64,000 nt of DNA from Georgenia soli. Lineage in GTDB: Bacteria; Actinomycetota; Actinomycetes; Actinomycetales; Actinomycetaceae. The notes under the pieces are model-generated. The model saw only the letters and a program-made list of their open reading frames with translations, was not told where the DNA came from and searched no databases. Location of the stretch: contig NZ_PDJI01000004.1 of NCBI RefSeq assembly GCF_002563695.1, positions 124,001-188,000 of the forward strand, in the 5' to 3' direction. The position numbers and the translations under genes are program-made. How positions within the stretch are numbered: position 1 is the stretch's first letter; every line of letters starts with the position of its first letter. This document shows, in pieces, positions 1 to 64,000 of this stretch.

Positions 1-295
1 GGAGGTCGCCGAGGCCGGCAAGCTCCCCGTCGTGCTCTTCACCGCCGGGGGCATCGCCACCCCGGCCGACGCGGCGATGATGATGCAGCTCGGCGCGGAG
101 GGCGTCTTCGTCGGCTCCGGCATCTTCAAGTCGGGCAACCCGGCCGAGCGTGCCGCCGCCATCGTCAAGGCGACGACGTTCTACGACGACCCGTCCGTCG
201 TCGCGGACGTCTCGCGCGGCCTCGGCGAGGCCATGGTCGGGATCAACGTCGACGACATCCCCGTCCCGCACCGCCTCGCCGAGCGCGGCTGGTGA
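1..295 (+). CDS. pdxS: Pyridoxal 5'-phosphate synthase lyase subunit PdxS (3' end only)
   Basis: This is the C-terminal 97 codons of PdxS, cut by the window edge; the reading frame runs open from base 2. PdxS condenses ribose 5-phosphate, glyceraldehyde 3-phosphate and ammonia into PLP, using ammonia supplied by PdxT. The phosphate-binding stretch [13 protein letters not shown] and the segment [14 protein letters not shown] are typical of the C-terminal part of this TIM barrel. The stop TGA overlaps the GTG start of the Nudix gene. The partner pdxT lies about 745 bp downstream, so the usual pdxS-pdxT neighbourhood is kept but with a Nudix gene and a repeat-filled gap between. Confidence 0.95.
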
Positions 296-846
296 CGAAG
301 GCTCCCACCTACGGCCTCGGCCCCGAGTGGGAGCCGGGACCCGACGGCGTGCCGTTCCGCCGGGCTGCCCGGGTGATCCTCCTCGACGACGACGACCGCG
401 TGCTGCTCGTGCGCGGCCACGACGCCGGGGAGGTCACCCGCAGCTGGTGGTTCACCGTCGGCGGCGGGCTGGACGCGGGGGAGAGCGCCCACGACGGCGC
501 CGTCCGGGAGGTCCGCGAGGAGACGGGCCTCGCCGTCGCCCACGAGGAGCTCGTCGGGCCGGTCCTGACCCGCAGCGCGCTCTTCGACTTCGCCCGGGTG
601 ACGTGCCGGCAGGACGAGGAGTTCTTCCTCGCCCGCGTGGACTCCGCGGACGCCGTCACCGACGAGGGCTGGACGCTGCTCGAGCGTGACGTGCTCGACG
701 AGATGCGCTGGTGGCACCTCGACGAGCTCGAGGCCGCCGTCGCCGCCGGTGCCGTGGTCTACCCCGGAGCGCTGCCACGGCTCGTGCGCCGCCTGCTGGA
801 GGGTTGGGACGGCAGCGTCGAGCACCTCGACGAGTTCTCGGTCTAG
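292..846 (+). CDS. Nudix hydrolase
   Basis: A 184-residue Nudix-family hydrolase. These enzymes cleave nucleoside diphosphates linked to another group, releasing a phosphate-containing product. The Nudix box (pattern GX5EX7REUXEEXGU) lies at about residues 58-80 and ends REVREETGL, so the metal-binding glutamates are present. The rest ([17 protein letters not shown] near residue 28) fits a single compact Nudix domain. The GTG start overlaps the pdxS stop by 4 nt, so the two are probably co-translated. The substrate cannot be read from the sequence; sitting between pdxS and pdxT suggests only co-expression with B6 synthesis. Confidence 0.85.
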
Positions 847-852
847 CCCCCG

Positions 853-992
853 GCGAGAGGTCATCTCCTCCGCGAGGCGTCAAGTTCTCCGCGAGGCGTC
901 AACTCGTCCCTCGGACCGTGGTGAGGCCTCGTCACGCCTGATGTCTCGCGGGGGAGCTCGTGACATCTCGGGGAGGGAGTGACGTCTCGCCA
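853..992. repeat. Cluster of 19-bp repeats in opposed orientation (locus 1)
   Basis: Just after the Nudix stop codon, copies of a motif with core CTCCGCGAGGCGTCA end at 863 (partial), 882 and 901, spaced 19 bp. After about 35 bp, inverted copies with core TGACATCTCGGGGAG begin at 939, 961 and 980. The two halves are complementary, so the transcript could fold into stem-loops. The same family recurs at 33644-33855. It lies between two same-strand genes and may end the Nudix transcript. Confidence 0.8.
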
Positions 993-1026
993 GGACGGGG
1001 TGGAAGGAGCGGGCGCCGGACCGCAC

Positions 1027-1032
1027 TAGACT
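1027..1032 (+). promoter_or_regulatory. -10 element (TAGACT) of pdxT
   Basis: TAGACT matches the actinobacterial -10 consensus TANNNT and ends 8 nt before the GTG of pdxT. Transcription would start at or 1-2 nt before the start codon, giving an almost leaderless mRNA. No Shine-Dalgarno sequence precedes the GTG. Confidence 0.55.
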
Positions 1033-1040
1033 GGCCGTTC

Positions 1041-1709
1041 GTGACAGTCCGCCCCACCGTCGGCGTGCTCGCCCTGCAGGGCGACGTGCGTGAGCACCTT
1101 TCCGCACTCACCCGTTCGGGCGCCGCCGCCGTCCCGGTCCGACGACCTGAGGAGCTCGCGACCGTCGACGGGCTCGTCCTGCCCGGCGGGGAGTCGACGA
1201 CGATGGACAAGCTCCTGCGCGCGTTCGGCCTCTTCGCCCCGCTGCGAGAGCGCATCGCGGCCGGCATGCCGGTGTTCGGCTCGTGCGCCGGGATGATCCT
1301 GCTCGCGGACCGGGTGCTGGACCGCCCGGCCGACCAGCAGACGCTCGGCGGGATCGACATGACGGTGCGGCGCAACGCGTTCGGCCGGCAGGTCGACTCC
1401 TTCGAGCGGCCGCTGCACGCCCCCGCGCTCGAGGCCGGTGGCGGCCTTCTCCACGCCGTGTTCATCCGGGCGCCGTGGGTGGAGGAGGCGGGTCCCGGGG
1501 TCGAGGTCCTCGCCACCACCGACACCCCCGCCACGCCGCCGGGCCGCGGGCCGGGCGAGGGCACGGGTAGGATCGTCGCAGTCCGCCACGGCAGCCTGCT
1601 CGCGACCGCCTTCCACCCGGAGATCGGTGACGACACGCGCGTGCACCAGTACTTTGTCGAGCTGGTCCGCGAGAACGCCGTGGCCGCCACGCAGCACTCG
1701 AGCATCTGA
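1041..1709 (+). CDS. pdxT: Pyridoxal 5'-phosphate synthase glutaminase subunit PdxT
   Basis: A 222-residue class I glutamine amidotransferase that hydrolyses glutamine and passes ammonia to PdxS. The nucleophile is Cys82 in [11 protein letters not shown], and the His/Glu pair is in AFHPEIGDD (His192, Glu194). [11 protein letters not shown] and LPGGESTT are PdxT family signatures. I chose GTG 1041 because [10 protein letters not shown] then sits at the N-terminus as usual and a -10 box lies just upstream. The frame is open to 960, but that extension is built on repeat sequence. The yebC start follows 10 bp after the stop. Confidence 0.95.
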
Positions 1710-1719
1710 GGAGCACACA

Positions 1720-2481
1720 TTGGCCGGTCACTCCAAGTGGGCCACCACCAAGCACAAGAAGGCGGCGATCGACGCCAAGCGCGGCAAGCTGTTCGCCCGC
1801 CTCATCAAGAACGTCGAGGTGGCGGCCCGCACCGGCGGCGGTGACCCGGCCGGCAACCCGACCCTCTTCGACGCCATCCAGAAGGCCAAGAAGGCCTCGG
1901 TCCCGGCCGACAACATCGACCGCGCCGTCAAGCGCGGGTCCGGGGCCGAGAGCGGCGGTGCCGACTACGAGACCATCATGTACGAGGGGTACGCCCCCGG
2001 CGGCGTCGCCGTGCTCGTCGAGTGCCTCACGGACAACCGCAACCGCGCCGCCTCCGACGTGCGCGTGGCATTCACCCGCAACGGCGGCAACCTCGCCGAC
2101 CCGGGCTCGGTGTCCTACCTGTTCACCCGGCGCGGCGTGGTCATCGTCCCCAAGACCGACGGCCTCACCGAGGACGACGTCCTCACCGCCGTGCTCGACG
2201 CCGGTGCCGAGGAGGTCAACGACCTCGGGGAGAGCTTCGAGGTGATCTCCGAGGCGGCCGACGTCGTGGCGGTGCGCACGGCGGTGCAGGAGGCCGGGCT
2301 CGACTACGACTCCGCGGAGGCGCAGTTCGTCCCCTCGATGGAGGTCGAGGTCGACGTCGAGGGTGCGCGCAAGGTCCTGCGGCTCATCGACGCGCTCGAG
2401 GACTGCGACGACGTGCAGAACGTCTTTGCCAACTTCGACGCCTCCGACGAGGTCATGGCCGCCCTCGACGAGGAGGACTGA
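1720..2481 (+). CDS. yebC: YebC/PmpR-family regulator or translation factor
   Basis: A 253-residue TACO1/YebC protein with the family N-terminus [20 protein letters not shown]. The family was first described as DNA-binding regulators (PmpR); some members are now linked to relief of ribosome stalling. The start is TTG 1720, 7 nt after a GAGGA Shine-Dalgarno that overlaps the pdxT stop. TTG is chosen because the conserved AGHSKW must follow directly. The gene sits just before ruvCAB, its commonest bacterial neighbourhood. The acidic C-terminus (MAALDEED) is typical. Confidence 0.95.
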
Positions 2482-2523
2482 CCCGGCGGCACCGTCCCAT
2501 CACCGCCTGCCGCGTGAGCGACA

Positions 2524-2540
2524 CCGCCCGCCGCGGGCGG
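2524..2540. terminator. GC hairpin between yebC and ruvC
   Basis: CCGCCCGC and GCGGGCGG form 8-bp arms around a single base, 43 bp after the yebC stop. No T-run follows. It could be a weak terminator or simply GC-rich spacer. Confidence 0.3.
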
Positions 2541-2583
2541 GGCGCTGCCCCGGTGCGTCGGTGGCGGGTGCGAGAGTAGGGCC

Positions 2584-3204
2584 GTGCGCATCCTCGGAGT
2601 CGACCCCGGACTGACCCGCTGCGGCCTCGGCGTCGTGGAGACGACCGGGACCGGACGGCGGGTCCGCCTCGTCGACGTCGGTGTCGTCCGCACCCCGGCG
2701 GAGCTCTCACCGCACCTGCGCCTCCTCGCGGTGGCGGAGGAGATCGACCAGTGGATCGACCGGCACCGTCCCGACGTCGTCGCCGTGGAGCGCGTCTTCG
2801 CACAGGCCAACGTCCGAAGCATCACCGGCACCTCGCAGGTGGCCGGCGTCGCGATGCTCGCCGCCGCACGGGCGCACCTGCCCCTCGCCCTGCACACCCC
2901 GAGCGAGGTCAAGGCCGCCGTGACCGGGAACGGTCGCGCCGAGAAGCCGCAGGTGCAGGAGATGGTCCGCCGCATCCTCGGTCTCGAGGAGAAGCCCCGG
3001 CCGGCGGACGCCGCGGACTCGCTCGCGCTGGCCATCTGCCACGCGTGGAGAGGGGGCGGCGTGGGCAGCGCGGTGCGCGCGCAGTACGGCGGCGCGGACA
3101 CCCTGCCGCGCGCCGCCGGCCCGGGGCTGACCCCCGCCCAGCGCATGTGGGCGGAGGCCGAGCGCTCGGCGCGCCGGGCCGGGGCCGTCGCCCCCAAGGG
3201 GTAG
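2584..3204 (+). CDS. ruvC: Holliday junction endonuclease RuvC
   Basis: A 206-residue RuvC resolvase, which cuts four-way recombination junctions symmetrically after branch migration by RuvAB. The RNase H-like acidic residues are visible: Asp7 in [13 protein letters not shown], Glu in [15 protein letters not shown], and the Asp pair in [15 protein letters not shown]. The start is GTG 2584. The C-terminal tail after the catalytic core (about residues 160-206) is slightly long and rich in Ala and Arg. It is the first gene of ruvC-ruvA-ruvB; 85 bp separate it from ruvA. Confidence 0.96.
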
Positions 3205-3289
3205 TTTGGTCCGCAGTCGTACACGTGTTCGCGGCCGTCGGTGCCGGTCGGAGAGGGGCCGCGACAGTCGCGGCCGAGGAAGGACCTGA

Positions 3290-3898
3290 ATGATCGCGTC
3301 TGTGACCGGGACGGTCGAGGCCGTCGGCCTCGACCATGCCGTCGTCGGTGTCGGCGGTGTCGGCATGCTCGTGCGGGCGACCCCGACGACGCTCGCCGGA
3401 CTGACCGTGGGCCGCGAGGCCCGGCTCGCCACCTCCCTCGTCGTGCGCGAGGACTCGCTCACCCTCTTCGGCTTCGCGGACGACGACGAGCGCGGCGTCT
3501 TCGAGACTCTCCAGACGGTCTCGGGCGTGGGGCCGCGCCTGGCCCTGGCCATGCTGGCGGTGCACACGCCGGACGGACTGCGCCGCGCCGTCGCCGGCGA
3601 GGACCTCGCGGCACTGCAGCGCGTCCCGGGGATCGGGCGCAAGGGGGCTCAGCGCATCGTCCTGGAGATCGGGGACAAGCTCGGTGCCCCCGGTGACGGC
3701 GCGGCCGCCGCCCCGGTGGTGGAGCAGGGAGCGGGGGATGCGCCCGAGGTGGTCGACGCCCTGGTCCAGCTCGGCTGGAGCGAGAAGATCGCCTCCGGAG
3801 CCGTCGCGTCGGTCATGGGCCGGGACGAGGCACCGTCCGACGTCCCGGCGATCCTGCGGGCCGCGCTGCAGCACCTGGGCGGGCACGCGCGTGTCTGA
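3290..3898 (+). CDS. ruvA: Holliday junction branch-migration DNA-binding subunit RuvA
   Basis: A 202-residue RuvA that binds the four-way junction as a tetramer and loads RuvB. The N-terminal OB fold starts [13 protein letters not shown]. Two helix-hairpin-helix motifs follow: [16 protein letters not shown] and [18 protein letters not shown]. The C-terminal RuvB-binding domain ([15 protein letters not shown]) comes after an Ala-rich linker. ATG 3290 has a GAGGAAGG Shine-Dalgarno. The 3' end overlaps the proposed ruvB start by 8 nt. Confidence 0.97.
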
Positions 3899-4913
3899 GG
3901 AGCAGGAGGTCATGGACACCGGCGCGGACGACATCGAGCGCGCCGCCGAGGCCGCCCTGCGACCACGCCGGCTCGCCGACTTCGTGGGGCAGGAGGTGGT
4001 GCGCGACCAGCTCTCGCTCGTCCTGGACGCCGCCAAGGCCCGCGACACGCCGCCCGACCACGTCCTCCTCTCCGGTCCGCCCGGGCTCGGCAAGACCACG
4101 CTGGCGATGATCATCGCGGCCGAGGTCGAGGGTGCGCTCCGGCTCACCTCCGGCCCCGCGATCCAGCACGCCGGCGACCTCGCCGCGATCCTGTCCTCGC
4201 TGCAGGACCGGGACGTGCTCTTCATCGACGAGATCCACCGGCTCGCCCGGCCCGCGGAGGAGATGCTCTACCTGGCGATGGAGGACTTCCGGGTCGACGT
4301 CGTCGTCGGCAAGGGGCCCGGGGCCACGTCCATCCCGCTGTCCCTGCCGCCGTTCACCGTCGTCGGGGCGACGACGAGGGCCGGCCTGCTGCCGGCGCCG
4401 CTGCGCGACCGGTTCGGCTTCACCGGGCACCTGGAGTTCTACTCGCCCGAGGAGCTCGAGCGGGTGCTGCACCGCAGCGCCGGTCTGCTCGGCGCGACGC
4501 TGCACGAGGACGCCGCGCACGAGCTGGCGTCCCGCTCCCGGGGCACGCCCCGCATCGCCAACCGGCTGCTGCGCCGGGTCCAGGACTTCGCCCAGGTGCG
4601 GGGGACCGGCGTGCTGGACCTCGCCGCCGCGCACGGCGCGCTCGACGTCTTCGAGGTGGACCGGCTGGGCCTCGACCGGCTCGACCGGGCGGTGCTGCAC
4701 GCCCTGTGCGCCCGGTTCGGCGGCGGACCGGTCGGGCTGACCACGCTCGCCGTCAGCGTGGGCGAGGAGCCCGAGACCGTCGAGACGGTCGCCGAGCCGT
4801 TCCTCGTGCGCGAGGGCCTCGTGGTGCGCACGCCGCGCGGACGGATGGCCACCGCCGCCGCGTACGAGCACCTCGGGATGGAGCGCCCCGGCGACGCGAC
4901 CCTCTTCGGCTGA
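3891..4913 (+). CDS. ruvB: Holliday junction branch-migration ATPase RuvB
   Basis: A 340-residue AAA+ motor that drives branch migration with RuvA. Walker A is GPPGLGKTT, Walker B is LFIDEIHRL, and the sensor region [11 protein letters not shown] and arginine finger LRDRFG are present. The C-terminal winged helix ends with the conserved [12 protein letters not shown] 3891, inside the last codons of ruvA, is chosen; ATG 3912 would remove seven residues and also has purine-rich sequence upstream. The overlap with ruvA suggests translational coupling. Confidence 0.96.
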
Positions 4914-4968
4914 CCCCTCCCGCGCCACGCGGCGTGGACGCTGGTACCGGCCCTGTTGCGGTTGCGCC

Positions 4969-4974
4969 TAGACT
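4969..4974 (+). promoter_or_regulatory. -10 element (TAGACT) upstream of yajC
   Basis: TAGACT lies 42 bp before the yajC ATG and 56 bp after the ruvB stop, so yajC-secD-secF-apt probably has its own promoter with a leader of about 35 nt. I see no good -35 match at the expected distance. Confidence 0.45.
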
Positions 4975-5015
4975 CATGTGGTTCGAGCCCTCGACCGTTA
5001 CCGGAGCCTTTCCCG

Positions 5016-5462
5016 ATGGACCCCACAATCATCATCTTCCTGGCCCTCATGATCGGCATGATGTGGTTCGTCACGAGCCGCGGGAAGAAGCAGGCGGCCG
5101 CCCAGCGCGACATGCTGGCCAAGACGGTCGTCCCGGGTGCCTCCGTGATGACCATCGGCGGGTTCTTCGGCCGCGTGGTGGACATCGACGGCGACGTGGT
5201 CACCCTCGAGAGCCCGTCCGGGGTGGAGACGATCTGGCTCAAGAGCGCCATCAAGGAGGTCAAGGAGCCGCCGTTCGCCGTGGTCGACGAGGACGAGGGC
5301 GTGACCGGCGCCTCCGCCGTCGTCCCTGACGACGCCTCCTCCCTCGACCCGGGCGCGGGAACCGGCACGCAGTTCCGCCCGGGCGGCCCCGAGGTCGACG
5401 GCAGCGGCCGCCTCACCCGTGACGACGAGAGCGGCGAGCCGGGCGCGACGCCCCGAGCCTGA
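5016..5462 (+). CDS. yajC: Sec translocase accessory subunit YajC
   Basis: A 148-residue single-pass membrane protein of the SecDF-YajC complex, which aids preprotein export. One transmembrane segment covers about residues 3-20 (TIIIFLALMIGMMWFVTSR). The cytoplasmic YajC core follows, with VVPGASVMTIGGFFGRVVDID. The acidic, Gly-rich C-terminal tail (about residues 95-148) is longer than in proteobacterial YajC and probably disordered. ATG 5016 is chosen because the membrane segment then starts at the N-terminus. The frame is open upstream to 4956, but that extension overlaps the -10 box. Confidence 0.92.
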   Translation: MDPTIIIFLALMIGMMWFVTSRGKKQAAAQRDMLAKTVVPGASVMTIGGFFGRVVDIDGDVVTLESPSGVETIWLKSAIKEVKEPPFAVVDEDEGVTGASAVVPDDASSLDPGAGTGTQFRPGGPEVDGSGRLTRDDESGEPGATPRA

Positions 5463-5516
5463 CCCGGCCCACCATCGCGCGCGCTCTTCGGCGCGCCTGC
5501 ACGAGAGAAGAATCCG

Positions 5517-7712
5517 GTGGCGCAACGCCAGAAGAGAGAACGCCCTCGCCGCACGCTCGGCTTCCTCGCCGTCCTCGTCATCGCGCTGTTCGGCTCGCTG
5601 CTCGCGGGCACGAAGCTGACCGAGGACGCGGCGATGACGCCGAAGCTCGCGCTCGACCTCGAGGGCGGGACGCAGCTGATCCTCACCCCGAAGACGACCG
5701 ACGGCTCGGAGGTCACCCAGGAGGACGTCCAGCAGGCGATCTCGATCATCCGCCAGCGTGTCGACGCCTCCGGCGTGGCCGAGGCGGAGATCACGAGCCA
5801 GGGCGGCTCGAACATCGTCGTCTCCCTGCCCGGCAACCCCGACCAGGAGACGCTGGACCTGGTGCGCCGCTCGGCGCAGCTGCGGTTCCGGCCGGTGCTG
5901 ACCGTCGCCGGCCCGGGCACGATCGACCCCGCGGCCCTGGCGCAGTCCGAGGAGACGCCCACCGACGGCGCCACCGGTGAGCCCAGCGCCGCGCCGACAG
6001 AGGGGTCGACGACGCCGCCCACCAAGGAGGAGATCGACGCCGCGGCGATGAAGGCCGCCGACACCGACGGCGACGGGAAGCTCTCGGACAAGCCGGCCAC
6101 CGAGCCGGCCAACAGCTCGGACCTGAACTGGATCACCGAGAAGGTCAGCTACGACTTCTACACCCTCGACTGCACCGACCCGAAGAACCTCGTCGGCGGC
6201 GTGCAGGACAACCCCGCCGCGCCCCTGGTGACGTGCTCCGAGGACGGCAGTGCCAAGTTCATCCTCGGCCCGACCGCGCTCGAGGGGACCAACGTGGCGT
6301 CCGCGTCCTCCGGCATGGGCGTGAACAGCCAGGGAGGCGCGACCGGTAAGTGGGTCGTCAGCCTGGAGATGGACCGCGCGGGCACCAAGACGTTCGGCGA
6401 CTTCAGCGAGCGGCTGCTGAACATGCAGCCTCCGCAGAACCAGTTCGCGATCGTCCTCGACGGTCTCGTCATCTCGAACGCGACGATGGAGAGCGCGATC
6501 TACGACGGCCGTGCGCAGATCAGCGGCAATTTCACGCCGGAGACCGCTGCGAACCTGGCCAACCAGCTGAACTTCGGCTCGCTCCCGCTGGACTTCCAGG
6601 TGCAGTCGCAGGAGGAGATCTCCGCGACCCTCGGGTCCGAGCAGCTCTCGAAGGGCATTCTGGCCGGGCTCATCGGCGCGGCCCTCGTCGTGGTGTACAT
6701 GCTGTGGCAGTACCGCGGCCTCGGCCTGCTCTCGGTGGCGAGCCTGGTCCTCGCCGGGATCATCACCTACGGCGTCATCGCCCTGATGTCCTGGCTGATC
6801 GGCTACCGCCTCTCCCTGCCCGGCGTGGTCGGCCTCATCGTGGCGGTGGGTATCACCGCCGACTCCTTCATCGTGTACTTCGAACGCATACGTGACGAGG
6901 TCCGCGAGGGCCGCACCCTCGCTTCCGCGGTCGAGCACGCCTGGCCGCGCGCGCGGCGGACGGTGCTCGCCTCGGACGCCGTGAACTTCACCGCGGCGGC
7001 CGTGCTGTACTTCCTCGCCGTCGGTGGCGTTCAGGGCTTCGCGTTCACGCTCGGGCTGACGACGATCGTGGACGTCATCGTCGTGTTCCTCTTCACGCAC
7101 CCCGTCATGCAGCTGCTGGTGCGGACGAAGTTCTTCGGCCAGGGCCACAGGCTCTCCGGGCTCTCGCCCGAGAGCCTCGGCGCCACGTCCATGACCTACC
7201 GCGGCCGCGGACAGTTCCGGGCGCCGGGCTCGTCCACGCCCGCGACCGAGAAGGCTCCCGAGCGCGAGCTCGTCGGCGCAGGGGTCGCCGCCTCGGCGGG
7301 CGCCTCCGCCGCGTCGACGACCCGGGGCAGCACGACGACCGGCAGCTCGGCGTCGGAGACCCCGTCGGACGACTCCACCGCTACGGGGAGCACCCGGCGC
7401 CGCGCGAGCGCCCCGGCGGCGCCGCTGCCCGCACCACGGGTGGACGAGGAGGGCCGCCGGATGACGATCGCGGAGCGACGCGCCGCCGAGCGGGCCGAGG
7501 CACGCCGCCTCGCCGAGCAGGAGGCCGCCCAGGAGCCGGGACCGCCCGCGGACGACGGCGCGCCGGCAGGCGACGCGGCAAGGGCGGCGGAGGGCGTGCC
7601 CGGGACGGCGCACGACTCGTCCTCGGCCGGGGACGAGGTCCCGCCGGCCGGGAACGAGGGCCGGGCCAACGGTGACGACGACGGTTCCTCGACGACGGGA
7701 GGTGAGCGGTGA
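5517..7712 (+). CDS. secD: Protein translocase subunit SecD
   Basis: A 731-residue SecD, an RND-superfamily subunit that uses proton motive force to help pull exported proteins across the membrane. The first membrane helix is at about residues 14-31, followed by DLEGGTQLIL of the P1 domain. A low-complexity Thr/Glu/Ala insertion lies at about residues 140-200, and the C-terminal five-helix block is at about 375-545 (GLIVAVGITADSFIVYFERIRDE is the signature). A disordered Ala/Ser/Glu/Arg tail of about 180 residues follows. GTG 5517 has a GAGAGAAG Shine-Dalgarno. The TGA stop overlaps the secF ATG (TGATG). Confidence 0.95.
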   Translation: MAQRQKRERPRRTLGFLAVLVIALFGSLLAGTKLTEDAAMTPKLALDLEGGTQLILTPKTTDGSEVTQEDVQQAISIIRQRVDASGVAEAEITSQGGSNIVVSLPGNPDQETLDLVRRSAQLRFRPVLTVAGPGTIDPAALAQSEETPTDGATGEPSAAPTEGSTTPPTKEEIDAAAMKAADTDGDGKLSDKPATEPANSSDLNWITEKVSYDFYTLDCTDPKNLVGGVQDNPAAPLVTCSEDGSAKFILGPTALEGTNVASASSGMGVNSQGGATGKWVVSLEMDRAGTKTFGDFSERLLNMQPPQNQFAIVLDGLVISNATMESAIYDGRAQISGNFTPETAANLANQLNFGSLPLDFQVQSQEEISATLGSEQLSKGILAGLIGAALVVVYMLWQYRGLGLLSVASLVLAGIITYGVIALMSWLIGYRLSLPGVVGLIVAVGITADSFIVYFERIRDEVREGRTLASAVEHAWPRARRTVLASDAVNFTAAAVLYFLAVGGVQGFAFTLGLTTIVDVIVVFLFTHPVMQLLVRTKFFGQGHRLSGLSPESLGATSMTYRGRGQFRAPGSSTPATEKAPERELVGAGVAASAGASAASTTRGSTTTGSSASETPSDDSTATGSTRRRASAPAAPLPAPRVDEEGRRMTIAERRAAERAEARRLAEQEAAQEPGPPADDGAPAGDAARAAEGVPGTAHDSSSAGDEVPPAGNEGRANGDDDGSSTTGGER

Positions 7713-8827
7713 TGGCGTCGTTCGCGCAGATCGGCAACGAGCTCTACACGGGCCGACGGTCCTTCGACTTCATCGGCCGCCGCCGGACGTGGTTCATCGC
7801 CGCGGCCGTGCTGATGATCGCCTCGGTGCTCATCCTGGCCGTCAAGGGCATCAACCCGGGCATCGAGTTCCGCGGCGGGTCCCAGTTCACGGTCTCCGGC
7901 GCCGCCACCACGAGCGAGGAGCCCGCGAACAAGGTGCTCGCGGACCTCGGCGCCGGCGAGCCGCCGCGCGTCTCCGCCGTCGGCAGCAGCTCGGTGCGCG
8001 TGCAGACCGAGCGCCTGACGAACGACCAGACCACCCAGGTCCAGGGCGCCCTCGCCGAGGCGTACCAGGTGCCGCCGGAGGACGTCGCTGCGACGTTCGT
8101 CGGCCCGACGTGGGGCGCGGACGTGACCCAGAAGGCCCTGCAGGGCCTGGTCATCTTCCTCGTCCTCATCACGGTCGGGATGTCGCTGTACTTCCGGACC
8201 TGGACGATGGCGCTCGGAGCCGTGGGGGCGCTGCTGCACGACCTCGTCGTGACGGTCGGCGTCTACGCCGCCGTCGGCTTCGAGGTCACCCCGGCCTCGG
8301 TGATCGGGTTCCTCACGATCCTCGGCTACTCCCTGTACGACACCGTCGTGGTGTTCGACAAGGTCCGGGAGAACAACGCCGACCTGTACACGCAGGACAA
8401 GCGCACGTACGCCGAGGGCGCCAACCTCGCCGTGAACCAGACGCTCGTGCGCTCGATCAACACCTCCGTCACGGGACTGCTCCCGGTCGCCTCGATCCTC
8501 TTCGTGGGTGCGTTCCTCCTCGGCGCCGGGACCCTGCGCGACATCGCGCTGGCCCTCTTCGTCGGCATGACGCTGTCCTCGCTCTCGTCGGTCTTCCTCG
8601 CCGCCCCGCTCGAGGTAGAGCTGAGGGAGCGGAACGAGGCCGTCGTCAAGCACACCAAGATGGTGCTCGAACGCCGTGAGCGGCGCCGCGCCGCCGCCGG
8701 CGAGTCGGGCGAGGGCGGCTCGGTGGACCTCGTCGCCCGCACGGAGGACCTGACCGGCGTCGGCATCGTCGCCGGGCACCACCTCGGCAACGCGGCCCAG
8801 CCGCGCCGCCGCAAGAAGGGACGATGA
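7712..8827 (+). CDS. secF: Protein translocase subunit SecF
   Basis: A 371-residue SecF, the partner of SecD. FRGGSQFTV marks the P1-like domain and TILGYSLYDTVVVFDKVREN the SecF membrane signature; six membrane helices are expected. The ATG at 7712 overlaps the secD stop by one base; a GTG one codon upstream (7709) is equally open. GGAGGTGAG lies about 6 nt upstream. The C-terminal tail after about residue 300 is basic and cytoplasmic (RRERRRAAAGE). The ATGA junction with apt suggests coupled translation. Confidence 0.95.
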   Translation: MASFAQIGNELYTGRRSFDFIGRRRTWFIAAAVLMIASVLILAVKGINPGIEFRGGSQFTVSGAATTSEEPANKVLADLGAGEPPRVSAVGSSSVRVQTERLTNDQTTQVQGALAEAYQVPPEDVAATFVGPTWGADVTQKALQGLVIFLVLITVGMSLYFRTWTMALGAVGALLHDLVVTVGVYAAVGFEVTPASVIGFLTILGYSLYDTVVVFDKVRENNADLYTQDKRTYAEGANLAVNQTLVRSINTSVTGLLPVASILFVGAFLLGAGTLRDIALALFVGMTLSSLSSVFLAAPLEVELRERNEAVVKHTKMVLERRERRRAAAGESGEGGSVDLVARTEDLTGVGIVAGHHLGNAAQPRRRKKGR

Positions 8828-9375
8828 TGACTGCACCTGCGCCGAGCTTCTCGCCGGAGCTGACGGACCTCGTGCGCGAGCACGTGCGGGAGATCCCGGA
8901 CTTCCCGGCACCCGGCGTGCTCTTCCGCGACATCACGCCCCTGCTCGCCGACGGTCCGGCCTTCGAGGGGCTCGTCCGCGGCCTGGCGGACAGCTACCGG
9001 GGCCGGGTGGACGCCGTCGCGGGACTGGAGTCGCGCGGCTTCATCCTCGCCGCGCCGCTCGCGATCGAGCTCGGCGTCGGCATGATCACCGTCCGCAAGG
9101 CCGGTCGTCTGCCCGGCCCGGTCATCGGTGTGGACTACGCCCTCGAGTACGGCACCGCCCGCATGGAGCTGCGGCCGGACACCATCGAGCGGGGCCAGCG
9201 CGTCCTCGTGATCGACGACGTGCTCGCCACGGGTGGCACGGGCGCGGCGGCGATCGAGCTCGTCGAGCGCAGCGGGGGCGAGGTCGTCGCCCTTGCGATG
9301 CTGCTGGAGCTCGCGGCGCTCGGCGGGCGGAGCAAGCTGGACGGCTACCAGGTCGACTCCGTCCTGGTCTACTGA
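8824..9375 (+). CDS. apt: Adenine phosphoribosyltransferase
   Basis: A 183-residue type I phosphoribosyltransferase that makes AMP from adenine and PRPP (purine salvage). The PRPP-binding motif is VLVIDDVLATGGTGAAA. IPDFPAPGVLFRDITPLL and AGLESRGFILAAPLA are Apt signatures. The ATG at 8824 overlaps the secF stop; a second ATG follows directly. Apt between secF and rel is a conserved actinobacterial order. Two hundred bases with a likely terminator separate it from rel. Confidence 0.95.
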   Translation: MMTAPAPSFSPELTDLVREHVREIPDFPAPGVLFRDITPLLADGPAFEGLVRGLADSYRGRVDAVAGLESRGFILAAPLAIELGVGMITVRKAGRLPGPVIGVDYALEYGTARMELRPDTIERGQRVLVIDDVLATGGTGAAAIELVERSGGEVVALAMLLELAALGGRSKLDGYQVDSVLVY

Positions 9376-9441
9376 CCGCCTGGCCTCGATCTCCTGACCG
9401 CTCGTCTGCCCGTCGGCCCGGATCTCCGGGGCTCCTCGCGC

Positions 9442-9463
9442 GGGCGGTGCCTTCGCGCCGCCC
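9442..9463. terminator. Hairpin terminator after apt
   Basis: GGGCGGTGC, a CTTC tetraloop and GCGCCGCCC form a 9-bp stem with one G-U pair, 66 bp after the apt stop. No U-run follows, as is common in high-GC actinobacteria. It would separate the secDF-apt transcript from rel. Confidence 0.5.
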
Positions 9464-9563
9464 GGGCGCGGGGTGAGGGCTCCTGACGTCCGTGCCGGGC
9501 CCGGACGTACCGCCGGCCCTTCGCCCGCAGGAAACGAATGCGTGCCCGCGAGCGGGTACGCCG

Positions 9564-9569
9564 TAGGAT
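9564..9569 (+). promoter_or_regulatory. -10 element (TAGGAT) of rel, leaderless
   Basis: TAGGAT ends exactly 6 nt before ATG 9576, which places the predicted transcription start on the A of the start codon. No Shine-Dalgarno precedes the gene. Confidence 0.6.
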
Positions 9570-9575
9570 CGACCA

Positions 9576-11915
9576 ATGGCAGGTGATCGGGTCCCGGCGG
9601 CGGGCGAGGGGAGCGGCACCGACACGGTGGTGCCCGGCTCCCGCGTGCGGTCCCGCCTGGTGTGGCTCGGCTCGCGCGGGCACTCCAGCCCGCCCGCGAT
9701 CGAGCCGTTGCTGCGTGCCGTGCGGGCGAACCACCCCAAGGCCGACACGCAGCTGATCGTCCGGGCGTACGAGGTGGCGGAGAAGGCCCACCGCGGCCAG
9801 ATGCGCAAGAGCGGCGACCCGTACATCACCCACCCCGTCGCCGTCGCGACCATCCTCGCCGAGCTGGGGATGACGCCGTCGACGCTCGCCGCGGCGTTGC
9901 TGCACGACACCGTCGAGGACACCGACTACCCGCTCGAGCAGCTGCGCAGCGAGTTCGGCGACGAGATCGCCCTGCTGGTCGACGGCGTGACGAAGCTGGA
10001 CAAGGTCACCTACGGCGACGCCGCGCAGGCGGAGACCGTGCGCAAGATGGTCGTGGCGATGGCCAAGGACATCCGCGTGCTGGTCATCAAGCTCGCCGAC
10101 CGGCTCCACAACGCCCGTACCTGGAAGTACGTCCCGGCCGCCTCGGCTGAGCGCAAGGCCCGCGAGACCCTCGAGATCTACGCCCCGCTGGCCCATCGTC
10201 TCGGGATGAACACCATCAAGTGGGAGCTCGAGGACCTCTCCTTCGCCACCCTCTACCCGAAGGTGTACGAGGAGATCGTCCATCTCGTCGCCGAGCGGGC
10301 ACCGGCCCGGGACGAGTACCTGCGCACCGTGCGGCTCCAGATCGAGGACGATCTCCGGACGGCACGGATCAAGGGCATCGTCACCGGGCGGCCCAAGCAC
10401 TACTACTCGATCTACCAGAAGATGATCGTGCGGGGCCGCGACTTCGACGACATCTTCGACCTCGTCGGTGTCCGCGTGCTGGTGGACACGGTCCGTGACT
10501 GCTACGCGGCCCTGGGCGCGATGCACGCCCGCTGGACCCCCCTCCCGGGGCGGTTCAAGGACTACATCGCGATGCCGAAGTTCAACCTCTACCAGTCCCT
10601 CCACACCACCGTGGTCGGCCCGGGCGGCAAACCCGTCGAGATCCAGATCCGCACCCACGACATGCACCGGCGCGCCGAGTACGGTGTCGCGGCGCACTGG
10701 AAGTACAAGGAGAACCCCAACACCAAGGGCGGCAAGGCCGAGACGCCGCTCGCGACGGAGGAGATGGGCTGGCTGCGCCAGCTCGTCGACTGGCAGCGCG
10801 AGACCGCCGACCCGGGGGAGTTCCTCGACTCGCTGCGCTTCGAGATGTCGGGCGCCCAGGTGTACGTCTTCACGCCGAAGGGCGACGTGATGGCGCTGCC
10901 GTCCGGTGCGACCCCGGTGGACTTCGCCTACGCGGTGCACACGGAGGTCGGCCACCGGACCGTCGGTGCCCGGGTCAACGGGAAGCTCGTCCCGCTGGAC
11001 TCGATGCTGGAGAACGGCGACACGGTCGAGATCTTCACCTCCCGGTCCGAGGGCGCCGGCCCCAGCCAGGACTGGCTGACGTTCGTCAAGAGCCCGCGTG
11101 CCCGCAACAAGATCAAGGCGTGGTTCACCAAGGAGCGGCGCGAGGAGGCCATCGAGGCCGGGAAGAACCAGCTCGGCAAGGCGATGCGGAAGCAGAACCT
11201 GCCGATCCAGCGCCTGATGAGCCACGACTCGCTCTCGGCCCTCGCCACGGAGATGCGCTACGCGGACGTCTCGGCGCTGTACGCGGCGATCGGCGAGAAC
11301 CACATCTCAGCCACGAACGTCGTCCAGAAGCTCGTGCAGTCCATGGGCGGGGAGTCCGGGGCGGAGGAGACCCTCGCCGAGGCCACCATGCCGGGGGAGC
11401 ACCGGCCGCGTGCCCGCACGGGAGACACGAGCGTCGTCGTCGAGGGCATGTCCGACACGGACATCTGGGTCAAGCTCGCCCGGTGCTGCACGCCGGTGCC
11501 CGGCGACCCCATCGTCGGCTTCATCACACGCGGGTCCGGGGTGTCGGTGCACCGGGCGGACTGCGGCAACCTCGAGGGCCTGCGGTCGCAGCCGGAGCGC
11601 ATGGTCGGGGTGAGCTGGGCGAAGAGCGCCCAGAGCTCCTTCCTCGTGCAGATCCAGGTGGAGGCGCTGGACCGCAACGGCCTGCTCTCGGACGTCACGC
11701 GGGTGCTGTCCGAGAACCACGTGAACATCCTGTCGGCCTCGGTGAGCACCTCGCGGGACCGCGTCGCGCTGAGCAAGTTCGTCTTCGAGATGGCCGAGCC
11801 GTCGCACCTCGGGCACGTCCTCGCCGCCGTGCGAAAGATCGACGGCGTGTTCGACGCCTACCGCGTCACCGGTACGCGCAGCGCGCGGACCCCGGCGCCG
11901 GACCTGGGCCGCTGA
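9576..11915 (+). CDS. rel: Bifunctional (p)ppGpp synthetase/hydrolase Rel
   Basis: A 779-residue long RelA/SpoT homologue, the single Rel enzyme usual in actinobacteria. The hydrolase HD site is HPVAVATIL plus [10 protein letters not shown] (His110, Asp111). The synthetase domain spans about residues 250-380. It carries the RFKD tetrad (326-329), the form found in bifunctional Rel enzymes rather than the EXDD of synthetase-only RelA. A TGS domain ([20 protein letters not shown]) follows. The zinc-finger/CC domain contains [11 protein letters not shown], and an ACT domain ends the protein. It links amino-acid starvation to the stringent response. Transcription is probably leaderless from the -10 at 9564. 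Confidence 0.97.
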
Positions 11916-12098
11916 CCCGACCTGGTGCTTGCCCGACGGGCGCAAGCCTGACCGTGCGCTGACGGGTGCTGGCCGATCGGCGCTGGCCTGATCGGTCCCC
12001 GCCCCGACCGGGTGCTGATCGGTCGCGCCCGTGATCGCGTGCAGGCCGACCAGCCGCTGACCGACAGCGCGTGCAGCGCTGGCCCCCTGCCGGGTCCG

Positions 12099-12130
12099 GC
12101 GTGCGGCGGAGCGGGTGCTCCGCCGCACGC
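12099..12130. terminator. Perfect 14-bp hairpin between convergent rel and DUF349 genes
   Basis: GCGTGCGGCGGAGC and its exact complement flank a GGGT loop. It sits between the 3' ends of rel (11915) and the minus-strand DUF349 gene (12153) and so can serve as a bidirectional terminator. The gap before it (11930-12060) holds short imperfect repeats of TGATCGGT/CGACCGG type. Confidence 0.7.
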
Positions 12131-12152
12131 CCTTTCCCAGCCCTGTGCGGCC

Positions 12153-14087
12153 TCAGCCCTGTGCGGCGCGCTGGATCTGGTCGAGCCAGGCCCGGCGGGC
12201 CTCGAGCGCCGCCTCGGCGTCCGCCACCTGCTTGGCGTCACCGCCGGCGCGCGCCTTCTCCAGCTCGGCCTCGAGCTGCTCGATCGCCGAGTGCAGCTGC
12301 GCGGCAGCACCCTCGACGCGCGCCCGGGTCTCCGGGTTCGAGCGGTCCCACTCGGCCTGCTCGGCGTCGCGCACCGCCTGCTCGACGGCGCGCATGCGGC
12401 CCTCGACGCGCTGAACCTCGGCGCGGGGCACCTTGCCGGCCTCGTCCCACTGGTCCTGGATGGGCCGCAGCGCGGCACGGGCGGCGCGCGGGTCCGTCAC
12501 CGGCAGCAGGGCCTCCGCCTGCTCCAGCAACGCGAGCTTCACCTTGAGGTTCTCGCCGTACTCCGCGTCGATCTCGGCGTTCTGGGCGCTGCGGGCGTCG
12601 AAGAACCGCTGCTGCGCGGCCCGGAAGCGTGCCCACAGCGCGTCGTCGTCCTTGCGGGACGCGCGGCCGGCCGCCTTCCACTCGTCCATCAGCTGGCGGT
12701 AGGCCGCGGCCGTCCGGCCCCAGTCGGTCGAGGACGAGAGCTCCTCCGCACGGGCGATGAGCCGCTCCTTCGTGTCCTTGACGGAGCTCTGGGCGGCGTC
12801 AAGCTCGGAGAAGTACTGGCGACGGTGGCGGTCGAAGGCCGTGCGCGCGTGCGAGAAGCGCTTCCACAGCTTGTCCTCGGTCGCGCGGTCGAGGCGCGGG
12901 CCGTTGCGCTGCGCGTTCTTCCACTCCTCGAGCAGATCGCGGAGCCGCTGACCGGACTGCTTCCACTGGGTGCGGGCCGGGTCCTGCTCGGCGATCTGCT
13001 CCGCCTTCTCCACGATGGCGGTGCGCTCCGCGACGGCCTGGGCCTTGGCCGCCTCACGCTCGGCGGCCGCCTGCTTGCGCCGCTCCTCGGCGCCCTCGCG
13101 CAGCCGCTCGAGCCGCTGGCGCAGCCCGTCGACGTCCCCGACGGCGGCCGGCGCCTCCAGCGACTCGGACAGGGTGGCGAGGGTCTGGTCGATCTCCTTG
13201 GGGGCGAGCTGGGGGAGCCGAGCCTCGAACAGCGCCACCTGGGCCTGGAGGTCGAGGAAGCGACGGACGTAGAAGCCGAGCGCCTCCTCGGTGTCTGCAC
13301 CGGTGTACTGGCCCACCGACCGCTCGCCGCTGGCCTCGCGCACCCACACGGTCCCGTCGTCGTCGACGCGTCCCCAGGCAGCCGCCTCGGCAGCGTCGTG
13401 CGGGTCGACCGGCGGCACCACCGCGGGCTGCGACGCCACAGGCGCCACCGCCGCCGGGGTGGGCACGGGACGTGGGACCGGGCGCGGGCGCGGCATGGCG
13501 GACGGGCTCGGGACGGACGGGGCCGAAGCCGACGGGGCCGGAGCCGCCGGCTCCGAACCGGTCGGGGACTCCGGAGCGCCGGCGCCCTCAGCCGGCGCCT
13601 CGGTGGCACTAGATGCTTCGGGGGTGCCGGACGTGTCGACCGGCGTGCCGGCCGCCGCTTCGGCTGCCTGAGGCGCCTCCGCACCCGCGGTCGGGGGAAT
13701 CTCCTCGCCGGTGGTCGGCGGCACGTCCTCGCCCGCGGTCGGGGGAACCTCCTCACCGCCGCTCGGCGGCACGTCCCCGCTCGAGGAGGACTGCTCGTCC
13801 GACGCCGTAGCCGGCACGCCGTCGGTCGCGGCCGGCGCGGACTCCTCCGCCGGACCGGAGTCCCCGGCGCCGAGCGGAGACCCGGAACTGCCGGTGACGT
13901 CGGTCGCGGAGGACGCCTGGTCGGCAGACGCCTCGGCAGCCGTGCCGCCGTCCTCGGCGCCCGCGGTACCGTCGGCAGCAGCGCCCACGTCCTGCGGCTG
14001 GACGTCCTGAGGCTGGTCGTCCCCCGGCGACGAGGGCTGTTCGGTGGTGGGCTCCTGGCTGTCGCGCGAGGTCGGCTGCTCGGTCAC
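12153..14087 (-). CDS. DUF349 repeat coiled-coil protein
   Basis: A 644-residue protein with DUF349 repeats in its second half. Each has the pattern ...EW(K/D)..G......(L)W.RF..A...(F)..R; examples are LLEEWKNAQR...LWKRFSHARTAFDRHRRQ, LMDEWKAAGR...LWARFRAAQQRFFDARS and IQDQWDEAGK. The region is highly helical and charged. The first ~220 residues are disordered (Pro, Thr, Glu, Ala) and include a degenerate repeat of GEDVPPTTG type at about 104-140. GTG 14087 has a GAAGGAG Shine-Dalgarno. DUF349 proteins are widespread in actinobacteria; their biochemical role is not established. It is convergent with rel and divergent from the MBL gene, with a long leader (see 14153-14222). Confidence 0.85.
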   Translation of the reverse strand: MTEQPTSRDSQEPTTEQPSSPGDDQPQDVQPQDVGAAADGTAGAEDGGTAAEASADQASSATDVTGSSGSPLGAGDSGPAEESAPAATDGVPATASDEQSSSSGDVPPSGGEEVPPTAGEDVPPTTGEEIPPTAGAEAPQAAEAAAGTPVDTSGTPEASSATEAPAEGAGAPESPTGSEPAAPAPSASAPSVPSPSAMPRPRPVPRPVPTPAAVAPVASQPAVVPPVDPHDAAEAAAWGRVDDDGTVWVREASGERSVGQYTGADTEEALGFYVRRFLDLQAQVALFEARLPQLAPKEIDQTLATLSESLEAPAAVGDVDGLRQRLERLREGAEERRKQAAAEREAAKAQAVAERTAIVEKAEQIAEQDPARTQWKQSGQRLRDLLEEWKNAQRNGPRLDRATEDKLWKRFSHARTAFDRHRRQYFSELDAAQSSVKDTKERLIARAEELSSSTDWGRTAAAYRQLMDEWKAAGRASRKDDDALWARFRAAQQRFFDARSAQNAEIDAEYGENLKVKLALLEQAEALLPVTDPRAARAALRPIQDQWDEAGKVPRAEVQRVEGRMRAVEQAVRDAEQAEWDRSNPETRARVEGAAAQLHSAIEQLEAELEKARAGGDAKQVADAEAALEARRAWLDQIQRAAQG

Positions 14088-14152
14088 GGGTCACTCCTTC
14101 GGGATGACGGGGTAGGCGGTTGCCACACCGTTCTCGGTACTCCCCGGCACGT

Positions 14153-14222
14153 CCGTACCGGGCCGTCCACGTGACGCAGCCGTGAGGCTGCGGGTCTCCC
14201 GGGCCGGCAGGGGCCGGTACGG
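14153..14222 (-). promoter_or_regulatory. Structured 5' leader upstream of the DUF349 gene
   Basis: An outer inverted repeat (14153-14164 with 14212-14222, 11 bp with one bulged base) encloses an inner perfect hairpin CGCAGCC-GTGA-GGCTGCG (14175-14192). It lies in the presumed 5' untranslated region of the minus-strand DUF349 gene, 65-135 nt before the GTG. A -10-like TAGACT reads on the minus strand at 14246-14241. A cis-acting RNA element is possible; function unknown. Confidence 0.4.
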
Positions 14223-14240
14223 GCACGTGACGCGGCTCTC

Positions 14241-14246
14241 AGTCTA
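14241..14246 (-). promoter_or_regulatory. -10 element (TAGACT, minus strand) of the DUF349 gene
   Basis: TAGACT on the minus strand predicts a start near 14233 and a leader of about 146 nt. No convincing -35 was seen. Confidence 0.45.
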
Positions 14247-14318
14247 GGGAATCGCGCAAGCCTCCGGGACAACACGACGGCCCGGGCGGTCCCGCGCCGG
14301 CCCGGCTCGCCCGCCGGA

Positions 14319-14324
14319 TAGCCT
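14319..14324 (+). promoter_or_regulatory. -10 element (TAGCCT) of the MBL-fold gene, leaderless
   Basis: TAGCCT ends exactly 6 nt before ATG 14331; no Shine-Dalgarno is present. Confidence 0.55.
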
Positions 14325-14330
14325 GGCGCC

Positions 14331-15074
14331 ATGCTTCTGCTGAGGACGACCACCACCGTGCTGGAGGCCCACTGCTACGTGGTGGCGCCGCACGACGGCG
14401 CCGCGGCGCTCGTCGTCGACCCCGGGGCCGGGTCCGCCCCCGAGGTCAGGCGGCTGCTCGCCGAGCACGGGCTGCAGGTGGGCGCTGTCGCCCTGACGCA
14501 CGCCCACGCCGACCACCTCTGGGACGCGGCGGCCGTGGCCGGTGACGCGCCCGTCTACGTGGCGCCTCCGGACCTGTACCGGCTGGACGACCCGGCCGGC
14601 GCCCTCGGCGAGCCGCTCGCCACGTTGTTCCAGGACCTCGCCGTCGACCCGTGGCGGCGCCCCACGGACGTGCGGCCGCTGCCCGGCGAGCTGTTCTCCG
14701 GCGGAGGCGCCGAGATCGTGCCCGGTGTGACGGTGCGCGCCGTGCCTGCGCCCGGCCACACCGAGGGCTCTACGGTCCTGCTCCTGAGCGGCGCGCCCGT
14801 CACCGCGGGCGCCATCCCGACCGGTCCGGACGTCCACCCGGACGCGACCGGCCGGTACCTCGTCGCGCTGTGCGGGGACGTCATCTTCGCCGGGTCCGTC
14901 GGCCGCACCGACCTGCCCGGCGGAGACGAGCGCGAGATGATCGCCACGCTGCGCACGCTCTCCTCCTCCCTCGCGCCGACCACGGTGCTCCTGCCGGGCC
15001 ACGGACCCTCGACCGTCCTGTCCCGCGAGCTGGCCGCGAACCCGCACGTGCGGGCGGCGTTCTCCGCACGCTGA
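14331..15074 (+). CDS. MBL-fold metallo-hydrolase (glyoxalase II-like)
   Basis: A 247-residue metallo-beta-lactamase fold hydrolase. The zinc ligands are THAHADHLWDA (HxHxDH), GHTEGS, GDVIFAGSVGRTDLPGGD and LPGHGPST. This pattern is nearest to hydroxyacylglutathione hydrolase-like (GloB/YcbL-type) enzymes, which hydrolyse thioesters. Actinobacteria often lack glutathione, so the substrate may be a mycothiol ester or another thioester; this is inference. The gene precedes hisS by 60 bp, a pairing often seen in actinobacteria. Confidence 0.85.
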   Translation: MLLLRTTTTVLEAHCYVVAPHDGAAALVVDPGAGSAPEVRRLLAEHGLQVGAVALTHAHADHLWDAAAVAGDAPVYVAPPDLYRLDDPAGALGEPLATLFQDLAVDPWRRPTDVRPLPGELFSGGGAEIVPGVTVRAVPAPGHTEGSTVLLLSGAPVTAGAIPTGPDVHPDATGRYLVALCGDVIFAGSVGRTDLPGGDEREMIATLRTLSSSLAPTTVLLPGHGPSTVLSRELAANPHVRAAFSAR

Positions 15075-15134
15075 GAGCACCCGTACGGCGGGCCGAATCG
15101 CTCGCTGCGCCGGGAGGATGGAAAGATCGGCGCC

Positions 15135-16484
15135 ATGGCACGAGCGTCCTCACTGTCCGGTTTTCCCGAGTGGCTCCCCGACGGCCGCGTGGTCGAGCAG
15201 CATGTCCTCGACTCGCTGCGCCGCACCTTCGAGCTGCACGGGTTCGCCGGGATCGAGACGCGGGCGGTGGAGCCGCTCTCCCAGCTGCTGCGGAAGGGGG
15301 AGACCTCCAAGGAGGTCTACCTGCTGCGTCGCCTCCAGGAGGACGTCGACGAGGAGACCGACCCCGACAAGCAGCTCGGGCTCCACTTCGACCTCACGGT
15401 GCCGTTCGCCCGCTGGGTCCTCGAGCACGCGGGGCAGCTCGCCTTCCCGTTCAAGCGCTACCAGATCCAGAAGGTCTGGCGCGGCGAGCGGCCCCAGGAC
15501 GGGCGCTTCCGGGAGTTCACCCAGGCGGACATCGACGTCGTCGGTGCCGACACGCTGCCCTTCCACTTCGAGGTCGAGCTGCCGCTCGTCATGGCCGAGG
15601 CCCTCGCCGCCCTGCCCATCCCGCCGGTGCGCATCAGCGTCAACAACCGCAAGGTGGCGCAGGGGTTCTACGAGGCGATCGGCCTCGAGGACGTCGAGTC
15701 GGCGCTGCGAGTCATCGACAAGCTCGACAAGATCGGCCCCGAGGGGGTCGCCCGGTCGCTGATGGACGAGGCGGGCGCGACCCCCGACCAGGCCGGCCTC
15801 GCGCTCGAGCTCGCCTCCATCAGCGGCACGGACGCCTCGGTGGCCGACCAGGTCCTCGCCCTCGGAGCCCGCTCCGAGCTGCTCGAGACCGGCCTGCAGG
15901 AGCTCGTCACCCTGGTCGAGGCGGCCCACGAGCGCTCGCCCGGCACCGTCGTCGCCGACCTCAAGATCGCCCGCGGCCTCGACTACTACACCGGCTCCGT
16001 CTACGAGACGACGCTCGTGGGGCACGAGAACCTGGGGTCGATCTGCTCCGGCGGCCGGTACGACTCCCTCGCCTCGGACGGGCGGCGCACCTTCCCGGGC
16101 GTCGGGCTGTCGATCGGCGTCTCCCGCCTGCTCGCCCGTGTGCTCGGCGACGGGCTCGCCGGCGCCACCCGCGCCGTGCCGACCGCAGTGCTCGTGGCCG
16201 TCACCGACGAGGAGCACCGGCGCACGTCCGACCGCGTCGCCCAGGCGCTGCGCGCCCGCGGCATCCCCGCCGACGTCGCGCCGGCGGCGGCGAAGTTCGG
16301 CAAGCAGATCCGGTACGCGGACCGGCGCGGGATCCCCTTCGTCTGGTTCCCCGGCGAGGAGGGCGACGAGGTCAAGGACATCCGGTCGGGCGAGCAGGTC
16401 CCCGCCGACGCCGGAGCCTGGGAACCCCCGGCGGAGGACCGGTGGCCCCGCGTGGTGACCGGCGAGGGCGCGGGGGCGCGATGA
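15135..16484 (+). CDS. hisS: Histidine--tRNA ligase
   Basis: A 449-residue class II aminoacyl-tRNA synthetase that charges tRNA-His. Motif 2 is FKRYQIQKVWRGERPQDGR, the histidine A motif is ARGLDYYTGSVYE, and motif 3 is GVGLSIGVSRLLARVL. The C-terminal anticodon-binding domain includes AAAKFGKQIRYADRRGIPF. The start is ATG 15135; an AAAGAT hexamer 7 nt upstream is a weak -10. The 3' end overlaps the next ATG by 4 nt (ATGA), so hisS is coupled to the GTPase pair. Confidence 0.95.
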   Translation: MARASSLSGFPEWLPDGRVVEQHVLDSLRRTFELHGFAGIETRAVEPLSQLLRKGETSKEVYLLRRLQEDVDEETDPDKQLGLHFDLTVPFARWVLEHAGQLAFPFKRYQIQKVWRGERPQDGRFREFTQADIDVVGADTLPFHFEVELPLVMAEALAALPIPPVRISVNNRKVAQGFYEAIGLEDVESALRVIDKLDKIGPEGVARSLMDEAGATPDQAGLALELASISGTDASVADQVLALGARSELLETGLQELVTLVEAAHERSPGTVVADLKIARGLDYYTGSVYETTLVGHENLGSICSGGRYDSLASDGRRTFPGVGLSIGVSRLLARVLGDGLAGATRAVPTAVLVAVTDEEHRRTSDRVAQALRARGIPADVAPAAAKFGKQIRYADRRGIPFVWFPGEEGDEVKDIRSGEQVPADAGAWEPPAEDRWPRVVTGEGAGAR

Positions 16485-18250
16485 CCACGTCCATCCCGGC
16501 GGGCACGGGCGACGGCGCCCGTGCGGTCCTGGGAGCGCTGGGCGAGCTGCGCCAGGTGCTCGAGGACGTGACCTTCCCGCTCGACATCGAGGACGCCGCC
16601 ATGTCGCGCGCGGACCGTCAGGAGGTCCTGGACCAGCTCGCCGACTACGTCATCCCCCGGTACGAGCAGCTGGAGGCGCCCCTGCTCGCCGTCGTCGGCG
16701 GCTCGACCGGGGCGGGGAAGTCGACCCTCGTCAACGCGCTGGTGCGCGAGCACGTCACGACGGCCTCGGCCATCCGGCCCACCACCCGTCGGCCGCTCCT
16801 GGTCCATCATCCCGACGACGCCGCCTGGTTCGCGGACGACCGCATCTTCCCGGGGCTCGCCCGCGTCACCGTCGCCCCCGGCTCGCCGCCCACCCCCGGC
16901 ACGGCGGGCGAGGCCGGCGTGCACCGGGAGCTCGAGCTGCGCGCCTCCGGAGCCCTGCCGCGCGGCCTGGCGCTGCTCGACGCGCCAGACATCGACTCCG
17001 TCGTCACGGAGAACCGCCAGCTCGCCAACCAGCTGCTGGCCGCGGCCGACCTGTGGGTCTTCGTCACCACGGCCGCCCGCTACGGCGACGCCATCCCGTG
17101 GGCGCTGCTGACCGAGGCGGCGGACCGGCGGATCGTCGTCGCCGTCGTCCTCGACCGCGTTCCGCACGGCGTCAGCGCCGAGGTCCGGCACGACCTCGCG
17201 TCGCGGCTGGAGGACGAGGGGCTCGGCCGAGCCCCGCTCTTCGTCATCAGCGAGACCACCATGGGGGAGGACGGCCTCCTGCCCGCCGACGACGTCGCCC
17301 CGCTCCAGGGCTGGCTGCGCGGCATCGCGGCCGACGCCGGCTCCCGAGCCTCCGTGGCCCGGCAGACACTCGGCGGCGCGGTCGACGCCGCCCTCGCCCG
17401 CGCCTCCCTCGTCGCCGAGGGCACCCAGCACCAGACCCAGGCCCTCGTGCGCCTGGCCGCGCACGTGGACGAGGCCTACGCCCAGGCCCACCACCGGATC
17501 ATGACCGCGACGGCCGACGGCGCGATGCTGCGCGGGGAGGTCCTCTCCCGCTGGCAGGAGTTCGTCGGGACCGGGGACTTCTTCCGGTCCGTCGAGGCGC
17601 AGGTGGGGCGCGTCCGGGACCGCATCGGGAACTTCCTCCGGGGGCGGCCGGCCCCCACCGAGCAGGTCGAGGTCGCCATCGAGACGGGGCTGCAGACGCT
17701 GCTCGTCGCGGAGGCCGAGCGGGCCGCGGCCGAGGTGGACCACCTGTGGCGGCGGGAGCCCGGCGCCCGTGACGTGCTGGCGGCCGCCACCGCGGCGTTG
17801 CCGAGCGAGGAACGTCTCACGGAGGACGCCGCGGCCGAGGTCCGTGGTTGGCAGGACGAGCTGCTGGGCATGGTCCGCCGCGAGGGCGCCGACAAGCGGC
17901 TGACCGCGCGGATGCTCTCCTTCGGTGTCAACGGGTTGGGGATCGCACTCATGGTGGTCATGTTCGCCTCGACGGCCGGCCTGACCGGGGCGGAGATCGC
18001 CATCGCGGGCGGGACCGCCGTAGTCGCCCAGAAGCTCCTCGAGGCCGTCTTCGGCGACGAGGCGGTGCGGAAGATGACCACCGCGGCCCGCAAGGACCTG
18101 CACGCACGGGCGGGGAAGCTGCTCGCTGCGCAGGCCGACAGCTACCGGCACGCGCTGGCGGACCTCGGTGTCGACCCTGCCGCCACCGAACGCATCGCCG
18201 GGGCGATCACCGCCGTGCGTGCCGCCCGCCGGGCGGAGGCCGGCCTGTGA
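16481..18250 (+). CDS. Dynamin-like/P-loop GTPase, first of a tandem pair
   Basis: A 589-residue P-loop GTPase. The G1 motif is GGSTGAGKST (73-82). The G3 region reads LDAPDIDS (about 166-173), where the usual DxxG glycine is Asp. No clear N/TKxD G4 motif is seen; VVLDRVPHG stands in the expected place. A long helical region follows, then a hydrophobic block at about 485-530 (GVNGLGIALMVVMFAS; IAIAGGTAVVAQKLLEAVFG) that probably enters the membrane. This resembles bacterial dynamin-like proteins, which remodel membranes. It overlaps hisS by ATGA and the next GTPase by GTGA. The domain type is well supported; the cellular role is not. Confidence 0.75.
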   Translation: MTTSIPAGTGDGARAVLGALGELRQVLEDVTFPLDIEDAAMSRADRQEVLDQLADYVIPRYEQLEAPLLAVVGGSTGAGKSTLVNALVREHVTTASAIRPTTRRPLLVHHPDDAAWFADDRIFPGLARVTVAPGSPPTPGTAGEAGVHRELELRASGALPRGLALLDAPDIDSVVTENRQLANQLLAAADLWVFVTTAARYGDAIPWALLTEAADRRIVVAVVLDRVPHGVSAEVRHDLASRLEDEGLGRAPLFVISETTMGEDGLLPADDVAPLQGWLRGIAADAGSRASVARQTLGGAVDAALARASLVAEGTQHQTQALVRLAAHVDEAYAQAHHRIMTATADGAMLRGEVLSRWQEFVGTGDFFRSVEAQVGRVRDRIGNFLRGRPAPTEQVEVAIETGLQTLLVAEAERAAAEVDHLWRREPGARDVLAAATAALPSEERLTEDAAAEVRGWQDELLGMVRREGADKRLTARMLSFGVNGLGIALMVVMFASTAGLTGAEIAIAGGTAVVAQKLLEAVFGDEAVRKMTTAARKDLHARAGKLLAAQADSYRHALADLGVDPAATERIAGAITAVRAARRAEAGL

Positions 18251-19872
18251 GGCTCCTGCACCGCCACCGCGCGGACCCGACCGCCAGCCTGCCCGAGGAC
18301 CTCGACAAGCTGCGCGAGGCCGTCGACGTCGCCGCCGACCACCTTCCCGCCGTCACCGTCGAACGGGCGAAGGCCCTCGTGCAGCGCGCCGAGCAGCGGC
18401 AGAACCTCGCGACCGGCCGGACCGTGGTCGCGCTGCTCGGCGCCACCGGCTCGGGGAAGTCGACCCTCTTCAACGCCCTCGTCGGGCGCGAGGTCGCCCG
18501 GGCGGCCGCCCGCCGGCCCACCACCACGCGCCCGCTCGCCGCGGTGTGGGGCGACGACGACGCCGCAGAGCTGCTCGACTGGCTCGACGTGCCCGAGCGC
18601 ACCGGCGCCACCGGCCCGGAGGAGCTCGACGGGCTCGTGCTGCTGGACCTGCCCGACATCGACTCCACCGCTCGGGAGCACCGCCGGATCGCCACCCGCA
18701 TGGCCGGAACCGTGGACGTGCTCGTGTGGGTCCTCGACCCCCAGAAGTACGCGGACGTGATCGTCCACCGCGACTACCTCGCCCCCATGGCCGCGCACGC
18801 GGACGTGACGCTCGTGGTGCTCAACCAGATCGACACCCTCGCGGCCGGGGAGCGGGAGGGCGTCCTGCGCGACCTCGGCGCGATCCTGGCGCGGGACGGC
18901 CTCACCGGGGTGGAGGTGCTGCCGGTCTCCGCGCGCACGGGCGAGGGGGTGGCCGAGCTGCGAGACCGCGTGGCGACGGTCGTCGCGACCACCCGGGCTG
19001 CCCGGCTGCGCCTGGCGGCCGACGTACGCACCAGCGCCGCCGAGCTGGCCCGCGCGGCCGAGCTCGACGGGATCGACGGCGAACCCCCGGTGCACGTGGG
19101 GGAGCGGCCGGCCGCCCGGCTGAGCGCCGCGGCCGCGCAGGCAGCGGGCGTCGACGCGGTCCGGGAGGCGGTCCGGGGCTCGTACGTGCGCGCCGCGCGC
19201 AGGCGCGTGGGCTGGCCGCCGGTGCGCTGGGTCGCGCGGCTGCGGCCGGACCCGCTGCGCCGCCTGCACCTGGACACCGCTCGTGAGGACGGCAGCCTGA
19301 CCCGCACGTCGCTGCCCGCACCCACCCCGGTGCAGGAGGCGGCCGTCCGCTCGGCCGCGCACGCCCTGGTCGCGTCGTCGACGACGCACCTCCCCGGCTC
19401 CTGGCGTGACGACGTGCTGCAGGACGTCGAGGCGCGTATCCCCTCCCTGGTCGACTCCCTCGACCAGCGGATCGCCGGTGCGGAGCTCGAGCAGACCCGG
19501 CGTCCCGCGTGGTGGGGCGTGCTGGGCCTCCTGCAGTGGCTCTTCCTGGCGGCGGCGGTCGTGGGGGCGGGGTGGCTGGGCGTCCTGGCCGGGGTCGCCT
19601 ACCTGCGCCTGCCCGAGCCGGTCACCCCGATGGCGGGGCCGGTGCCCTGGCCGACGGCCCTCCTGGTCGGCGGGGTCGCCGTCGGGCTGGTGCTCGCCGT
19701 GGTCGGCGCCGTGCTCGCGCGCCTCGGGGCGCGCCGACGCGCGCGGCGGGTGGACGAGCGCCTGCGCGCCGTGGTCCAGGAGACGGTGCAGGCGCAGGTC
19801 GTCACGCCGCTGGAGGAGCAGCTCGCCGAGTTCGCGACCTTCCACCGCACCGTCACCGCACTGGCGCGCTGA
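18247..19872 (+). CDS. Membrane GTPase, second of a tandem pair
   Basis: A 541-residue P-loop GTPase with G1 GATGSGKST (65-73), G3 DLPDIDS (134-140), G4 NQID (193-196) and a G5-like VSARTG. Two strong membrane helices lie near the C-terminus (WGVLGLLQWLFLAAAVVGAG and ALLVGGVAVGLVLAVVGAVL), followed by a basic cytoplasmic tail. The G3 signature PDIDS is shared with the preceding GTPase, so the two are probably paralogues acting as a heteromeric pair. Streptomyces DynA/DynB, paired dynamin-like proteins of sporulation septa, are a plausible parallel by layout only. The gene ends an operon that begins at hisS or earlier. Confidence 0.75.
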   Translation: MRLLHRHRADPTASLPEDLDKLREAVDVAADHLPAVTVERAKALVQRAEQRQNLATGRTVVALLGATGSGKSTLFNALVGREVARAAARRPTTTRPLAAVWGDDDAAELLDWLDVPERTGATGPEELDGLVLLDLPDIDSTAREHRRIATRMAGTVDVLVWVLDPQKYADVIVHRDYLAPMAAHADVTLVVLNQIDTLAAGEREGVLRDLGAILARDGLTGVEVLPVSARTGEGVAELRDRVATVVATTRAARLRLAADVRTSAAELARAAELDGIDGEPPVHVGERPAARLSAAAAQAAGVDAVREAVRGSYVRAARRRVGWPPVRWVARLRPDPLRRLHLDTAREDGSLTRTSLPAPTPVQEAAVRSAAHALVASSTTHLPGSWRDDVLQDVEARIPSLVDSLDQRIAGAELEQTRRPAWWGVLGLLQWLFLAAAVVGAGWLGVLAGVAYLRLPEPVTPMAGPVPWPTALLVGGVAVGLVLAVVGAVLARLGARRRARRVDERLRAVVQETVQAQVVTPLEEQLAEFATFHRTVTALAR

Positions 19873-20175
19873 GGGCTCCCGTCCCGGCCCACTGGCGCTC
19901 GCGCTCCGGCCCGCTGACACTTCGCCCGCCTGCCCACCGCCCGATGACGCTCTGGGCGCCGGCCTCTGCCGGCTCACGCCCCCTTGGCCCGGAGACGGCG
20001 ACGAGGTTGTCGATCTGGTCGTGGTCCACGACCAGATCGACAACCTCGTGCAGTGCAGCCAGTGGAGGGGGCGTTCTGGCAGAGCAGTCAGGTGGAGCGG
20101 ACGCTCCGCCCGAGCCGACGGGCTACCGGCGCGTCAGGGCGCGCAGACGTGCCCGCCGCCGGCGACGGCGGTGCG
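19873..20175. other. 303-bp convergent intergenic region rich in palindromes
   Basis: The gap between the GTPase operon (plus) and the DEAD-box gene (minus) has no gene. It contains the dyad GCCGGC-CTCT-GCCGGC (19958-19973), the perfect 49-bp palindrome at 20001-20049, GGAGCG-GA-CGCTCC (20094-20107), and a CCGCCG/CGGCGG dyad near 20160. It appears to be a stacked bidirectional termination region. Confidence 0.6.
20001..20049. terminator. Perfect 49-bp palindrome (24-bp arms, 1-nt centre)
   Basis: Bases 20001-20024 and 20026-20049 are exact reverse complements around a single T at 20025. The arms are only moderately GC-rich, unlike the flanks. Its place between two convergent transcripts favours a bidirectional terminator, but perfect arms of this length with almost no loop are unusual. 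Confidence 0.65.
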
Positions 20176-22131
20176 TCAGTACGCCCGACGCGCACCCACC
20201 GGGCGGGACGAGCGGAAGGGACGCTCGCCGTGGTCGCCCTGGCCGGCGCCGTGGCGCTTGGCCTTGAACGGCTTGCGGTCGGTGCCACGGCGGTCACCGC
20301 GGTCACCACCGGAGCGGGGGCCCTCGTCCGGGCGGATCTTCAGCGGACGGCCCGCCACTCGAGCGGCGCCGATGCGGCGGCTCGTCTCGGGCGTCATCTC
20401 ACCGGAGATCTCCACGAGGGAGAAGCTGGGGAAGATGTCGATCTTGCCCAGGTCGGAGCCGCGCAGGCCGCCCTCGCCGGTGATCGCACCGACGATGGCG
20501 CCGGGCTGCACGCCGTCCTTGTGGCCGACCTCGACGCGGTAGCGGGCGCCGGCCACGCGCGGGCGACGTCCGCCGCGCTCGGCCGCACCGCGCTCGCCCC
20601 CGCGGGAGGCGCGCGGTGCGAAGCCCTCGTCGAAGCTGGCGCCGAGGAACGTGCCGTCCTCGTCCACCTGCTCCTCGCGCCGGATCCGGGGGTAGGTCTC
20701 GCCGTCGTCCTCGCGGCGGCGCGGCCCCTCGTCCCCGACGGCGAGAGCGACCAGGGTGGCGGCCACCTCGAGCAGGTCGGTCCCGGTCTCCTCGAGATGG
20801 GCGGTGATGACGTCGCGGTACATGTGCAGCCGACCGGCCTCGCGTCGTGCGGAGATCTGGGTGAAGAGCTGCTGCGCCTTGTGGGCGGAGACGTCCGCCG
20901 GCGTCGGGATGGCGATCTCCTCGAGAGAGGAGCCGGTGGCCTTCTCGATCTGGTGCAGGCGGGAGCGCTCGCGCGGGGTGAGGAACGTCAGTGCGGTGCC
21001 GGTCCGTCCCGCACGGCCGGTCCGGCCGATGCGGTGCACGTAGGCGTCGTTCTCGCGGGGCACGTCGAAGTTGACGACGAGGCCGATCCGCTCGACGTCG
21101 AGGCCACGGGCGGCGACGTCGGTGGCCACGAGGACGTCGAGGCTGCCGGCGCGCAGGCGCTCGACGAGCTTCTCGCGCTCCTTCTGGGGCACGTCGCCGG
21201 ACAGGCCCGCGGCGGAGATGCCGCGCGAGGAGAGCTCGAGGGAGACGTCCTCGACCGTGCCCTTGGTGCGCACGAAGACGATGGCTGCCTCGGCGTCGGT
21301 CGTCGCCAGGACGCGGGCGAGCGCGCCGGTCTTGTGCTTGAACGGCACGACGGCGTAGGTCTGGCGCACCGTGGCCACGGTCGACGCGGGTCGGGTGACC
21401 GCCACGCGCACCGGGTCGGTCAGGTGCGTGGCGGCGACCCGCTTGATGGCGGCCGGCATGGTGGCGGAGAACAGCGCGGTGCGACGGTCGGCAGGCACGT
21501 GCGAGGCGATCTCCTCGACGTCCTCGGCGAAGCCCATCCGCAGCATCTCGTCGGCCTCGTCCAGGACGAGGAACTTGACGCCGCCGAGCTTGAGGCTGCC
21601 GCGCTCGATGAGGTCCATGACGCGGCCCGGCGTGCCCACGACGACCTGGGCGCCGTCCTTCAGCGCACGCAGCTGGGGCACGTAGCTCGAGCCGCCGTAG
21701 ACGGGCAGGACGGTGAGGTTCTTGGTGCGGTGCGCGAAGGAGGCGACGGCGTCGGCCACCTGCATGGCGAGCTCGCGGGTCGGGGTGAGCACCAGCGCCT
21801 GGACCGACCGGTCCGCGGCGTCGACGGCCTCGAGCAGCGGCAGGCCGAACGCCGCCGTCTTGCCGGTGCCGGTCTGGGCGATGCCGACGACGTCGCGCCC
21901 GGAGAGCAGCACCGGGATGGCCTCGGCCTGGATGTCGGTGGGGGTGGTGAAGCCGAGGTCCTCGACGGCGGCGAGGAGGTCCGCGGGGAGCCCGAGGTCG
22001 GCAAAGGTGCGGCCGGCAGCCTCCGGCGCGGCGTCGGCGGGGATCTCGAGCGCGACGGCGGCGGCCGGGGTCTCCGGCGTGTCGTCGGTGGCCGGGCGTG
22101 CGGGGGCGAGGTCAGTCACAGGGGTGCTCAC
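20176..22131 (-). CDS. deaD: DEAD-box ATP-dependent RNA helicase (DeaD/CsdA type)
   Basis: A 651-residue DEAD-box helicase that unwinds RNA in ribosome assembly, RNA turnover and cold adaptation. Motifs in order: Q motif TPTDIQAEAIPVLLSGRD, motif I AQTGTGKTAAF, motif II VLDEADEML, motif III FSATMP, motif V DVAARGLDVERI and motif VI HRIGRTGRAGRTG. A DbpA-type RNA-binding domain follows (YRVEVGHKDGVQPGAIVGAITGE region), then a basic tail rich in Arg, Gly and Asp. GTG 22131 has only a weak AGG upstream. A minus-strand TACGCT at 22271-22266 may be the -10, giving a leader of about 127 nt, in keeping with long leaders of cold-shock helicases. Confidence 0.92.
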   Translation of the reverse strand: MSTPVTDLAPARPATDDTPETPAAAVALEIPADAAPEAAGRTFADLGLPADLLAAVEDLGFTTPTDIQAEAIPVLLSGRDVVGIAQTGTGKTAAFGLPLLEAVDAADRSVQALVLTPTRELAMQVADAVASFAHRTKNLTVLPVYGGSSYVPQLRALKDGAQVVVGTPGRVMDLIERGSLKLGGVKFLVLDEADEMLRMGFAEDVEEIASHVPADRRTALFSATMPAAIKRVAATHLTDPVRVAVTRPASTVATVRQTYAVVPFKHKTGALARVLATTDAEAAIVFVRTKGTVEDVSLELSSRGISAAGLSGDVPQKEREKLVERLRAGSLDVLVATDVAARGLDVERIGLVVNFDVPRENDAYVHRIGRTGRAGRTGTALTFLTPRERSRLHQIEKATGSSLEEIAIPTPADVSAHKAQQLFTQISARREAGRLHMYRDVITAHLEETGTDLLEVAATLVALAVGDEGPRRREDDGETYPRIRREEQVDEDGTFLGASFDEGFAPRASRGGERGAAERGGRRPRVAGARYRVEVGHKDGVQPGAIVGAITGEGGLRGSDLGKIDIFPSFSLVEISGEMTPETSRRIGAARVAGRPLKIRPDEGPRSGGDRGDRRGTDRKPFKAKRHGAGQGDHGERPFRSSRPVGARRAY

Positions 22132-22388
22132 AGAAAACCTGTCTCACGAGGGCGGAGTGTGGATGGCGACGCCGGGGCGGCGAAGCACCGGCCGCTCGTG
22201 AGGCCCGGACGAACGCGAGAACTTCCGCAGCGGGCCTGGGCGGTGAGTGCACTCCAGGAGTCCCCAGCGTATCGGTCCCGCGTCCGGAAGGGCAGGTCGG
22301 GGCCCGGTGACCTCACGCACAGCACCCGTCCCGCCCGTCGCGAGGGCCCGCTGCGTCACCGCACGGCGCCCGCCCCCGCCCGGACGAC

Positions 22389-24368
22389 TCAGTCCTGGCT
22401 GAGGACGAACGCCGTCAGGTAGGACAGGGAGTTGCCGTTGTCGACCTGCTCCGCGGGGAGCTGCTCGAGCATCGCTGTCGCCCGGTCCGGGTCCGTCAGT
22501 GCCTGGGCCATGATCACGTAGTCGACGAGCGGCCGCCCGGCCGGGTCGCCGTCGGGGACCGCGGCGTCGACCATGGCCTGGACCGCCTCCGGCTCCTCGG
22601 CGAGGTACGCGGCGTGGGTCGGGCTCATCGGGATGAGCTGGATACCGACGACGGCGGAGGGGGCCGCGTCGAAGAAGGTCGCGAAGTCGCGCTTGCCCTG
22701 CCAGTTGATGCCGACGCTGCTGTGCCCGAACTCCTCGGGCAGCTCGGGCGCGACCCAGTACTCCAGGGCCGTGGCCGTCTCGTTCGCGAGCATCCAGCGG
22801 GCCTGCTCGCCCATGGCCGTGTCGCCCGACGCGTCCGCCCACAGGGCGAGGCCGGCCCAGGCGTTGACGGCCTCGGAGGGAGACTCCTGGTTGTTGCCGT
22901 CCCCGAACGGTGCGGTGCCGGACGCCCAGGAGTGGCCCCACCAGTCGTCGAACGAGCGCCGCTGCGGGAACGCCGCGGTCTGCTCGGGGGCGGCGATGTC
23001 GTGGGCGACGGCGTCCGCCACCGCGGCGTACCGCTCGGCGAGCGCCGGGTCGTCGGCGGCGAGCACGCCCAGCGCGTACAGCATGTGGCCGTAGTGGAAG
23101 TGGTGGTCGTTGAACTCGTCGGACCCGTACGAGGGCTCCTGGCCCACCAGCCCGCCCAGCTTCTCGTCGTAGGCGAAGCAGCGCTCCTCGCGCGTGGCGC
23201 ACCCCTCGGGGTCGAACCAGCTGTCGAGCTCGCCGGTCATCCTCTCCTTCAGCGCGGCGGCCTCGTCGGTCAGGCCGAGACCGGTCGCGAGCTGGTAGAG
23301 CTGGGCGGCGCGCTGGAGCTGCTTGCCGGCGTAGTAGCTGTCGGCGGCGTCGAACGTCACTGCGACCGCGTCCGCGCGCACCCGCCCGGCCACCCGGGAC
23401 CGCTCGGCGTCGTCGAGGTTGGCGAGGTCGAGCTCGGGCACGGGCTCCCGGGCGGCCACGGAGAACGTGGCCTCGTTGCCGGAGGCCAGAGCGAGCTCGC
23501 CGTAGACGGACGGGACGGTGGCGGCGAGCGGCTCGCCGTCGGTCGTCGTCTCCTGGTGCGGGAGGGAGGCGAGCACGGTGGAGGCGCCGGCGGTGTCGTA
23601 GGTGAAGGTCGTGCTGGCCCGTCCGTCCTCGACGGCGTGGGCGACGTCCGTCCCCGTGAGCGGGACGGCGCCCGCGCGCAGGGCTTGGCGGTCGGCGTCG
23701 GAGGCGCCGGCGGGCTCGGCGTAGACGACGAGCGAGCCGCCCTCGGCGAGCTCGAGCGTGGTGCCGGAGAAGGAGCCGTCGGTGACGAAGCGGTAGGTGA
23801 TCCCGCCGACCTCGGCGCTCGCTCCGCCGTCGGCGGCCACGGTGGACGCGGGCAGGTCGACCTTCTGTGCGGCGGCCGCCTCGTACGCGACGTACGGCCA
23901 GCCCTCCGCCATCGTGACCCGGCCGGTGGTCCGCCCGTCCCGGCGGTAGGCGAACGTGCCGGAGAGCTCGTCGACCCGCTCGAGCACGTAGTCGTCGGCG
24001 CCGAGCGCCAGGTCGACGTGGTCCGGGTGGGCGCCCATGAGGATGCCCTCGGACGCCTGCGGCGCCGGGAGCCCGAGGCTCAGACCGTCGGCCCGCAGGC
24101 GCACGCTGAGGGTGCCGGTGAAGACCGGCCGGTCCGCGGGTGCGAAGACTGCCGGCGCGAGCCAGGAGTTGGTCGGCGGCCTGACGCCGTCGGCCACCGC
24201 GATCTCGCCGGTGAAGGGACCGGTCGTCGTCGGCAGGCCCGCGGCCGTGGCGTCGACGGCGGACGCGTCGGCGGTCTCCTCGGGCCGGGCGGCGTCGTCG
24301 GTGGACCGGGCGCACCCGGTGAGCACGACGGCGGAGGCGAGCAGGGCGGTCACACGGCGGAGGGGCAC
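22389..24368 (-). CDS. GH81 endo-beta-1,3-glucanase, lipoprotein
   Basis: A 659-residue glycoside hydrolase family 81 protein that should cleave beta-1,3-glucan. The family signatures are EFNDHHFHYGHMLYALG (catalytic Asp region, about 419-435) and DWWGHSWASG followed by NNQESPSEAVNAWAG (catalytic Glu region, about 493-506). The N-terminus LRRVTALLASAVVLTGC is a lipoprotein signal with lipobox LTGC, Cys19. The enzyme is therefore exported and anchored to the outer face of the membrane. GTG 24368, 4 nt after AGGAG, is chosen because the signal peptide then starts correctly; a longer frame runs to 24479. It is the last gene of the GT2-HlyD-GH81 operon, 56 bp after the adaptor stop. Confidence 0.88.
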   Translation of the reverse strand: MPLRRVTALLASAVVLTGCARSTDDAARPEETADASAVDATAAGLPTTTGPFTGEIAVADGVRPPTNSWLAPAVFAPADRPVFTGTLSVRLRADGLSLGLPAPQASEGILMGAHPDHVDLALGADDYVLERVDELSGTFAYRRDGRTTGRVTMAEGWPYVAYEAAAAQKVDLPASTVAADGGASAEVGGITYRFVTDGSFSGTTLELAEGGSLVVYAEPAGASDADRQALRAGAVPLTGTDVAHAVEDGRASTTFTYDTAGASTVLASLPHQETTTDGEPLAATVPSVYGELALASGNEATFSVAAREPVPELDLANLDDAERSRVAGRVRADAVAVTFDAADSYYAGKQLQRAAQLYQLATGLGLTDEAAALKERMTGELDSWFDPEGCATREERCFAYDEKLGGLVGQEPSYGSDEFNDHHFHYGHMLYALGVLAADDPALAERYAAVADAVAHDIAAPEQTAAFPQRRSFDDWWGHSWASGTAPFGDGNNQESPSEAVNAWAGLALWADASGDTAMGEQARWMLANETATALEYWVAPELPEEFGHSSVGINWQGKRDFATFFDAAPSAVVGIQLIPMSPTHAAYLAEEPEAVQAMVDAAVPDGDPAGRPLVDYVIMAQALTDPDRATAMLEQLPAEQVDNGNSLSYLTAFVLSQD

Positions 24369-24424
24369 ATGACTCCTGAGTGGTTGTCGGGTGCGGCGGT
24401 GGGTGCCGCGGTGGTCGGCGGGCG

Positions 24425-25156
24425 TCAGATCGACGCTCCGCTGGGCGTGATGAGCTCGGCGAGCTGCCGTGCGGCCCACGAGCCGAGGCCCTCGGCGTCG
24501 TCCAGGTGGACCTGCGCGGTGACGGGGGCACCGTTGGTGAACGTGCCTGCCTCGGCCAGCTCGGGGCTGCGGCCCCGGACGACGGCGACCGACTCGCCGT
24601 CCTCGGCCTCCTCGAACTGGACCTCGTAGACCTCGGTGGCGACCTCGGTGCTGTCGGGCAGCCTGGCCGTCATCGCCGACCCCGCGGGGAGCCGCGCGTA
24701 GTCCGCCGCGCTCATCGGCACCTCGGCCCGGACGCGCGAGGTGCCCTGCACCTCGATGCTCGCGATCTGGGTGTTCGCGGTGACGAAGGAGCCGGCTGCG
24801 TGCTCGGCGCTGCCGACCACGCCGTCCGCCGTGGCCGTGAGGACGATGACGTCGTCGCCGTCGACGCGGTAGCCGAGGCCCTCCTCCGGGAAGCCCGTCT
24901 CGAGTGACTGCGAGAGGCTCGGGCTCTGCACGCGGGCGACCTCCTGGCCGGCCGTGACCCGGTCACCTGCGTGGACGCCGAGGGACTGGATGTGGCCGGC
25001 GAACGGCGTGCCGACCGTGGACAGGTCGGTCTCGACGGTCGCCTCGACGGCGTCCAGGGTGTGCGCGCGGCCGTAGGTGTACACCAGGCCTACCGCCCCG
25101 ATGCCGAGGATGAGAAGGGTGCCCAGCAGCAGGGAGGCGAAACGGCGAAGACTCAC
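24425..25156 (-). CDS. HlyD-like membrane-anchored adaptor (biotinyl-lipoyl domain)
   Basis: A 243-residue single-pass protein with an N-terminal membrane anchor (FASLLLGTLLILGIGAVGLVY, about 6-26). The first half of a lipoyl-like barrel (TPFAGHIQSLGVHAGDRVTAG) and a second half (VIVLTATADGVVGSAEHAAGSF) follow, then a beta-barrel like membrane fusion proteins (VRAEVPMSAADYARLPAGS). It lacks the long coiled-coil hairpin of Gram-negative exporters, which fits a cell without that export route. Its GTG overlaps the glycosyltransferase stop (GTGA), so the two are translationally coupled. By analogy with MFP-like partners of glycan synthases such as rhizobial BgsB, it probably helps move the glycan out; this is inference. 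Confidence 0.75.
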   Translation of the reverse strand: MSLRRFASLLLGTLLILGIGAVGLVYTYGRAHTLDAVEATVETDLSTVGTPFAGHIQSLGVHAGDRVTAGQEVARVQSPSLSQSLETGFPEEGLGYRVDGDDVIVLTATADGVVGSAEHAAGSFVTANTQIASIEVQGTSRVRAEVPMSAADYARLPAGSAMTARLPDSTEVATEVYEVQFEEAEDGESVAVVRGRSPELAEAGTFTNGAPVTAQVHLDDAEGLGSWAARQLAELITPSGASI

Positions 25157-26973
25157 AGGAGCTCCTGTCGGGTGGCGGGGGAAGGGGTGGCGGCGTGGGT
25201 CGGCGGCACGGGGCGCTCGGTGCGGCGCAGGGCGAGGGCCTCACGCACGGCGATGCCGAGGAAGGCGGCGAGCGCGAGGGCGTTGACCGTGTTCCACACG
25301 AGCGCGAGCGTGATCGTCGAGCTCCACTCCGCCTTCCAGAGGCCGACGACGGACGTGACGACGAGCGCGAGGAACATCAGCATCTGGGGGACGATGTAGT
25401 TGAACGGGGACGCCGCCCGGCCCGCCCGGCCGGTGACGTGCCAGGCGCGGTCCCGGCCGAGCAGGGCCCCGGCCATCGCGCGGATGTACATCGGGAACGA
25501 CACCGTGGACAGGAGCAGCGTCTCCCACCGGAACGAGCCGATCGTGTACGTCGCCACCACGATCTGCATGACGTAGAACCCCGAGTAGTACAGCGCCCAC
25601 TCCCACAGCGGCAGGTCCGTGGCGATCGGGGTCAGGTCGAGGAAGATCTGCAGTGGCGGGAGCAGGAGCAGCGCGAACGTGACCAGCCCGCCGAGGTAGA
25701 AGGTGGCGGTGCCGAAGTACTGCAGGCGCTGGTCCACGGACAGGCGTCGGTTCCGCAGCGGGTTTGCTCGGAAGAGGATCTCGAAGGCGCCGGTGGCCCA
25801 GCGGGTCTGCTGCTTGGTGTAGGCCTCGATGGTCTCCGGGGTGTCGCCGACGGCGAGGACGTCGGGAATGTAGACCGAGCGCCAGCCGAGCTCGTGGAGC
25901 TTCATCGACGTCCACACGTCCTCGGACTTCGACCTCGTGTACATGCCGCCGATCTCGGCGATCGCCGCCCGCGCGAAGACGACGTTCGTGCCGACGCAGA
26001 ACGCGGAGTTGAACCGGTTCTTGCCGGGCTGGATCAGTGAGTAGAACACCGTCTGCAGGTACCCGGCGCCGCGGGTGATGAAGTTGTGGATGTTGCCGTA
26101 GACCTGCGGGGTCTGGACGAAGGCGACCTTCTCCTGGGCGAAGAACGGGATCGTCTCGACGAGCAGGTCGGGGGAGGGGACGAAGTCGGCGTCGAGGATG
26201 ACGAAGTAGTCCCCGGAGGTCCGGCCGAGCGCGTGGTTGATGTTGCCGGCCTTGGCTCCCTTGTTGTCCGGCCGCGTGAGGTAGCTGACCCCGAGCTCGG
26301 CGGCGAGCGCCTCGACCTCGGGGGAGCGGCCGTCGTCGAGGATCCACGTCTCGTGCCGGCCCCGCATGGCTCGCGCCGCGGCGGCCGTGGCGCGGATGGT
26401 CTCGACGGGCTCGCCGTAGGTGGTGATGAAGACGTCGACGGTGACCGGGACACCGTCGAGCTGCATCTGGTCCGTGGCGAGCGGGGCGTTGAGGTCCCAG
26501 TCGACCGGCACGAACAGGTTCCGGCTGGCCTCGTTGAAGGTGAAGTCACGCGGGTTGTGCGTGGAGGACAGCTGGGTCCACAGCGAGATGAGGACCTGGC
26601 CCATCATGATCGACTCGCACACGATGACGATCAGCCAGGGCAGGAGGTCGCCGGAGTTCTCGGGGCGCATGAGGAACGAGGCGTAGAGGAGCACCCCGAT
26701 CGTGGCGAGCAGCACGAGCATCGTCAGCGACGGCGACTCGAGGTTCCGCTGCCCCTGGCCGACGCCGCGCAGGCGCTCCTCCCAGTCGCGGCGGACCGGC
26801 GACCCCACCTCGAGGGTGGCGAGCTGCTCGGCGCGGTGCCGCTCGCGCAGCACGCGACGGGGGAGAGGGGCGGCCGTCTCGTCGACGCGCGCGGGCGCGG
26901 CGGCGGCCGGCTCGACGGGCCGCCAGGCGGGGCTGCGGCGGAGGTCGGCGAGGTGCGGGCTGTTCGCTGGCAT
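25153..26973 (-). CDS. Processive family 2 glycan synthase (cellulose/beta-glucan synthase-like)
   Basis: A 606-residue membrane glycosyltransferase with the BcsA-type catalytic set: WILDDGRS (213-215), DAD (261-263), SED (350-352, the TED position) and QQTRW (388-392). Two membrane helices precede the catalytic domain (about 83-100, 112-130) and four or five follow it (about 424-578). No PilZ domain is present; the protein ends about 28 residues after the last helix. It should polymerise a beta-linked glucan and export it. Pairing with a beta-1,3-glucanase suggests the polymer contains beta-1,3 bonds (inference). ATG 26973 has an AAGGA Shine-Dalgarno and a good promoter at 27024-27052. Confidence 0.85.
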   Translation of the reverse strand: MPANSPHLADLRRSPAWRPVEPAAAAPARVDETAAPLPRRVLRERHRAEQLATLEVGSPVRRDWEERLRGVGQGQRNLESPSLTMLVLLATIGVLLYASFLMRPENSGDLLPWLIVIVCESIMMGQVLISLWTQLSSTHNPRDFTFNEASRNLFVPVDWDLNAPLATDQMQLDGVPVTVDVFITTYGEPVETIRATAAAARAMRGRHETWILDDGRSPEVEALAAELGVSYLTRPDNKGAKAGNINHALGRTSGDYFVILDADFVPSPDLLVETIPFFAQEKVAFVQTPQVYGNIHNFITRGAGYLQTVFYSLIQPGKNRFNSAFCVGTNVVFARAAIAEIGGMYTRSKSEDVWTSMKLHELGWRSVYIPDVLAVGDTPETIEAYTKQQTRWATGAFEILFRANPLRNRRLSVDQRLQYFGTATFYLGGLVTFALLLLPPLQIFLDLTPIATDLPLWEWALYYSGFYVMQIVVATYTIGSFRWETLLLSTVSFPMYIRAMAGALLGRDRAWHVTGRAGRAASPFNYIVPQMLMFLALVVTSVVGLWKAEWSSTITLALVWNTVNALALAAFLGIAVREALALRRTERPVPPTHAATPSPATRQELL

Positions 26974-27023
26974 ACGTTCCTTAACTGGCTCACCCGCGGC
27001 CGTCCGCGGGGCGTCAGCGTTCG

Positions 27024-27052
27024 ACCGTAGGTAACGGAACGGTCACGTCCAA
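27024..27052 (-). promoter_or_regulatory. Promoter of the glycan synthase operon with overlapping dyads
   Basis: On the minus strand TTGGAC (27052-27047) and TACGGT (27029-27024) are separated by 17 nt, a good vegetative promoter. It predicts a start near 27017 and a leader of about 44 nt. Dyads overlap it: ACCGT-N10-ACGGT (27024-27043) across the -10, and CGTCC-N6-GGACG (27046-27061) across the -35. A related CCGT-N6-ACGG lies at 27086-27099. These are candidate operator sites. Confidence 0.65.
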
Positions 27053-27232
27053 CCTGGGACGGTGAGGCGCCCGCTACACCTCCTACCGTCCGAAAACGGC
27101 GGTCTGCCGGCCCTTCCGGACCGGTTGCCGCCATGCCTGCAGGCCAGCCGGTATATCGGCCGGAGACGCCCGGTTTGGCGACGGGGGAGCACCGTCCTCG
27201 TCCCGGTGACGAGGCTCACCGGTGGTGGGCGC

Positions 27233-28678
27233 TCACTCCAGCTCGGGCGGCGTCGCCCGGGCGCCGGCCCACAGGGCGAGCAGCCCGAGGCCGCCGGCCA
27301 GCACGAGCCCGGCCAGGTAGGCCTCCCGGCCGCCGGTCCCCACCAGGGCCGTGAAGACGGCACCGGCCAGGGCGAGCCCGAGGGCGGCGCCGAGGCCGTC
27401 GGAGATCTGGAGCGCGGAGCTCACCGTGCCGTGCTCGGCCCGGGGCGTGGCCTGCAGCACGAGGACGGACAGTGCGGGGAAGATCAGCCCCATGCCGGCG
27501 CCCGCCACGGTCCAGCCGGCCACCACCCACCAGGGGGCCGCGCCGGGCAGCGCAGCCGCTGCCGAGACGAACGTGCCCACGGCCAGCAGCAGCGGTCCCA
27601 GCCAGAGCAGCAGGGCGCGCCGGAGTGGCGTGCGGACCCTGCCCTGCACGGCCGAGCCCGCGGCCCAGGTGATCGAGCTGACGGTCAGCACGAGACCGGC
27701 GTCCCGCGCGGACCAGTCGTGGGCGCGGACGAGCAGGAGGGGCAGGAACGTCTCGGCGGTGATGAAGGCGGCGTTGAGGAGCCCGCGGCACGCCACCGCC
27801 GAGGGCACCCCGGCACGCAGCCGCAGCGTCCCGGCGGGGAGCAGCTGCCGCACGGTCACCGCCAGGCCCGCCACCCCGGCGACCGCCAGCACCACCCCCG
27901 TCGTCCCGCCGTCGGACCCCGCCACCTGCAGGGCGGCGGCTGCGAGTCCGGCACCGGTGGCGGCCAGGAGGAGGGTGCGGGTCCGCCGTCGTCCGTCGGC
28001 GTCCGCCGGGCCACGGGGGACGGACCGCACGTGATGCAGCAGCGGCAGCAGGACCGTGGAGGCCGCCAGGGTGAGCACGGGGACCGCGAGGAAGACCCAG
28101 CGCCAGCTCGCGGCCTCCGCCACCGTCCCGGCGATCGCCGGACCCACGAGGCCGGGCACCACCCACGCGGCGGCGAAGGCGGCGAAGAACCGGGGCTGGC
28201 GCGCGGCCGGCACCATCGAGCCCACCAGCACGTACAGCGGGACCATCAGCAGCCCGGCGCCGAAGCCCTGGACGGCGCGCCCGACCGCGAGGACCGCCAT
28301 GGTCGGTGCCAGGCCGGCCACCAGGAGCCCGGCGCAGAAGAGGAGGATGCCCAGCAGGAGGGAGCCGCGCGGCCCACGGGCGTCGGACCACGCGCCGCTC
28401 ACGGCGGTGGCCACCAGCTGGGCCGCGAGCGGTGCACCCGCGGCCACCGTGTAGAGGTGGAGGCCACCCAGCTCCTCCACCACCACCGGCATGACGGTGG
28501 CCACGGCGAGCGCCTCGAACGCGGCGAGGGTGATGAGCGCGACCGACGCGATCAGCAGCAGGCGGACCAGCTGCGCGGACTGCCCGTCCTCGGCGCGGGC
28601 GCTGCCGGCGTCCTGGGCAGCGCCGGCGGACGACGCCGCCGCACCGGGGCTGTCCTGGGCGCTCACGCGCTGAATCAT
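27233..28678 (-). CDS. MFS transporter (multidrug efflux-like)
   Basis: A 481-residue major facilitator superfamily permease with about 12-14 membrane helices. The motif A region after helix 2 reads [16 protein letters not shown], and the helix 4 region [22 protein letters not shown] is typical of drug:H+ antiporters. The N-terminal ~35 residues are polar, Ala/Ser-rich and cytoplasmic. ATG 28678 is chosen because the membrane region then begins about 36 residues in; GTG 28666 is also possible. It is upstream of, and on the same strand as, the glycan operon, but 259 bp and a separate promoter lie between. Substrate unknown. Confidence 0.8.
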
Positions 28679-28834
28679 CGCCGACCGCCCGCGCTCCGTG
28701 CGAACCGGGCCGGCGCACGCGGGCGGCCGGCGACCGGCGCCCGCGCGCGAACCAGACCGTCGTCCGCGCGCGACCCGTGACCGACGCCCGCGCGCCAGAA
28801 GGCCCGTGGGGGCGGCGCCGGTCGGTACGGGAAC

Positions 28835-28840
28835 TAGGAT
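28835..28840 (+). promoter_or_regulatory. -10 element (TAGGAT) of aspS
   Basis: TAGGAT lies 53 bp before the aspS GTG, predicting a leader of about 46 nt that includes a GGAAGGA Shine-Dalgarno. The divergent MFS gene starts 157 bp to the left. Confidence 0.5.
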
Positions 28841-28893
28841 CGACTCCGCGCCCGCCCGTCTCGCGGTGCGCGACGTCGATCGGAAGGACCCTC

Positions 28894-30702
28894 GTGCTCC
28901 GCACACACACCGCCGGCTCCCTGCGCGCCGGTGACATCGGACAGACCGTCACCCTCACCGGCTGGGTGGACCGCCGCCGTGACCACGGCGGCGTCGCCTT
29001 CATCGACCTGCGTGACGCCTCCGGCATCGCCCAGGTCGTCATCCGCGACGAGGAGGTCGCGCACGAGCTGCGCGCCGAGTTCGTCCTCCAGGTCACCGGC
29101 GAGGTCGCCAAGCGGCCCGAGGGCAACGCGAACCCCAACCTCCCGACCGGCGAGATCGAGGTCATCGCGAGCGACGTCGTCGTCCTCAACGCGGCGGCCC
29201 CGCTGCCGTTCCAGGTGTCCGAGCACGCCGAGGACTCCGGCCAGGTGGGCGAGGAGGCGCGGCTGAAGCACCGCTACCTCGACCTGCGCCGCAAGGCCCC
29301 GTCGCACGCGCTGCGCCTGCGCGCGAAGGTCAACCAGGCCGCCCGCCGGGTGCTCGACAACCAGGACTTCGTCGAGATCGAGACGCCCACCCTCACACGC
29401 TCCACCCCCGAGGGCGCGCGCGACTTCCTCGTGCCCGCGCGCCTGTCGCCGGGGAACTGGTACGCGCTGCCGCAGTCGCCCCAGCTGTTCAAGCAGCTGC
29501 TCATGGTCGCCGGGATGGAGCGGTACTACCAGATCGCCCGCTGCTACCGCGACGAGGACTTCCGCGCCGACCGCCAGCCGGAGTTCACCCAGCTCGACGT
29601 CGAGATGAGCTTCGTGGACCAGGACGACGTCATCGCCGTCGCCGAGGAGGTGCTCGCCGAGCTCTGGAAGCTGATCGACCACGAGATCCCGCGCCCCATC
29701 GCCCGCATGACGTACCGCGAGGCCATGGAGAAGTACGGCACGGACAAGCCGGACCTGCGCTTCGGACTCGAGCTGACGGACCTCACCGAGTTCTTCAAGG
29801 ACACCCCCTTCCGGGTGTTCCAGAACCCGTACGTCGGTGCCGTCGTCATGCCGGGCGGCGCCGCCCAGCCGCGGCGCACCTTCGACGCGTGGCAGGAGTG
29901 GGCCAAGCAGCGCGGCGCCAAGGGCCTCGCGTACGTCACGATCGCCGACGACGGCACCCTCGGCGGCCCCGTCGCCAAGAACATCTCGGACGCCGAGCGC
30001 GAGGGCCTGGCAGCCGCCGTCGGCGCGAAGCCGGGCGACTGCGTGTTCTTCGCCGCCGGCCGCGCCTCGGACGCGCGCGCCCTGCTCGGCGCCGCCCGCC
30101 TCGAGATCGGCCGCCGGGTCGGGCTGATCGACGAGGACGCGTGGTCGTTCGTCTGGGTCGTCGACGCCCCGCTGTTCAAGCCCACGGGCGAGGACGACGA
30201 CGTGGCCGTCGGCCACAGCGCGTGGACGGCCGTCCACCACGCCTTCACCTCCCCGACGCCGGAGTGGATCGACCGCTTCGAGGAGTCGCCGGGCGAGGCC
30301 CTCGCCTACGCGTACGACATCGTCTGCAACGGCAACGAGATCGGCGGCGGCTCCATCCGTATCCACCGCCGGGACGTGCAGGAGCGCGTGTTCGCCGTCA
30401 TGGGGATCGGCGAGGCGGAGGCGCAGGAGAAGTTCGGCTTCCTCCTCGACGCGTTCAAGTTCGGCGCCCCGCCCCACGGCGGCATCGCGTTCGGCTGGGA
30501 CCGCATCGTCGCGCTGCTGACGAAGGCGGAGTCCATCCGCGACGTCATCGCCTTCCCCAAGTCCGGCGGCGGCTACGACCCGCTGACCCAGGCGCCGGCG
30601 CCGATCACCGCGCAGCAGCGCAAGGAGGCGGGGGTGGACGCGCGTCCGAAGCAGGAGGAGAACCAGGACGCCGCGGCGAAGCAGGCCGCACCCGCACGGT
30701 GA
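28894..30702 (+). CDS. aspS: Aspartate--tRNA ligase
   Basis: A 602-residue bacterial-type AspRS. The N-terminal OB anticodon domain contains [15 protein letters not shown]. Motif 2 is [22 protein letters not shown], the GAD insertion is in the middle, and motif 3 is [17 protein letters not shown] 28894 follows GGAAGGACCCTC; an earlier open stretch to 28777 is non-homologous. The Ala/Gln-rich C-terminal tail is short. The bacterial-type architecture with the GAD insert is often non-discriminating in actinobacteria (it also makes Asp-tRNA-Asn), but this cannot be decided here. The TGA overlaps the GTG of the GNAT gene. Confidence 0.96.
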
Positions 30703-31568
30703 CGGGCGAGCCGACCGCGCTGCGGCCCGTCACGGCGGCCGACGTCGGGCGGCCTGCCACCACGGCCGACGCCGGGCGGTCCGCCTGTCGCTCCAGGTCC
30801 GCACCCGCGGCGCCCGGGGACGTCATCGACGGCTGGCCGTTCCTGCGCGTGCGCCGGCACCACTGGGTGCCGCAGGAGGTCTGGCAGGGCGACGGCGCTG
30901 CCGCCGTCCTGCTGCCCCGGCAGGACGGGTGCATGCTCGTCGGCGTGGGGGACCCCGCCCGGCTCGCCGAGCTCCTCGCCGGTGGTCCCCTCCGGCCGGG
31001 GCCGCTCGGCAGGCCGGCGCTGCCGGCTGGTGCCGGCCACGTCATGCTGACGCGCGGCACCTGGCAGCACCTGCCGGCCGACAGGCAGGTGCTGCTCGAG
31101 CCGACGCGGCCCTGGGACTGGCTCGCCACGGCGGCCGCCCCGCAGCCGGTGCCTGGCGAGGACCGCGTGGTCGAGCTGACCGGAGAGGAGCGCCTCGAAC
31201 GGGTCTACCGCTGCCTCGACGCGGGGTACCCGGAGCGGGGGCGGCGGGCCCACGACGTTGACCTGACGTGGTTCGGCCACGTCGACGACGACGGCGACCT
31301 CGCCGGTGTGCTCGGAGCCGACGTGCCGCCGGCTCCGGCCCGGGCGCGCGGTGCCGGCGTCCACCTCGAGGCGGTGACCGTCCTGCCCGGACGGCGCCGG
31401 CGCGGGGTCGCCGCCGCGATGACCTCCGCCGCGACCCGGTGGGGGCTCGGCCTCGGACCGGTCGTCCACCTCGGCATCTGGTCCGACAACGACGACGCCC
31501 GGCGCCTGTACACCCGGCTGGGGTTCGCCACCCAGCACCGGGTCGAGAACCTCCGGCCGGTGCCGTGA
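30699..31568 (+). CDS. GNAT-family N-acetyltransferase
   Basis: A 289-residue protein with a C-terminal GNAT domain. The acetyl-CoA-binding motif A is [19 protein letters not shown] (about 228-246) and motif B is [16 protein letters not shown]. The N-terminal ~190 residues do not match a family I recognise and contain [17 protein letters not shown] and [21 protein letters not shown]. The GTG start overlaps the aspS stop and its own stop overlaps the GH3 gene start (GTGA at both), so aspS, GNAT and GH3 form one translationally coupled unit. The acetylated substrate is unknown. Confidence 0.75.
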
Positions 31569-32908
31569 GCCGCGGCCTCTCCGTCAGCCGCCGTGCCGCC
31601 TCGAACCAGCGTCCCGCCGTCACCCGGCGCCGCGCGCTGGTCACCGGTGCGGCCGGCCTGGCCGCGGCCGCGCTCCTCGCGGCGTGCTCGGCCTCCGTCA
31701 CGCCCGCGGGCGAGGGTGCGGGAACGAGCCCGCCGCCCGGGCCGACGGCCACCGTCCCCCAGGAGCCGGCGAACGCCTGGGGCCCGGGCGCCGCCGACGT
31801 CGCCGAGGCCACCGCCGACGCGGCGGAGCTGAGCGACGCCGAGCTCGCCGGCCAGCTGATCGTCGGGCGGCTGCACGGCACCGACCCCGCCACCGCCGAG
31901 GACCTCGTCACCGAGCTGCACCTCGCCGGTGTCATGGTCACCGGGGACTCGGTCGCCTCGCTCGAGCAGGTCCGCGCGCTCAGCGAGGGGGTGCACGACG
32001 CCGTCGCCGCCGACGGACGCGACTGGCCCGGCGTCGTCAGCACCGACAACGAGGGCGGCACCGTGCAGCGCATGTCCGGGCGGGTCGGTCCCTGGACGAC
32101 GTTCCCGTCCTTCGCCACCGCCGGCCGGGCCGCGGCCGCGGGGGAGACGCGGCTCGTGCGGGAAGCCCACGAGGCGATGGCCCGGGAGCTGCGGGCCTCC
32201 GGCGTGACCGTCAACTGGGCCCCGGTCGCCGACGTGACCGTGCCCGACCAGGACGTCACGATCGGCTCCCGCGCCGCGGGCGAGGACCCGGGGACGGTGG
32301 GGGCCGCCATCGTCCCGGCGGTGCAGGGGCTGCTGGGCGGCGGGGTGCTGGCGTCGGTCAAGCACTTCCCCGGCCACGGGTCGCTGACCACCGACTCCCA
32401 CCTGGCGCTGCCCGTCCACGACGGCACCGCCGACGAGATCGCCCGCAGGGAGCTGCCGCCGTTCGCGGAGGCCGTCGAGGCCGGTGTGCCGATGGTCATG
32501 GTGGCCCACGTCGACGTCCGCGCCTGGGACCCCGGCGTCCCCGCGTCGCTCTCGCGGGAGGCGTACCGGATCCTGCGCGAGGACCTCGACTTCGCCGGCG
32601 TGACCGTCACGGACAGCCTCGGCATGGGCGCGCTGGCCGCCGTCGGTGACGCGGGCGACGTCGCCGTGGCCGCCCTCGGCGCGGGCGCCGACCTGCTGCT
32701 CAACCCGGCGGACAACGCCGTCGCGCACGCCGGGGTCGTGGAGGCGCTCCAGGACGGCACGCTGGACCGGGAGCGGCTCGAGCAGTCCGCGGGACGGGTC
32801 ATCGCGATGATGAGGTACCAGGCACGGCTCGCCGAGGAGGCGGGGCCGCCCGGGGAGGTCGGCGACGGCGCCCGGGCCGCGCAGGCGCTGCAGCACGCGG
32901 GAGGCTGA
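31565..32908 (+). CDS. GH3-family beta-N-acetylhexosaminidase-like lipoprotein
   Basis: A 447-residue exported GH3 N-terminal-domain enzyme (NagZ-like), probably removing N-acetylglucosamine from cell-wall muropeptides. KHFPGHGSLTTDSH carries the His-Asp dyad of NagZ enzymes, and the nucleophile Asp is in VTVTDSLGMGAL. The N-terminus [22 protein letters not shown] combines a Tat-like twin-arginine motif with a lipobox (LAAC, Cys41). It is thus predicted to be membrane-anchored outside the cell, unlike the cytoplasmic NagZ of Gram-negatives. A Gly/Ser/Pro-rich linker follows the lipobox. GTG 31565 overlaps the GNAT stop. Confidence 0.85.
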   Translation: MSRGLSVSRRAASNQRPAVTRRRALVTGAAGLAAAALLAACSASVTPAGEGAGTSPPPGPTATVPQEPANAWGPGAADVAEATADAAELSDAELAGQLIVGRLHGTDPATAEDLVTELHLAGVMVTGDSVASLEQVRALSEGVHDAVAADGRDWPGVVSTDNEGGTVQRMSGRVGPWTTFPSFATAGRAAAAGETRLVREAHEAMARELRASGVTVNWAPVADVTVPDQDVTIGSRAAGEDPGTVGAAIVPAVQGLLGGGVLASVKHFPGHGSLTTDSHLALPVHDGTADEIARRELPPFAEAVEAGVPMVMVAHVDVRAWDPGVPASLSREAYRILREDLDFAGVTVTDSLGMGALAAVGDAGDVAVAALGAGADLLLNPADNAVAHAGVVEALQDGTLDRERLEQSAGRVIAMMRYQARLAEEAGPPGEVGDGARAAQALQHAGG

Positions 32909-32991
32909 CCCGCCGTCGGGACGCGACCGGCTGAGCCGCCGCCGCGACGACCGCGGTGGCCGGCCGCGGCACTTCCCGCTTCAATGTCGGC

Positions 32992-33612
32992 ATGGCGCGC
33001 TACCTCGAGATCCACCCGCAGGACCCACAGCCGCGGCTCGTCGCGCAGGCGGTCGAGGTGGTGCGCCGAGGCGGCCTGATCGCCTACCCGACGGACTCCG
33101 GTTACGCCGTCGGCTGCGCGCTGGGCAACAAGGACGGCCTGGACCGGATCAAGCTGCTGCGCCGGCTGGACGACAAGCACCACTTCACGCTCGTGTGCCG
33201 GGACTTCGCGCAGCTCGGCCAGTTCGTCATCGTCGACAACGCGGTCTTCCGGCTCGTGAAGTCCGTGACCCCGGGGCCCTACACCTTCATCCTGCGCGGC
33301 ACCCAGGAGGTGCCCCGCCGGCTGCTCCACCCGAAGAAGCACACGGTCGGGGTGCGGATCCCGGACCACCGCGCCACCCAGGCCCTGCTCGCGGAGCTCG
33401 GCGAACCGCTGCTGTCCAGCACGCTGATCATGCCGGGCCAGGACGCCCCCATGACTGAGGGGTGGATGGTCAAGGACGAGCTGGAGGGACTGCTCGACGT
33501 GATCGTCGACTCCGACGTCGACTCGGCCGAGCCGACGACGGTCGTCGACCTGACGTCCGGGGCGCCTGAGGTGCTGCGCGCCGGCGCCGGCGACCCCTCC
33601 CGCTTCGAGTAG
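32992..33612 (+). CDS. YciO/Sua5-family protein (L-threonylcarbamoyladenylate synthase-like)
   Basis: A 206-residue YrdC/Sua5-fold protein. The family motifs GGLIAYPTDSGYAVGC (about residues 27-42), KLLRRLDDKHHFTLVCRDFAQLG and SVTPGPYTFILRGT are clear. This is the YciO subgroup by length and by the PTDSGYA form; TsaC proper makes threonylcarbamoyl-AMP for tRNA t6A. Whether YciO proteins do the same in vivo is less certain. ATG 32992 is chosen because homologous sequence starts there; the upstream 12 codons are unlike the family. Confidence 0.85.
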   Translation: MARYLEIHPQDPQPRLVAQAVEVVRRGGLIAYPTDSGYAVGCALGNKDGLDRIKLLRRLDDKHHFTLVCRDFAQLGQFVIVDNAVFRLVKSVTPGPYTFILRGTQEVPRRLLHPKKHTVGVRIPDHRATQALLAELGEPLLSSTLIMPGQDAPMTEGWMVKDELEGLLDVIVDSDVDSAEPTTVVDLTSGAPEVLRAGAGDPSRFE

Positions 33613-33643
33613 CCACGAACTCGCCGCCCCCGCCCCCGCCCCC

Positions 33644-33855
33644 TCTTCTCCGCGAGACGTCATCTTCTCCCTGAGAAGTCACTTTCTCCGCGACGTACCG
33701 GTGGGGCGGGTTCAGGTGGTCAGTGACGACTCGGCGATTTCGTGACGACTCAGGGAGCTCGTGACGACTCGGGGAGCTCGTGACGACTCGGGGAGTTCGT
33801 GACGACTCAGGGAGTTCGTGACGACTCGGGGAGCTCGTGACGACTCGCGTGCGGG
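33644..33855. repeat. 19-bp repeat array in opposed orientation (locus 2)
   Basis: Seven direct copies of a 19-bp unit with core TGACGACTCGGGGAGCTCG run head to tail (units start at 33723, 33742, 33761, 33780, 33799, 33818, 33837) and abut the stop codon of the minus-strand FAD gene. To their left, about three inverted copies (core CTCCGCGAGACGTCA) end at 33662, 33681 and about 33699. The core matches the cluster at 853-992. The array lies between convergent genes and can form many alternative hairpins. Confidence 0.85.
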
Positions 33856-35721
33856 TCAGGCGGCCGGGACGCGCGGGCGGACGAGCTGCAGCACGTGCGC
33901 CGCGGCGCGGTCGGCGCCGGCGAGGAGCGGCGACGGCGTGCCGGGCGTCGCGCCGATGGCCGAGCCGGGCTGCACGTCGTTGGCGGGGATGCCGAGCACG
34001 ACGACGCGCTCGTCGGCGTCGCCGCGGGCATCCAGCAGCAGGTACCGGTCCGCCGTCACGTCCAGCGTGCGGGTGGTCACGGCGGTGCCGTCGGACGCCC
34101 GGCGCTCGTGCAGCCGGGCGCGGCCGGTGTCGAGCAGACGCCGCAGCAGCGGGTCCTCGGTGGTGTCCACCTGTCCCTTCGACATGCGGGTCTCGGCGAA
34201 CGCCCGGGCCCGGTGGACCCGCCCCTGCACGTGCGACCGCGCGACGAACGCACCATCCTCGACGGTCACGGCCATGCCCTCGCCGACGAGCTCGACCACG
34301 CCGGCGCCGACGAGGGCGAGCAGCTGCGCGGTGCGCTCCGGCGGAGGCCCGGAGGCGAGCGCCAGGCCCAGCGGGTCGAACCACCCGTGGACGTCGGCGA
34401 CGGCGGACCGGGCGTCGATCGCACCCACCGCCACGAGCCGGCCCACCTGCCCCCGCACGGCGGCCAGGGCGCGGTTGACCGCCGCCCGCGGGCTGCGCAG
34501 CGGCTGCGTGATCGACTCCAGCTCGGCCGCCCGCCAGCGCTCGACCCAGGCGTCCCAGGCGGCGCCGTCGGGCCGGGCCACCTCGGGCCGGTCGAGCCTG
34601 GTGACGTCGACCCACCAGGCGGGATCGGTGACGAGCTCCCGGACGGTCTGCCCCAGCCCGTCGGCGGGCACCACGGCGAGCCGGGCCACGAGCTCGTCGA
34701 CGTCGCCGGCCCGGACCACGCCGGGGCGGACGTCGAGCAGCGTGCGCAGGTGGGCGAGGACGAGCTCGCGGGCGATCTGCGGCCAGACGTCCCGGACGAA
34801 GTCCTGGCCCGGCACCTGCGCCACGGCGTCGAACCACTCGCGGGTGGCCAGCAGCGGCACGTACGCCGGGGGCAGTGCGCCGTAGAAGGACTTGCTGCGA
34901 TAGGGCAGTCCCCGCCGGGAGCCGACCAGCAGGTGGGGCTCACGCCCGGACGGCACGTAGGACAGGTCGAACGGTGAGTCGCCGGCGACGAAGCGGCCGC
35001 CGCGGCCGGCGGTCAGCTGCGCGACCACGTCGAAGAAGTTCGCCCCCAGGCCCGCCACGAGCACGTCCTCGCCGGCGGGGAGGACGGTCCAGTCACGTTC
35101 CGCCGGCATCCCGGGCTCGACGTACGTGAGCCCGTGCCGGGCCGCGGCGTCCACGAACGCCTCGGTCGTCCGGCTGCGGCGCGCCTGGACCATGCCCTGG
35201 GCGAGGACGACCACCGGGGCCGTCAGGGTCGTCCCGTCGGCAAGGTGGACCCGGCGCGTCCCGTCGTCGGCGGTGAGGTCCACGACCGTCCCGACCACCT
35301 CGTCCACGTCGACACCGCCGCGGGCCACGACCGCCGCCAGCTGCTCGCGGTAGTACACCCCCTGGAGCCGGCGGGTCGGGTACGACCACGGCCGCAGCCC
35401 GGCGACCTCCTCGGCCACCCAGGCGGGCCGGTCCGGCGGTGCGTCGGGCGACGCCGCCCAGGCCACCAGGTCGGGACCGGACGTGACCGGGCCGTCCATC
35501 GGCGTGGAGGCGTCGGGGTAGATCGTGGTGTGGGCCGCGTAGGTGTTGTTGAGGAAGTGCGGGGTCTGGTCGGTCCGCCACGTCGCCCCGGCGCCGACCT
35601 CGAAGGCGTCCACGAGCGCCACCCGGACCGGAGCGGTGCCGTCGTGGCGGGCGGTCAGCCGCTCGACGACGGCGACCCCGCGCGGGCCGCCGCCGACCAC
35701 CACCAGGTCGTGGGTGCTCAC
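33856..35721 (-). CDS. FAD/NAD(P)-binding oxidoreductase-like protein (NAD_binding_9 type)
   Basis: A 621-residue protein starting HDLVVVGGGPRGVAVVERL, a Rossmann dinucleotide-binding motif of the PF13454 (FAD-NAD(P)-binding) type. TPHFLNNTYAAHTTIYPD and WSYPTRRLQGVYYREQL follow, typical of this family. A second nucleotide-binding region is VLVAGLGANFFDVVAQL (about residue 235). The rest has no motif I can assign. No reaction is established for this family. GTG 35721 has only a weak GGGGAC upstream but overlaps the TGA of a 21-codon ORF with a strong Shine-Dalgarno, so translation is probably coupled to that ORF. Confidence 0.75.
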   Translation of the reverse strand: MSTHDLVVVGGGPRGVAVVERLTARHDGTAPVRVALVDAFEVGAGATWRTDQTPHFLNNTYAAHTTIYPDASTPMDGPVTSGPDLVAWAASPDAPPDRPAWVAEEVAGLRPWSYPTRRLQGVYYREQLAAVVARGGVDVDEVVGTVVDLTADDGTRRVHLADGTTLTAPVVVLAQGMVQARRSRTTEAFVDAAARHGLTYVEPGMPAERDWTVLPAGEDVLVAGLGANFFDVVAQLTAGRGGRFVAGDSPFDLSYVPSGREPHLLVGSRRGLPYRSKSFYGALPPAYVPLLATREWFDAVAQVPGQDFVRDVWPQIARELVLAHLRTLLDVRPGVVRAGDVDELVARLAVVPADGLGQTVRELVTDPAWWVDVTRLDRPEVARPDGAAWDAWVERWRAAELESITQPLRSPRAAVNRALAAVRGQVGRLVAVGAIDARSAVADVHGWFDPLGLALASGPPPERTAQLLALVGAGVVELVGEGMAVTVEDGAFVARSHVQGRVHRARAFAETRMSKGQVDTTEDPLLRRLLDTGRARLHERRASDGTAVTTRTLDVTADRYLLLDARGDADERVVVLGIPANDVQPGSAIGATPGTPSPLLAGADRAAAHVLQLVRPRVPAA

Positions 35722-35783
35722 GCGACGTCCCCGGCGGCGGTGCCGGCCGGACCGCCTGCGGGGTGGGCGGTGCTGGACGTCAT
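35718..35783 (-). CDS. 21-codon upstream ORF coupled to the FAD protein
   Basis: ATG 35783 lies 6 nt after GGAGGAAC, one of the strongest Shine-Dalgarno sequences in the window, and the ORF ends in a TGA that overlaps the GTG of the FAD gene (GTGA). The peptide is rich in Ala, Gly, Thr and Pro (it begins MTSSTAHPAGG) and has no Cys, so it does not resemble the Cys-rich attenuation peptides of actinobacteria. It may act only to deliver ribosomes to the next start, or be a short peptide with its own function. No homologue is known to me. Confidence 0.45.
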   Translation of the reverse strand: MTSSTAHPAGGPAGTAAGDVA

Positions 35784-35962
35784 GGCTGTTCCTCCGGCTG
35801 GGCGTGGTTCCGGCGGGCCCGCTCACGCTGGCGTGCCCGTCCGGGGTGCTCACGATCCGGGGGCCGCGGCGGCGCGGCCAAGGCGCCGTGGGTGAAATCT
35901 CACCATGCGGTCCGGATCCACCGGGCACGGCCCGACCGTCGGGCCGGCATCCAGGCTCTTCG

Positions 35963-38230
35963 TCAGTGGACGATCCGGAACTTCTCGTACAGCCTTCGCA
36001 TCGGCGCCGGCGCCCACCAGTTCCACTTCCCGAGCAGGGTCATCGTCGCGGGCACGAGCAGCATGCGCACGAGCGTGGCGTCCACGAGCACGGTCACCGC
36101 CAGGGCCACGCCCGCCTGCTTGATGACGATGAGCTCGCCGGTGACGAAGCCGGCGAAGACGGCGACCATGATGAGCGCCGCGGAGGTGATGATGCGCCCG
36201 GAGCGCTGCAGGCCCCGCTCGACCGCGGCGTCGTTGTCGTGCCCGACGTCCCAGTACTCCTTGATGCGGGCGAGGAGGAAGACCTCGTAGTCCATGGCGA
36301 GCCCGAAGCCGAAGGCGATCGCGATCGCCACCACGTAGGCCTCCAGCCCGGCCACCGGGGTGAAGTCCAGCAGGCCGGTCAGGTGGCCCTGCTGGAAGAC
36401 CCACACCGTCACGCCGAGGGACGCGGTGAGGGAGAGCAGGTTGACCACCAGCGCCTTGAGCGGGACGAGCACCGACCCGGTCATGAGGAACAGCAGCACG
36501 AAGATCGCGACGACGACGACGGCGCCCGCGACGGGCAGCCCGGCGACGAGGGACTCGTTGAAGTCCAGCTGCACGGCGGCCTGGCCGGTCACCCAGGTCT
36601 CGTAGCCGGGGTCGATCGCGCGGACGTCCTCGACGGCGCGCGTCGCCTCCTCGCCGGCGGCGTCGGCCACGTCGAGGAAGACGGGCAGGACCGTGTGCCC
36701 GCCGGAGGCGGCCGGCTCGCCCACCATCTCCACGTTCTCGACGGCGGAGATCTCGTCCCGCAGCCCGCCCACGTCGGCCGGGGCGGCGTCGGCCACCACC
36801 GTCATCTCCGGCGTCCGGGCCCCGGGGTAGTCCTCGGCCAGCACGGAGATGTAGTCGCGCTGGTCGGAGTCCCGGGGGAGCAGGTCGGTGGTCGAGCTGC
36901 GCATCGACAGCCCGAGGACCGGGGAGGCGAGCAGCAGCAGCACGCCGAGCGAGCCCAGCATGAAGAACCACGGGTGCGCGTGGACGCGCCGGGCCAGACG
37001 GGAGAACATGCCCTCGGCCGGGGCGACGTCGCCGAGGCCGCGGACCAGGACGCGCAGCCCCGGCACGCGGGAGAGCATGGACGGCCGGCGCATGCGGTCG
37101 CCGAGCAGCAGCAGGATCGCCGGCACGAGCGTGACGGCGCAGGCGACGGCGAGCAGCACCGAGGCGATGCCCGCCGCGGCGATGGCGCGGAGCACCTCGG
37201 GGCGCATGAGCAGCAGCCCGGCGATGGCGAAGGCCACCGTCAGCGCCGAGAACACCACCGTGCGGCCCGCCGTCGCCACGGTCGTGCGCACCGCCTCGAG
37301 GAGGGCGGGGTCCCGGTGGCCGCGGCGACGACGCCGTACCGGGGGCGGGGGGACGTCGGCCGGGTCCGCGGCGTCGAGCCGGTGCAGCTCCTCGCGGTAG
37401 CGGGAGACGACCAGCAGGCCGTAGTCGATGGACAGCGCCATCGACATGACGGTGATGACGTTCACCACGAACGAGTCGACGTCGACGGTGTAGGTCAGCG
37501 CCAGCAGGATGCCGAGGCCGCCGACGATGGACACGAGCGCGCCGATGATCGGCAGGCCAGCGGCGAGGAAGCCGCCGAACACCACGACCATGATGAGCAG
37601 CGCCACCGGGAGGGCGAACACCTCGCCGCTGACGAGGTCCTGCTCGACCTGGCTGACGATGGCGTCGGCGAAGAGCGTGACGGAGCTGACGGTGCCCGTC
37701 GCGTCGGGCGCGACGTCCGACAGGTCCCCGGGCACCTCGCGGAGCCGTTCGACGACGGCGCTGTGCGCGGCGTCGGCCGTGTCGTCGTCGAGGTTCTCCT
37801 CCAGCACGACGGCCATGAGGAACCCGTCCTGCGCGGTCGAGACCAGACCGGCGGCGGCGGGGTTCGCCAGTCCTTCCGGGAGGGCGAACGGGTCGACGAC
37901 GGACGCGACGCCGTCGATCGCGGCGAGGTCCTCGCGGGCCGGGCCGAGGGCGGCGGCGACCCCTTCCACGACCTGCTCGTCGGTCAGGTCGGTGCCCTGG
38001 ACGAGGAGCGAGACCTGGTCGCCGCCCCTGCCCTCCTCGTCGAGGATCTCCTGCGCCTGCTGGCTCTCGGAGCCCGGCACCACCGGTGCGCCGGTCTGGA
38101 GCCGGTCGAACAGGCCCGGGCCGGCGAACCCGGTGAGGGCCGCGAGGCCGGCGAGGAGGGCGACCGCGGCCCAGACGGCGATCACGGTGCGCGGGCGCCG
38201 GGCGACGAGCCGGCCGATCAGGGCGAACAC
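35963..38230 (-). CDS. MMPL/RND-superfamily membrane transporter
   Basis: A 755-residue MMPL-family transporter with two repeats of one membrane helix, an external domain and a five-helix block. The helix-4 signature is present in both halves: SMALSIDYGLLVVSRYREEL and AFGFGLAMDYEVFLLARIKEYW. The external domains contain PGSESQQAQEILDEEG and LPRDSDQRDYISVLAEDYPGA. Such proteins export lipids or act in drug efflux. A basic stretch with VRRRRRGHRDP splits the first membrane block. The start is uncertain: GTG 38230 places the first helix near residue 12, but GTG 38284 is also open. The neighbouring FAD gene is on the same strand, but nothing links their functions. Confidence 0.85.
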   Translation of the reverse strand: MFALIGRLVARRPRTVIAVWAAVALLAGLAALTGFAGPGLFDRLQTGAPVVPGSESQQAQEILDEEGRGGDQVSLLVQGTDLTDEQVVEGVAAALGPAREDLAAIDGVASVVDPFALPEGLANPAAAGLVSTAQDGFLMAVVLEENLDDDTADAAHSAVVERLREVPGDLSDVAPDATGTVSSVTLFADAIVSQVEQDLVSGEVFALPVALLIMVVVFGGFLAAGLPIIGALVSIVGGLGILLALTYTVDVDSFVVNVITVMSMALSIDYGLLVVSRYREELHRLDAADPADVPPPPVRRRRRGHRDPALLEAVRTTVATAGRTVVFSALTVAFAIAGLLLMRPEVLRAIAAAGIASVLLAVACAVTLVPAILLLLGDRMRRPSMLSRVPGLRVLVRGLGDVAPAEGMFSRLARRVHAHPWFFMLGSLGVLLLLASPVLGLSMRSSTTDLLPRDSDQRDYISVLAEDYPGARTPEMTVVADAAPADVGGLRDEISAVENVEMVGEPAASGGHTVLPVFLDVADAAGEEATRAVEDVRAIDPGYETWVTGQAAVQLDFNESLVAGLPVAGAVVVVAIFVLLFLMTGSVLVPLKALVVNLLSLTASLGVTVWVFQQGHLTGLLDFTPVAGLEAYVVAIAIAFGFGLAMDYEVFLLARIKEYWDVGHDNDAAVERGLQRSGRIITSAALIMVAVFAGFVTGELIVIKQAGVALAVTVLVDATLVRMLLVPATMTLLGKWNWWAPAPMRRLYEKFRIVH

Positions 38231-38264
38231 ACGGGCCAGTTTCCCATCCCGCTCGGACCACCCG

Positions 38265-38313
38265 TGCACACGTCCCACGTGCACCCCACCGCCCGGACCA
38301 GCGGGTGCACCGG
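38265..38313. promoter_or_regulatory. GTGCAC-rich dyads between the MMPL gene and rarA
   Basis: GTGCAC occurs three times between the divergent MMPL and rarA genes; two copies flank ACGTCCCACGT-type sequence near 38265-38285 and a third is at about 38304. This could be an operator for the MMPL gene, but no regulator gene is adjacent and the motif is short. Confidence 0.25.
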
Positions 38314-38315
38314 GC

Positions 38316-38321
38316 TAGCCT
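38316..38321 (+). promoter_or_regulatory. -10 element (TAGCCT) of rarA, leaderless
   Basis: TAGCCT ends exactly 6 nt before GTG 38328; no Shine-Dalgarno is present. Confidence 0.55.
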
Positions 38322-38327
38322 GGAGCG

Positions 38328-39683
38328 GTGGATCTCTTCGAGGCGGCCGGCGCGGACGACGTCGGCGTGCCCGCCGTCGGGCTGGGCGCCCCGCTGGCCG
38401 TACGCATGCGGCCGGCCACCCTCGACGAGGTGCTCGGCCAGGGCCACCTGCTCGAGCCGGGGTCGCCGCTGCGCCGCCTGGTGGAGCCCGCACCCGAGGG
38501 CCGACGGCGGATCGCGCCGTCGTCCGTGGTGCTGTGGGGTCCGCCGGGAACGGGCAAGACCACGCTGGCCTACCTGGTCGCGCACGGGTCTGGCCGGCGC
38601 TTCACCGAGCTCTCCGCCGTCACGGCGGGGGTGAAGGACGTGCGCGCCGTCGTCGAGGACGCGCGCCGGCGCCTCGTCACCTCCGGCGAGGAGACCGTCC
38701 TGTTCATCGACGAGGTCCACCGCTTCTCCAAGACCCAGCAGGACGCGCTCCTGCCGTCGGTGGAGAACCGGTGGGTCACCCTGGTCGCCGCCACCACGGA
38801 GAACCCGAGCTTCTCCGTCATCTCCCCGCTGCTCTCACGCTCGCTGCTGCTCACCCTGCGCCCGCTCGCGGAGGAGCACGTGCGCGCCCTGGTCGACCGG
38901 GCGCTCACCGACGAGCGCGGCCTCGGCGGCGCCGTGACCCTCGACGACGACGCCGCCGACCACCTGATCCGCCTCGCCGGCGCCGACGCGCGCAAGGCGC
39001 TGACGATCCTCGAGGCCGCCGCCGGCTCGGCCGAGGCCGCGGGGGAGGACTCCATCACCCTGGGGTCCGTGGAGCGGGCCATCGACGTCGCGGCCGTGCG
39101 CTACGACCGCGCGGGCGACCAGCACTACGACGTCATCTCCGCCTTCATCAAGTCCATGCGGGGCTCCGACGTCGACGCCGCCCTGCACTACCTCGCGCGG
39201 ATGGTGGTGGCGGGGGAGGACCCGCGGTTCATCGCCCGGCGCATCGTCATCGCCGCGTCCGAGGACGTCGGGATGGCTGACCCGTCGGCCCTGCAGACAG
39301 CCGTGGCCGCCGCGCAGGCGGTCCAGCTCATCGGCATGCCCGAGGCGCGCATCATCCTCGCGGAGGCCGTGGTCCACGTGGCCACGGCCCCGAAGTCCAA
39401 CGCCGCCTACAAGGCGGTCGACGCGGCGATCGCCGACGTGCGGGCCGGCAAGATGGGCCCCGTCCCGGCGCACCTGCGCGACGCCCACTACGCCGGCGCG
39501 AAGGGGCACGGGCACGGCGCCGGCTACCAGTACTCCCACGACGCGCCGCACGGCATCGCCGCCCAGCAGTACGCCCCGGACGACCTCGTCGACGCGCGCT
39601 ACTACCAGCCCACCACGCACGGCCACGAGCGGGAGATCACAGCCCGCCTCGACAGGATCAGGCAGCTGCTGGCCGGCCGGTGA
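38328..39683 (+). CDS. rarA: Replication-associated recombination AAA+ ATPase RarA (MgsA)
   Basis: A 451-residue clamp-loader-related AAA+ ATPase that acts at stalled replication forks. [20 protein letters not shown] is the family N-terminus. Walker A is GPPGTGKTT, Walker B is [15 protein letters not shown], and [17 protein letters not shown] is the sensor region. The C-terminal MgsA tetramerisation domain is seen in [26 protein letters not shown] and SYDHPHG-like sequence (here [16 protein letters not shown]). The gene lies just before rpsD, as in many actinobacteria (with alaS following). Confidence 0.93.
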
Positions 39684-39686
39684 TGC

Positions 39687-39692
39687 TAGGCT
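39687..39692 (+). promoter_or_regulatory. -10 element (TAGGCT) of rpsD
   Basis: TAGGCT lies directly after the rarA stop and predicts a start near 39700, leaving a 116-nt leader before rpsD. Confidence 0.5.
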
Positions 39693-39731
39693 TTTCCGGT
39701 TGCCCGCGCCCGGTGCGCAGGTAGCCACCCT

Positions 39732-39757
39732 GGGGTCATGGCCATCGGGTCGACCCC
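39732..39757 (+). promoter_or_regulatory. Stem-loop in the rpsD leader
   Basis: GGGGTC (39732-39737) pairs with GACCCC (39752-39757) around the palindrome ATGGCCAT (39738-39745); an alternative is the palindrome GGGTCGACCC (39747-39756). S4 is known to regulate its own mRNA in other bacteria, so this is a candidate S4-binding leader; no consensus was matched. Confidence 0.35.
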
Positions 39758-39815
39758 GCGCCGCACGGCATCCGCCGTCGCCGGTGTGACGTCAACAACG
39801 ACAGGAAGTTCATTC

Positions 39816-40439
39816 ATGGCAGTGAGCCGCACGCGCCGTCAGGTGCGCCTTTCCCGCGCCCTGGGCATCCCGCTGACCCCCAAGGCCGTCAAGTACTTCG
39901 AGAAGCGCCCGTACGGCCCCGGTGAGCACGGGCGCGCCCGTCGCCGCACCGAGTCCGACTACGCGGTGCGTCTGAAGGAGAAGCAGCGTCTGCGCGCCCA
40001 GTACGGCATCCGCGAGGCGCAGCTGCAGCGCGTCTTCGAGGAGGCCCGCCGCGAGCAGTTCCTGACCGGTGAGTCCCTCGTCGAGCTGCTCGAGATGCGC
40101 CTGGACGCGCTCGTCCTGCGCTCCGGCTTCGCCCGCACCATCGCCCAGGCGCGCCAGGCCGTCGTGCACCGCCACATCCTGGTGGACGGCAAGCTCGTCG
40201 ACCGTCCGTCCTTCCGCGTGAAGCCCGGCCAGGTCATCCAGGTCAAGCCGCGCTCCCAGACGATGGTGCCGTTCCAGGTCGCCGCCGCCGGCGCGCACCG
40301 CGACGTGCTGCCCAACGTCCCGGCCTACCTCGACGTCCAGGTCGAGAAGCTACGCGCCGAGCTGGTCCGCCGCCCGAAGCGTGTCGAGGTCCCCGTGACC
40401 TGCAACGAGCAGCTGGTCGTCGAGTACTACTCGCGCTGA
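39816..40439 (+). CDS. rpsD: 30S ribosomal protein S4 (zinc-independent form)
   Basis: A 207-residue S4 that binds 16S rRNA early in assembly. The N-terminal region lacks the four zinc-binding cysteines of the C+ form (the only Cys is in VTCNEQLVVEYYSR near the C-terminus). RPYGPGEHGRARRRTESDYAVRLKEKQ and the S4 RNA-binding domain (RLDALVLRSGFARTIAQARQAVVHRHILVDG) are clear. ATG 39816 with ACAGGAAG upstream is chosen; a frame extension to 39738 runs through the leader stem-loop. It is a stand-alone gene here, outside the usual rpsM-rpsK-rpsD-rpoA cluster, which is common in actinobacteria. Confidence 0.96.
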   Translation: MAVSRTRRQVRLSRALGIPLTPKAVKYFEKRPYGPGEHGRARRRTESDYAVRLKEKQRLRAQYGIREAQLQRVFEEARREQFLTGESLVELLEMRLDALVLRSGFARTIAQARQAVVHRHILVDGKLVDRPSFRVKPGQVIQVKPRSQTMVPFQVAAAGAHRDVLPNVPAYLDVQVEKLRAELVRRPKRVEVPVTCNEQLVVEYYSR

Positions 40440-40496
40440 TCCGCACCCCTCGTACGCGACGCCCCGGGCAGCCGGCCCACCATGCCGGTTCCCGGG

Positions 40497-40608
40497 GCGC
40501 TGCCGTTGGAGGCCCCGTCCGCGGGCCGCTGCCGTCGGAGAGCCGGTCCGTGGCCGCCGCCGTCGGAGGCCCGGTTCCCGCGCCGCCGCCGTTGGAGGGT
40601 AGATTCCT
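40497..40608. repeat. 28-bp tandem repeat, four copies
   Basis: Imperfect 28-bp units start at 40497, 40525, 40553 and 40581 with the shared core GCCGCYGCCGTCGGAG. They lie between rpsD and the DUF948 gene. The last copy contains the -10-like TAGATT (40600-40605), so the array overlaps the presumed promoter of the next operon. Confidence 0.75.
40600..40605 (+). promoter_or_regulatory. -10-like TAGATT upstream of the DUF948 gene
   Basis: It matches TANNNT and predicts a leader of about 63 nt with an AAGGAG Shine-Dalgarno before ATG 40675. No clear -35. Confidence 0.4.
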
Positions 40609-40674
40609 TCCGGCGGCGTCGGCCCAGGTGGAACCGCACGCCGGACTCTCTGACCCTCGTTCCAAGGAGCCCAC

Positions 40675-41031
40675 ATGTCCGTCGGTGACATCGCCGGTCT
40701 CATCGCCGCGATCGCGTTCGTGGCGCTGGTGATCTTCCTCGCCGTGCCCCTGCTCAAGCTGGGCAAGGTCCTGGACGAGGCACGCGGCACCGTGCGTCAG
40801 CTCACCGAGCACACGCTCCCCGCGATCGACGAGGCCGCCCAGACCATCCGGGCCACCAACGGCCAGCTGGAGAAGGTCGACACCATCACCACCTCGGCCG
40901 CGCAGGTCACCGAGGACGTCTCCGCGCTGACCACGCTGGTCTCCGCCACCGTCGGCGGGCCCCTCATCAAGCTCTCCGCCTTCTCCTACGCGGTGCGCAG
41001 CGTGCTCGGCGGGAACGGGCGGCAGCGATGA
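40675..41031 (+). CDS. DUF948 small membrane protein
   Basis: A 118-residue protein with one N-terminal membrane helix (IAGLIAAIAFVALVIFLAVPLLKLG, about 6-30). A helical soluble part with LDEARGTVRQLTEHTLPAIDEAAQ follows, the DUF948 pattern of Gram-positive bacteria. The soluble part is predicted coiled coil. It has an AAGGAG Shine-Dalgarno and overlaps the next gene by ATGA. The pair lies upstream of alaS, a conserved actinobacterial arrangement. Function unknown. Confidence 0.8.
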   Translation: MSVGDIAGLIAAIAFVALVIFLAVPLLKLGKVLDEARGTVRQLTEHTLPAIDEAAQTIRATNGQLEKVDTITTSAAQVTEDVSALTTLVSATVGGPLIKLSAFSYAVRSVLGGNGRQR

Positions 41032-41384
41032 ACCCCCGTGTGCTCATCGGCGTCGGCCTCCTCGGCGTGACGCTCGCCGGAACCGCGATCCTCCTCGCGG
41101 CGGGCCGTGCGCCGTCGGTCCTGGAGCGACTTCGTGCTCTCCCGCAGGACTTCACCGCCGCCTACCGCGAGCGTGAGGCGGAGCTGCGCGCCGCGCTCCT
41201 GCCCGACGACGACGCCGCCGCGGCCGCCCGTGCCGACGTCGCCGCCCGGCGCGCCTCCGGGCGCGGGTTCGGCGCCGTCCCCGCCACCTGGCAGGCCGCC
41301 CCCGCGGGGCCCCGCGCGGCGGGGTCCGGGCCGTCCGGAGCCGTCAGCCCCGACGACGCGGACGACCTGCCCTACGAGTTCTGA
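41028..41384 (+). CDS. Hypothetical membrane protein upstream of alaS
   Basis: A 118-residue protein with one N-terminal membrane helix (VLIGVGLLGVTLAGTAILLAAG, about 5-26). A short helical segment LERLRALPQDFTAAYREREAELRAALL and a Gly/Ala/Pro-rich acidic tail ending DDADDLPYEF follow. I do not recognise a domain. The ATGA overlap with the DUF948 gene and 34 bp to alaS suggest one operon. Confidence 0.65.
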   Translation: MNPRVLIGVGLLGVTLAGTAILLAAGRAPSVLERLRALPQDFTAAYREREAELRAALLPDDDAAAAARADVAARRASGRGFGAVPATWQAAPAGPRAAGSGPSGAVSPDDADDLPYEF

Positions 41385-41418
41385 CTCTTCACGCCAAGCC
41401 CCACCGACCCGAGGAACC

Positions 41419-44121
41419 ATGCGCACCGCCGAGATCCGCACCCGCTGGCTGGACTACTTCGCCAAGAACGACCACCACATCGCGCCTTCCACGTCGCTGG
41501 TCTCGCCGGACCCCTCGATCCTGTTCACGATCGCCGGCATGGTCCCGTTCATCCCCTACATCGTCGGCACCGAGAAGGCACCCTGGCCGCGGGCCGCCAG
41601 CGTGCAGAAGTGCATCCGCACCAACGACATCGAGAACGTCGGCCGGACCACGCGGCACGGCACCTTCTTCCAGATGTGCGGCAACTTCTCCTTCGGTGAC
41701 TACTTCAAGGAGGGGGCGGTCAGCTACGCCTGGGAGCTGCTCACCAGCTCGCACGCCGAGGGTGGCTACGGCCTCGAGGGCGACCGGCTCTGGGTGACGG
41801 TCTGGGACCAGGACGCCGAGGCGCTCGACGCGCTGAAGAGGGTCGGTGTCGACCCGGCGCACATCGTGCGCCTGCCCCGGGAGGAGAACTTCTGGGACAC
41901 CGGTCAGCCCGGCCCGGCGGGTCCGTGCGCCGAGTTCCACTACGACCGCGGCCCGAAGTACGGCCCCGACGCCGAGGGCGGCACCGTCGACCCGGGCGGC
42001 GACCGCTACCTCGAGGTGTGGAACCTCGTCTTCGACCAGTACCTGCGCGGCGAGGGCCGGGGCAAGGACTACCCGCTCCTGGGCGAGCTGGAGCACAAGG
42101 CGATCGACACCGGGCTCGGCCTGGAGCGCGTCGCCTACCTGCTCCAGGGCAAGGAGAACATGTACGAGATCGACGAGGTCTTCCCCGTCATCTCGGCCGC
42201 CGAGGAGATGTCCGGCAAGACCTACACCCTCGGCACGAACAGCCAGGACCCGGACGACGTGCGGCTGCGCGTGGTCGCCGACCACGTCCGCTCCTCCCTC
42301 ATGCTCATCGGCGACGGCGTGCGCCCCGCCAACGACGGGCGCGGCTACGTGCTGCGCCGCCTCATCCGCCGCGCCGTGCGCTCGATGCGCCTCCTGGGCG
42401 TCGACGAGCCCAGCCTGCCGGTGCTCCTGCCCGTGTCCAAGGACGCGATGAAGGCGTCCTACCCGAACGTCGAGCAGGACTTCGACCGCATCTCCCAGGT
42501 CGCCTACGAGGAGGAGGAGGCGTTCCGGCGCACGCTCACCTCGGGCACGACGATCCTCGACACCGCCGTCGCCAAGGCCAAGCAGGCCTCCCCGAAGGCG
42601 CCCGTCCTCGGCGGCAAGGAGGCGTTCGCCCTTCACGACACCTACGGGTTCCCGATCGACCTCACCCTCGAGATGGCGGCCGAGCACGGCGTCGACGTCG
42701 ACGAGACCGGCTTCCGGCAGCTGATGGACGAGCAGCGTCAGCGCGCCCGCGCGGACGCCCTCGCGAAGAAGACCGGCCACGTCGACACCTCGCTCTACAC
42801 GGAGCTGCAGGAGCGCCTCGGCGGGAACGTGCAGTTCCTCGGCTACACCGACGCGACGGCGGAGGCCCGCCTCGTCGGCCTGCTGGTGGACGGTCGCCCC
42901 GCCCCGGCCGCCACCGCGCCCGCGGACGTCGAGGTCGTCCTCGACCGGACCCCGTTCTACGCCGAGGCCGGCGGGCAGCTCGCCGACCAGGGCACCATCG
43001 CCTTCGAGGGCGGCGCCATCGTGGACGTCGCGGACGTCCAGGCGCCGGTCCGGGGCCTGTCGGTGCACCGCGGACGGCTCACCGAGGGCACCCTGACCCT
43101 CGACGAGAAGGGCGTCGCGTCCATCGACACCGCGCGCCGCAAGGCGATCGCCCGTGCGCACACGGCCACCCACATGGTGCACAAGGCGCTCCACGAGCAC
43201 CTCGGTGACCAGGCGACGCAGGCCGGCTCGGAGAACGCGCCGTCGCGGCTGCGCTTCGACTTCCGTCACGGCTCGGCGGTGCCGGCGAACGTCCTGGGCG
43301 AGATCGAGGAGCGGGTCAACGCCCAGCTCGCCGAGAACCTCGACGTCACCGACGAGATCATGGACATCGACGAGGCCCGCGCCGCCGGCGCCATGGCGCT
43401 GTTCGGCGAGAAGTACGGCCGGCGGGTGCGCGTGGTCTCCATCGGCGGCGACTGGTCGAAGGAGCTGTGCGGGGGCACCCACGTGCCGGCGACCGGCTCC
43501 CTCGGGCTCGTCACCCTGCTCGGCGAGGCCTCCATCGGCTCCGGCGTGCGGCGCGTCGACGCCCTCGTGGGCGAGGGGGCGTACGGCTTCCAGGCCAAGG
43601 AGCACGCCCTGGTCAGCCAGGTCACCAACCTCGTCGGCGGACGCCCGGACGAGCTGCCCGAGCGCATCGACGCCCTGATGAACCGCCTGAAGGCGGCCGA
43701 GAAGGAGCTCGCGACGCTCAGGCAGGGCCAGCTGCTCGCCGGCGCCGGCCGGATCGCCGACGGGGCGGCCGCTGTCGGGACCGCGCGCGTCGTCACGCAC
43801 GACGCCGGTGAGGTCGCCTCGGGCGACGACCTGCGCACGCTCGCGCTCGACGTCCGCTCCCGGCTGGGAGACGCCGCGCCCGCGGTCGTCGCGGTCGGCG
43901 GTGTGGCCAAGGGCCGCCCCGCCGTCGTCGTCGCCACGAACCCGACGGCCCGCGAGGCCGGCGTACGCGCCGGCGCCCTCGTGAAGCTGGCCGCCACCAC
44001 GCTCGGCGGGGGCGGCGGCGGCAAGGACGACCTCGCGCAGGGCGGCGGCACGAACCCCGCCGCGCTGAAGGAGGCCCTGGACGCGGTCCGGGGCGAGGTC
44101 GCGGCCCTGGTGGGCTCGTGA
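41419..44121 (+). CDS. alaS: Alanine--tRNA ligase
   Basis: A 900-residue AlaRS with the usual four parts: class II catalytic core (RTNDIENVGRTTRHGTFFQMCGNFSFGDYFKE is motif 2), tRNA-recognition domain, editing domain and C-Ala domain. The editing zinc site is AHTATHMVHKAL (HxxxH) with ELCGGTHVPATG. C-Ala ends with GGGGGGKDDLAQGGGT. ATG 41419 with GAGGA upstream is chosen because MRTAEIRTRWLDYF is the conserved N-terminus. The length is normal. The TGA overlaps the ruvX GTG. Confidence 0.97.
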   Translation: MRTAEIRTRWLDYFAKNDHHIAPSTSLVSPDPSILFTIAGMVPFIPYIVGTEKAPWPRAASVQKCIRTNDIENVGRTTRHGTFFQMCGNFSFGDYFKEGAVSYAWELLTSSHAEGGYGLEGDRLWVTVWDQDAEALDALKRVGVDPAHIVRLPREENFWDTGQPGPAGPCAEFHYDRGPKYGPDAEGGTVDPGGDRYLEVWNLVFDQYLRGEGRGKDYPLLGELEHKAIDTGLGLERVAYLLQGKENMYEIDEVFPVISAAEEMSGKTYTLGTNSQDPDDVRLRVVADHVRSSLMLIGDGVRPANDGRGYVLRRLIRRAVRSMRLLGVDEPSLPVLLPVSKDAMKASYPNVEQDFDRISQVAYEEEEAFRRTLTSGTTILDTAVAKAKQASPKAPVLGGKEAFALHDTYGFPIDLTLEMAAEHGVDVDETGFRQLMDEQRQRARADALAKKTGHVDTSLYTELQERLGGNVQFLGYTDATAEARLVGLLVDGRPAPAATAPADVEVVLDRTPFYAEAGGQLADQGTIAFEGGAIVDVADVQAPVRGLSVHRGRLTEGTLTLDEKGVASIDTARRKAIARAHTATHMVHKALHEHLGDQATQAGSENAPSRLRFDFRHGSAVPANVLGEIEERVNAQLAENLDVTDEIMDIDEARAAGAMALFGEKYGRRVRVVSIGGDWSKELCGGTHVPATGSLGLVTLLGEASIGSGVRRVDALVGEGAYGFQAKEHALVSQVTNLVGGRPDELPERIDALMNRLKAAEKELATLRQGQLLAGAGRIADGAAAVGTARVVTHDAGEVASGDDLRTLALDVRSRLGDAAPAVVAVGGVAKGRPAVVVATNPTAREAGVRAGALVKLAATTLGGGGGGKDDLAQGGGTNPAALKEALDAVRGEVAALVGS

Positions 44122-44675
44122 GCGCAGGGCCGTCCGGCGGCCCCCCGCCGACGCACGGCGAGCCGGACCCGGGCGGCGCGCCCCCGGCCTTCCGGCGCGG
44201 CGTGCGGGTGGGCATCGACGTCGGCACGGTCCGCGTCGGCGTCGCGCGGTGCGACGCGTCCGGGATCCTCGCCACCCCGGTGCGCACGGTCGCGCGGCGC
44301 AAGGACGGCAAGGACGTCGCCGAGATCGCCCAGATCGTCCGCGAGCACGAGGCCGTCGAGGTCCTCGTCGGCCTCCCGCGCAGCCTCTCCGGCGGGGAGG
44401 GCAGATCTGCCCAGGCCGCACGCGGCTACGCTGTCCGGGTTGCGGCCGCCGTCGACGTTCCGGTACGACTCGTCGACGAGCGGCTGACCACGGTCAGCGC
44501 GCACCAGGCGCTGCACGCCTCGGGCCGTCCCGGCCGGAGGCACCGAGAGGTGGTCGACCAGGTGGCGGCGGTGATGATCGTGGAGCAGGCGCTCGAGGTC
44601 GAACGACGCTCGGGGAACCCCGCGGGTGAGCTCGTCCACCCCCAGGACCCGGCGCAGGACGAGGAGAACGCGTGA
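44118..44675 (+). CDS. ruvX: Putative pre-16S rRNA nuclease RuvX (YqgF)
   Basis: A 185-residue RNase H-fold protein of the YqgF family, which finishes the 5' end of 16S rRNA. VGIDVGTVRVGVARCD carries the first catalytic Asp, VLVGLPRSLSGGEG the middle motif and VRLVDERLTTVSA the conserved Asp-Glu. The N-terminal ~27 residues (Pro/Gly-rich) and a C-terminal ~25-residue tail extend beyond the family core. GTG 44118 overlaps alaS; the stop overlaps mltG. Confidence 0.92.
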   Translation: MSAGPSGGPPPTHGEPDPGGAPPAFRRGVRVGIDVGTVRVGVARCDASGILATPVRTVARRKDGKDVAEIAQIVREHEAVEVLVGLPRSLSGGEGRSAQAARGYAVRVAAAVDVPVRLVDERLTTVSAHQALHASGRPGRRHREVVDQVAAVMIVEQALEVERRSGNPAGELVHPQDPAQDEENA

Positions 44676-45835
44676 ACTACCTCTTCGAGGGGTCGCAGAT
44701 GCAGGACGAGCGCGTCGAGCCCCGGCGGGAACGGCGGGAGCAGCGACGCGCCGCCGAGGCCCGCCGACGCCGGCGCCGCCGTCGATCGTTCATCGTGCTC
44801 GCCGTCGCGGTGGCCCTCGTCACCGCCCTGACCGTCTGGGCCCTGCCCCAGGTGCGGCAGATGATCGCGGACCGCCCCACCGCCGCGGCGACCGACTTCC
44901 CCGGGCCGGGCCAGGGCGAGGTCGAGGTCCAGATCCCGTCCGGGGCGTCGGGCGCCGAGATCGGCCTCATCCTCGAGGAGGACGGGGTCGTGGCGTCGCA
45001 GCGCGCCTTCACGGAGGCGTTCCGGGAGAACGTCAACGCCTCACGCATCCAGCCGGGCACGTACACCCTGCTCAAGGAGATGGCCGCGGCCGACGCCGTC
45101 GCCGCGCTCCTCGACCCGGCCAACAAGGCCGAGGTCACCATCACCGTCCCCGAGGGCTTCCACGCCGACCAGGTCTACGAGCGCATCGCCAACGTCGCCC
45201 AGATCCCGCTGGAGGAGGTCGAGGCTGCCGCCGCGGACCCCGCCGGCATCGGTCTGCCGGCCGAGGCGGGCGGCAAGCCGGAGGGCTGGCTCGCGGCGGC
45301 GACGTACTCCTTCCAGCCCAGCGACGACGCGGCGACGATCCTGTCGACCATGGTCGAGCAGACGGTGTCCCGTCTCGACGAGCGCGGTGTTCCGGCGGAC
45401 CAGCGCCAGGCGGTGCTGACGAAGGCGTCGATCGTCGAGCGCGAGGTGAACCTGCCGGAGTACTACGGCCACGTCGCGCGGGTCATCGAGAACCGGCTCG
45501 CGGACAGCGGGGACGTCAACCACCGGCTGCAGATGGACTCCACGGTGCTCTACGGCGTCGGCAAGGTCGGCGGCGTGCCGACCCGGGAGGACCTCGAGAG
45601 CGACACCCCGTACAACACGTACAAGCATCCCGGCCTGCCGCCGACGGCGATCGGTGCGCCCGGCACCGCCGCGATCGACGCGGTGCTCAAGCCGCCGGCA
45701 GGGGACTGGCTGTACTTCGCCACGGTGAACCTGGACACGGGGGAGACGAAGTTCGCGGCGACGCTGGAGGAGCACAACGCCAACGTCGCGGAGCTGCGCA
45801 AGTGGATGCAGGAGAACCCGCAGTCCGACGGCTGA
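44672..45835 (+). CDS. mltG: Endolytic murein transglycosylase MltG
   Basis: A 387-residue YceG/MltG protein that cuts nascent glycan strands and so sets peptidoglycan chain length. A very basic N-terminus with eight consecutive arginines precedes one membrane helix (about 39-58). A LysM-like subdomain and the catalytic domain follow, with Glu256 in KASIVEREV, the known catalytic position. RLQMDSTVLYGVG and DTPYNTYKHPGLPPTAIGAPG are further signatures. GTG 44672 overlaps the ruvX stop. Confidence 0.94.
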   Translation: MNYLFEGSQMQDERVEPRRERREQRRAAEARRRRRRRRSFIVLAVAVALVTALTVWALPQVRQMIADRPTAAATDFPGPGQGEVEVQIPSGASGAEIGLILEEDGVVASQRAFTEAFRENVNASRIQPGTYTLLKEMAAADAVAALLDPANKAEVTITVPEGFHADQVYERIANVAQIPLEEVEAAAADPAGIGLPAEAGGKPEGWLAAATYSFQPSDDAATILSTMVEQTVSRLDERGVPADQRQAVLTKASIVEREVNLPEYYGHVARVIENRLADSGDVNHRLQMDSTVLYGVGKVGGVPTREDLESDTPYNTYKHPGLPPTAIGAPGTAAIDAVLKPPAGDWLYFATVNLDTGETKFAATLEEHNANVAELRKWMQENPQSDG

Positions 45836-45955
45836 CGGCTGGTCCCTCCGTATCGCTGTCGGCCCACCTGGGACGGCGTGCCTGTGGACCGGGGGACCGC
45901 TCGCGCGGTCGCTCCTGGTAGACCTGTGCTGTCGGTCGGCGAGAAGGGGGCGTAC

Positions 45956-46927
45956 ATGTCCGTGGTCGGGCAGGACCTGACGGCGCCGGAGGTCCGGCGC
46001 CGAGCCGCGGTGCTCGGGCACCCGGTGCGCCACTCGCTCTCACCCGTGCTGCACCGGGCCGCGTACGCCCAGCTCGGCCTGACCGGCTGGGCCTACGGGC
46101 TGCAGGACGTCACGGCGGCGGAGCTGCCGGCGGTGCTCGAGCAGCTCGACGGCACCTGGGGCGGTCTCTCGCTCACCATGCCGCTCAAGCAGTCCGTGAT
46201 CCCGCTGCTCGACGTCGTCGACCCGCTCGCGGAGGTCACCGGCGCCGTCAACACCCTCGTGGTGCAGCCGGGCAGGGACGGGCGCGCGGGGCCGTTCGTC
46301 GGCTTCAACACCGACGTCCGGGGCATCGTCGCGGCCCTGCGCGAGGTCGCCCCCCAGGGCTGGCAGCCGCGGCGGCCGGTCGTCCTCGGTGCCCGTGCCA
46401 CGGCGTCGTCCGCGCTGGCCGCGTTCGGCGAGCTCGGCGCCACGAGCACGACGCTCGTCGCGAGGAGTGTCGCCGGCCCCGGGTCGGCCGCGGTGGCCGC
46501 CCACCGGATGGGCGTCGCGACCACGCACCGGCCGTGGACCTCCGCCGAGGTCGCGGTGGACGCCCTGCTCGCGGCGGACGTCGTCGTCTCCACCGTGCCC
46601 TCCGGGGTGGCGGACGACGTCGCCGCCGCACTCGCCGCCCGCCTGGACGGCAGCGAGGACGCCCTGGCCGGGGCGGTGCTCCTGGACGTGGTCTACGACC
46701 CGTGGCCGACGCCGCTCGCCCGCGCCTGGCGGGAGGCCGGTGGGGCGATCGCGCCCGGCTGGGCGATGCTGCTCCACCAGGCGGAGGCCCAGGTGCGGCT
46801 GTTCACCGGCCGTGATCCTGACGTCGCGGTCATGAGGGCGTCCCTGCTCGCCGAGCTCGACCGCCGCCACGCCGGCCGGGCCGTGTCGGACTCACCGGTC
46901 GTCTTCGACCTCGCGCGCCGTGGCTGA
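45956..46927 (+). CDS. aroE: Shikimate dehydrogenase-like protein AroE
   Basis: A 323-residue shikimate dehydrogenase homologue, reducing 3-dehydroshikimate with NADPH. LGHPVRHSLSPVLHRAAY binds shikimate, the catalytic Lys lies in LTMPLKQSV, and the Asp in FNTDVRG. The nucleotide loop is unusual: VVLGARATASSALAAF replaces the common GAGGAARA. Together with the long C-terminus this may mark an altered cofactor preference (inference). ATG 45956 follows GAGAAGGGGG. It starts the run aroE - prepilin peptidase - aroC - aroKB. Confidence 0.88.
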   Translation: MSVVGQDLTAPEVRRRAAVLGHPVRHSLSPVLHRAAYAQLGLTGWAYGLQDVTAAELPAVLEQLDGTWGGLSLTMPLKQSVIPLLDVVDPLAEVTGAVNTLVVQPGRDGRAGPFVGFNTDVRGIVAALREVAPQGWQPRRPVVLGARATASSALAAFGELGATSTTLVARSVAGPGSAAVAAHRMGVATTHRPWTSAEVAVDALLAADVVVSTVPSGVADDVAAALAARLDGSEDALAGAVLLDVVYDPWPTPLARAWREAGGAIAPGWAMLLHQAEAQVRLFTGRDPDVAVMRASLLAELDRRHAGRAVSDSPVVFDLARRG

Positions 46928-47687
46928 GCGTTCGCGCCCGGACGCCGACAGCGTCCCGGCTGAGAAGCTGCCGTCCGCCGTCGACGGCGTCCGGGCGGAC
47001 CAGTCGCGGGCGGGAGCGGGAGCGGGAGCGGGGGTGCGGGCGGGGGCGGACGGAGCCCCGACGGACCTGCCTCTCGACGAGGCCGACAGTGCCCCCGCCG
47101 TCACGGAGGAGGAACCTTCCGGGATCCCCGCGGGGACGTTCACACCGGCACTCCTCACGGCGGCCGGCGTCGTCGCCGTGCTCGCCGCCGCCGCGCTGGT
47201 GGGGCAACCCTGGCCCGTCGTCGTCGCCGGTGCCGGACTTGCCGCGCTCGGACTGCTGCTGACGGTGATCGACGTCCGCACCCACCGTCTGCCGGACAAG
47301 CTCGTCGGTCCCGGAGCGGTGTGGCTGCTCGTCATGCTGACCCTCGCCGCCGTGGTCGAGGGCGACCTCTGGGCACTCGGCCGCGTGGTCCTCGCCGGGG
47401 TGGTCTCCGCGCTCGGGTACCTCGTGCTCGGGCTCGTCCGCACCGGCGGGCTCGGGCTCGGAGACGTGAAGCTGGGCGGCGTGCTCGGCCTCTGGCTGGG
47501 CTGGTTCGGCTGGTCCGCGGTGCTCGCCGGGCCGATGGCCGCGTTCCTGCTCGGCGGGGTCCTCGCGTGCGTCCTGCTGCTGGCGCGCCGGGCCGGGCGG
47601 AACTCCGAGTTCGCCTTCGGACCGTGGATGATCCTCGGGGCGGCTCTGGCCACGGCCGGGGCGCTCACCGGGAACCTTCTCGTCTGA
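46920..47687 (+). CDS. Prepilin peptidase (A24 family), single-domain
   Basis: A 255-residue type IV prepilin peptidase. The two aspartates of the membrane aspartyl protease are in [16 protein letters not shown] and [14 protein letters not shown]. About seven membrane helices follow a ~70-residue disordered N-terminus (Ala/Asp/Glu/Gly). The N-terminal methyltransferase domain of PilD is absent, as usual in actinobacterial Flp/Tad or competence systems. GTG 46920 overlaps aroE by 8 nt. No pilin or pilus genes are in the window, so the substrate is elsewhere. An insertion between aroE and aroC is common in actinobacteria. Confidence 0.88.
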
Positions 47688-47689
47688 GC

Positions 47690-47892
47690 GGTCGCACCTG
47701 CTGGTCGCCGCCGCGGTCGTACCCGGTCGCCGCCGTAGTCGTACCCGCGGGTCGCCGCCGCGGTCGCACCCGCCGGTCGCCGCCGCGGTCGTACCCGCGG
47801 GTCGCCGCCGCGGTCGCACCCGCCGGTCGCCGCCGCGGTCGTACCCGCTGGTCGCCGCCGCGGTCGCACCTGCTGGACGCCGCCGCGGTGCC
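47690..47892. repeat. 25-bp tandem repeat, about eight copies
   Basis: The unit GGTCGCCGCCGCGGTCGYAC plus CCGCN repeats from about 47703 to 47892. It is almost perfect with period 25 (the first copy lacks 3 bp), and the pyrimidine alternates between T and C in successive copies. A partial copy sits at 47690. It fills nearly the whole gap between the prepilin peptidase stop and the aroC promoter. Confidence 0.85.
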
Positions 47893-47907
47893 CCCGCCCG
47901 GCCGTGG

Positions 47908-47913
47908 CAGGAT
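47908..47913 (+). promoter_or_regulatory. -10-like CAGGAT of aroC, leaderless spacing
   Basis: CAGGAT, one mismatch from TAGGAT, ends exactly 6 nt before ATG 47920. No Shine-Dalgarno. Confidence 0.4.
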
Positions 47914-47919
47914 CGCCTC

Positions 47920-49137
47920 ATGCTCAGATGGTTGACGGCAGGGGAGTCCCACGGCCCGGCGCTGGTCGGCGTGCTCGAGGGGCTGCCCGCCGGTGTGCAG
48001 GTCACCACCGAGGACATCCAGGGCGCGCTCGCCCGGCGGCGCCTCGGTCACGGGCGCGGTTCGCGCATGAAGTTCGAGAAGGACGAGGTGCGCATCCTCG
48101 GCGGGGTGCGCCACGGCGTCAGCATGGGCGGACCCGTCGCGATCGAGATCGGCAACACCGAGTGGCCCAAGTGGGAGACGGTCATGTCGGCCGACCCCGT
48201 CCCGCCGGAGGCGCTCCTCGTGGACGCCGGCACCGGCGACGAGCGTGAGGTCGCCCGCAACCGGCCACTGACCCGCCCCCGGCCCGGCCACGCCGACCTC
48301 GTCGGCATGCAGAAGTACGACCTGCGGGACGCCCGGCCCGTGCTGGAGCGGGCGAGCGCGCGGGAGACCGCCGCGCGTGTGGCCCTCGGGACGGTCGCCG
48401 CCGCGTTCCTCGAGCAGGTCGCCGGGATCCGGCTGGTCTCCCACGTCGTCGCCATCGGTCCCGTGGCCGTGCCCGACGACGCCCCCGTGCCCGGACCCGA
48501 CGACGTGACCGCGCTCGACACCGACCCCGTGCGCTGCTTCGACCCCGCGACCTCGGCCGCCATGGTGGCCGAGATCGACCAGTGCCAGAAGGACGGCGAC
48601 ACCCTCGGCGGCGTCGTCGAGGTGCTCGCCTACGGCGTGCCCCCGGGCCTGGGGTCGCACGTCTCCGGCGACCGGCGGCTCGACTCGCGCCTCGCCGGTG
48701 CCGTCATGGGCATCCAGGCCGTCAAGGGCGTCGAGATCGGTGACGGGTTCCGCACGGCCGCGCGCCGCGGGTCCGCGGCCCACGACGAGATCGTCCCGGG
48801 CCCCGACGAGCGCCTGCGCCGGGCCACCAACCGGGCCGGCGGCACCGAGGGTGGCATGAGCAACGGCGAGGTCGTGCGCGTGCGCGCGGCGATGAAGCCC
48901 ATCTCCACGGTCCCGAGGGCGCTCGCGACCGTGGACGTCACCACCGGCGAGCCGGCCCGCGCGATCCACCAGCGCTCCGACGTCTGCGCGGTACCGCCGG
49001 CGGCCGTCGTCGCCGAGGCGATGGTGGCCCTCGTGCTCGCGCAGGCCCTGCTCGAGAAGGTGGGCGGTGACTCGGTCGGGGAGTCGGCGCGCAACCTGCG
49101 CAGCTACCTCGACGCCATCCCGGAGCACCTGCGGTGA
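47920..49137 (+). CDS. aroC: Chorismate synthase
   Basis: A 405-residue FMN-dependent enzyme that makes chorismate from EPSP, the last common step to aromatic amino acids. [22 protein letters not shown] is the N-terminal signature, and [14 protein letters not shown] and [13 protein letters not shown] are the central ones. [22 protein letters not shown] binds FMN. The length is normal. ATG 47920 sits at the leaderless distance from CAGGAT. Its TGA overlaps the aroKB GTG. Confidence 0.96.
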
Positions 49138-50858
49138 GCGGCACCCGCCCACGCGTCGTCCTTGTCGGACTGCCCGGAGCGGGCAAGACCACGGTCGGCC
49201 GCCTCCTCGCCGGCGCCCTCGACGTCGACTTCGTCGACACCGACCTCGAGGTCGAGCGGGCCGCCGGCACCAGCGTGCCCGAGTACTTCCGCACCCACGG
49301 CGAGGCCAGCTTCCGCGAGCTCGAGCACGACGTCGTCGTCCGGATGCTTGCCCAGCACGACGGCGTCCTTGCCCTGGGCGGCGGCGCCGTCCTCCACCCG
49401 GGCACGCAGGAGGCCCTGCGCGGCCACACCGTCGTGCTGCTCGACGTGGCCGCCGAGCGTGCGCTCGCCCGCGTCTCGCTCTCCGGGGAGCGTCCGCTCC
49501 TGGCCGGCGACCCCGCCGGCCGGTTCGAGACCCTGCGCCGCGACCGGCTTCCCGTGTACGAGCGGGTGTCCACCCTCACCGTGAGCACGAGCGACCGCCG
49601 GCCGCAGGACGTGGCCGCCGAGGTGCTGCGCGCCGTGTGGGGCGCAGCCGCCAGCCTGCCGGCGGACGTTCTCGCCCGCCTCGACGCGGCGGCCTCGGGG
49701 CCGGCCCTCGCTGCGACGCCGACCCGCATCCCGGTCACGGGCACGGCCGGCTACGACGTCGTCGTCGGGCGCGGACTCGATGACGAGGTGGTCCGTCTCG
49801 TCGGCGAGGCGTCCCGCGCCCTGCTCCTTCACGCGCGGGCCACCGCGCCCCTCGCACGCCGTCACGCCGCGGCTCTCGAGGCGGCAGGTGTGACCGCCGT
49901 GCTGCACACCCTGCCCGACGCCGAGGACGCCAAGACCCTCGAGGTCGTCGCCCGGTGCTGGGACCTGCTCGGTGACGAACGCTTCGGCCGGGAGGACGTC
50001 GTCGTCGCCGTCGGGGGAGGGGCCACGACGGACGTCGCCGGGTTCGTCGCGGCCAGCTGGCTGCGTGGCGTCCGCCTGGTCAACGTCCCGACGACGTTGC
50101 TCGGCATGGTCGACGCCGCGGTGGGCGGGAAGACGGGCATCAACACCGCTCACGGGAAGAACCTCGTCGGCGCGTTCCACCCGCCCGCCGGCGTGGTGTG
50201 CGACCTCGACGCGCTGACCACGCTCCCGGTCGCGGACCTGCGGGCCGGGCTGGCGGAGGTGGTCAAGGCCGGGTTCATCGCGGACGAACGGATCCTGAGC
50301 CTCGTCGAGGCCGACGGCGGGCTCGCCGCGCAGGACCCGGGCTCGGACGTGCTGCGCGAGCTCGTCGAGCGGGCCGTCGCCGTCAAGGCCCGCGTGGTGG
50401 GGGAGGACCTCCGCGAGGCCGGCCTGCGGGAGATCCTCAACTACGGCCACACCTTCGGTCACGCCGTCGAGCGGACGGAGGGGTACCGCTGGCGCCACGG
50501 TGACGCGGTCGCCGTCGGCATGGTCTTCGCGGCCGAGCTCGCGCGCGCGGCAGGGATCCTCGCCGCCGACGTGGCTGACCGTCACCGCAGCGTCCTGGGG
50601 CTCCTCGAGCTGCCGACGACGTACCGCGGCGGCCGGTGGGCCGACCTCCACGACGCGATGGCCCACGACAAGAAGGTCCGCGGCAACGTCCTGCGCTTCG
50701 TCGTCCTCGAGGACGTCGCCCGGCCCACCGTGCTGCGGGGCCCTGCGCCCGAGCACCTGGAGGCGGCGTACGCGGCGGTCACCGGTGCGCGCCGGTCCGG
50801 CCCGGGCCCCAGCGCCCAAGGCGCAGAGCCGCAGGAGCACGAGCAGCCGCTACGGTGA
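49134..50858 (+). CDS. aroKB: Shikimate kinase-3-dehydroquinate synthase fusion (AroK-AroB)
   Basis: A 574-residue two-domain enzyme for two shikimate-pathway steps. Residues about 1-170 are shikimate kinase: P-loop GLPGAGKTT (12-20), DTDLEVE, FRELEHD, LGGGAV, lid Arg in GERPLLAGD and RLPVYERVS. Residues about 195-545 are dehydroquinate synthase: [50 protein letters not shown], zinc ligands in [13 protein letters not shown] and MAHDKKVRG. The linker is Ala-rich. GTG 49134 overlaps the aroC stop. Both active sites look intact. A second shikimate kinase-like gene follows directly. Confidence 0.93.
50851..50856 (+). promoter_or_regulatory. -10 element (TACGGT) of the second shikimate kinase-like gene
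   Basis: TACGGT overlaps the last codons of aroKB and ends exactly 6 nt before GTG 50863, so this gene may be transcribed alone and leaderless. Confidence 0.45.
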
Positions 50859-50862
50859 TCCG

Positions 50863-51432
50863 GTGAGCAGCCCAGCGAGTCCAGATCTCTCGTCGACCTC
50901 CTCCTCCGCGGGCGGCACCGCCGGACCGCAGGTCGTGCTCGTCGGACCTCCGGGGGGCGGGAAGTCGACCGTCGGGGCACTCGTGGCGCAGCGGCTCGGT
51001 GTCGCCTTCCTCGACACCGACGAGATGGTCGCCGAGCGCGGCGGGGCTCCGGTCGGCGAGCTGATCGTCGACCTCGGGGAGGAGGCGTTCCGCGCGCTCG
51101 AGCGAGACGTCGTCGCGGACGCGCTGAGGTCCGACGGTGTGCTGGCGCTCGGCAGCGGCGCCGTCGAGGACGCCACCGAGAGCCTCCAGCGCTACGCCTC
51201 CGCGGGCGGGACGGTCGTCATGCTCGACGTCTCGATGGCGGCCGGGGTGCCGCGGGTGGGGCTGAACGCGCCTCGCTCGGTCGCTCTCGGCAGCGCCCGC
51301 GCCCAGTTCGCCGCCATGGCGGCGGCGAGGCGCCCGTCCTACGAGCGGGTCGCCGGGACGGTGGTGGACACGTCGTCGCTGACGGTCGACGACGTCGCGG
51401 CGGCGGTCCTGGCCACCATCGGGCACTCCTGA
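50863..51432 (+). CDS. Second, divergent shikimate kinase-like protein
   Basis: A 189-residue shikimate kinase paralogue 4 nt after aroKB. The P-loop GPPGGGKSTVG, DTDEMVAE and EEAFRALERDV are kept. But the shikimate-binding GGG motif reads LGSGAVED instead of GGGA. The lid region reads NAPRSVALGSA where the fused kinase has GERPLLAGD, so the lid arginine context is lost or shifted. RRPSYERVAG is kept. It may have reduced activity, use another substrate, or be regulatory. The N-terminal ~20 residues are Ser/Ala-rich. Confidence 0.75.
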   Translation: MSSPASPDLSSTSSSAGGTAGPQVVLVGPPGGGKSTVGALVAQRLGVAFLDTDEMVAERGGAPVGELIVDLGEEAFRALERDVVADALRSDGVLALGSGAVEDATESLQRYASAGGTVVMLDVSMAAGVPRVGLNAPRSVALGSARAQFAAMAAARRPSYERVAGTVVDTSSLTVDDVAAAVLATIGHS

Positions 51433-51436
51433 GACT

Positions 51437-51460
51437 GCCTTGATCCGGCTGGATCAAGGC
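51437..51460. terminator. Perfect 10-bp hairpin after the aroK paralogue
   Basis: GCCTTGATCC-GGCT-GGATCAAGGC begins 5 nt after the stop codon, as expected for a terminator, though no T-run follows. Its inner half-sites TTGAT...ATCAA are shared with the operator-like palindrome at 51563-51580, so it may instead or also bind the same protein. Confidence 0.55.
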
Positions 51461-51562
51461 GGGTGCCTTGCCTCCCCGCCCGCGGAGCTTGTGTAGTTCG
51501 GCGTCGCCCCGCCGACGCCGGGTCGGATGCTTCCGTCGCGCCGCCCCCTCAAGGCTGCGCCT

Positions 51563-51591
51563 TTGATGTGCTGACATCAACGCTGTAGCCT
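51563..51591 (+). promoter_or_regulatory. Promoter of the SatD-HTH gene with palindromic operator on its -35
   Basis: TTGATG (51563-51568), 17-nt spacer and TAGCCT (51586-51591) form a good promoter, with the -10 ending 6 nt before ATG 51598 (leaderless). The perfect palindrome TTGATGT-GCTG-ACATCAA (51563-51580) starts at the -35 base for base, so a protein bound there would block RNA polymerase. Confidence 0.7.
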
Positions 51592-51597
51592 TCAGGA

Positions 51598-52218
51598 ATG
51601 TTCGTCGTGACGGCCGACCAGCACGCCAGCAGGCGGCGCGGCGACAAGGTCCCGGATCTTCTCGAGCGACTCGCTCCCTGGGAGGAGGCGCACCGCGACG
51701 GCGTCGCGCTGCCCCTCGAGCGAACCGTCGGCGACGAGGTCCAGACGGTCCTCAGCACCGCCGAGGCGGCGCTCGACCTCGCCCTCCATCTCGTCCGCCT
51801 GCAGGACTGGGCCGTGGGGATCGGCGCCGGTGCCGTGCACGAGCCGCTCGCCGAGTCCTCCCGCGCCAGCTCGGGCCCCGCCTTCGTGCAGGCCCGCACC
51901 GCGGTCGAGCGGGCCCGTGGCCGCGGGGAGCCGATGCCCGTCGTCGTCGTCGGCGACCATCCAGAGGCGGCCGGCGACGCGTCTGCGCTCGTCCAGCTCC
52001 TCGCCGCCGTCGTCCGCCGGCGTTCCGCAGCGGGGTGGGAGGTCGCCGACCTGCTCGGCCCGGGGGTACGCCAGAAGGACGTCGCCGCCACGCTGGGGAT
52101 ATCCGAGCAGGCGGTCAGCCAACGGGTACGGTCGGCCCTGCTGGAGGAGGAGCGTCGGGTCCGCCCGCTGGCAGCCAGGCTCCTGCGCCGCGCCGCGGGG
52201 GAGAAGGAGGACGTGTGA
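51598..52218 (+). CDS. SatD-family-like protein with C-terminal HTH
   Basis: A 206-residue protein. The N-terminal ~125 residues fit the SatD pattern: VVTADQHASRRRGDKVPDLL, TVGDEVQTVL, VGIGAGAVHEP and SGPAFVQARTAVERARG. The C-terminal part has a helix-turn-helix (RQKDVAATLGISEQAVSQRVRSALL, about 157-183). The biochemical role of SatD is unclear. Here it is fused to, or includes, a DNA-binding domain, and the gene has an operator-like palindrome on its own promoter, so autoregulation is likely (inference). The ATG follows a -10 by 6 nt. Its TGA overlaps the GTG of a membrane protein. Confidence 0.7.
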   Translation: MFVVTADQHASRRRGDKVPDLLERLAPWEEAHRDGVALPLERTVGDEVQTVLSTAEAALDLALHLVRLQDWAVGIGAGAVHEPLAESSRASSGPAFVQARTAVERARGRGEPMPVVVVGDHPEAAGDASALVQLLAAVVRRRSAAGWEVADLLGPGVRQKDVAATLGISEQAVSQRVRSALLEEERRVRPLAARLLRRAAGEKEDV

Positions 52219-52592
52219 GTTCCACCACCGCCACGGTGCTGATCGTGCTCGCGGTGCTCGCCGCGTCCGTCCTGGTCGGGCGCGTGCTCGTGTGGGCGGT
52301 GCTGAGCCGGGTCGAGCCTGGACCGGCCGTGCCCGGGGTGCTGCGCGGAGGCGCGTGGATCGGCATGCTCGAGCGGCTCGCCATCACCGGCTCCGTGCTG
52401 GTCAACTTCCCCGAGGCGGTCGCCGTCGTGCTGGCGGTCAAGGGGCTCGGCCGCTACCCGGAGCTGCGCGAGGCGCACCCGGACCGGCGCAGCCCGGCCG
52501 CCGAGCGGTTCATCATCGGCACGCTGGCCAGCTACTCCTGGGCGGGCCTGTGCGGCGTCGTCGGCATGCTGCTGCTCGGCACGGTATCCTGA
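52215..52592 (+). CDS. Small membrane protein, partner of the SatD-like protein
   Basis: A 125-residue protein with about three membrane helices (ATVLIVLAVLAASVLVGRVLVWAVL; LAITGSVLVNFPEAVAVVLAVKG; LASYSWAGLCGVVGMLLLG). SatD-type genes are often next to a small membrane protein gene, but I cannot assign this one to a named family. GTG 52215 overlaps the SatD stop (GTGA), with AAGGAGGAC just upstream, so translation is coupled. The efp -10 lies across its stop codon. Confidence 0.65.
   Translation: MSSTTATVLIVLAVLAASVLVGRVLVWAVLSRVEPGPAVPGVLRGGAWIGMLERLAITGSVLVNFPEAVAVVLAVKGLGRYPELREAHPDRRSPAAERFIIGTLASYSWAGLCGVVGMLLLGTVS
52585..52590 (+). promoter_or_regulatory. -10 element (TATCCT) of efp
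   Basis: TATCCT overlaps the end of the small membrane protein gene and predicts a leader of about 77 nt before efp. Confidence 0.5.
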
Positions 52593-52674
52593 CGGGCGCC
52601 GAGCGGCCGGGTGACCAGATGCGTCAACGGGCCGCCGTTCCCCACACGAAATCGACATAGAGGACGGCCCACGC

Positions 52675-53235
52675 ATGGCTTCGACCAACGACCTCAAGAA
52701 CGGCATGGTGCTCGTGATCGACGGGCAGCTGTGGTCCGTCGTCGAGTTCCAGCACGTCAAGCCCGGCAAGGGCCCCGCCTTCGTCCGCACGAAGATCAAG
52801 AACGTGCTCTCCGGCAAGACGGTCGACAAGACCTTCAACGCCGGCGTCAAGGTCGAGACCGCCACCGTCGACCGCCGCGACATGCAGTACCTGTACCGCG
52901 ACGGCGACGACTTCGTCTTCATGGACTCCGACACCTACGAGCAGATCCCGATCTCCGCGGAGACGGTCGGCGACGCGGCGAACTTCCTCATCGAGAACCA
53001 GGACACCGTCGTCGCCATGCACGAGGGACAGGTGCTCTTCGTCGAGCTGCCCGCGTCCGTCGTCATGGAGATCACGTACACGGAGCCCGGCCTCCAGGGC
53101 GACCGTTCCTCCGCCGGCACCAAGCCGGCCACCATCGCCACCGGCTACGAGATCCAGGTCCCCCTGTTCCTCGAAACCGGCACCAAGGTCAAGGTGGACA
53201 CCCGCACGGGTGACTACCTCGGCCGCGTCAACTGA
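52675..53235 (+). CDS. efp: Translation elongation factor P
   Basis: A 186-residue EF-P, which relieves ribosome stalling at polyproline. The P-site loop reads KPGKGPAF with Lys32 at the tip. This PGKGP loop is the actinobacterial type reported to work without modification of the lysine; no epmA/epmB-type gene is in the window. [17 protein letters not shown] and [23 protein letters not shown] complete the three-barrel protein. ATG 52675. Confidence 0.97.
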
Positions 53236-53531
53236 TCCGTCACTGAGTCCGTCCGGCCGCGTCAGTCGCGCTCGCCAGGACCGAAGGCCGGCCGTCCCGG
53301 TGCGTCGATCGGCGTACCGGGCGCCGGCACAAGGCGGGCCGTGAGCAGCGGGACGGACAGGCAACCGCGTGGCGCGGGCGCCTCGCGAAGGCGGCCTCCG
53401 GCCGCGCTCCCGCAGCAGCTGCCGACGGTGCCGAACCGCCACCGCCACCGGCATCGGGTGCACTGTCCGCGTGCAGTGAGCCGAGACAGACAAGACACCG
53501 CTCCACCGGAAGACAGAGAAGAGGACCTCCC
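53236..53531 (+). other. 296-bp gap between efp and nusB
   Basis: No gene is supported here. It holds the efp terminator hairpin (53296-53321), GC-rich sequence, and a short GTGCACTGTCCGCGTGCAGT partial dyad near 53458. No consensus -10 for nusB is evident. Confidence 0.5.
53296..53321. terminator. Hairpin terminator after efp
   Basis: CCCGGTGCG and CGTACCGGG pair over 9 bp with one mismatch around an 8-nt loop, 61 bp after the efp stop. Confidence 0.45.
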
Positions 53532-53954
53532 GTGGCCGCACGAACCAAGGCCCGCCGGCGGGCGCTGGACGTCCTGTTCGAGGCCGACCAGAAGGGCATC
53601 ACGTCGGCTGACGCGATGCTCGCGCTGCTCGAGCAGCGGCTGCACGTCACGGTCGCCCAGGGCGCGTTCCCGCAGTACGCGGTCGAGATCGTCGAGGGGG
53701 TCGTCGCGCACCGCGACGAGATCGACGAGCTCCTGAGCACCTACTCGCAGGGCTGGACCCTGGACCGGATGCCCACGGTCGACCGCTGCATCTTGCGCCT
53801 GGGCGCGTGGGAACTGCTCCACAACGACGACGTCCCGGACGCCGTCGCGGTCGACGAGGCCGTCCACCTCGCGGCCGAGCTCTCCACCGACGACTCGCCC
53901 GCATTCGTCAACGGCCTGCTCGGCCGGCTCCTGGACCTCAAGCCGACCCTCTGA
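53532..53954 (+). CDS. nusB: Transcription antitermination factor NusB
   Basis: A 140-residue all-helical NusB that, with S10 (NusE), binds boxA RNA in rRNA antitermination. RTKARRRALDVLFEADQ is the RNA-binding N-terminus, and TVDRCILRLGAWELL and VAVDEAVHLAAELSTDDSPAFVNGLLGRL are signatures. GTG 53532 with GAGGACC upstream. The efp-nusB order is typical. Confidence 0.95.
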   Translation: MAARTKARRRALDVLFEADQKGITSADAMLALLEQRLHVTVAQGAFPQYAVEIVEGVVAHRDEIDELLSTYSQGWTLDRMPTVDRCILRLGAWELLHNDDVPDAVAVDEAVHLAAELSTDDSPAFVNGLLGRLLDLKPTL

Positions 53955-53977
53955 CGGGCGCGGCCCGACGGCCGCCT

Positions 53978-54075
53978 CGACGTGCCGACGACCGACTCGA
54001 CGTGCCGACGACCGACTCGACGTGCCGACGACCGACTCGACGTGCCGACGACCGACTCGACGTGCCGACGACCGC
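53978..54075. repeat. 20-bp tandem repeat, five copies
   Basis: CGTGCCGACGACCGACTCGA repeats exactly at 53981, 54001, 54021 and 54041, with a partial fifth copy at 54061. It fills the gap between nusB and the pncC gene. Exact identity over four copies suggests recent expansion. Confidence 0.9.
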
Positions 54076-54097
54076 CCGAGGGGTGAGGATCCTCCTC

Positions 54098-54607
54098 ATG
54101 ACTGACGGCATCATCGACGGCGCCCAACCCCTTCTCGACGAGATCGCCTCCCGGCTCGGCGGTGACGGCAACGGCCAGGACGGCGGGGCAGGCGTGACCG
54201 TGGCCGTCGCAGAGTCGCTCACGGCCGGCAAGATCGCCTCTCACCTGGGCGCAGCCAAGGCCTCCTCCACGTGGTTCGCGGGCGGCGTCGTCGCCTACAC
54301 GAACGAGACCAAGTACCACGTGCTGGGCGTCGACCCGGGGCCGGTCGTGACCGCCTCCTGCGCGGAGCAGATGGCCGACGGCGTGGCGGAGCTGCTGAGC
54401 GCCGACGTCGCCGTCGCGGTGACGGGGGTGGGCGGCCCCGGCCCCGAGGAGGGCAAGGATGCCGGCACCGTCTACCTCAGCGGCCGTGCCGGCTCCCGCA
54501 AGGTCACCGAGGAGCTCGGCCTCGAGGGCGACCCGGCCCAGGTGGTCGAGGAGACCACGCTCCACGCCCTCCGCATGCTCGTCACCCTCCTGCGCGAGAG
54601 CGACTGA
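54098..54607 (+). CDS. pncC: CinA C-terminal-domain nicotinamide-nucleotide amidohydrolase
   Basis: A 169-residue stand-alone CinA C-terminal domain, which deamidates nicotinamide mononucleotide in NAD recycling. VAVAESLTAGKIASHLG is the signature with the catalytic Ser, and FAGGVVAYTNETKYHVLGV and AVTGVGGPGPEEGKDAGTVYL follow. ATG 54098 has GAGGAT (54085-54090) 7 nt upstream, close to the leaderless spacing. The last codons and the terminator are duplicated downstream (54594-54664). Confidence 0.9.
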   Translation: MTDGIIDGAQPLLDEIASRLGGDGNGQDGGAGVTVAVAESLTAGKIASHLGAAKASSTWFAGGVVAYTNETKYHVLGVDPGPVVTASCAEQMADGVAELLSADVAVAVTGVGGPGPEEGKDAGTVYLSGRAGSRKVTEELGLEGDPAQVVEETTLHALRMLVTLLRESD

Positions 54608-54664
54608 GGGACGCGCGTCATCGCGTCCCGCCCCACAGAGCCGCGAGAGCGACTGAGGGACGCG
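54594..54664 (+). repeat. Duplicated pncC tail and terminator
   Basis: A 22-bp stretch containing the last codons and stop of pncC is repeated exactly 49 bp later (54594-54615 and 54643-54664). Each copy is followed by a GGGACG.../CGTCCC hairpin. The second copy is non-coding. Confidence 0.75.
54608..54629 (+). terminator. Terminator of pncC
   Basis: GGGACGCG-CGTCAT-CGCGTCCC starts at the last base of the pncC stop codon region; a weaker copy lies at 54657-54678. Confidence 0.6.
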
Positions 54665-54718
54665 TCACACCCCGTCCCACCAGGCGGTGGCGCCGCGGGG
54701 CCCGCCCACCGTGCGCGG

Positions 54719-54724
54719 TAGCAT
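54719..54724 (+). promoter_or_regulatory. -10 element (TAGCAT) of the pyr operon
   Basis: TAGCAT predicts a start near 54731 and a leader of about 49 nt that carries the PyrR-binding hairpin. Confidence 0.55.
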
Positions 54725-54738
54725 CGCCGCGTCCGACA

Positions 54739-54774
54739 TCCTTTAAGGCCCGTCCCGTGAGGCGGGGAAGGAGG
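54739..54774 (+). promoter_or_regulatory. PyrR-binding loop overlapping the pyrR Shine-Dalgarno
   Basis: UCCCGUGAGGC (54753-54763) matches the PyrR-binding consensus UCCNGNGAGGYU known from Bacillus. The stem is CCCG (54749-54752) with CGGG (54763-54766), a bulged U, and CC/GG closing a purine-rich loop. Outside it, TCCTT (54739-54743) can pair with AAGGA (54768-54772) of the Shine-Dalgarno AAGGAGG. PyrR binding would therefore close the ribosome-binding site, the translational repression mode described for mycobacterial pyrR. Confidence 0.75.
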
Positions 54775-54779
54775 TCCTC

Positions 54780-55376
54780 GTGGCCAGCACGCCCACGAGC
54801 GCCGGCGCAGAGCGCGCGGTGCTCACCGACTCCGACATCTCCCGCTCCCTCGTCCGCATCGCGCACGAGATCCTGGAACGCAACCAGGGCGGCGAGGACG
54901 TCGTCCTCCTGGGAATCCCCACCCGCGGGGTGCCGCTCGCCGAGCGCATCGCCCGGCGGATCGGCGAGACGGAGGGAACGTCCGTCCCGGTCGGCTCCCT
55001 CGACATCACGATGTACCGGGACGACCTGCGTGGTCAGCCCACCCGCACCCTCGGCCGCACCACCGTCCCGGACGGCGGCATCGACGACAAGGTCGTGGTC
55101 CTCGTCGACGACGTCCTGTACTCGGGCCGCACGATCCGCGCCGCCCTGGACGCGCTCAACGACCTGGGGCGGCCCGCCGCCGTCCAGCTCGCCGTGCTCG
55201 TCGACCGCGGTCACCGCCAGCTCCCCATCCGCGCCGACTTCGTCGGCAAGAACCTGCCGACGGCGCGCGCCGAGCGGGTGCGGGTCCAGCTCGCCGAGAC
55301 CGACGACGGACGTCCCGACGCCGTGACGATCTCCACCCCGGCGGCCGGCCCGGCGGCGGGGCGGACCGCACGATGA
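54780..55376 (+). CDS. pyrR: Bifunctional pyr operon regulator/uracil phosphoribosyltransferase PyrR
   Basis: A 198-residue PyrR. It is an RNA-binding regulator that responds to UMP/UTP and a weak uracil phosphoribosyltransferase. The PRPP loop is [19 protein letters not shown], and [28 protein letters not shown] and [22 protein letters not shown] are PyrR signatures. GTG 54780 has AAGGAGG 5 nt upstream, inside the regulatory hairpin. It is the first of six coupled pyr genes. The pyrB ATG overlaps its stop. Confidence 0.95.
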
Positions 55377-56359
55377 GGCATCTGCTCTCCGCCGCGGACC
55401 TCACCCTCGACGAGGCGGTCGGCGTGCTCGACACCGCCGAGGCCATGGCGGCCACCCAGCACCGCATGATCAAGAAGCTCCCGACGCTGCGCGGGCGCAC
55501 CGTGGTCAACCTCTTCTTCGAGGACTCCACCCGCACCCGGATCTCGTTCGAGGCCGCGGCCAAGCGCCTGAGCGCGGACGTCATCAACTTCTCCGCCAAG
55601 GGCTCGTCGGTCTCCAAGGGCGAGTCCCTCAAGGACACCGCGCTGACGCTCCAGGCGATGGGCGTCGACGGGGTGGTCATCCGCCACCACGACTCCGGGG
55701 CGCCGCACCGGCTCGCCCACTCTGGCTGGATCGACGTGCCCGTCCTCAACGCCGGTGACGGCACGCACCAGCACCCGACCCAGGCTCTGCTCGACGCCTT
55801 CACCATGCGTCGCCACCTCACCACGGGCGGCGACGCGCCCGCGCCGGAGGGCTCCTCCCTCGAGGGCGCGTCCGTGGTCATCGTCGGCGACGTCCTGCAC
55901 TCACGGGTCGCCCGTTCCGACGTGCAGCTGCTGCACACCCTCGGCGCGAAGGTCACGCTCGTCGCGCCACCGACCCTGCTGCCCGTCGGCATGGAGTCCT
56001 GGCCGTGCACGGTGAGCTACGACCTCGACGCCGCGCTCGACGAGGCGCGCCCGGACGCCGTGATGATGCTGCGGGTCCAGCGTGAGCGGATGTCCTCGGC
56101 GGGCGGCGGGTTCTTCCCGTCCCCGCAGGAGTACCACCGCCTCTACGGGCTCGACGGCGCCCGGCTCGCCCGGCTGCCGGAGCGGGCGATCGTCATGCAC
56201 CCCGGACCCATGAACCGCGGCCTGGAGATCAGTGCCGAGGCCGCCGACTCCTCACGCTCCACCATCGTCCAGCAGGTCGCCAACGGCGTCTCCGTGCGCA
56301 TGGCCGTGCTCTACCTGCTCCTCGCCGGCGGCGAGGAGACCCCCGGAGGGATCTCATGA
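55373..56359 (+). CDS. pyrB: Aspartate carbamoyltransferase catalytic subunit
   Basis: A 328-residue ATCase catalytic chain, joining carbamoyl phosphate and aspartate. [19 protein letters not shown] is the carbamoyl-phosphate site; [19 protein letters not shown] and [13 protein letters not shown] are further signatures. No pyrI regulatory gene is present, as usual for this operon type. ATGA overlaps exist with pyrR and pyrC. Confidence 0.96.
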
Positions 56360-57669
56360 CCGACTACCTCGTCCGCTCCGCCAGACCCCTCGGGGGAGAG
56401 GCGACCGACCTGCTGCTGCGCGACGGCGTCATCGCCGCCACGGGCGCCGACGCAGCCCGCGAGGCCGGCTCCGCCGTCGTCGTCGACGCCGACGGGCTGG
56501 TCGCCCTGCCCGGTCTCGTCGACCTGCACACCCACCTGCGCGAGCCGGGCCGCGAGGACGCCGAGACCGTCTTCACCGGCACCCGGGCGGCCGCGGCCGG
56601 CGGCTTCACCGCCGTGCACGCCATGGCCAACACGACGCCGGTCGCGGACACCGCGGGCGTCGTCGAGCAGGTGTGGAACCTCGGCCGCGAGGCGGGCTGG
56701 GTCGACGTCCACCCCGTGGGTGCCGTCTCCGTCGGCCTCGCCGGCGAGATGCTCGCCGAGCTCGGCGCCATGGCCACCTCGGCCGCCCGCGTCCGGGTCT
56801 TCTCCGACGACGGGAAGTGCGTCGCCGACCCCGTCCTGATGCGCCGGGCCCTGGAGTACGTCAAGGCCTTCGACGGCGTCGTCGCCCAGCACGCCCAGGA
56901 GCCTCGCCTCACCGAGGGCGCCCAGATGCACGAGGGCGCGGTCTCCGCCGAGCTCGGCCTCACCGGCTGGCCCGCCGTGGCGGAGGAGTCGATCATCGCC
57001 CGCGACGTGCTCCTCGCCGAGCACGTCGGCTCGCGCCTGCACGTGTGCCACCTCTCCACCGCCGGCAGCGTGGACATCGTCCGGTGGGCGAAGTCGCGGG
57101 GGATCGACGTCACCGCCGAGGTGACCCCCCACCACCTCATCCTCACCGACGAGCTCGCCCGCTCCTACGACCCGCGCTACAAGGTGAACCCGCCGCTGCG
57201 CACGGCGGAGGACGTCGAGGCGGTGCGCGCGGGGCTCGAGGACGGCACCATCGACATCGTCGCCACCGACCACGCCCCGCACCCCGTCGAGGACAAGGAC
57301 TGCGAGTGGCCCGCGGGGGCGTTCGGCATGACGGGCCTGGAGACGGCGCTGCCCGTGGTCATCGAGACGATGGTCGAGACCGGGCGCCTCACCTGGGCGG
57401 ACGTCGCGCGGGTCATGTCGACGGCGCCCGCCCGGATCGGACGGGTCAGCGACCAGGGCAGGCCGCTCACGGTGGGGGAGCCGGCCAACCTCACCCTCGT
57501 CGACCCGTCGGTGCGCCGGGTCGTCGACCCGGCCGCACAGCTGACCCGCAGCACCAACAGCCCCTTCGCCGGCACAGAGCTGCCCGGCCGTGTCATGGCC
57601 ACGTTCCTGCGGGGACGGGCCACCGTGCTCGACGGCGCCCCCGTGGCGCGAGAGGAGGTGGGCGCGTGA
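56356..57669 (+). CDS. pyrC: Dihydroorotase
   Basis: A 437-residue class I dihydroorotase. Zinc ligands are in [17 protein letters not shown], the metal-site histidines in [11 protein letters not shown] and [12 protein letters not shown], and the catalytic Asp in [28 protein letters not shown] ends the catalytic domain. It may associate with PyrB as in related bacteria. GTGA overlap with carA. Confidence 0.96.
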
Positions 57670-59012
57670 GTGCCTCCACCAACGAACCAGGCCTTCCCGT
57701 CACGTCCGGCGTCTCCGCCGGAGCGGTCGCCGGCGCGTCCGCCCGCGCCGGAACCGGTACGTCCGTCGGCGCCACCACGCAGGCGCCCCGCCGGCCCGCT
57801 GCCCCCCGCGGCGCGGTCCGCCAGCCGGCGCTCATCGTGCTCGAGGACGGCTTCGTCCTGCGCGGCAGCGCCTACGCGGCGACGGGCCGCACCGTCGGCG
57901 AGATCGTCTTCTCCACCGGTATGACCGGCTACCAGGAGACCCTGACCGACCCCTCCTACCACCGGCAGATCGTGGTCATGACGGCCCCGCACGTCGGCAA
58001 CACCGGTGTCAACGACGAGGACCCGGAGTCCTCCCGCATCTGGGTGGCCGGGTACGTCGTCCGCGACGCCGCCCGCCGCGCCTCGAACTGGCGCTCGGTG
58101 CGGGAGCTGGAGGACGAGCTGGCCGACCAGGGAGTCGTCGGCATCTGCGACGTCGACACCCGGGCACTCACCCGCCACCTGCGCGAGCGCGGGGTCATGC
58201 GCGCCGGCATCTTCTCCGGCGACGCGCTGCCCGCCGGCGCGGCCAACCTCGGCGACCAGGCCGTGGAGGTGCTCCTCGACGTCGTCCGCGAGTCCCCGCA
58301 CATGACCGGCGCCGACCTCGCCCGCGAGGTCAGCACCGACGAGGCGTACGTCGTCGAGCCGACCGGGGAGTTCGCCGGGAAGGAGCCGGTCGCCACCGTC
58401 GTGGCCGTCGACCTCGGCATCAAGGCCCGCACGCCCGAGCAGCTCGCGGCCCGCGGCGTCCGGGTGCACGTCGTCCCGCAGTCCTCGTCGCTCTCGGACG
58501 TCCTCGCCCTCGAGCCCGACGGCGTGTTCTTCTCCAACGGCCCGGGCGACCCCGGCGCCGCGACCCACGAGGTCGAGCTGCTGCGCGGCGTCCTGGATGC
58601 CAGGCTGCCGTTCTTCGGCATCTGCTTCGGCAACCAGCTGCTCGGCCGGGCGCTCGGGTACGGCACCTACAAGCTGGCCTACGGCCACCGCGGGGTCAAC
58701 CAGCCCATCCTCGACCGCACCACCGGCAAGGTGGAGATCACCGCGCACAACCACGGCTTCGCCGTCGACGCCCCGATCGACGCCCCGTCCGTCGCCCCCT
58801 ACGACGGCGGACGCTACGGCCGCGTCGAGGTCTCCCACGTCAACCTCAACGACCAGGTCGTCGAGGGCCTGCGCGCGCTCGACGTCCCCGCGTTCTCCGT
58901 CCAGTACCACCCGGAGGCCGCCTCCGGGCCGCACGACGCCGAGCACCTCTTCGACCGGTTCGTGAGGCTCATGCGCGAACGCACCACCACCACGGAAGGC
59001 GAGGCCCGCTGA
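57666..59012 (+). CDS. carA: Carbamoyl-phosphate synthase small (glutaminase) chain
   Basis: A 448-residue CarA that supplies ammonia to CarB. The N-terminal domain starts at [42 protein letters not shown] is conserved. The nucleophile Cys is in [21 protein letters not shown] and the His/Glu pair in [17 protein letters not shown]. The first ~50 residues are an Ala/Gly/Ser/Thr-rich extension absent from most CarA. GTG 57666 is chosen for overlap with the pyrC stop; an internal start nearer residue 45 cannot be ruled out. Confidence 0.94.
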
Positions 59013-62000
59013 TGCCGCGGCGCACAGACATCTCATCCGTCATGGTGATCGGCTCCGGGCCGATCGTCATCGGCCAGGCGGCCGAGTTCGACTACTCCGG
59101 CACCCAGGCCGTGCGCGTCCTGCGCGAGGAGGGCCTGCGGGTCATCCTCGTCAACTCCAACCCGGCGACGATCATGACGGACCCGGAGCTGGCCGACGCC
59201 ACCTACGTCGAGCCGATCACCCCCGAGGCCGTCGCCACGATCATCGCCAAGGAGCGCCCGGACGCCCTCCTGCCGACGCTCGGCGGCCAGACCGCGCTGA
59301 ACACCGCGATCGCGCTGGCGGAGAACGGCGTGCTCGAGGAGTACGGCGTCGAGCTCATCGGCGCCTCCATCGACGCCATCCACCTGGCGGAGGACCGCGA
59401 GAAGTTCAAGGGCGTCGTCGAGCGCTGCGGCGCCGAGTCCGCCCGCTCCGCGATCGCGCACTCCCTGGAGGAGTGCCACGAGATCGCCGCCGAGCTGGGC
59501 TACCCGCTGGTCGTGCGCCCGTCGTTCACCATGGGCGGGCTGGGCTCCGGCTTCGCGCACACCCCCGAGGACCTCGACCGCATCGCCGGGGCGGGGCTGC
59601 ACTACTCGCCCACCACGGAGGTGCTCCTGGAGGAGTCGATCCTCGGGTGGAAGGAGTACGAGCTCGAGCTCATGCGCGACAAGGCGGACAACGTCGTCGT
59701 GGTCTGCTCCATCGAGAACGTCGACCCCGTCGGCGTCCACACCGGTGACTCCATCACCGTCGCGCCGGCCCTGACGCTCACCGACCGCGAGTACCAGAAG
59801 CTGCGCGACGTCGGCATCGCGATCATCCGCGAGGTCGGCGTCGACACGGGCGGCTGCAACGTCCAGTTCGCCGTCGACCCGGCCACCGGGCGGGTCATCG
59901 TCATCGAGATGAACCCGCGCGTCTCGCGCTCCTCGGCGCTGGCGTCGAAGGCGACCGGCTTCCCGATCGCGAAGATCGCGGCCCGTCTCGCCGTCGGGTA
60001 CACCCTCGACGAGATCCCCAACGACATCACGGGCTCGACCCCGGCGAGCTTCGAGCCGACGCTCGACTACGTCGTCGTGAAGGTCCCGCGGTTCGCGTTC
60101 GAGAAGTTCCCCGCCGCGGACCCCACGCTGACGACCACGATGAAGTCCGTGGGCGAGGCCATGGCGCTCGGCCGCAACTTCACCGAGGCGCTGCAGAAGG
60201 CCATGCGCTCGATCGACAAGAAGGGCATGACGTTCCACTGGGAGGGCCCGGCGCCGGACGCGGAGCAGACGAGGGCGCTCGTCGAGGCCGCGCGGACGCC
60301 GACCGAGGACCGCCTCGTGCAGGTCCAGCAGGCGCTGCGCGGCGGGGCGACCGTGGAGGAGCTCTTCGAGGCGACGGCGATCGACCCGTGGTTCCTCGAC
60401 CAGCTTCTCCTTCTCGAGGAGGTCGCCGGCGAGGTCCGCACCGCCCCCGCGCTCACGCCGGAGGTGCTGCGCCTGGCCAAGCGGCACGGGTTCTCCGACC
60501 TGCAGATCGGGCGCCTGCGCGACCTGGGCGAGGAGGTCGTCCGCGAGGTGCGCCACGCCTACGGCCTGCGCCCGGTCTACAAGACGGTCGACACCTGCGC
60601 CGCGGAGTTCGCCGCGCGCACGCCGTACCACTACTCCGCCTACGACCTCGAGACCGAGGTCGCGCCGCGTGAGCGCGAGGCCGTGATCATCCTGGGCTCG
60701 GGCCCGAACCGGATCGGCCAGGGCATCGAGTTCGACTACTCCTGCGTGCACGCCACGATGGCGCTGGCCGAGAAGTACGAGACGGTCATGGTCAACTGCA
60801 ACCCGGAGACGGTCTCGACCGACTACGACATCTCCGACCGGCTCTACTTCGAGCCGCTGACCTTCGAGGACGTCCTCGAGGTCTACCACGCCGAGCTCGC
60901 GGCCGGACCCGTGGCCGGCATGGTGGTCCAGCTCGGCGGGCAGACCCCGCTGTCCCTGGCCCAGCGCCTCGCCGACGCCGGGGTGCCCATCCTCGGCACC
61001 TCGCCGGCCTCCATCGACCTGGCGGAGGACCGCGGCGCCTTCGGTGCCGTCCTGGGCCGCGCCGGCCTCCCGGCGCCCGCGTTCGGGACCGCCACGTCCG
61101 ACGAGCAGGCGCTCGAGGTCGCGGAGGACATCGGCTACCCCGTCCTCGTCCGGCCGAGCTACGTGCTCGGCGGGCGGGGCATGGAGATTGTCTACGACGA
61201 GCCGGGCCTGCGCGACTACCTCGCCCGCACGTCCGACGGCGGCGGGTGGGAGGCGTCGCGCCGCAGCGCCCCGCTGCTGCTCGACCGCTTCCTCGACGAC
61301 GCCATCGAGATCGACGTCGACGCCCTCTACGACGGCACCGAGCTCTTCCTCGGCGGTGTCATGGAGCACATCGAGGAGGCGGGCATCCACTCCGGCGACT
61401 CGGCCTGCGTGCTGCCGCCGGTGACCCTGTCGGCCACCGAGCTGGACCGGATCCGCCGCTCCACCCTGGCCATCGCCGAGGGCGTGGGCGTGCGCGGGCT
61501 CCTCAACATCCAGTTCGCGCTCGTCTCGGACGTGCTGTACGTCATCGAGGCCAACCCACGGGCCTCCCGGACGGTCCCGTTCGTGGCCAAGGCCACCGGG
61601 GTGCCGCTGGCCAAGGCGGCCTCGCTCGTCATGGCCGGCGAGTCGATCGCCTCCCTGCGCGAGCGGGGCGTGCTGCCCGAGCAGGACGGCGGCGTCCTCG
61701 ACCTCGACGCCCCGATGGCGGTCAAGGAGGCCGTGCTGCCGTTCAAGCGCTTCGCCACGGGCAACGGGTCGGTGGTCGACACGCTGCTCGGCCCCGAGAT
61801 GCGCTCCACCGGCGAGGTCATGGGCTTCGACGTCGACTTCCCGACGGCGTTCGCGAAGTCCCAGTCCGCCGCCTACGGGGGTCTGCCCACCACGGGCCGC
61901 GTGTTCGTCTCGGTCGCCGACCGGGACAAGCGCTCGATCATCTTCCCGGTGACGCGGCTGGTCGAGATGGGCTTCGAAGTGCTCGCCACCGAGGGCACCG

Positions 62001-62344
62001 CCGGGGTGCTGCGCCGCTACGGGATCCGTCCGACGCTCGTGCGCAAGGCGTCCCAGGGGCGCGGCCCGGAGGGTGAGCCGACCATCATCGACCTCATCTC
62101 CGACGGTGCGATCGACATGGTCGTCAACACGCCGAGCGGCCAGGGCGCCCGCGCGGACGGGTACGAGATCCGGGCCGCGACGACCGCCGCGGACAAGCCG
62201 ATCATCACCACCGTGCAGGAGTTCGGCGCGGCGGTGCAGGCCATCGAGGTCGTCAAGGCCGGCCCGTTCGCCGTCCGCAGCCTGCAGGCGCACGACGCCG
62301 ACCGTGCCGCGCGCCTCGACCTCTCGGCCGTGGGGGTGGGATGA
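59012..62344 (+). CDS. carB: Carbamoyl-phosphate synthase large chain
   Basis: An 1110-residue CarB with two ATP-grasp halves. The first starts [21 protein letters not shown], the second [21 protein letters not shown] (about residue 560); [13 protein letters not shown] and [18 protein letters not shown] are the matching ATP loops. The C-terminal MGS-like allosteric domain ([28 protein letters not shown]) binds UMP in many bacteria. ATG 59012 overlaps the carA stop by one base. Confidence 0.97.
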
Positions 62345-63279
62345 CGGACAACGGGGCATCCGCACCCGTCGAGCGCCCGGCGGTCGTGGGGCAACCGCCA
62401 GCCGCGGAGCCTCGGGAGCTCGGTACCGGCCCCGCGTCGACCCTCCCGTTCGGCGACCGCCTCGCCGACGCCATGGAGGCCCACGGCCCCGTGTGCGTCG
62501 GCATCGATCCCCATCCCGGCCTGCTGGAGGCGTGGGGTCTCCCTGACGACGCGTCGGGCCTGCGCTCCTTCGGCCTGCGGGTCGTCGAGGAGCTGGGTGG
62601 CCGCGTGGCCGCGCTCAAACCCCAGTCGGCGTTCTTCGAGCGGCACGGGTCGGCCGGCGTCGCGGTGCTCGAGGACGTGCTGGCGGCCGTCCGGGCCGCC
62701 GGCACCCTGACGATCCTGGACGTCAAGCGCGGGGACATCGGCTCGACGATGTCCGGCTACGCCGAGGCGTACCTCGGTGACGGTCCGCTCGCCGCGGACT
62801 CCGTCACCCTCTCGCCCTACCTCGGCTTCGGCTCGCTCCGGCCCGCCCTCGACCTCGCACGGCAGAACGGGCGCGGCGTCTTCGTCCTGGCGCTGACGTC
62901 GAACCCGGAGGGCTCGTCCGTCCAGCACGCCCGGACGGCGGGCGGGACGGTCGCCGGCGACATCGCTGCCGGCGCCGCGGCGGAGAACACGTCGCTCCCG
63001 CACCGGCGACTCGGCTCGGTCGGGCTCGTCGTCGGCGCGACGGTGGGCACCGCCGTCGCCGACCTCGGCCTGGACCTCGCCGCGGTGCGCGGGCCGCTTC
63101 TGGCGCCGGGCGTGGGGGCGCAGGGAGCGGGGGCCGCGGAGCTCGCCGAGGTCTTCGGCGCGGCGCGGGAACAGGTGCTGGCGAGCACCTCGCGAGGCGT
63201 GCTCGGCTCCGGCCCGGGCGGGCTCACGGGCGCCCTCGCCCGTGCCGTGGAGGACGCCCGGCAGGCGCTCGGCCGCTGA
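62341..63279 (+). CDS. pyrF: Orotidine 5'-phosphate decarboxylase, type 2
   Basis: A 312-residue OMP decarboxylase of the type 2 (mycobacterial) group, making [20 protein letters not shown] and [13 protein letters not shown] are N-terminal signatures. The catalytic charged network is in [22 protein letters not shown]. The first ~35 residues are a Pro/Ala-rich extension. pyrK, pyrD and pyrE are not between carB and pyrF and must be elsewhere. ATGA overlap with carB. Confidence 0.94.
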
Positions 63280-63312
63280 GCCGGAGCACCGCGGTCGCCG
63301 ACCGGTCCGTGG

Positions 63313-63343
63313 GGACGGGCGGGCCACCGTGACCCGCCCGTCC
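63313..63343 (+). terminator. Terminator of the pyr operon
   Basis: GGACGGGCGGG and CCCGCCCGTCC form a perfect 11-bp stem with a 9-nt loop, 33 bp after the pyrF stop. Confidence 0.65.
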
Positions 63344-63403
63344 GCCGTCGGCCCCGGGCCGCCCGGAGCGGTGACCTGCAGGTCCACCCGGGACGGCCCG
63401 CCG

Positions 63404-63432
63404 TTGCCCGTCGTCCGGGGGACCGCTAACGT
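63404..63432 (+). promoter_or_regulatory. Promoter of mihF
   Basis: TTGCCC (63404-63409), 17-nt spacer, TAACGT (63427-63432). Predicted start near 63439, leader about 35 nt with GACGAGG before GTG 63474. Confidence 0.65.
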
Positions 63433-63473
63433 CCTGACATCGCACCATCCGTGAGCTGACGAGGTGACCGATC

Positions 63474-63785
63474 GTGGCACTGCCGCCGTTGACCCCCGAG
63501 CAACGAGCCGACGCCCTGGCGAAGGCCGCCGCCGCCCGAGCGACCCGTGCCGAGGTGAAGAACAAGCTCAAGTACTCGCAGGTCACGCTCTCGGAGGTCC
63601 TCGAGGCGGCGAAGCAGGACGAGGCGCTCAGCAAGCTGAAGGTCGTCTCTTTGCTGGAGTCGCTGCCCGGTGTGGGAAAGGCCACCGCGCGCTCGCTCAT
63701 GGCCGAGATCGGCATCTCCGAGGCGCGACGCGTGCGCGGGCTGGGGCCGCACCAGAGCGCGGCCCTCGTCGAGCGGTTCGGCTGA
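63474..63785 (+). CDS. mihF: Actinobacterial integration host factor mIHF
   Basis: A 103-residue nucleoid-associated protein unrelated to proteobacterial IHF. It binds and bends DNA without strong sequence preference and is essential in mycobacteria. LTPEQRADALAKAAAARATRAEVKNKLK is the N-terminal helix region. LESLPGVGKATARSLMAEIGI is the helix-two-turn-helix and RRVRGLGPHQSAALVERFG the conserved end. The pyr operon-mihF order is typical of actinobacteria. Confidence 0.95.
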   Translation: MALPPLTPEQRADALAKAAAARATRAEVKNKLKYSQVTLSEVLEAAKQDEALSKLKVVSLLESLPGVGKATARSLMAEIGISEARRVRGLGPHQSAALVERFG

Positions 63786-63819
63786 GCGACCCCAGATTCT
63801 TCGACGCGGCCGCACCGTA

Positions 63820-64000
63820 CCGTCGTCCCAGGCGAACCGTCGCTGCCTTCGGCGGTGACGCACCGCTGTCGTCCCAGGTGAACCGCCGCTGCGTTCGGCG
63901 GTGACGCACCGCCGTCCTCCCGGGTGAATTGCCGCTGCCTTCCGCGGTGATGCACCGCCCGTCGTCCCCGGTGAAGCGCCGCCGCCGTGAGCACCGGCAC
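63820..64000. repeat. 46-bp tandem repeat at the window edge
   Basis: Units of 46 bp start at 63820, 63866 and 63912, with a shorter divergent unit at 63958; each begins with CYGTCGTCCCAGG-like sequence and ends GGTGACGCACCG. The array follows mihF and may continue past the window. No ORF here is credible. Confidence 0.8.

Follow-up and report, generated by a model that had tools for sequence, protein, structure and literature searches.

A three-gene operon on the minus strand (26973-22389) of the Georgenia soli DNA analysed here (the window, a stretch of 64,000 nucleotides) encodes, in this order, a GT2 synthase, an HlyD-like adaptor and a GH81 glucanase. We hold with very high confidence that the trio is a conserved polysaccharide module. 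The proteins of the operon probably synthesise a cell-surface beta-glucan with beta-1,3 bonds, move it out of the cell and trim it; a linear beta-1,3-glucan of curdlan type is the most likely polymer. Taken separately, the presence of beta-1,3 bonds in the product is quite likely, and a product of pure curdlan type is favoured with less assurance. The first-pass annotation had proposed that the cell makes and trims an extracellular glucan containing beta-1,3 bonds, a reading that our analysis partly supports.

Organization and distribution of the operon

The ORF list and a Pfam scan of the 64-kb window recover the three genes in the order given by the first-pass annotation, all on the minus strand and with their domains over the cut-offs (Table 1). 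The start of the HlyD gene overlaps the stop of the GT2 gene by 4 nt, in keeping with the translational coupling proposed earlier, which this overlap makes likely. The longest GH81 ORF starts at 24479, inside the HlyD gene. A GTG at 24368 has AGGAG just upstream and gives a protein that opens MPLRRVTALLASAVVLTGC, containing the lipobox VVLTGC. Judged by its sequence context, this GTG is the likely start; it leaves a gap of 56 nt, with no overlap, between the HlyD and GH81 genes.

Table 1 Features of the operon in the window
Feature	Position	Strand	Basis
GT2 BcsA-like processive synthase, 606 aa	25153..26973	-	ORF, Pfam, motifs, structure model
HlyD/MFP-like adaptor, 243 aa	24425..25156	-	ORF, Pfam, structure model
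GTGA, overlap of HlyD GTG start and GT2 TGA stop, 4 nt	25153..25156	-	sequence read directly
GH81 endo-beta-1,3-glucanase, likely lipoprotein, 659 aa from GTG 24368	22389..24368	-	Pfam, upstream AGGAG, lipobox, motifs
Candidate promoter/operator, conserved upstream block	27022..27054	-	alignment, two Georgenia only

The operon had also been described as lying behind one good promoter. A sigma-70 scan of 22000-27400 found no consensus site, and we reject a canonical sigma-70 promoter on this basis. A 33-nt upstream block (27022-27054, GGTTGGAsGTGACCGTTCCGTTACCTACGGTCG) matches its counterpart in Georgenia sp. EYE_87 at all but one position, against 78% identity over the 313 columns of the whole upstream alignment of these two sequences, so that a promoter or operator at the block is plausible. 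The promoter claim is thus retained in a weakened form, as a candidate element conserved between two Georgenia.

A profile of 14 synthases was run against the named genome collection and gave 269 relatives. In the best 80 of these 269, the GT2 gene is followed by HlyD at every locus (tblastn detected it at 78, and a profile at L144 and L166) and GH81 comes third at 78. GH81 was not found by tblastn at L136 or L176, nor by profile at L176, where about 0.1 and 0.6 kb of contig, respectively, remain after HlyD; we count L176 as a miss and not as an explained exception. Forty further context stretches, partly from the same genomes, contain 38 operon-type GT2s; GH81 accompanies all 38, and HlyD was detected in 36 by tblastn and in L101 and L114 by profile. 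Neither HlyD nor GH81 lies near L102 or L103, whose GT2s have about 40% identity. On these counts we reject a chance neighbourhood.

The search for the same gene order that the first-pass annotation had suggested therefore finds it in many genera. The closest synthase among the best 80 of 269 loci belongs to Georgenia sp. EYE_87 (91% identity), and hosts of the operon comprise Cellulomonas, Actinotalea, Cellulosimicrobium, Isoptericola, Oerskovia, Sanguibacter, Demequina, Microbacterium, Curtobacterium, Frigoribacterium, Cryobacterium, Nocardioides, Propionicimonas, Pseudonocardia, Pseudarthrobacter, Ornithinimicrobium, Nostocoides and Actinomyces. Two operon-bearing MAGs are labelled as other phyla and may be mis-binned.

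The genes flanking the trio differ between loci. In the window, an MFS gene on the operon's strand lies upstream, and a DEAD-type helicase (named by eye) downstream. By clustering, which misses divergent genes, the helicase is linked solely to EYE_87 (L128) among the 80 loci, and no link of the MFS gene to any of them was found. On these grounds we reject an operon of more than three genes.

Synthase and hydrolase also occur together at the genome level. Among 297 genomes of the order, GH81 is present in all 36 that carry an operon GT2 (at least 50% identity) versus 9 of the 261 others (Fisher p = 3e-38, a value that overstates the association because the genomes are related). Fifteen genomes with a weaker GT2 (31-42%) were counted as being without the operon GT2, and none has GH81. 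Within the window's genus the distribution is patchy, with the GT2 found at 79% identity or more in 4/9 sampled genomes. The GT2 occurs at 50% or more in 51/81 genomes of the Cellulomonas-type genus, in one case broken into two frames, and among 396 genomes sampled across the phylum only the window's own reaches at least 50%. In the synthase tree, the nearest relatives of the Georgenia enzyme outside its genus are from Ornithinimicrobium and Nostocoides, and Actinomyces provencensis is far away. This placement makes it likely that the operon has moved by horizontal transfer.

Properties of the three proteins

The synthase had been described as a BcsA-type GT2 without PilZ. Its DDG, DAD, SED and QQTRW motifs are present and form the D,D,D,QxxRW set common to BcsA; Glyco_trans_2_3 and Cellulose_synt score over their cut-offs, and no PilZ domain was found in the Pfam scan. 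Strict patterns for all four motifs pass at 67 of the 80 loci, with ten failing the first only and three failing all, in the pieces as extracted. The gating-loop position reads WHVTGR, not FxVTxK; at least 68/80 loci have W..TG here and none has FxVTxK. The structure model shows the BcsA fold, with a cytosolic GT-A domain between membrane helices, and its closest folds are cellulose synthases (BcsA). TIGR03030 (BcsA) is the best family model, with 256.4 bits against a cut-off of 699.1. Core identity is 31.6% to the CrdS-like enzymes and 28-32% to BcsA.

Our GT2 tree has 87 rows and comes from a quick search with SH-aLRT support only and a long-branch warning. CrdS is represented by plasmid crdASC-like homologues, not by the ATCC 31749 gene; the tree was built without RiGT2, clostridial CcsA, Streptomyces CslA or named chitin or hyaluronan synthases, and op_L166 was left out for having too few columns. 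Thirty operon rows form one clade (support 100) within the BcsA-like superfamily. It adjoins L102, an actinobacterial GT2 of no assigned role (support 99), lies far from PgaC, and is separate from CrdS-like, BgsA and BcsA enzymes, although the deeper split has support of only 86-88. AU tests reject grouping the operon GT2s with the CrdS-like enzymes alone (lnL 166 lower) or with these plus BgsA and two related GT2s (lnL 115 lower), and we reject orthology to CrdS or BgsA accordingly. The tree check advised in the first-pass annotation thus confirms the superfamily and rejects a place beside the CrdS-like or BgsA enzymes, and beta-1,3 specificity is not transferable by homology to a GT2 outside the CrdS clade.

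Two short motifs may bear on the product. CVGT occurs in 28 and SED in 29 of the 30 other operon rows, and the window GT2 has both. Both are also found in the two CrdS-like rows, and in 0/3 BcsA, 0/2 BgsA and 0/2 other rhizobial rows. Other actinobacterial rows have CVGT in 3/42 (L102, L247 and L253, GT2s of no assigned product) and SED in 6/42 (4/34 and 2/8 by group). The pattern was noticed post hoc, and we regard it as a lead only.

The HlyD ORF matches HlyD_3 and HlyD_D23 over cut-off. Its structure model (mean pLDDT 89.6) has an N-terminal helix (residues 3-30), a barrel-sandwich, a beta-barrel and a C-terminal helix. The model lacks a long coiled-coil hairpin; the lipoyl halves flank a helix of just 8 residues (79-86). 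The alpha-hairpin of tripartite-pump MFPs reaches an outer-membrane channel; here it would not be needed because there is no outer membrane to reach. Structure searches (Foldseek, VIA-align) match MFPs including ZneB, MacA and BesA, and isolated biotinyl domains score about equally well on the lipoyl part.

The hydrolase scores 173.5 bits with Glyco_hydro81C (cut-off 25.6). Its NDHHFHYG and GNNQESPSEA motifs are intact and align with those of the solved GH81s 6fop and BH0236; we take NDHHFHYG and NNQESxSEA to hold the catalytic acid and base residues. GH81 enzymes need runs of beta-1,3 bonds. The lipobox that follows from the GTG start agrees with the earlier description of the enzyme as a lipoprotein. 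Among operon GH81s at 78 loci, 40 have a lipobox, 22 a membrane or signal helix, and 16 are unclassified, some of them owing to a wrong starting point of the search piece; the EYE_87 copy is one such case and is left out of the lipobox count.

In a tree of 31 operon GH81s and 25 stand-alone copies of the order (all non-operon places and four second copies beside operons), the operon enzymes fall into one clade with four stand-alone copies (L282-L285), and the other 21 stand apart. Neither GT2 nor HlyD was found in short stretches around L282-L285. The 21 separate copies all have open frames of at least 940 residues, compared with 691-1034 for operon copies, and several stand-alone enzymes come from operon-bearing genomes. 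The window's genome has no GH81 other than this one. These two observations, the separate clade and the single copy, lead us to reject a role as a general laminarinase of the genome. The clade and the anchoring signals point to a mostly dedicated, surface-held form of the hydrolase, and we have high confidence that it acts on the operon's own product.

Proposed mechanism and relation to known systems

Going by its fold and motifs, the GT2 would add glucose from UDP-glucose at the cytoplasmic face and, like BcsA, export the chain through a membrane channel of its own. The HlyD-like protein, with one N-terminal membrane helix and its barrel domains predicted to lie outside, may dock on the synthase exit and guide or stabilise the chain. 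Gene pairing and fold suggest that it takes the place occupied by BcsB in Bcs systems, by GlxA in Streptomyces and by BgsB in rhizobia. The membrane-anchored GH81 would cut the same polymer outside for release or trimming, and could possibly remobilise it as carbon, as its family, anchoring signals and strict linkage suggest.

The operon follows the same synthase/partner/hydrolase logic as known systems, with an HlyD partner and a beta-1,3-glucanase. The crdASC-like plasmid loci that represent the Agrobacterium curdlan operon here (L254 and L256, named from gene order and a 1455-nt crdA-like gene) also combine a processive GT2 carrying SED and CVGT with an HlyD_3 protein and a third protein. 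In contrast, their order is HlyD-GT2-third and their synthase belongs to another clade; BLASTP finds no significant similarity of their HlyD or third gene to those of the operon, and no GH81 domain was found in the CrdC-like protein. The first-pass annotation's comparison with rhizobial BgsA/BgsB, a synthase with an MFP-like partner, agrees with the description of BgsA and its HlyD-domain partner in PMC9495663 and with the Sinorhizobium/Rhizobium loci L255 and L262, named by resemblance, in which a BcsA-like synthase accompanies an MFP/HlyD-domain protein. These differ in that the adaptor comes first and is longer (410 aa), no glucanase is annotated beside it, and the synthase has TED and forms a separate clade.

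Streptomyces CslA-GlxA-CslZ likewise joins an actinobacterial synthase to a membrane-anchored partner and a polysaccharide hydrolase, CslZ, described as active on peptidoglycan, cellulose and chitin; CslA retains portions of PilZ and a putative FxVTxK (PMC11022532). Its partner is the copper radical oxidase GlxA, whereas that of the operon is HlyD-like. BcsA-BcsB-BcsZ and clostridial CcsA-CcsB-CcsZ share the synthase fold and likewise combine a synthase with an unrelated partner and a hydrolase (PMC11022532). In contrast, neither a BcsB-like partner nor PilZ was found in the operon, and its hydrolase is a GH81. The hydrolase families of BcsZ and CcsZ differ from GH81. Romboutsia ilealis RiGT2 is a Gram-positive GT2 beta-glucan synthase that also has no bcsB gene beside it; it differs in having PilZ, QRDRW and TED, and in yeast its product is a (1,3;1,4)-glucan (PMC10374906). 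No published description of a GT2, HlyD and GH81 set was found in the titles and abstract openings of papers listed by searches of the open-licence PMC literature; the first-pass annotation, too, knew of no such Gram-positive system.

Nature of the product

In the main rival reading, the product is a mixed-linkage (1,3;1,4)-beta-glucan, as it is for BgsA and RiGT2, and GH81 cuts its beta-1,3 stretches. We consider this unlikely. No sequence mark examined separates the products, and BgsA too has an HlyD-domain partner (PMC9495663; L255); however, the two BgsA rows have TED and RiGT2 has TED and PilZ, in contrast to SED and no PilZ found in the operon GT2. GH81 needs beta-1,3 runs, and a lichenase-family enzyme would be the expected partner for a mixed-linkage polymer.

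A curdlan-type product connects the operon to Cellulomonas. Two GT2s per Cellulomonas genome have been named, with 35-39% identity to the Agrobacterium curdlan synthase (PMC3544764, 2013). Our search of three genomes that appear to be those of the Cellulomonas species in that study gives two GT2 places each at E 1e-30, and dividing locus-tag number by relative position yields the same total for both places to within 1% (3710/3684, 3817/3814 and 3213/3220). There is thus strong reason to equate the operon GT2 with Cfla_3154, Celf_3456 and Celgi_1506, the probable orthologues with the same operon. Cellulomonas flavigena apparently carries the operon, with Cfla_3154 as its likely GT2, a gene that is among the two candidates put forward in 2013 on low identity; the published passages on these three genes make no mention of operon partners (PMC3544764). 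C. flavigena is described as making curdlan and losing it again on nitrogen-rich medium, the best-known strain being KU and not the sequenced type strain (PMC3035266, PMC10819609). Little curdlan is described for C. fimi and other Cellulomonas (PMC3544764), and C. gelida is described as making none. Little or no curdlan in these species, set beside a GT2 in 51/81 genomes of the genus, speaks against the curdlan reading.

Alternatively, Cellulomonas curdlan could be made by the Cfla_2615-like GT2 and the operon could make something else, to which we give a low probability. That enzyme was named alongside the operon GT2 (PMC3544764), leaving C. flavigena with a second candidate, and its core identity to the CrdS-like enzymes (31.0%) is about equal to that of the operon GT2. 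Against it, tblastn with the window proteins found neither HlyD nor GH81 in the 18-kb stretch around it in three genomes, and it shares TED and FAVTRK/FAVTPK with BcsA-like enzymes.

Still less probable is a cellulose or other beta-1,4-glucan product, with GH81 consuming foreign (fungal or algal) beta-1,3-glucan. The nearest folds and best family model are those of cellulose synthases, the latter far below its cut-off. However, GH81 follows the GT2 at 78/80 loci, mostly with an anchoring signal, operon GH81s form a clade away from the majority of the order's stand-alone copies, of which several sit in operon-bearing genomes, and other synthase operons carry a hydrolase for their own type of product, namely BcsZ, CcsZ and CslZ (PMC11022532). 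Against our main reading, GH81 could serve another beta-1,3 substrate, and four operon-clade copies have no operon beside them. A non-glucan polymer (of amino sugars or uronic acids, for example), with the GH81 substrate misread, is very improbable: the sequence of a GT2 does not by itself reliably predict the product and the tree has no named chitin or hyaluronan synthases, but the synthase groups in the BcsA/CrdS/BgsA superfamily, at a large distance from PgaC, and the GH81 motifs are intact.

The preferred reading, a linear beta-1,3-glucan, can be extended tentatively, with less assurance than we attach to the product itself. The operon may be a Gram-positive actinobacterial curdlan system that has reached many families, in part through horizontal transfer. 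Its BcsA-type synthase, which lies off the CrdS branch, would have gained beta-1,3 specificity, possibly by parallel TED to SED and CxG to CVGT changes at the same active-site positions. A short, hairpin-less adaptor would stand in for BcsB, and an anchored GH81 would trim and remobilise the polymer.

How C. flavigena reuses its curdlan was called unclear in the 2013 genome paper (PMC3544764), and the operon is one candidate for both synthesis and reuse. If our reading is true, beta-1,3 specificity would have arisen a second time among BcsA-like enzymes, which would help in finding what sets linkage, and a surface beta-1,3-glucan would be predicted in many trio-bearing actinobacteria.

Additional GH81 and synthase copies around the operon

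Four Cellulomonas loci (L171, L188, L190 and L196) carry a divergent, long second GH81 gene approximately 0.5-1.5 kb downstream of the operon, and in the GH81 tree these second copies fall in the stand-alone clade, apart from the operon GH81s. A tandem synthase pair accompanied by one or two GH81s was observed in L093, L106, L107, L108, L109 and L241, representing five genomes of genus code g44 and one Cellulomonas-type genome. Two of the five g44 genomes cluster with Demequina in the GT2 tree.

GT2s beyond the operon clade and a second candidate curdlan synthase

The actinobacterial GT2s of L102, L247 and L253 lie beyond the operon clade and have the motifs CVGT and SED in common with the operon synthases. 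In L235, a SpoIIE phosphatase lies close to the second Cellulomonas GT2 that is a candidate curdlan synthase; in L237 an HATPase_c_2 gene is found near this GT2, and in L239 a STAS gene. The proximity of these genes suggests that this GT2 is under partner-switch control.

The upstream block and the CrdC-like protein

The block upstream of the operon differs at one position between two Georgenia, the only sequences compared, and an imperfect inverted repeat within it was recognized by eye.

Coordinates of the upstream block and the CrdC-like protein
Feature	Location	Observation
Upstream block	window 27022-27054	inverted repeat ACCGT/ACGGT
CrdC-like third protein, crdASC-like operon	L254:7704-8984 (Agrobacterium plasmid pAtA47a)	weak match to endo-beta-1,2-glucanase, E 0.002

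CrdC may be a glucanase-like protein, in which case crdASC would have the same three-part logic as the window operon.
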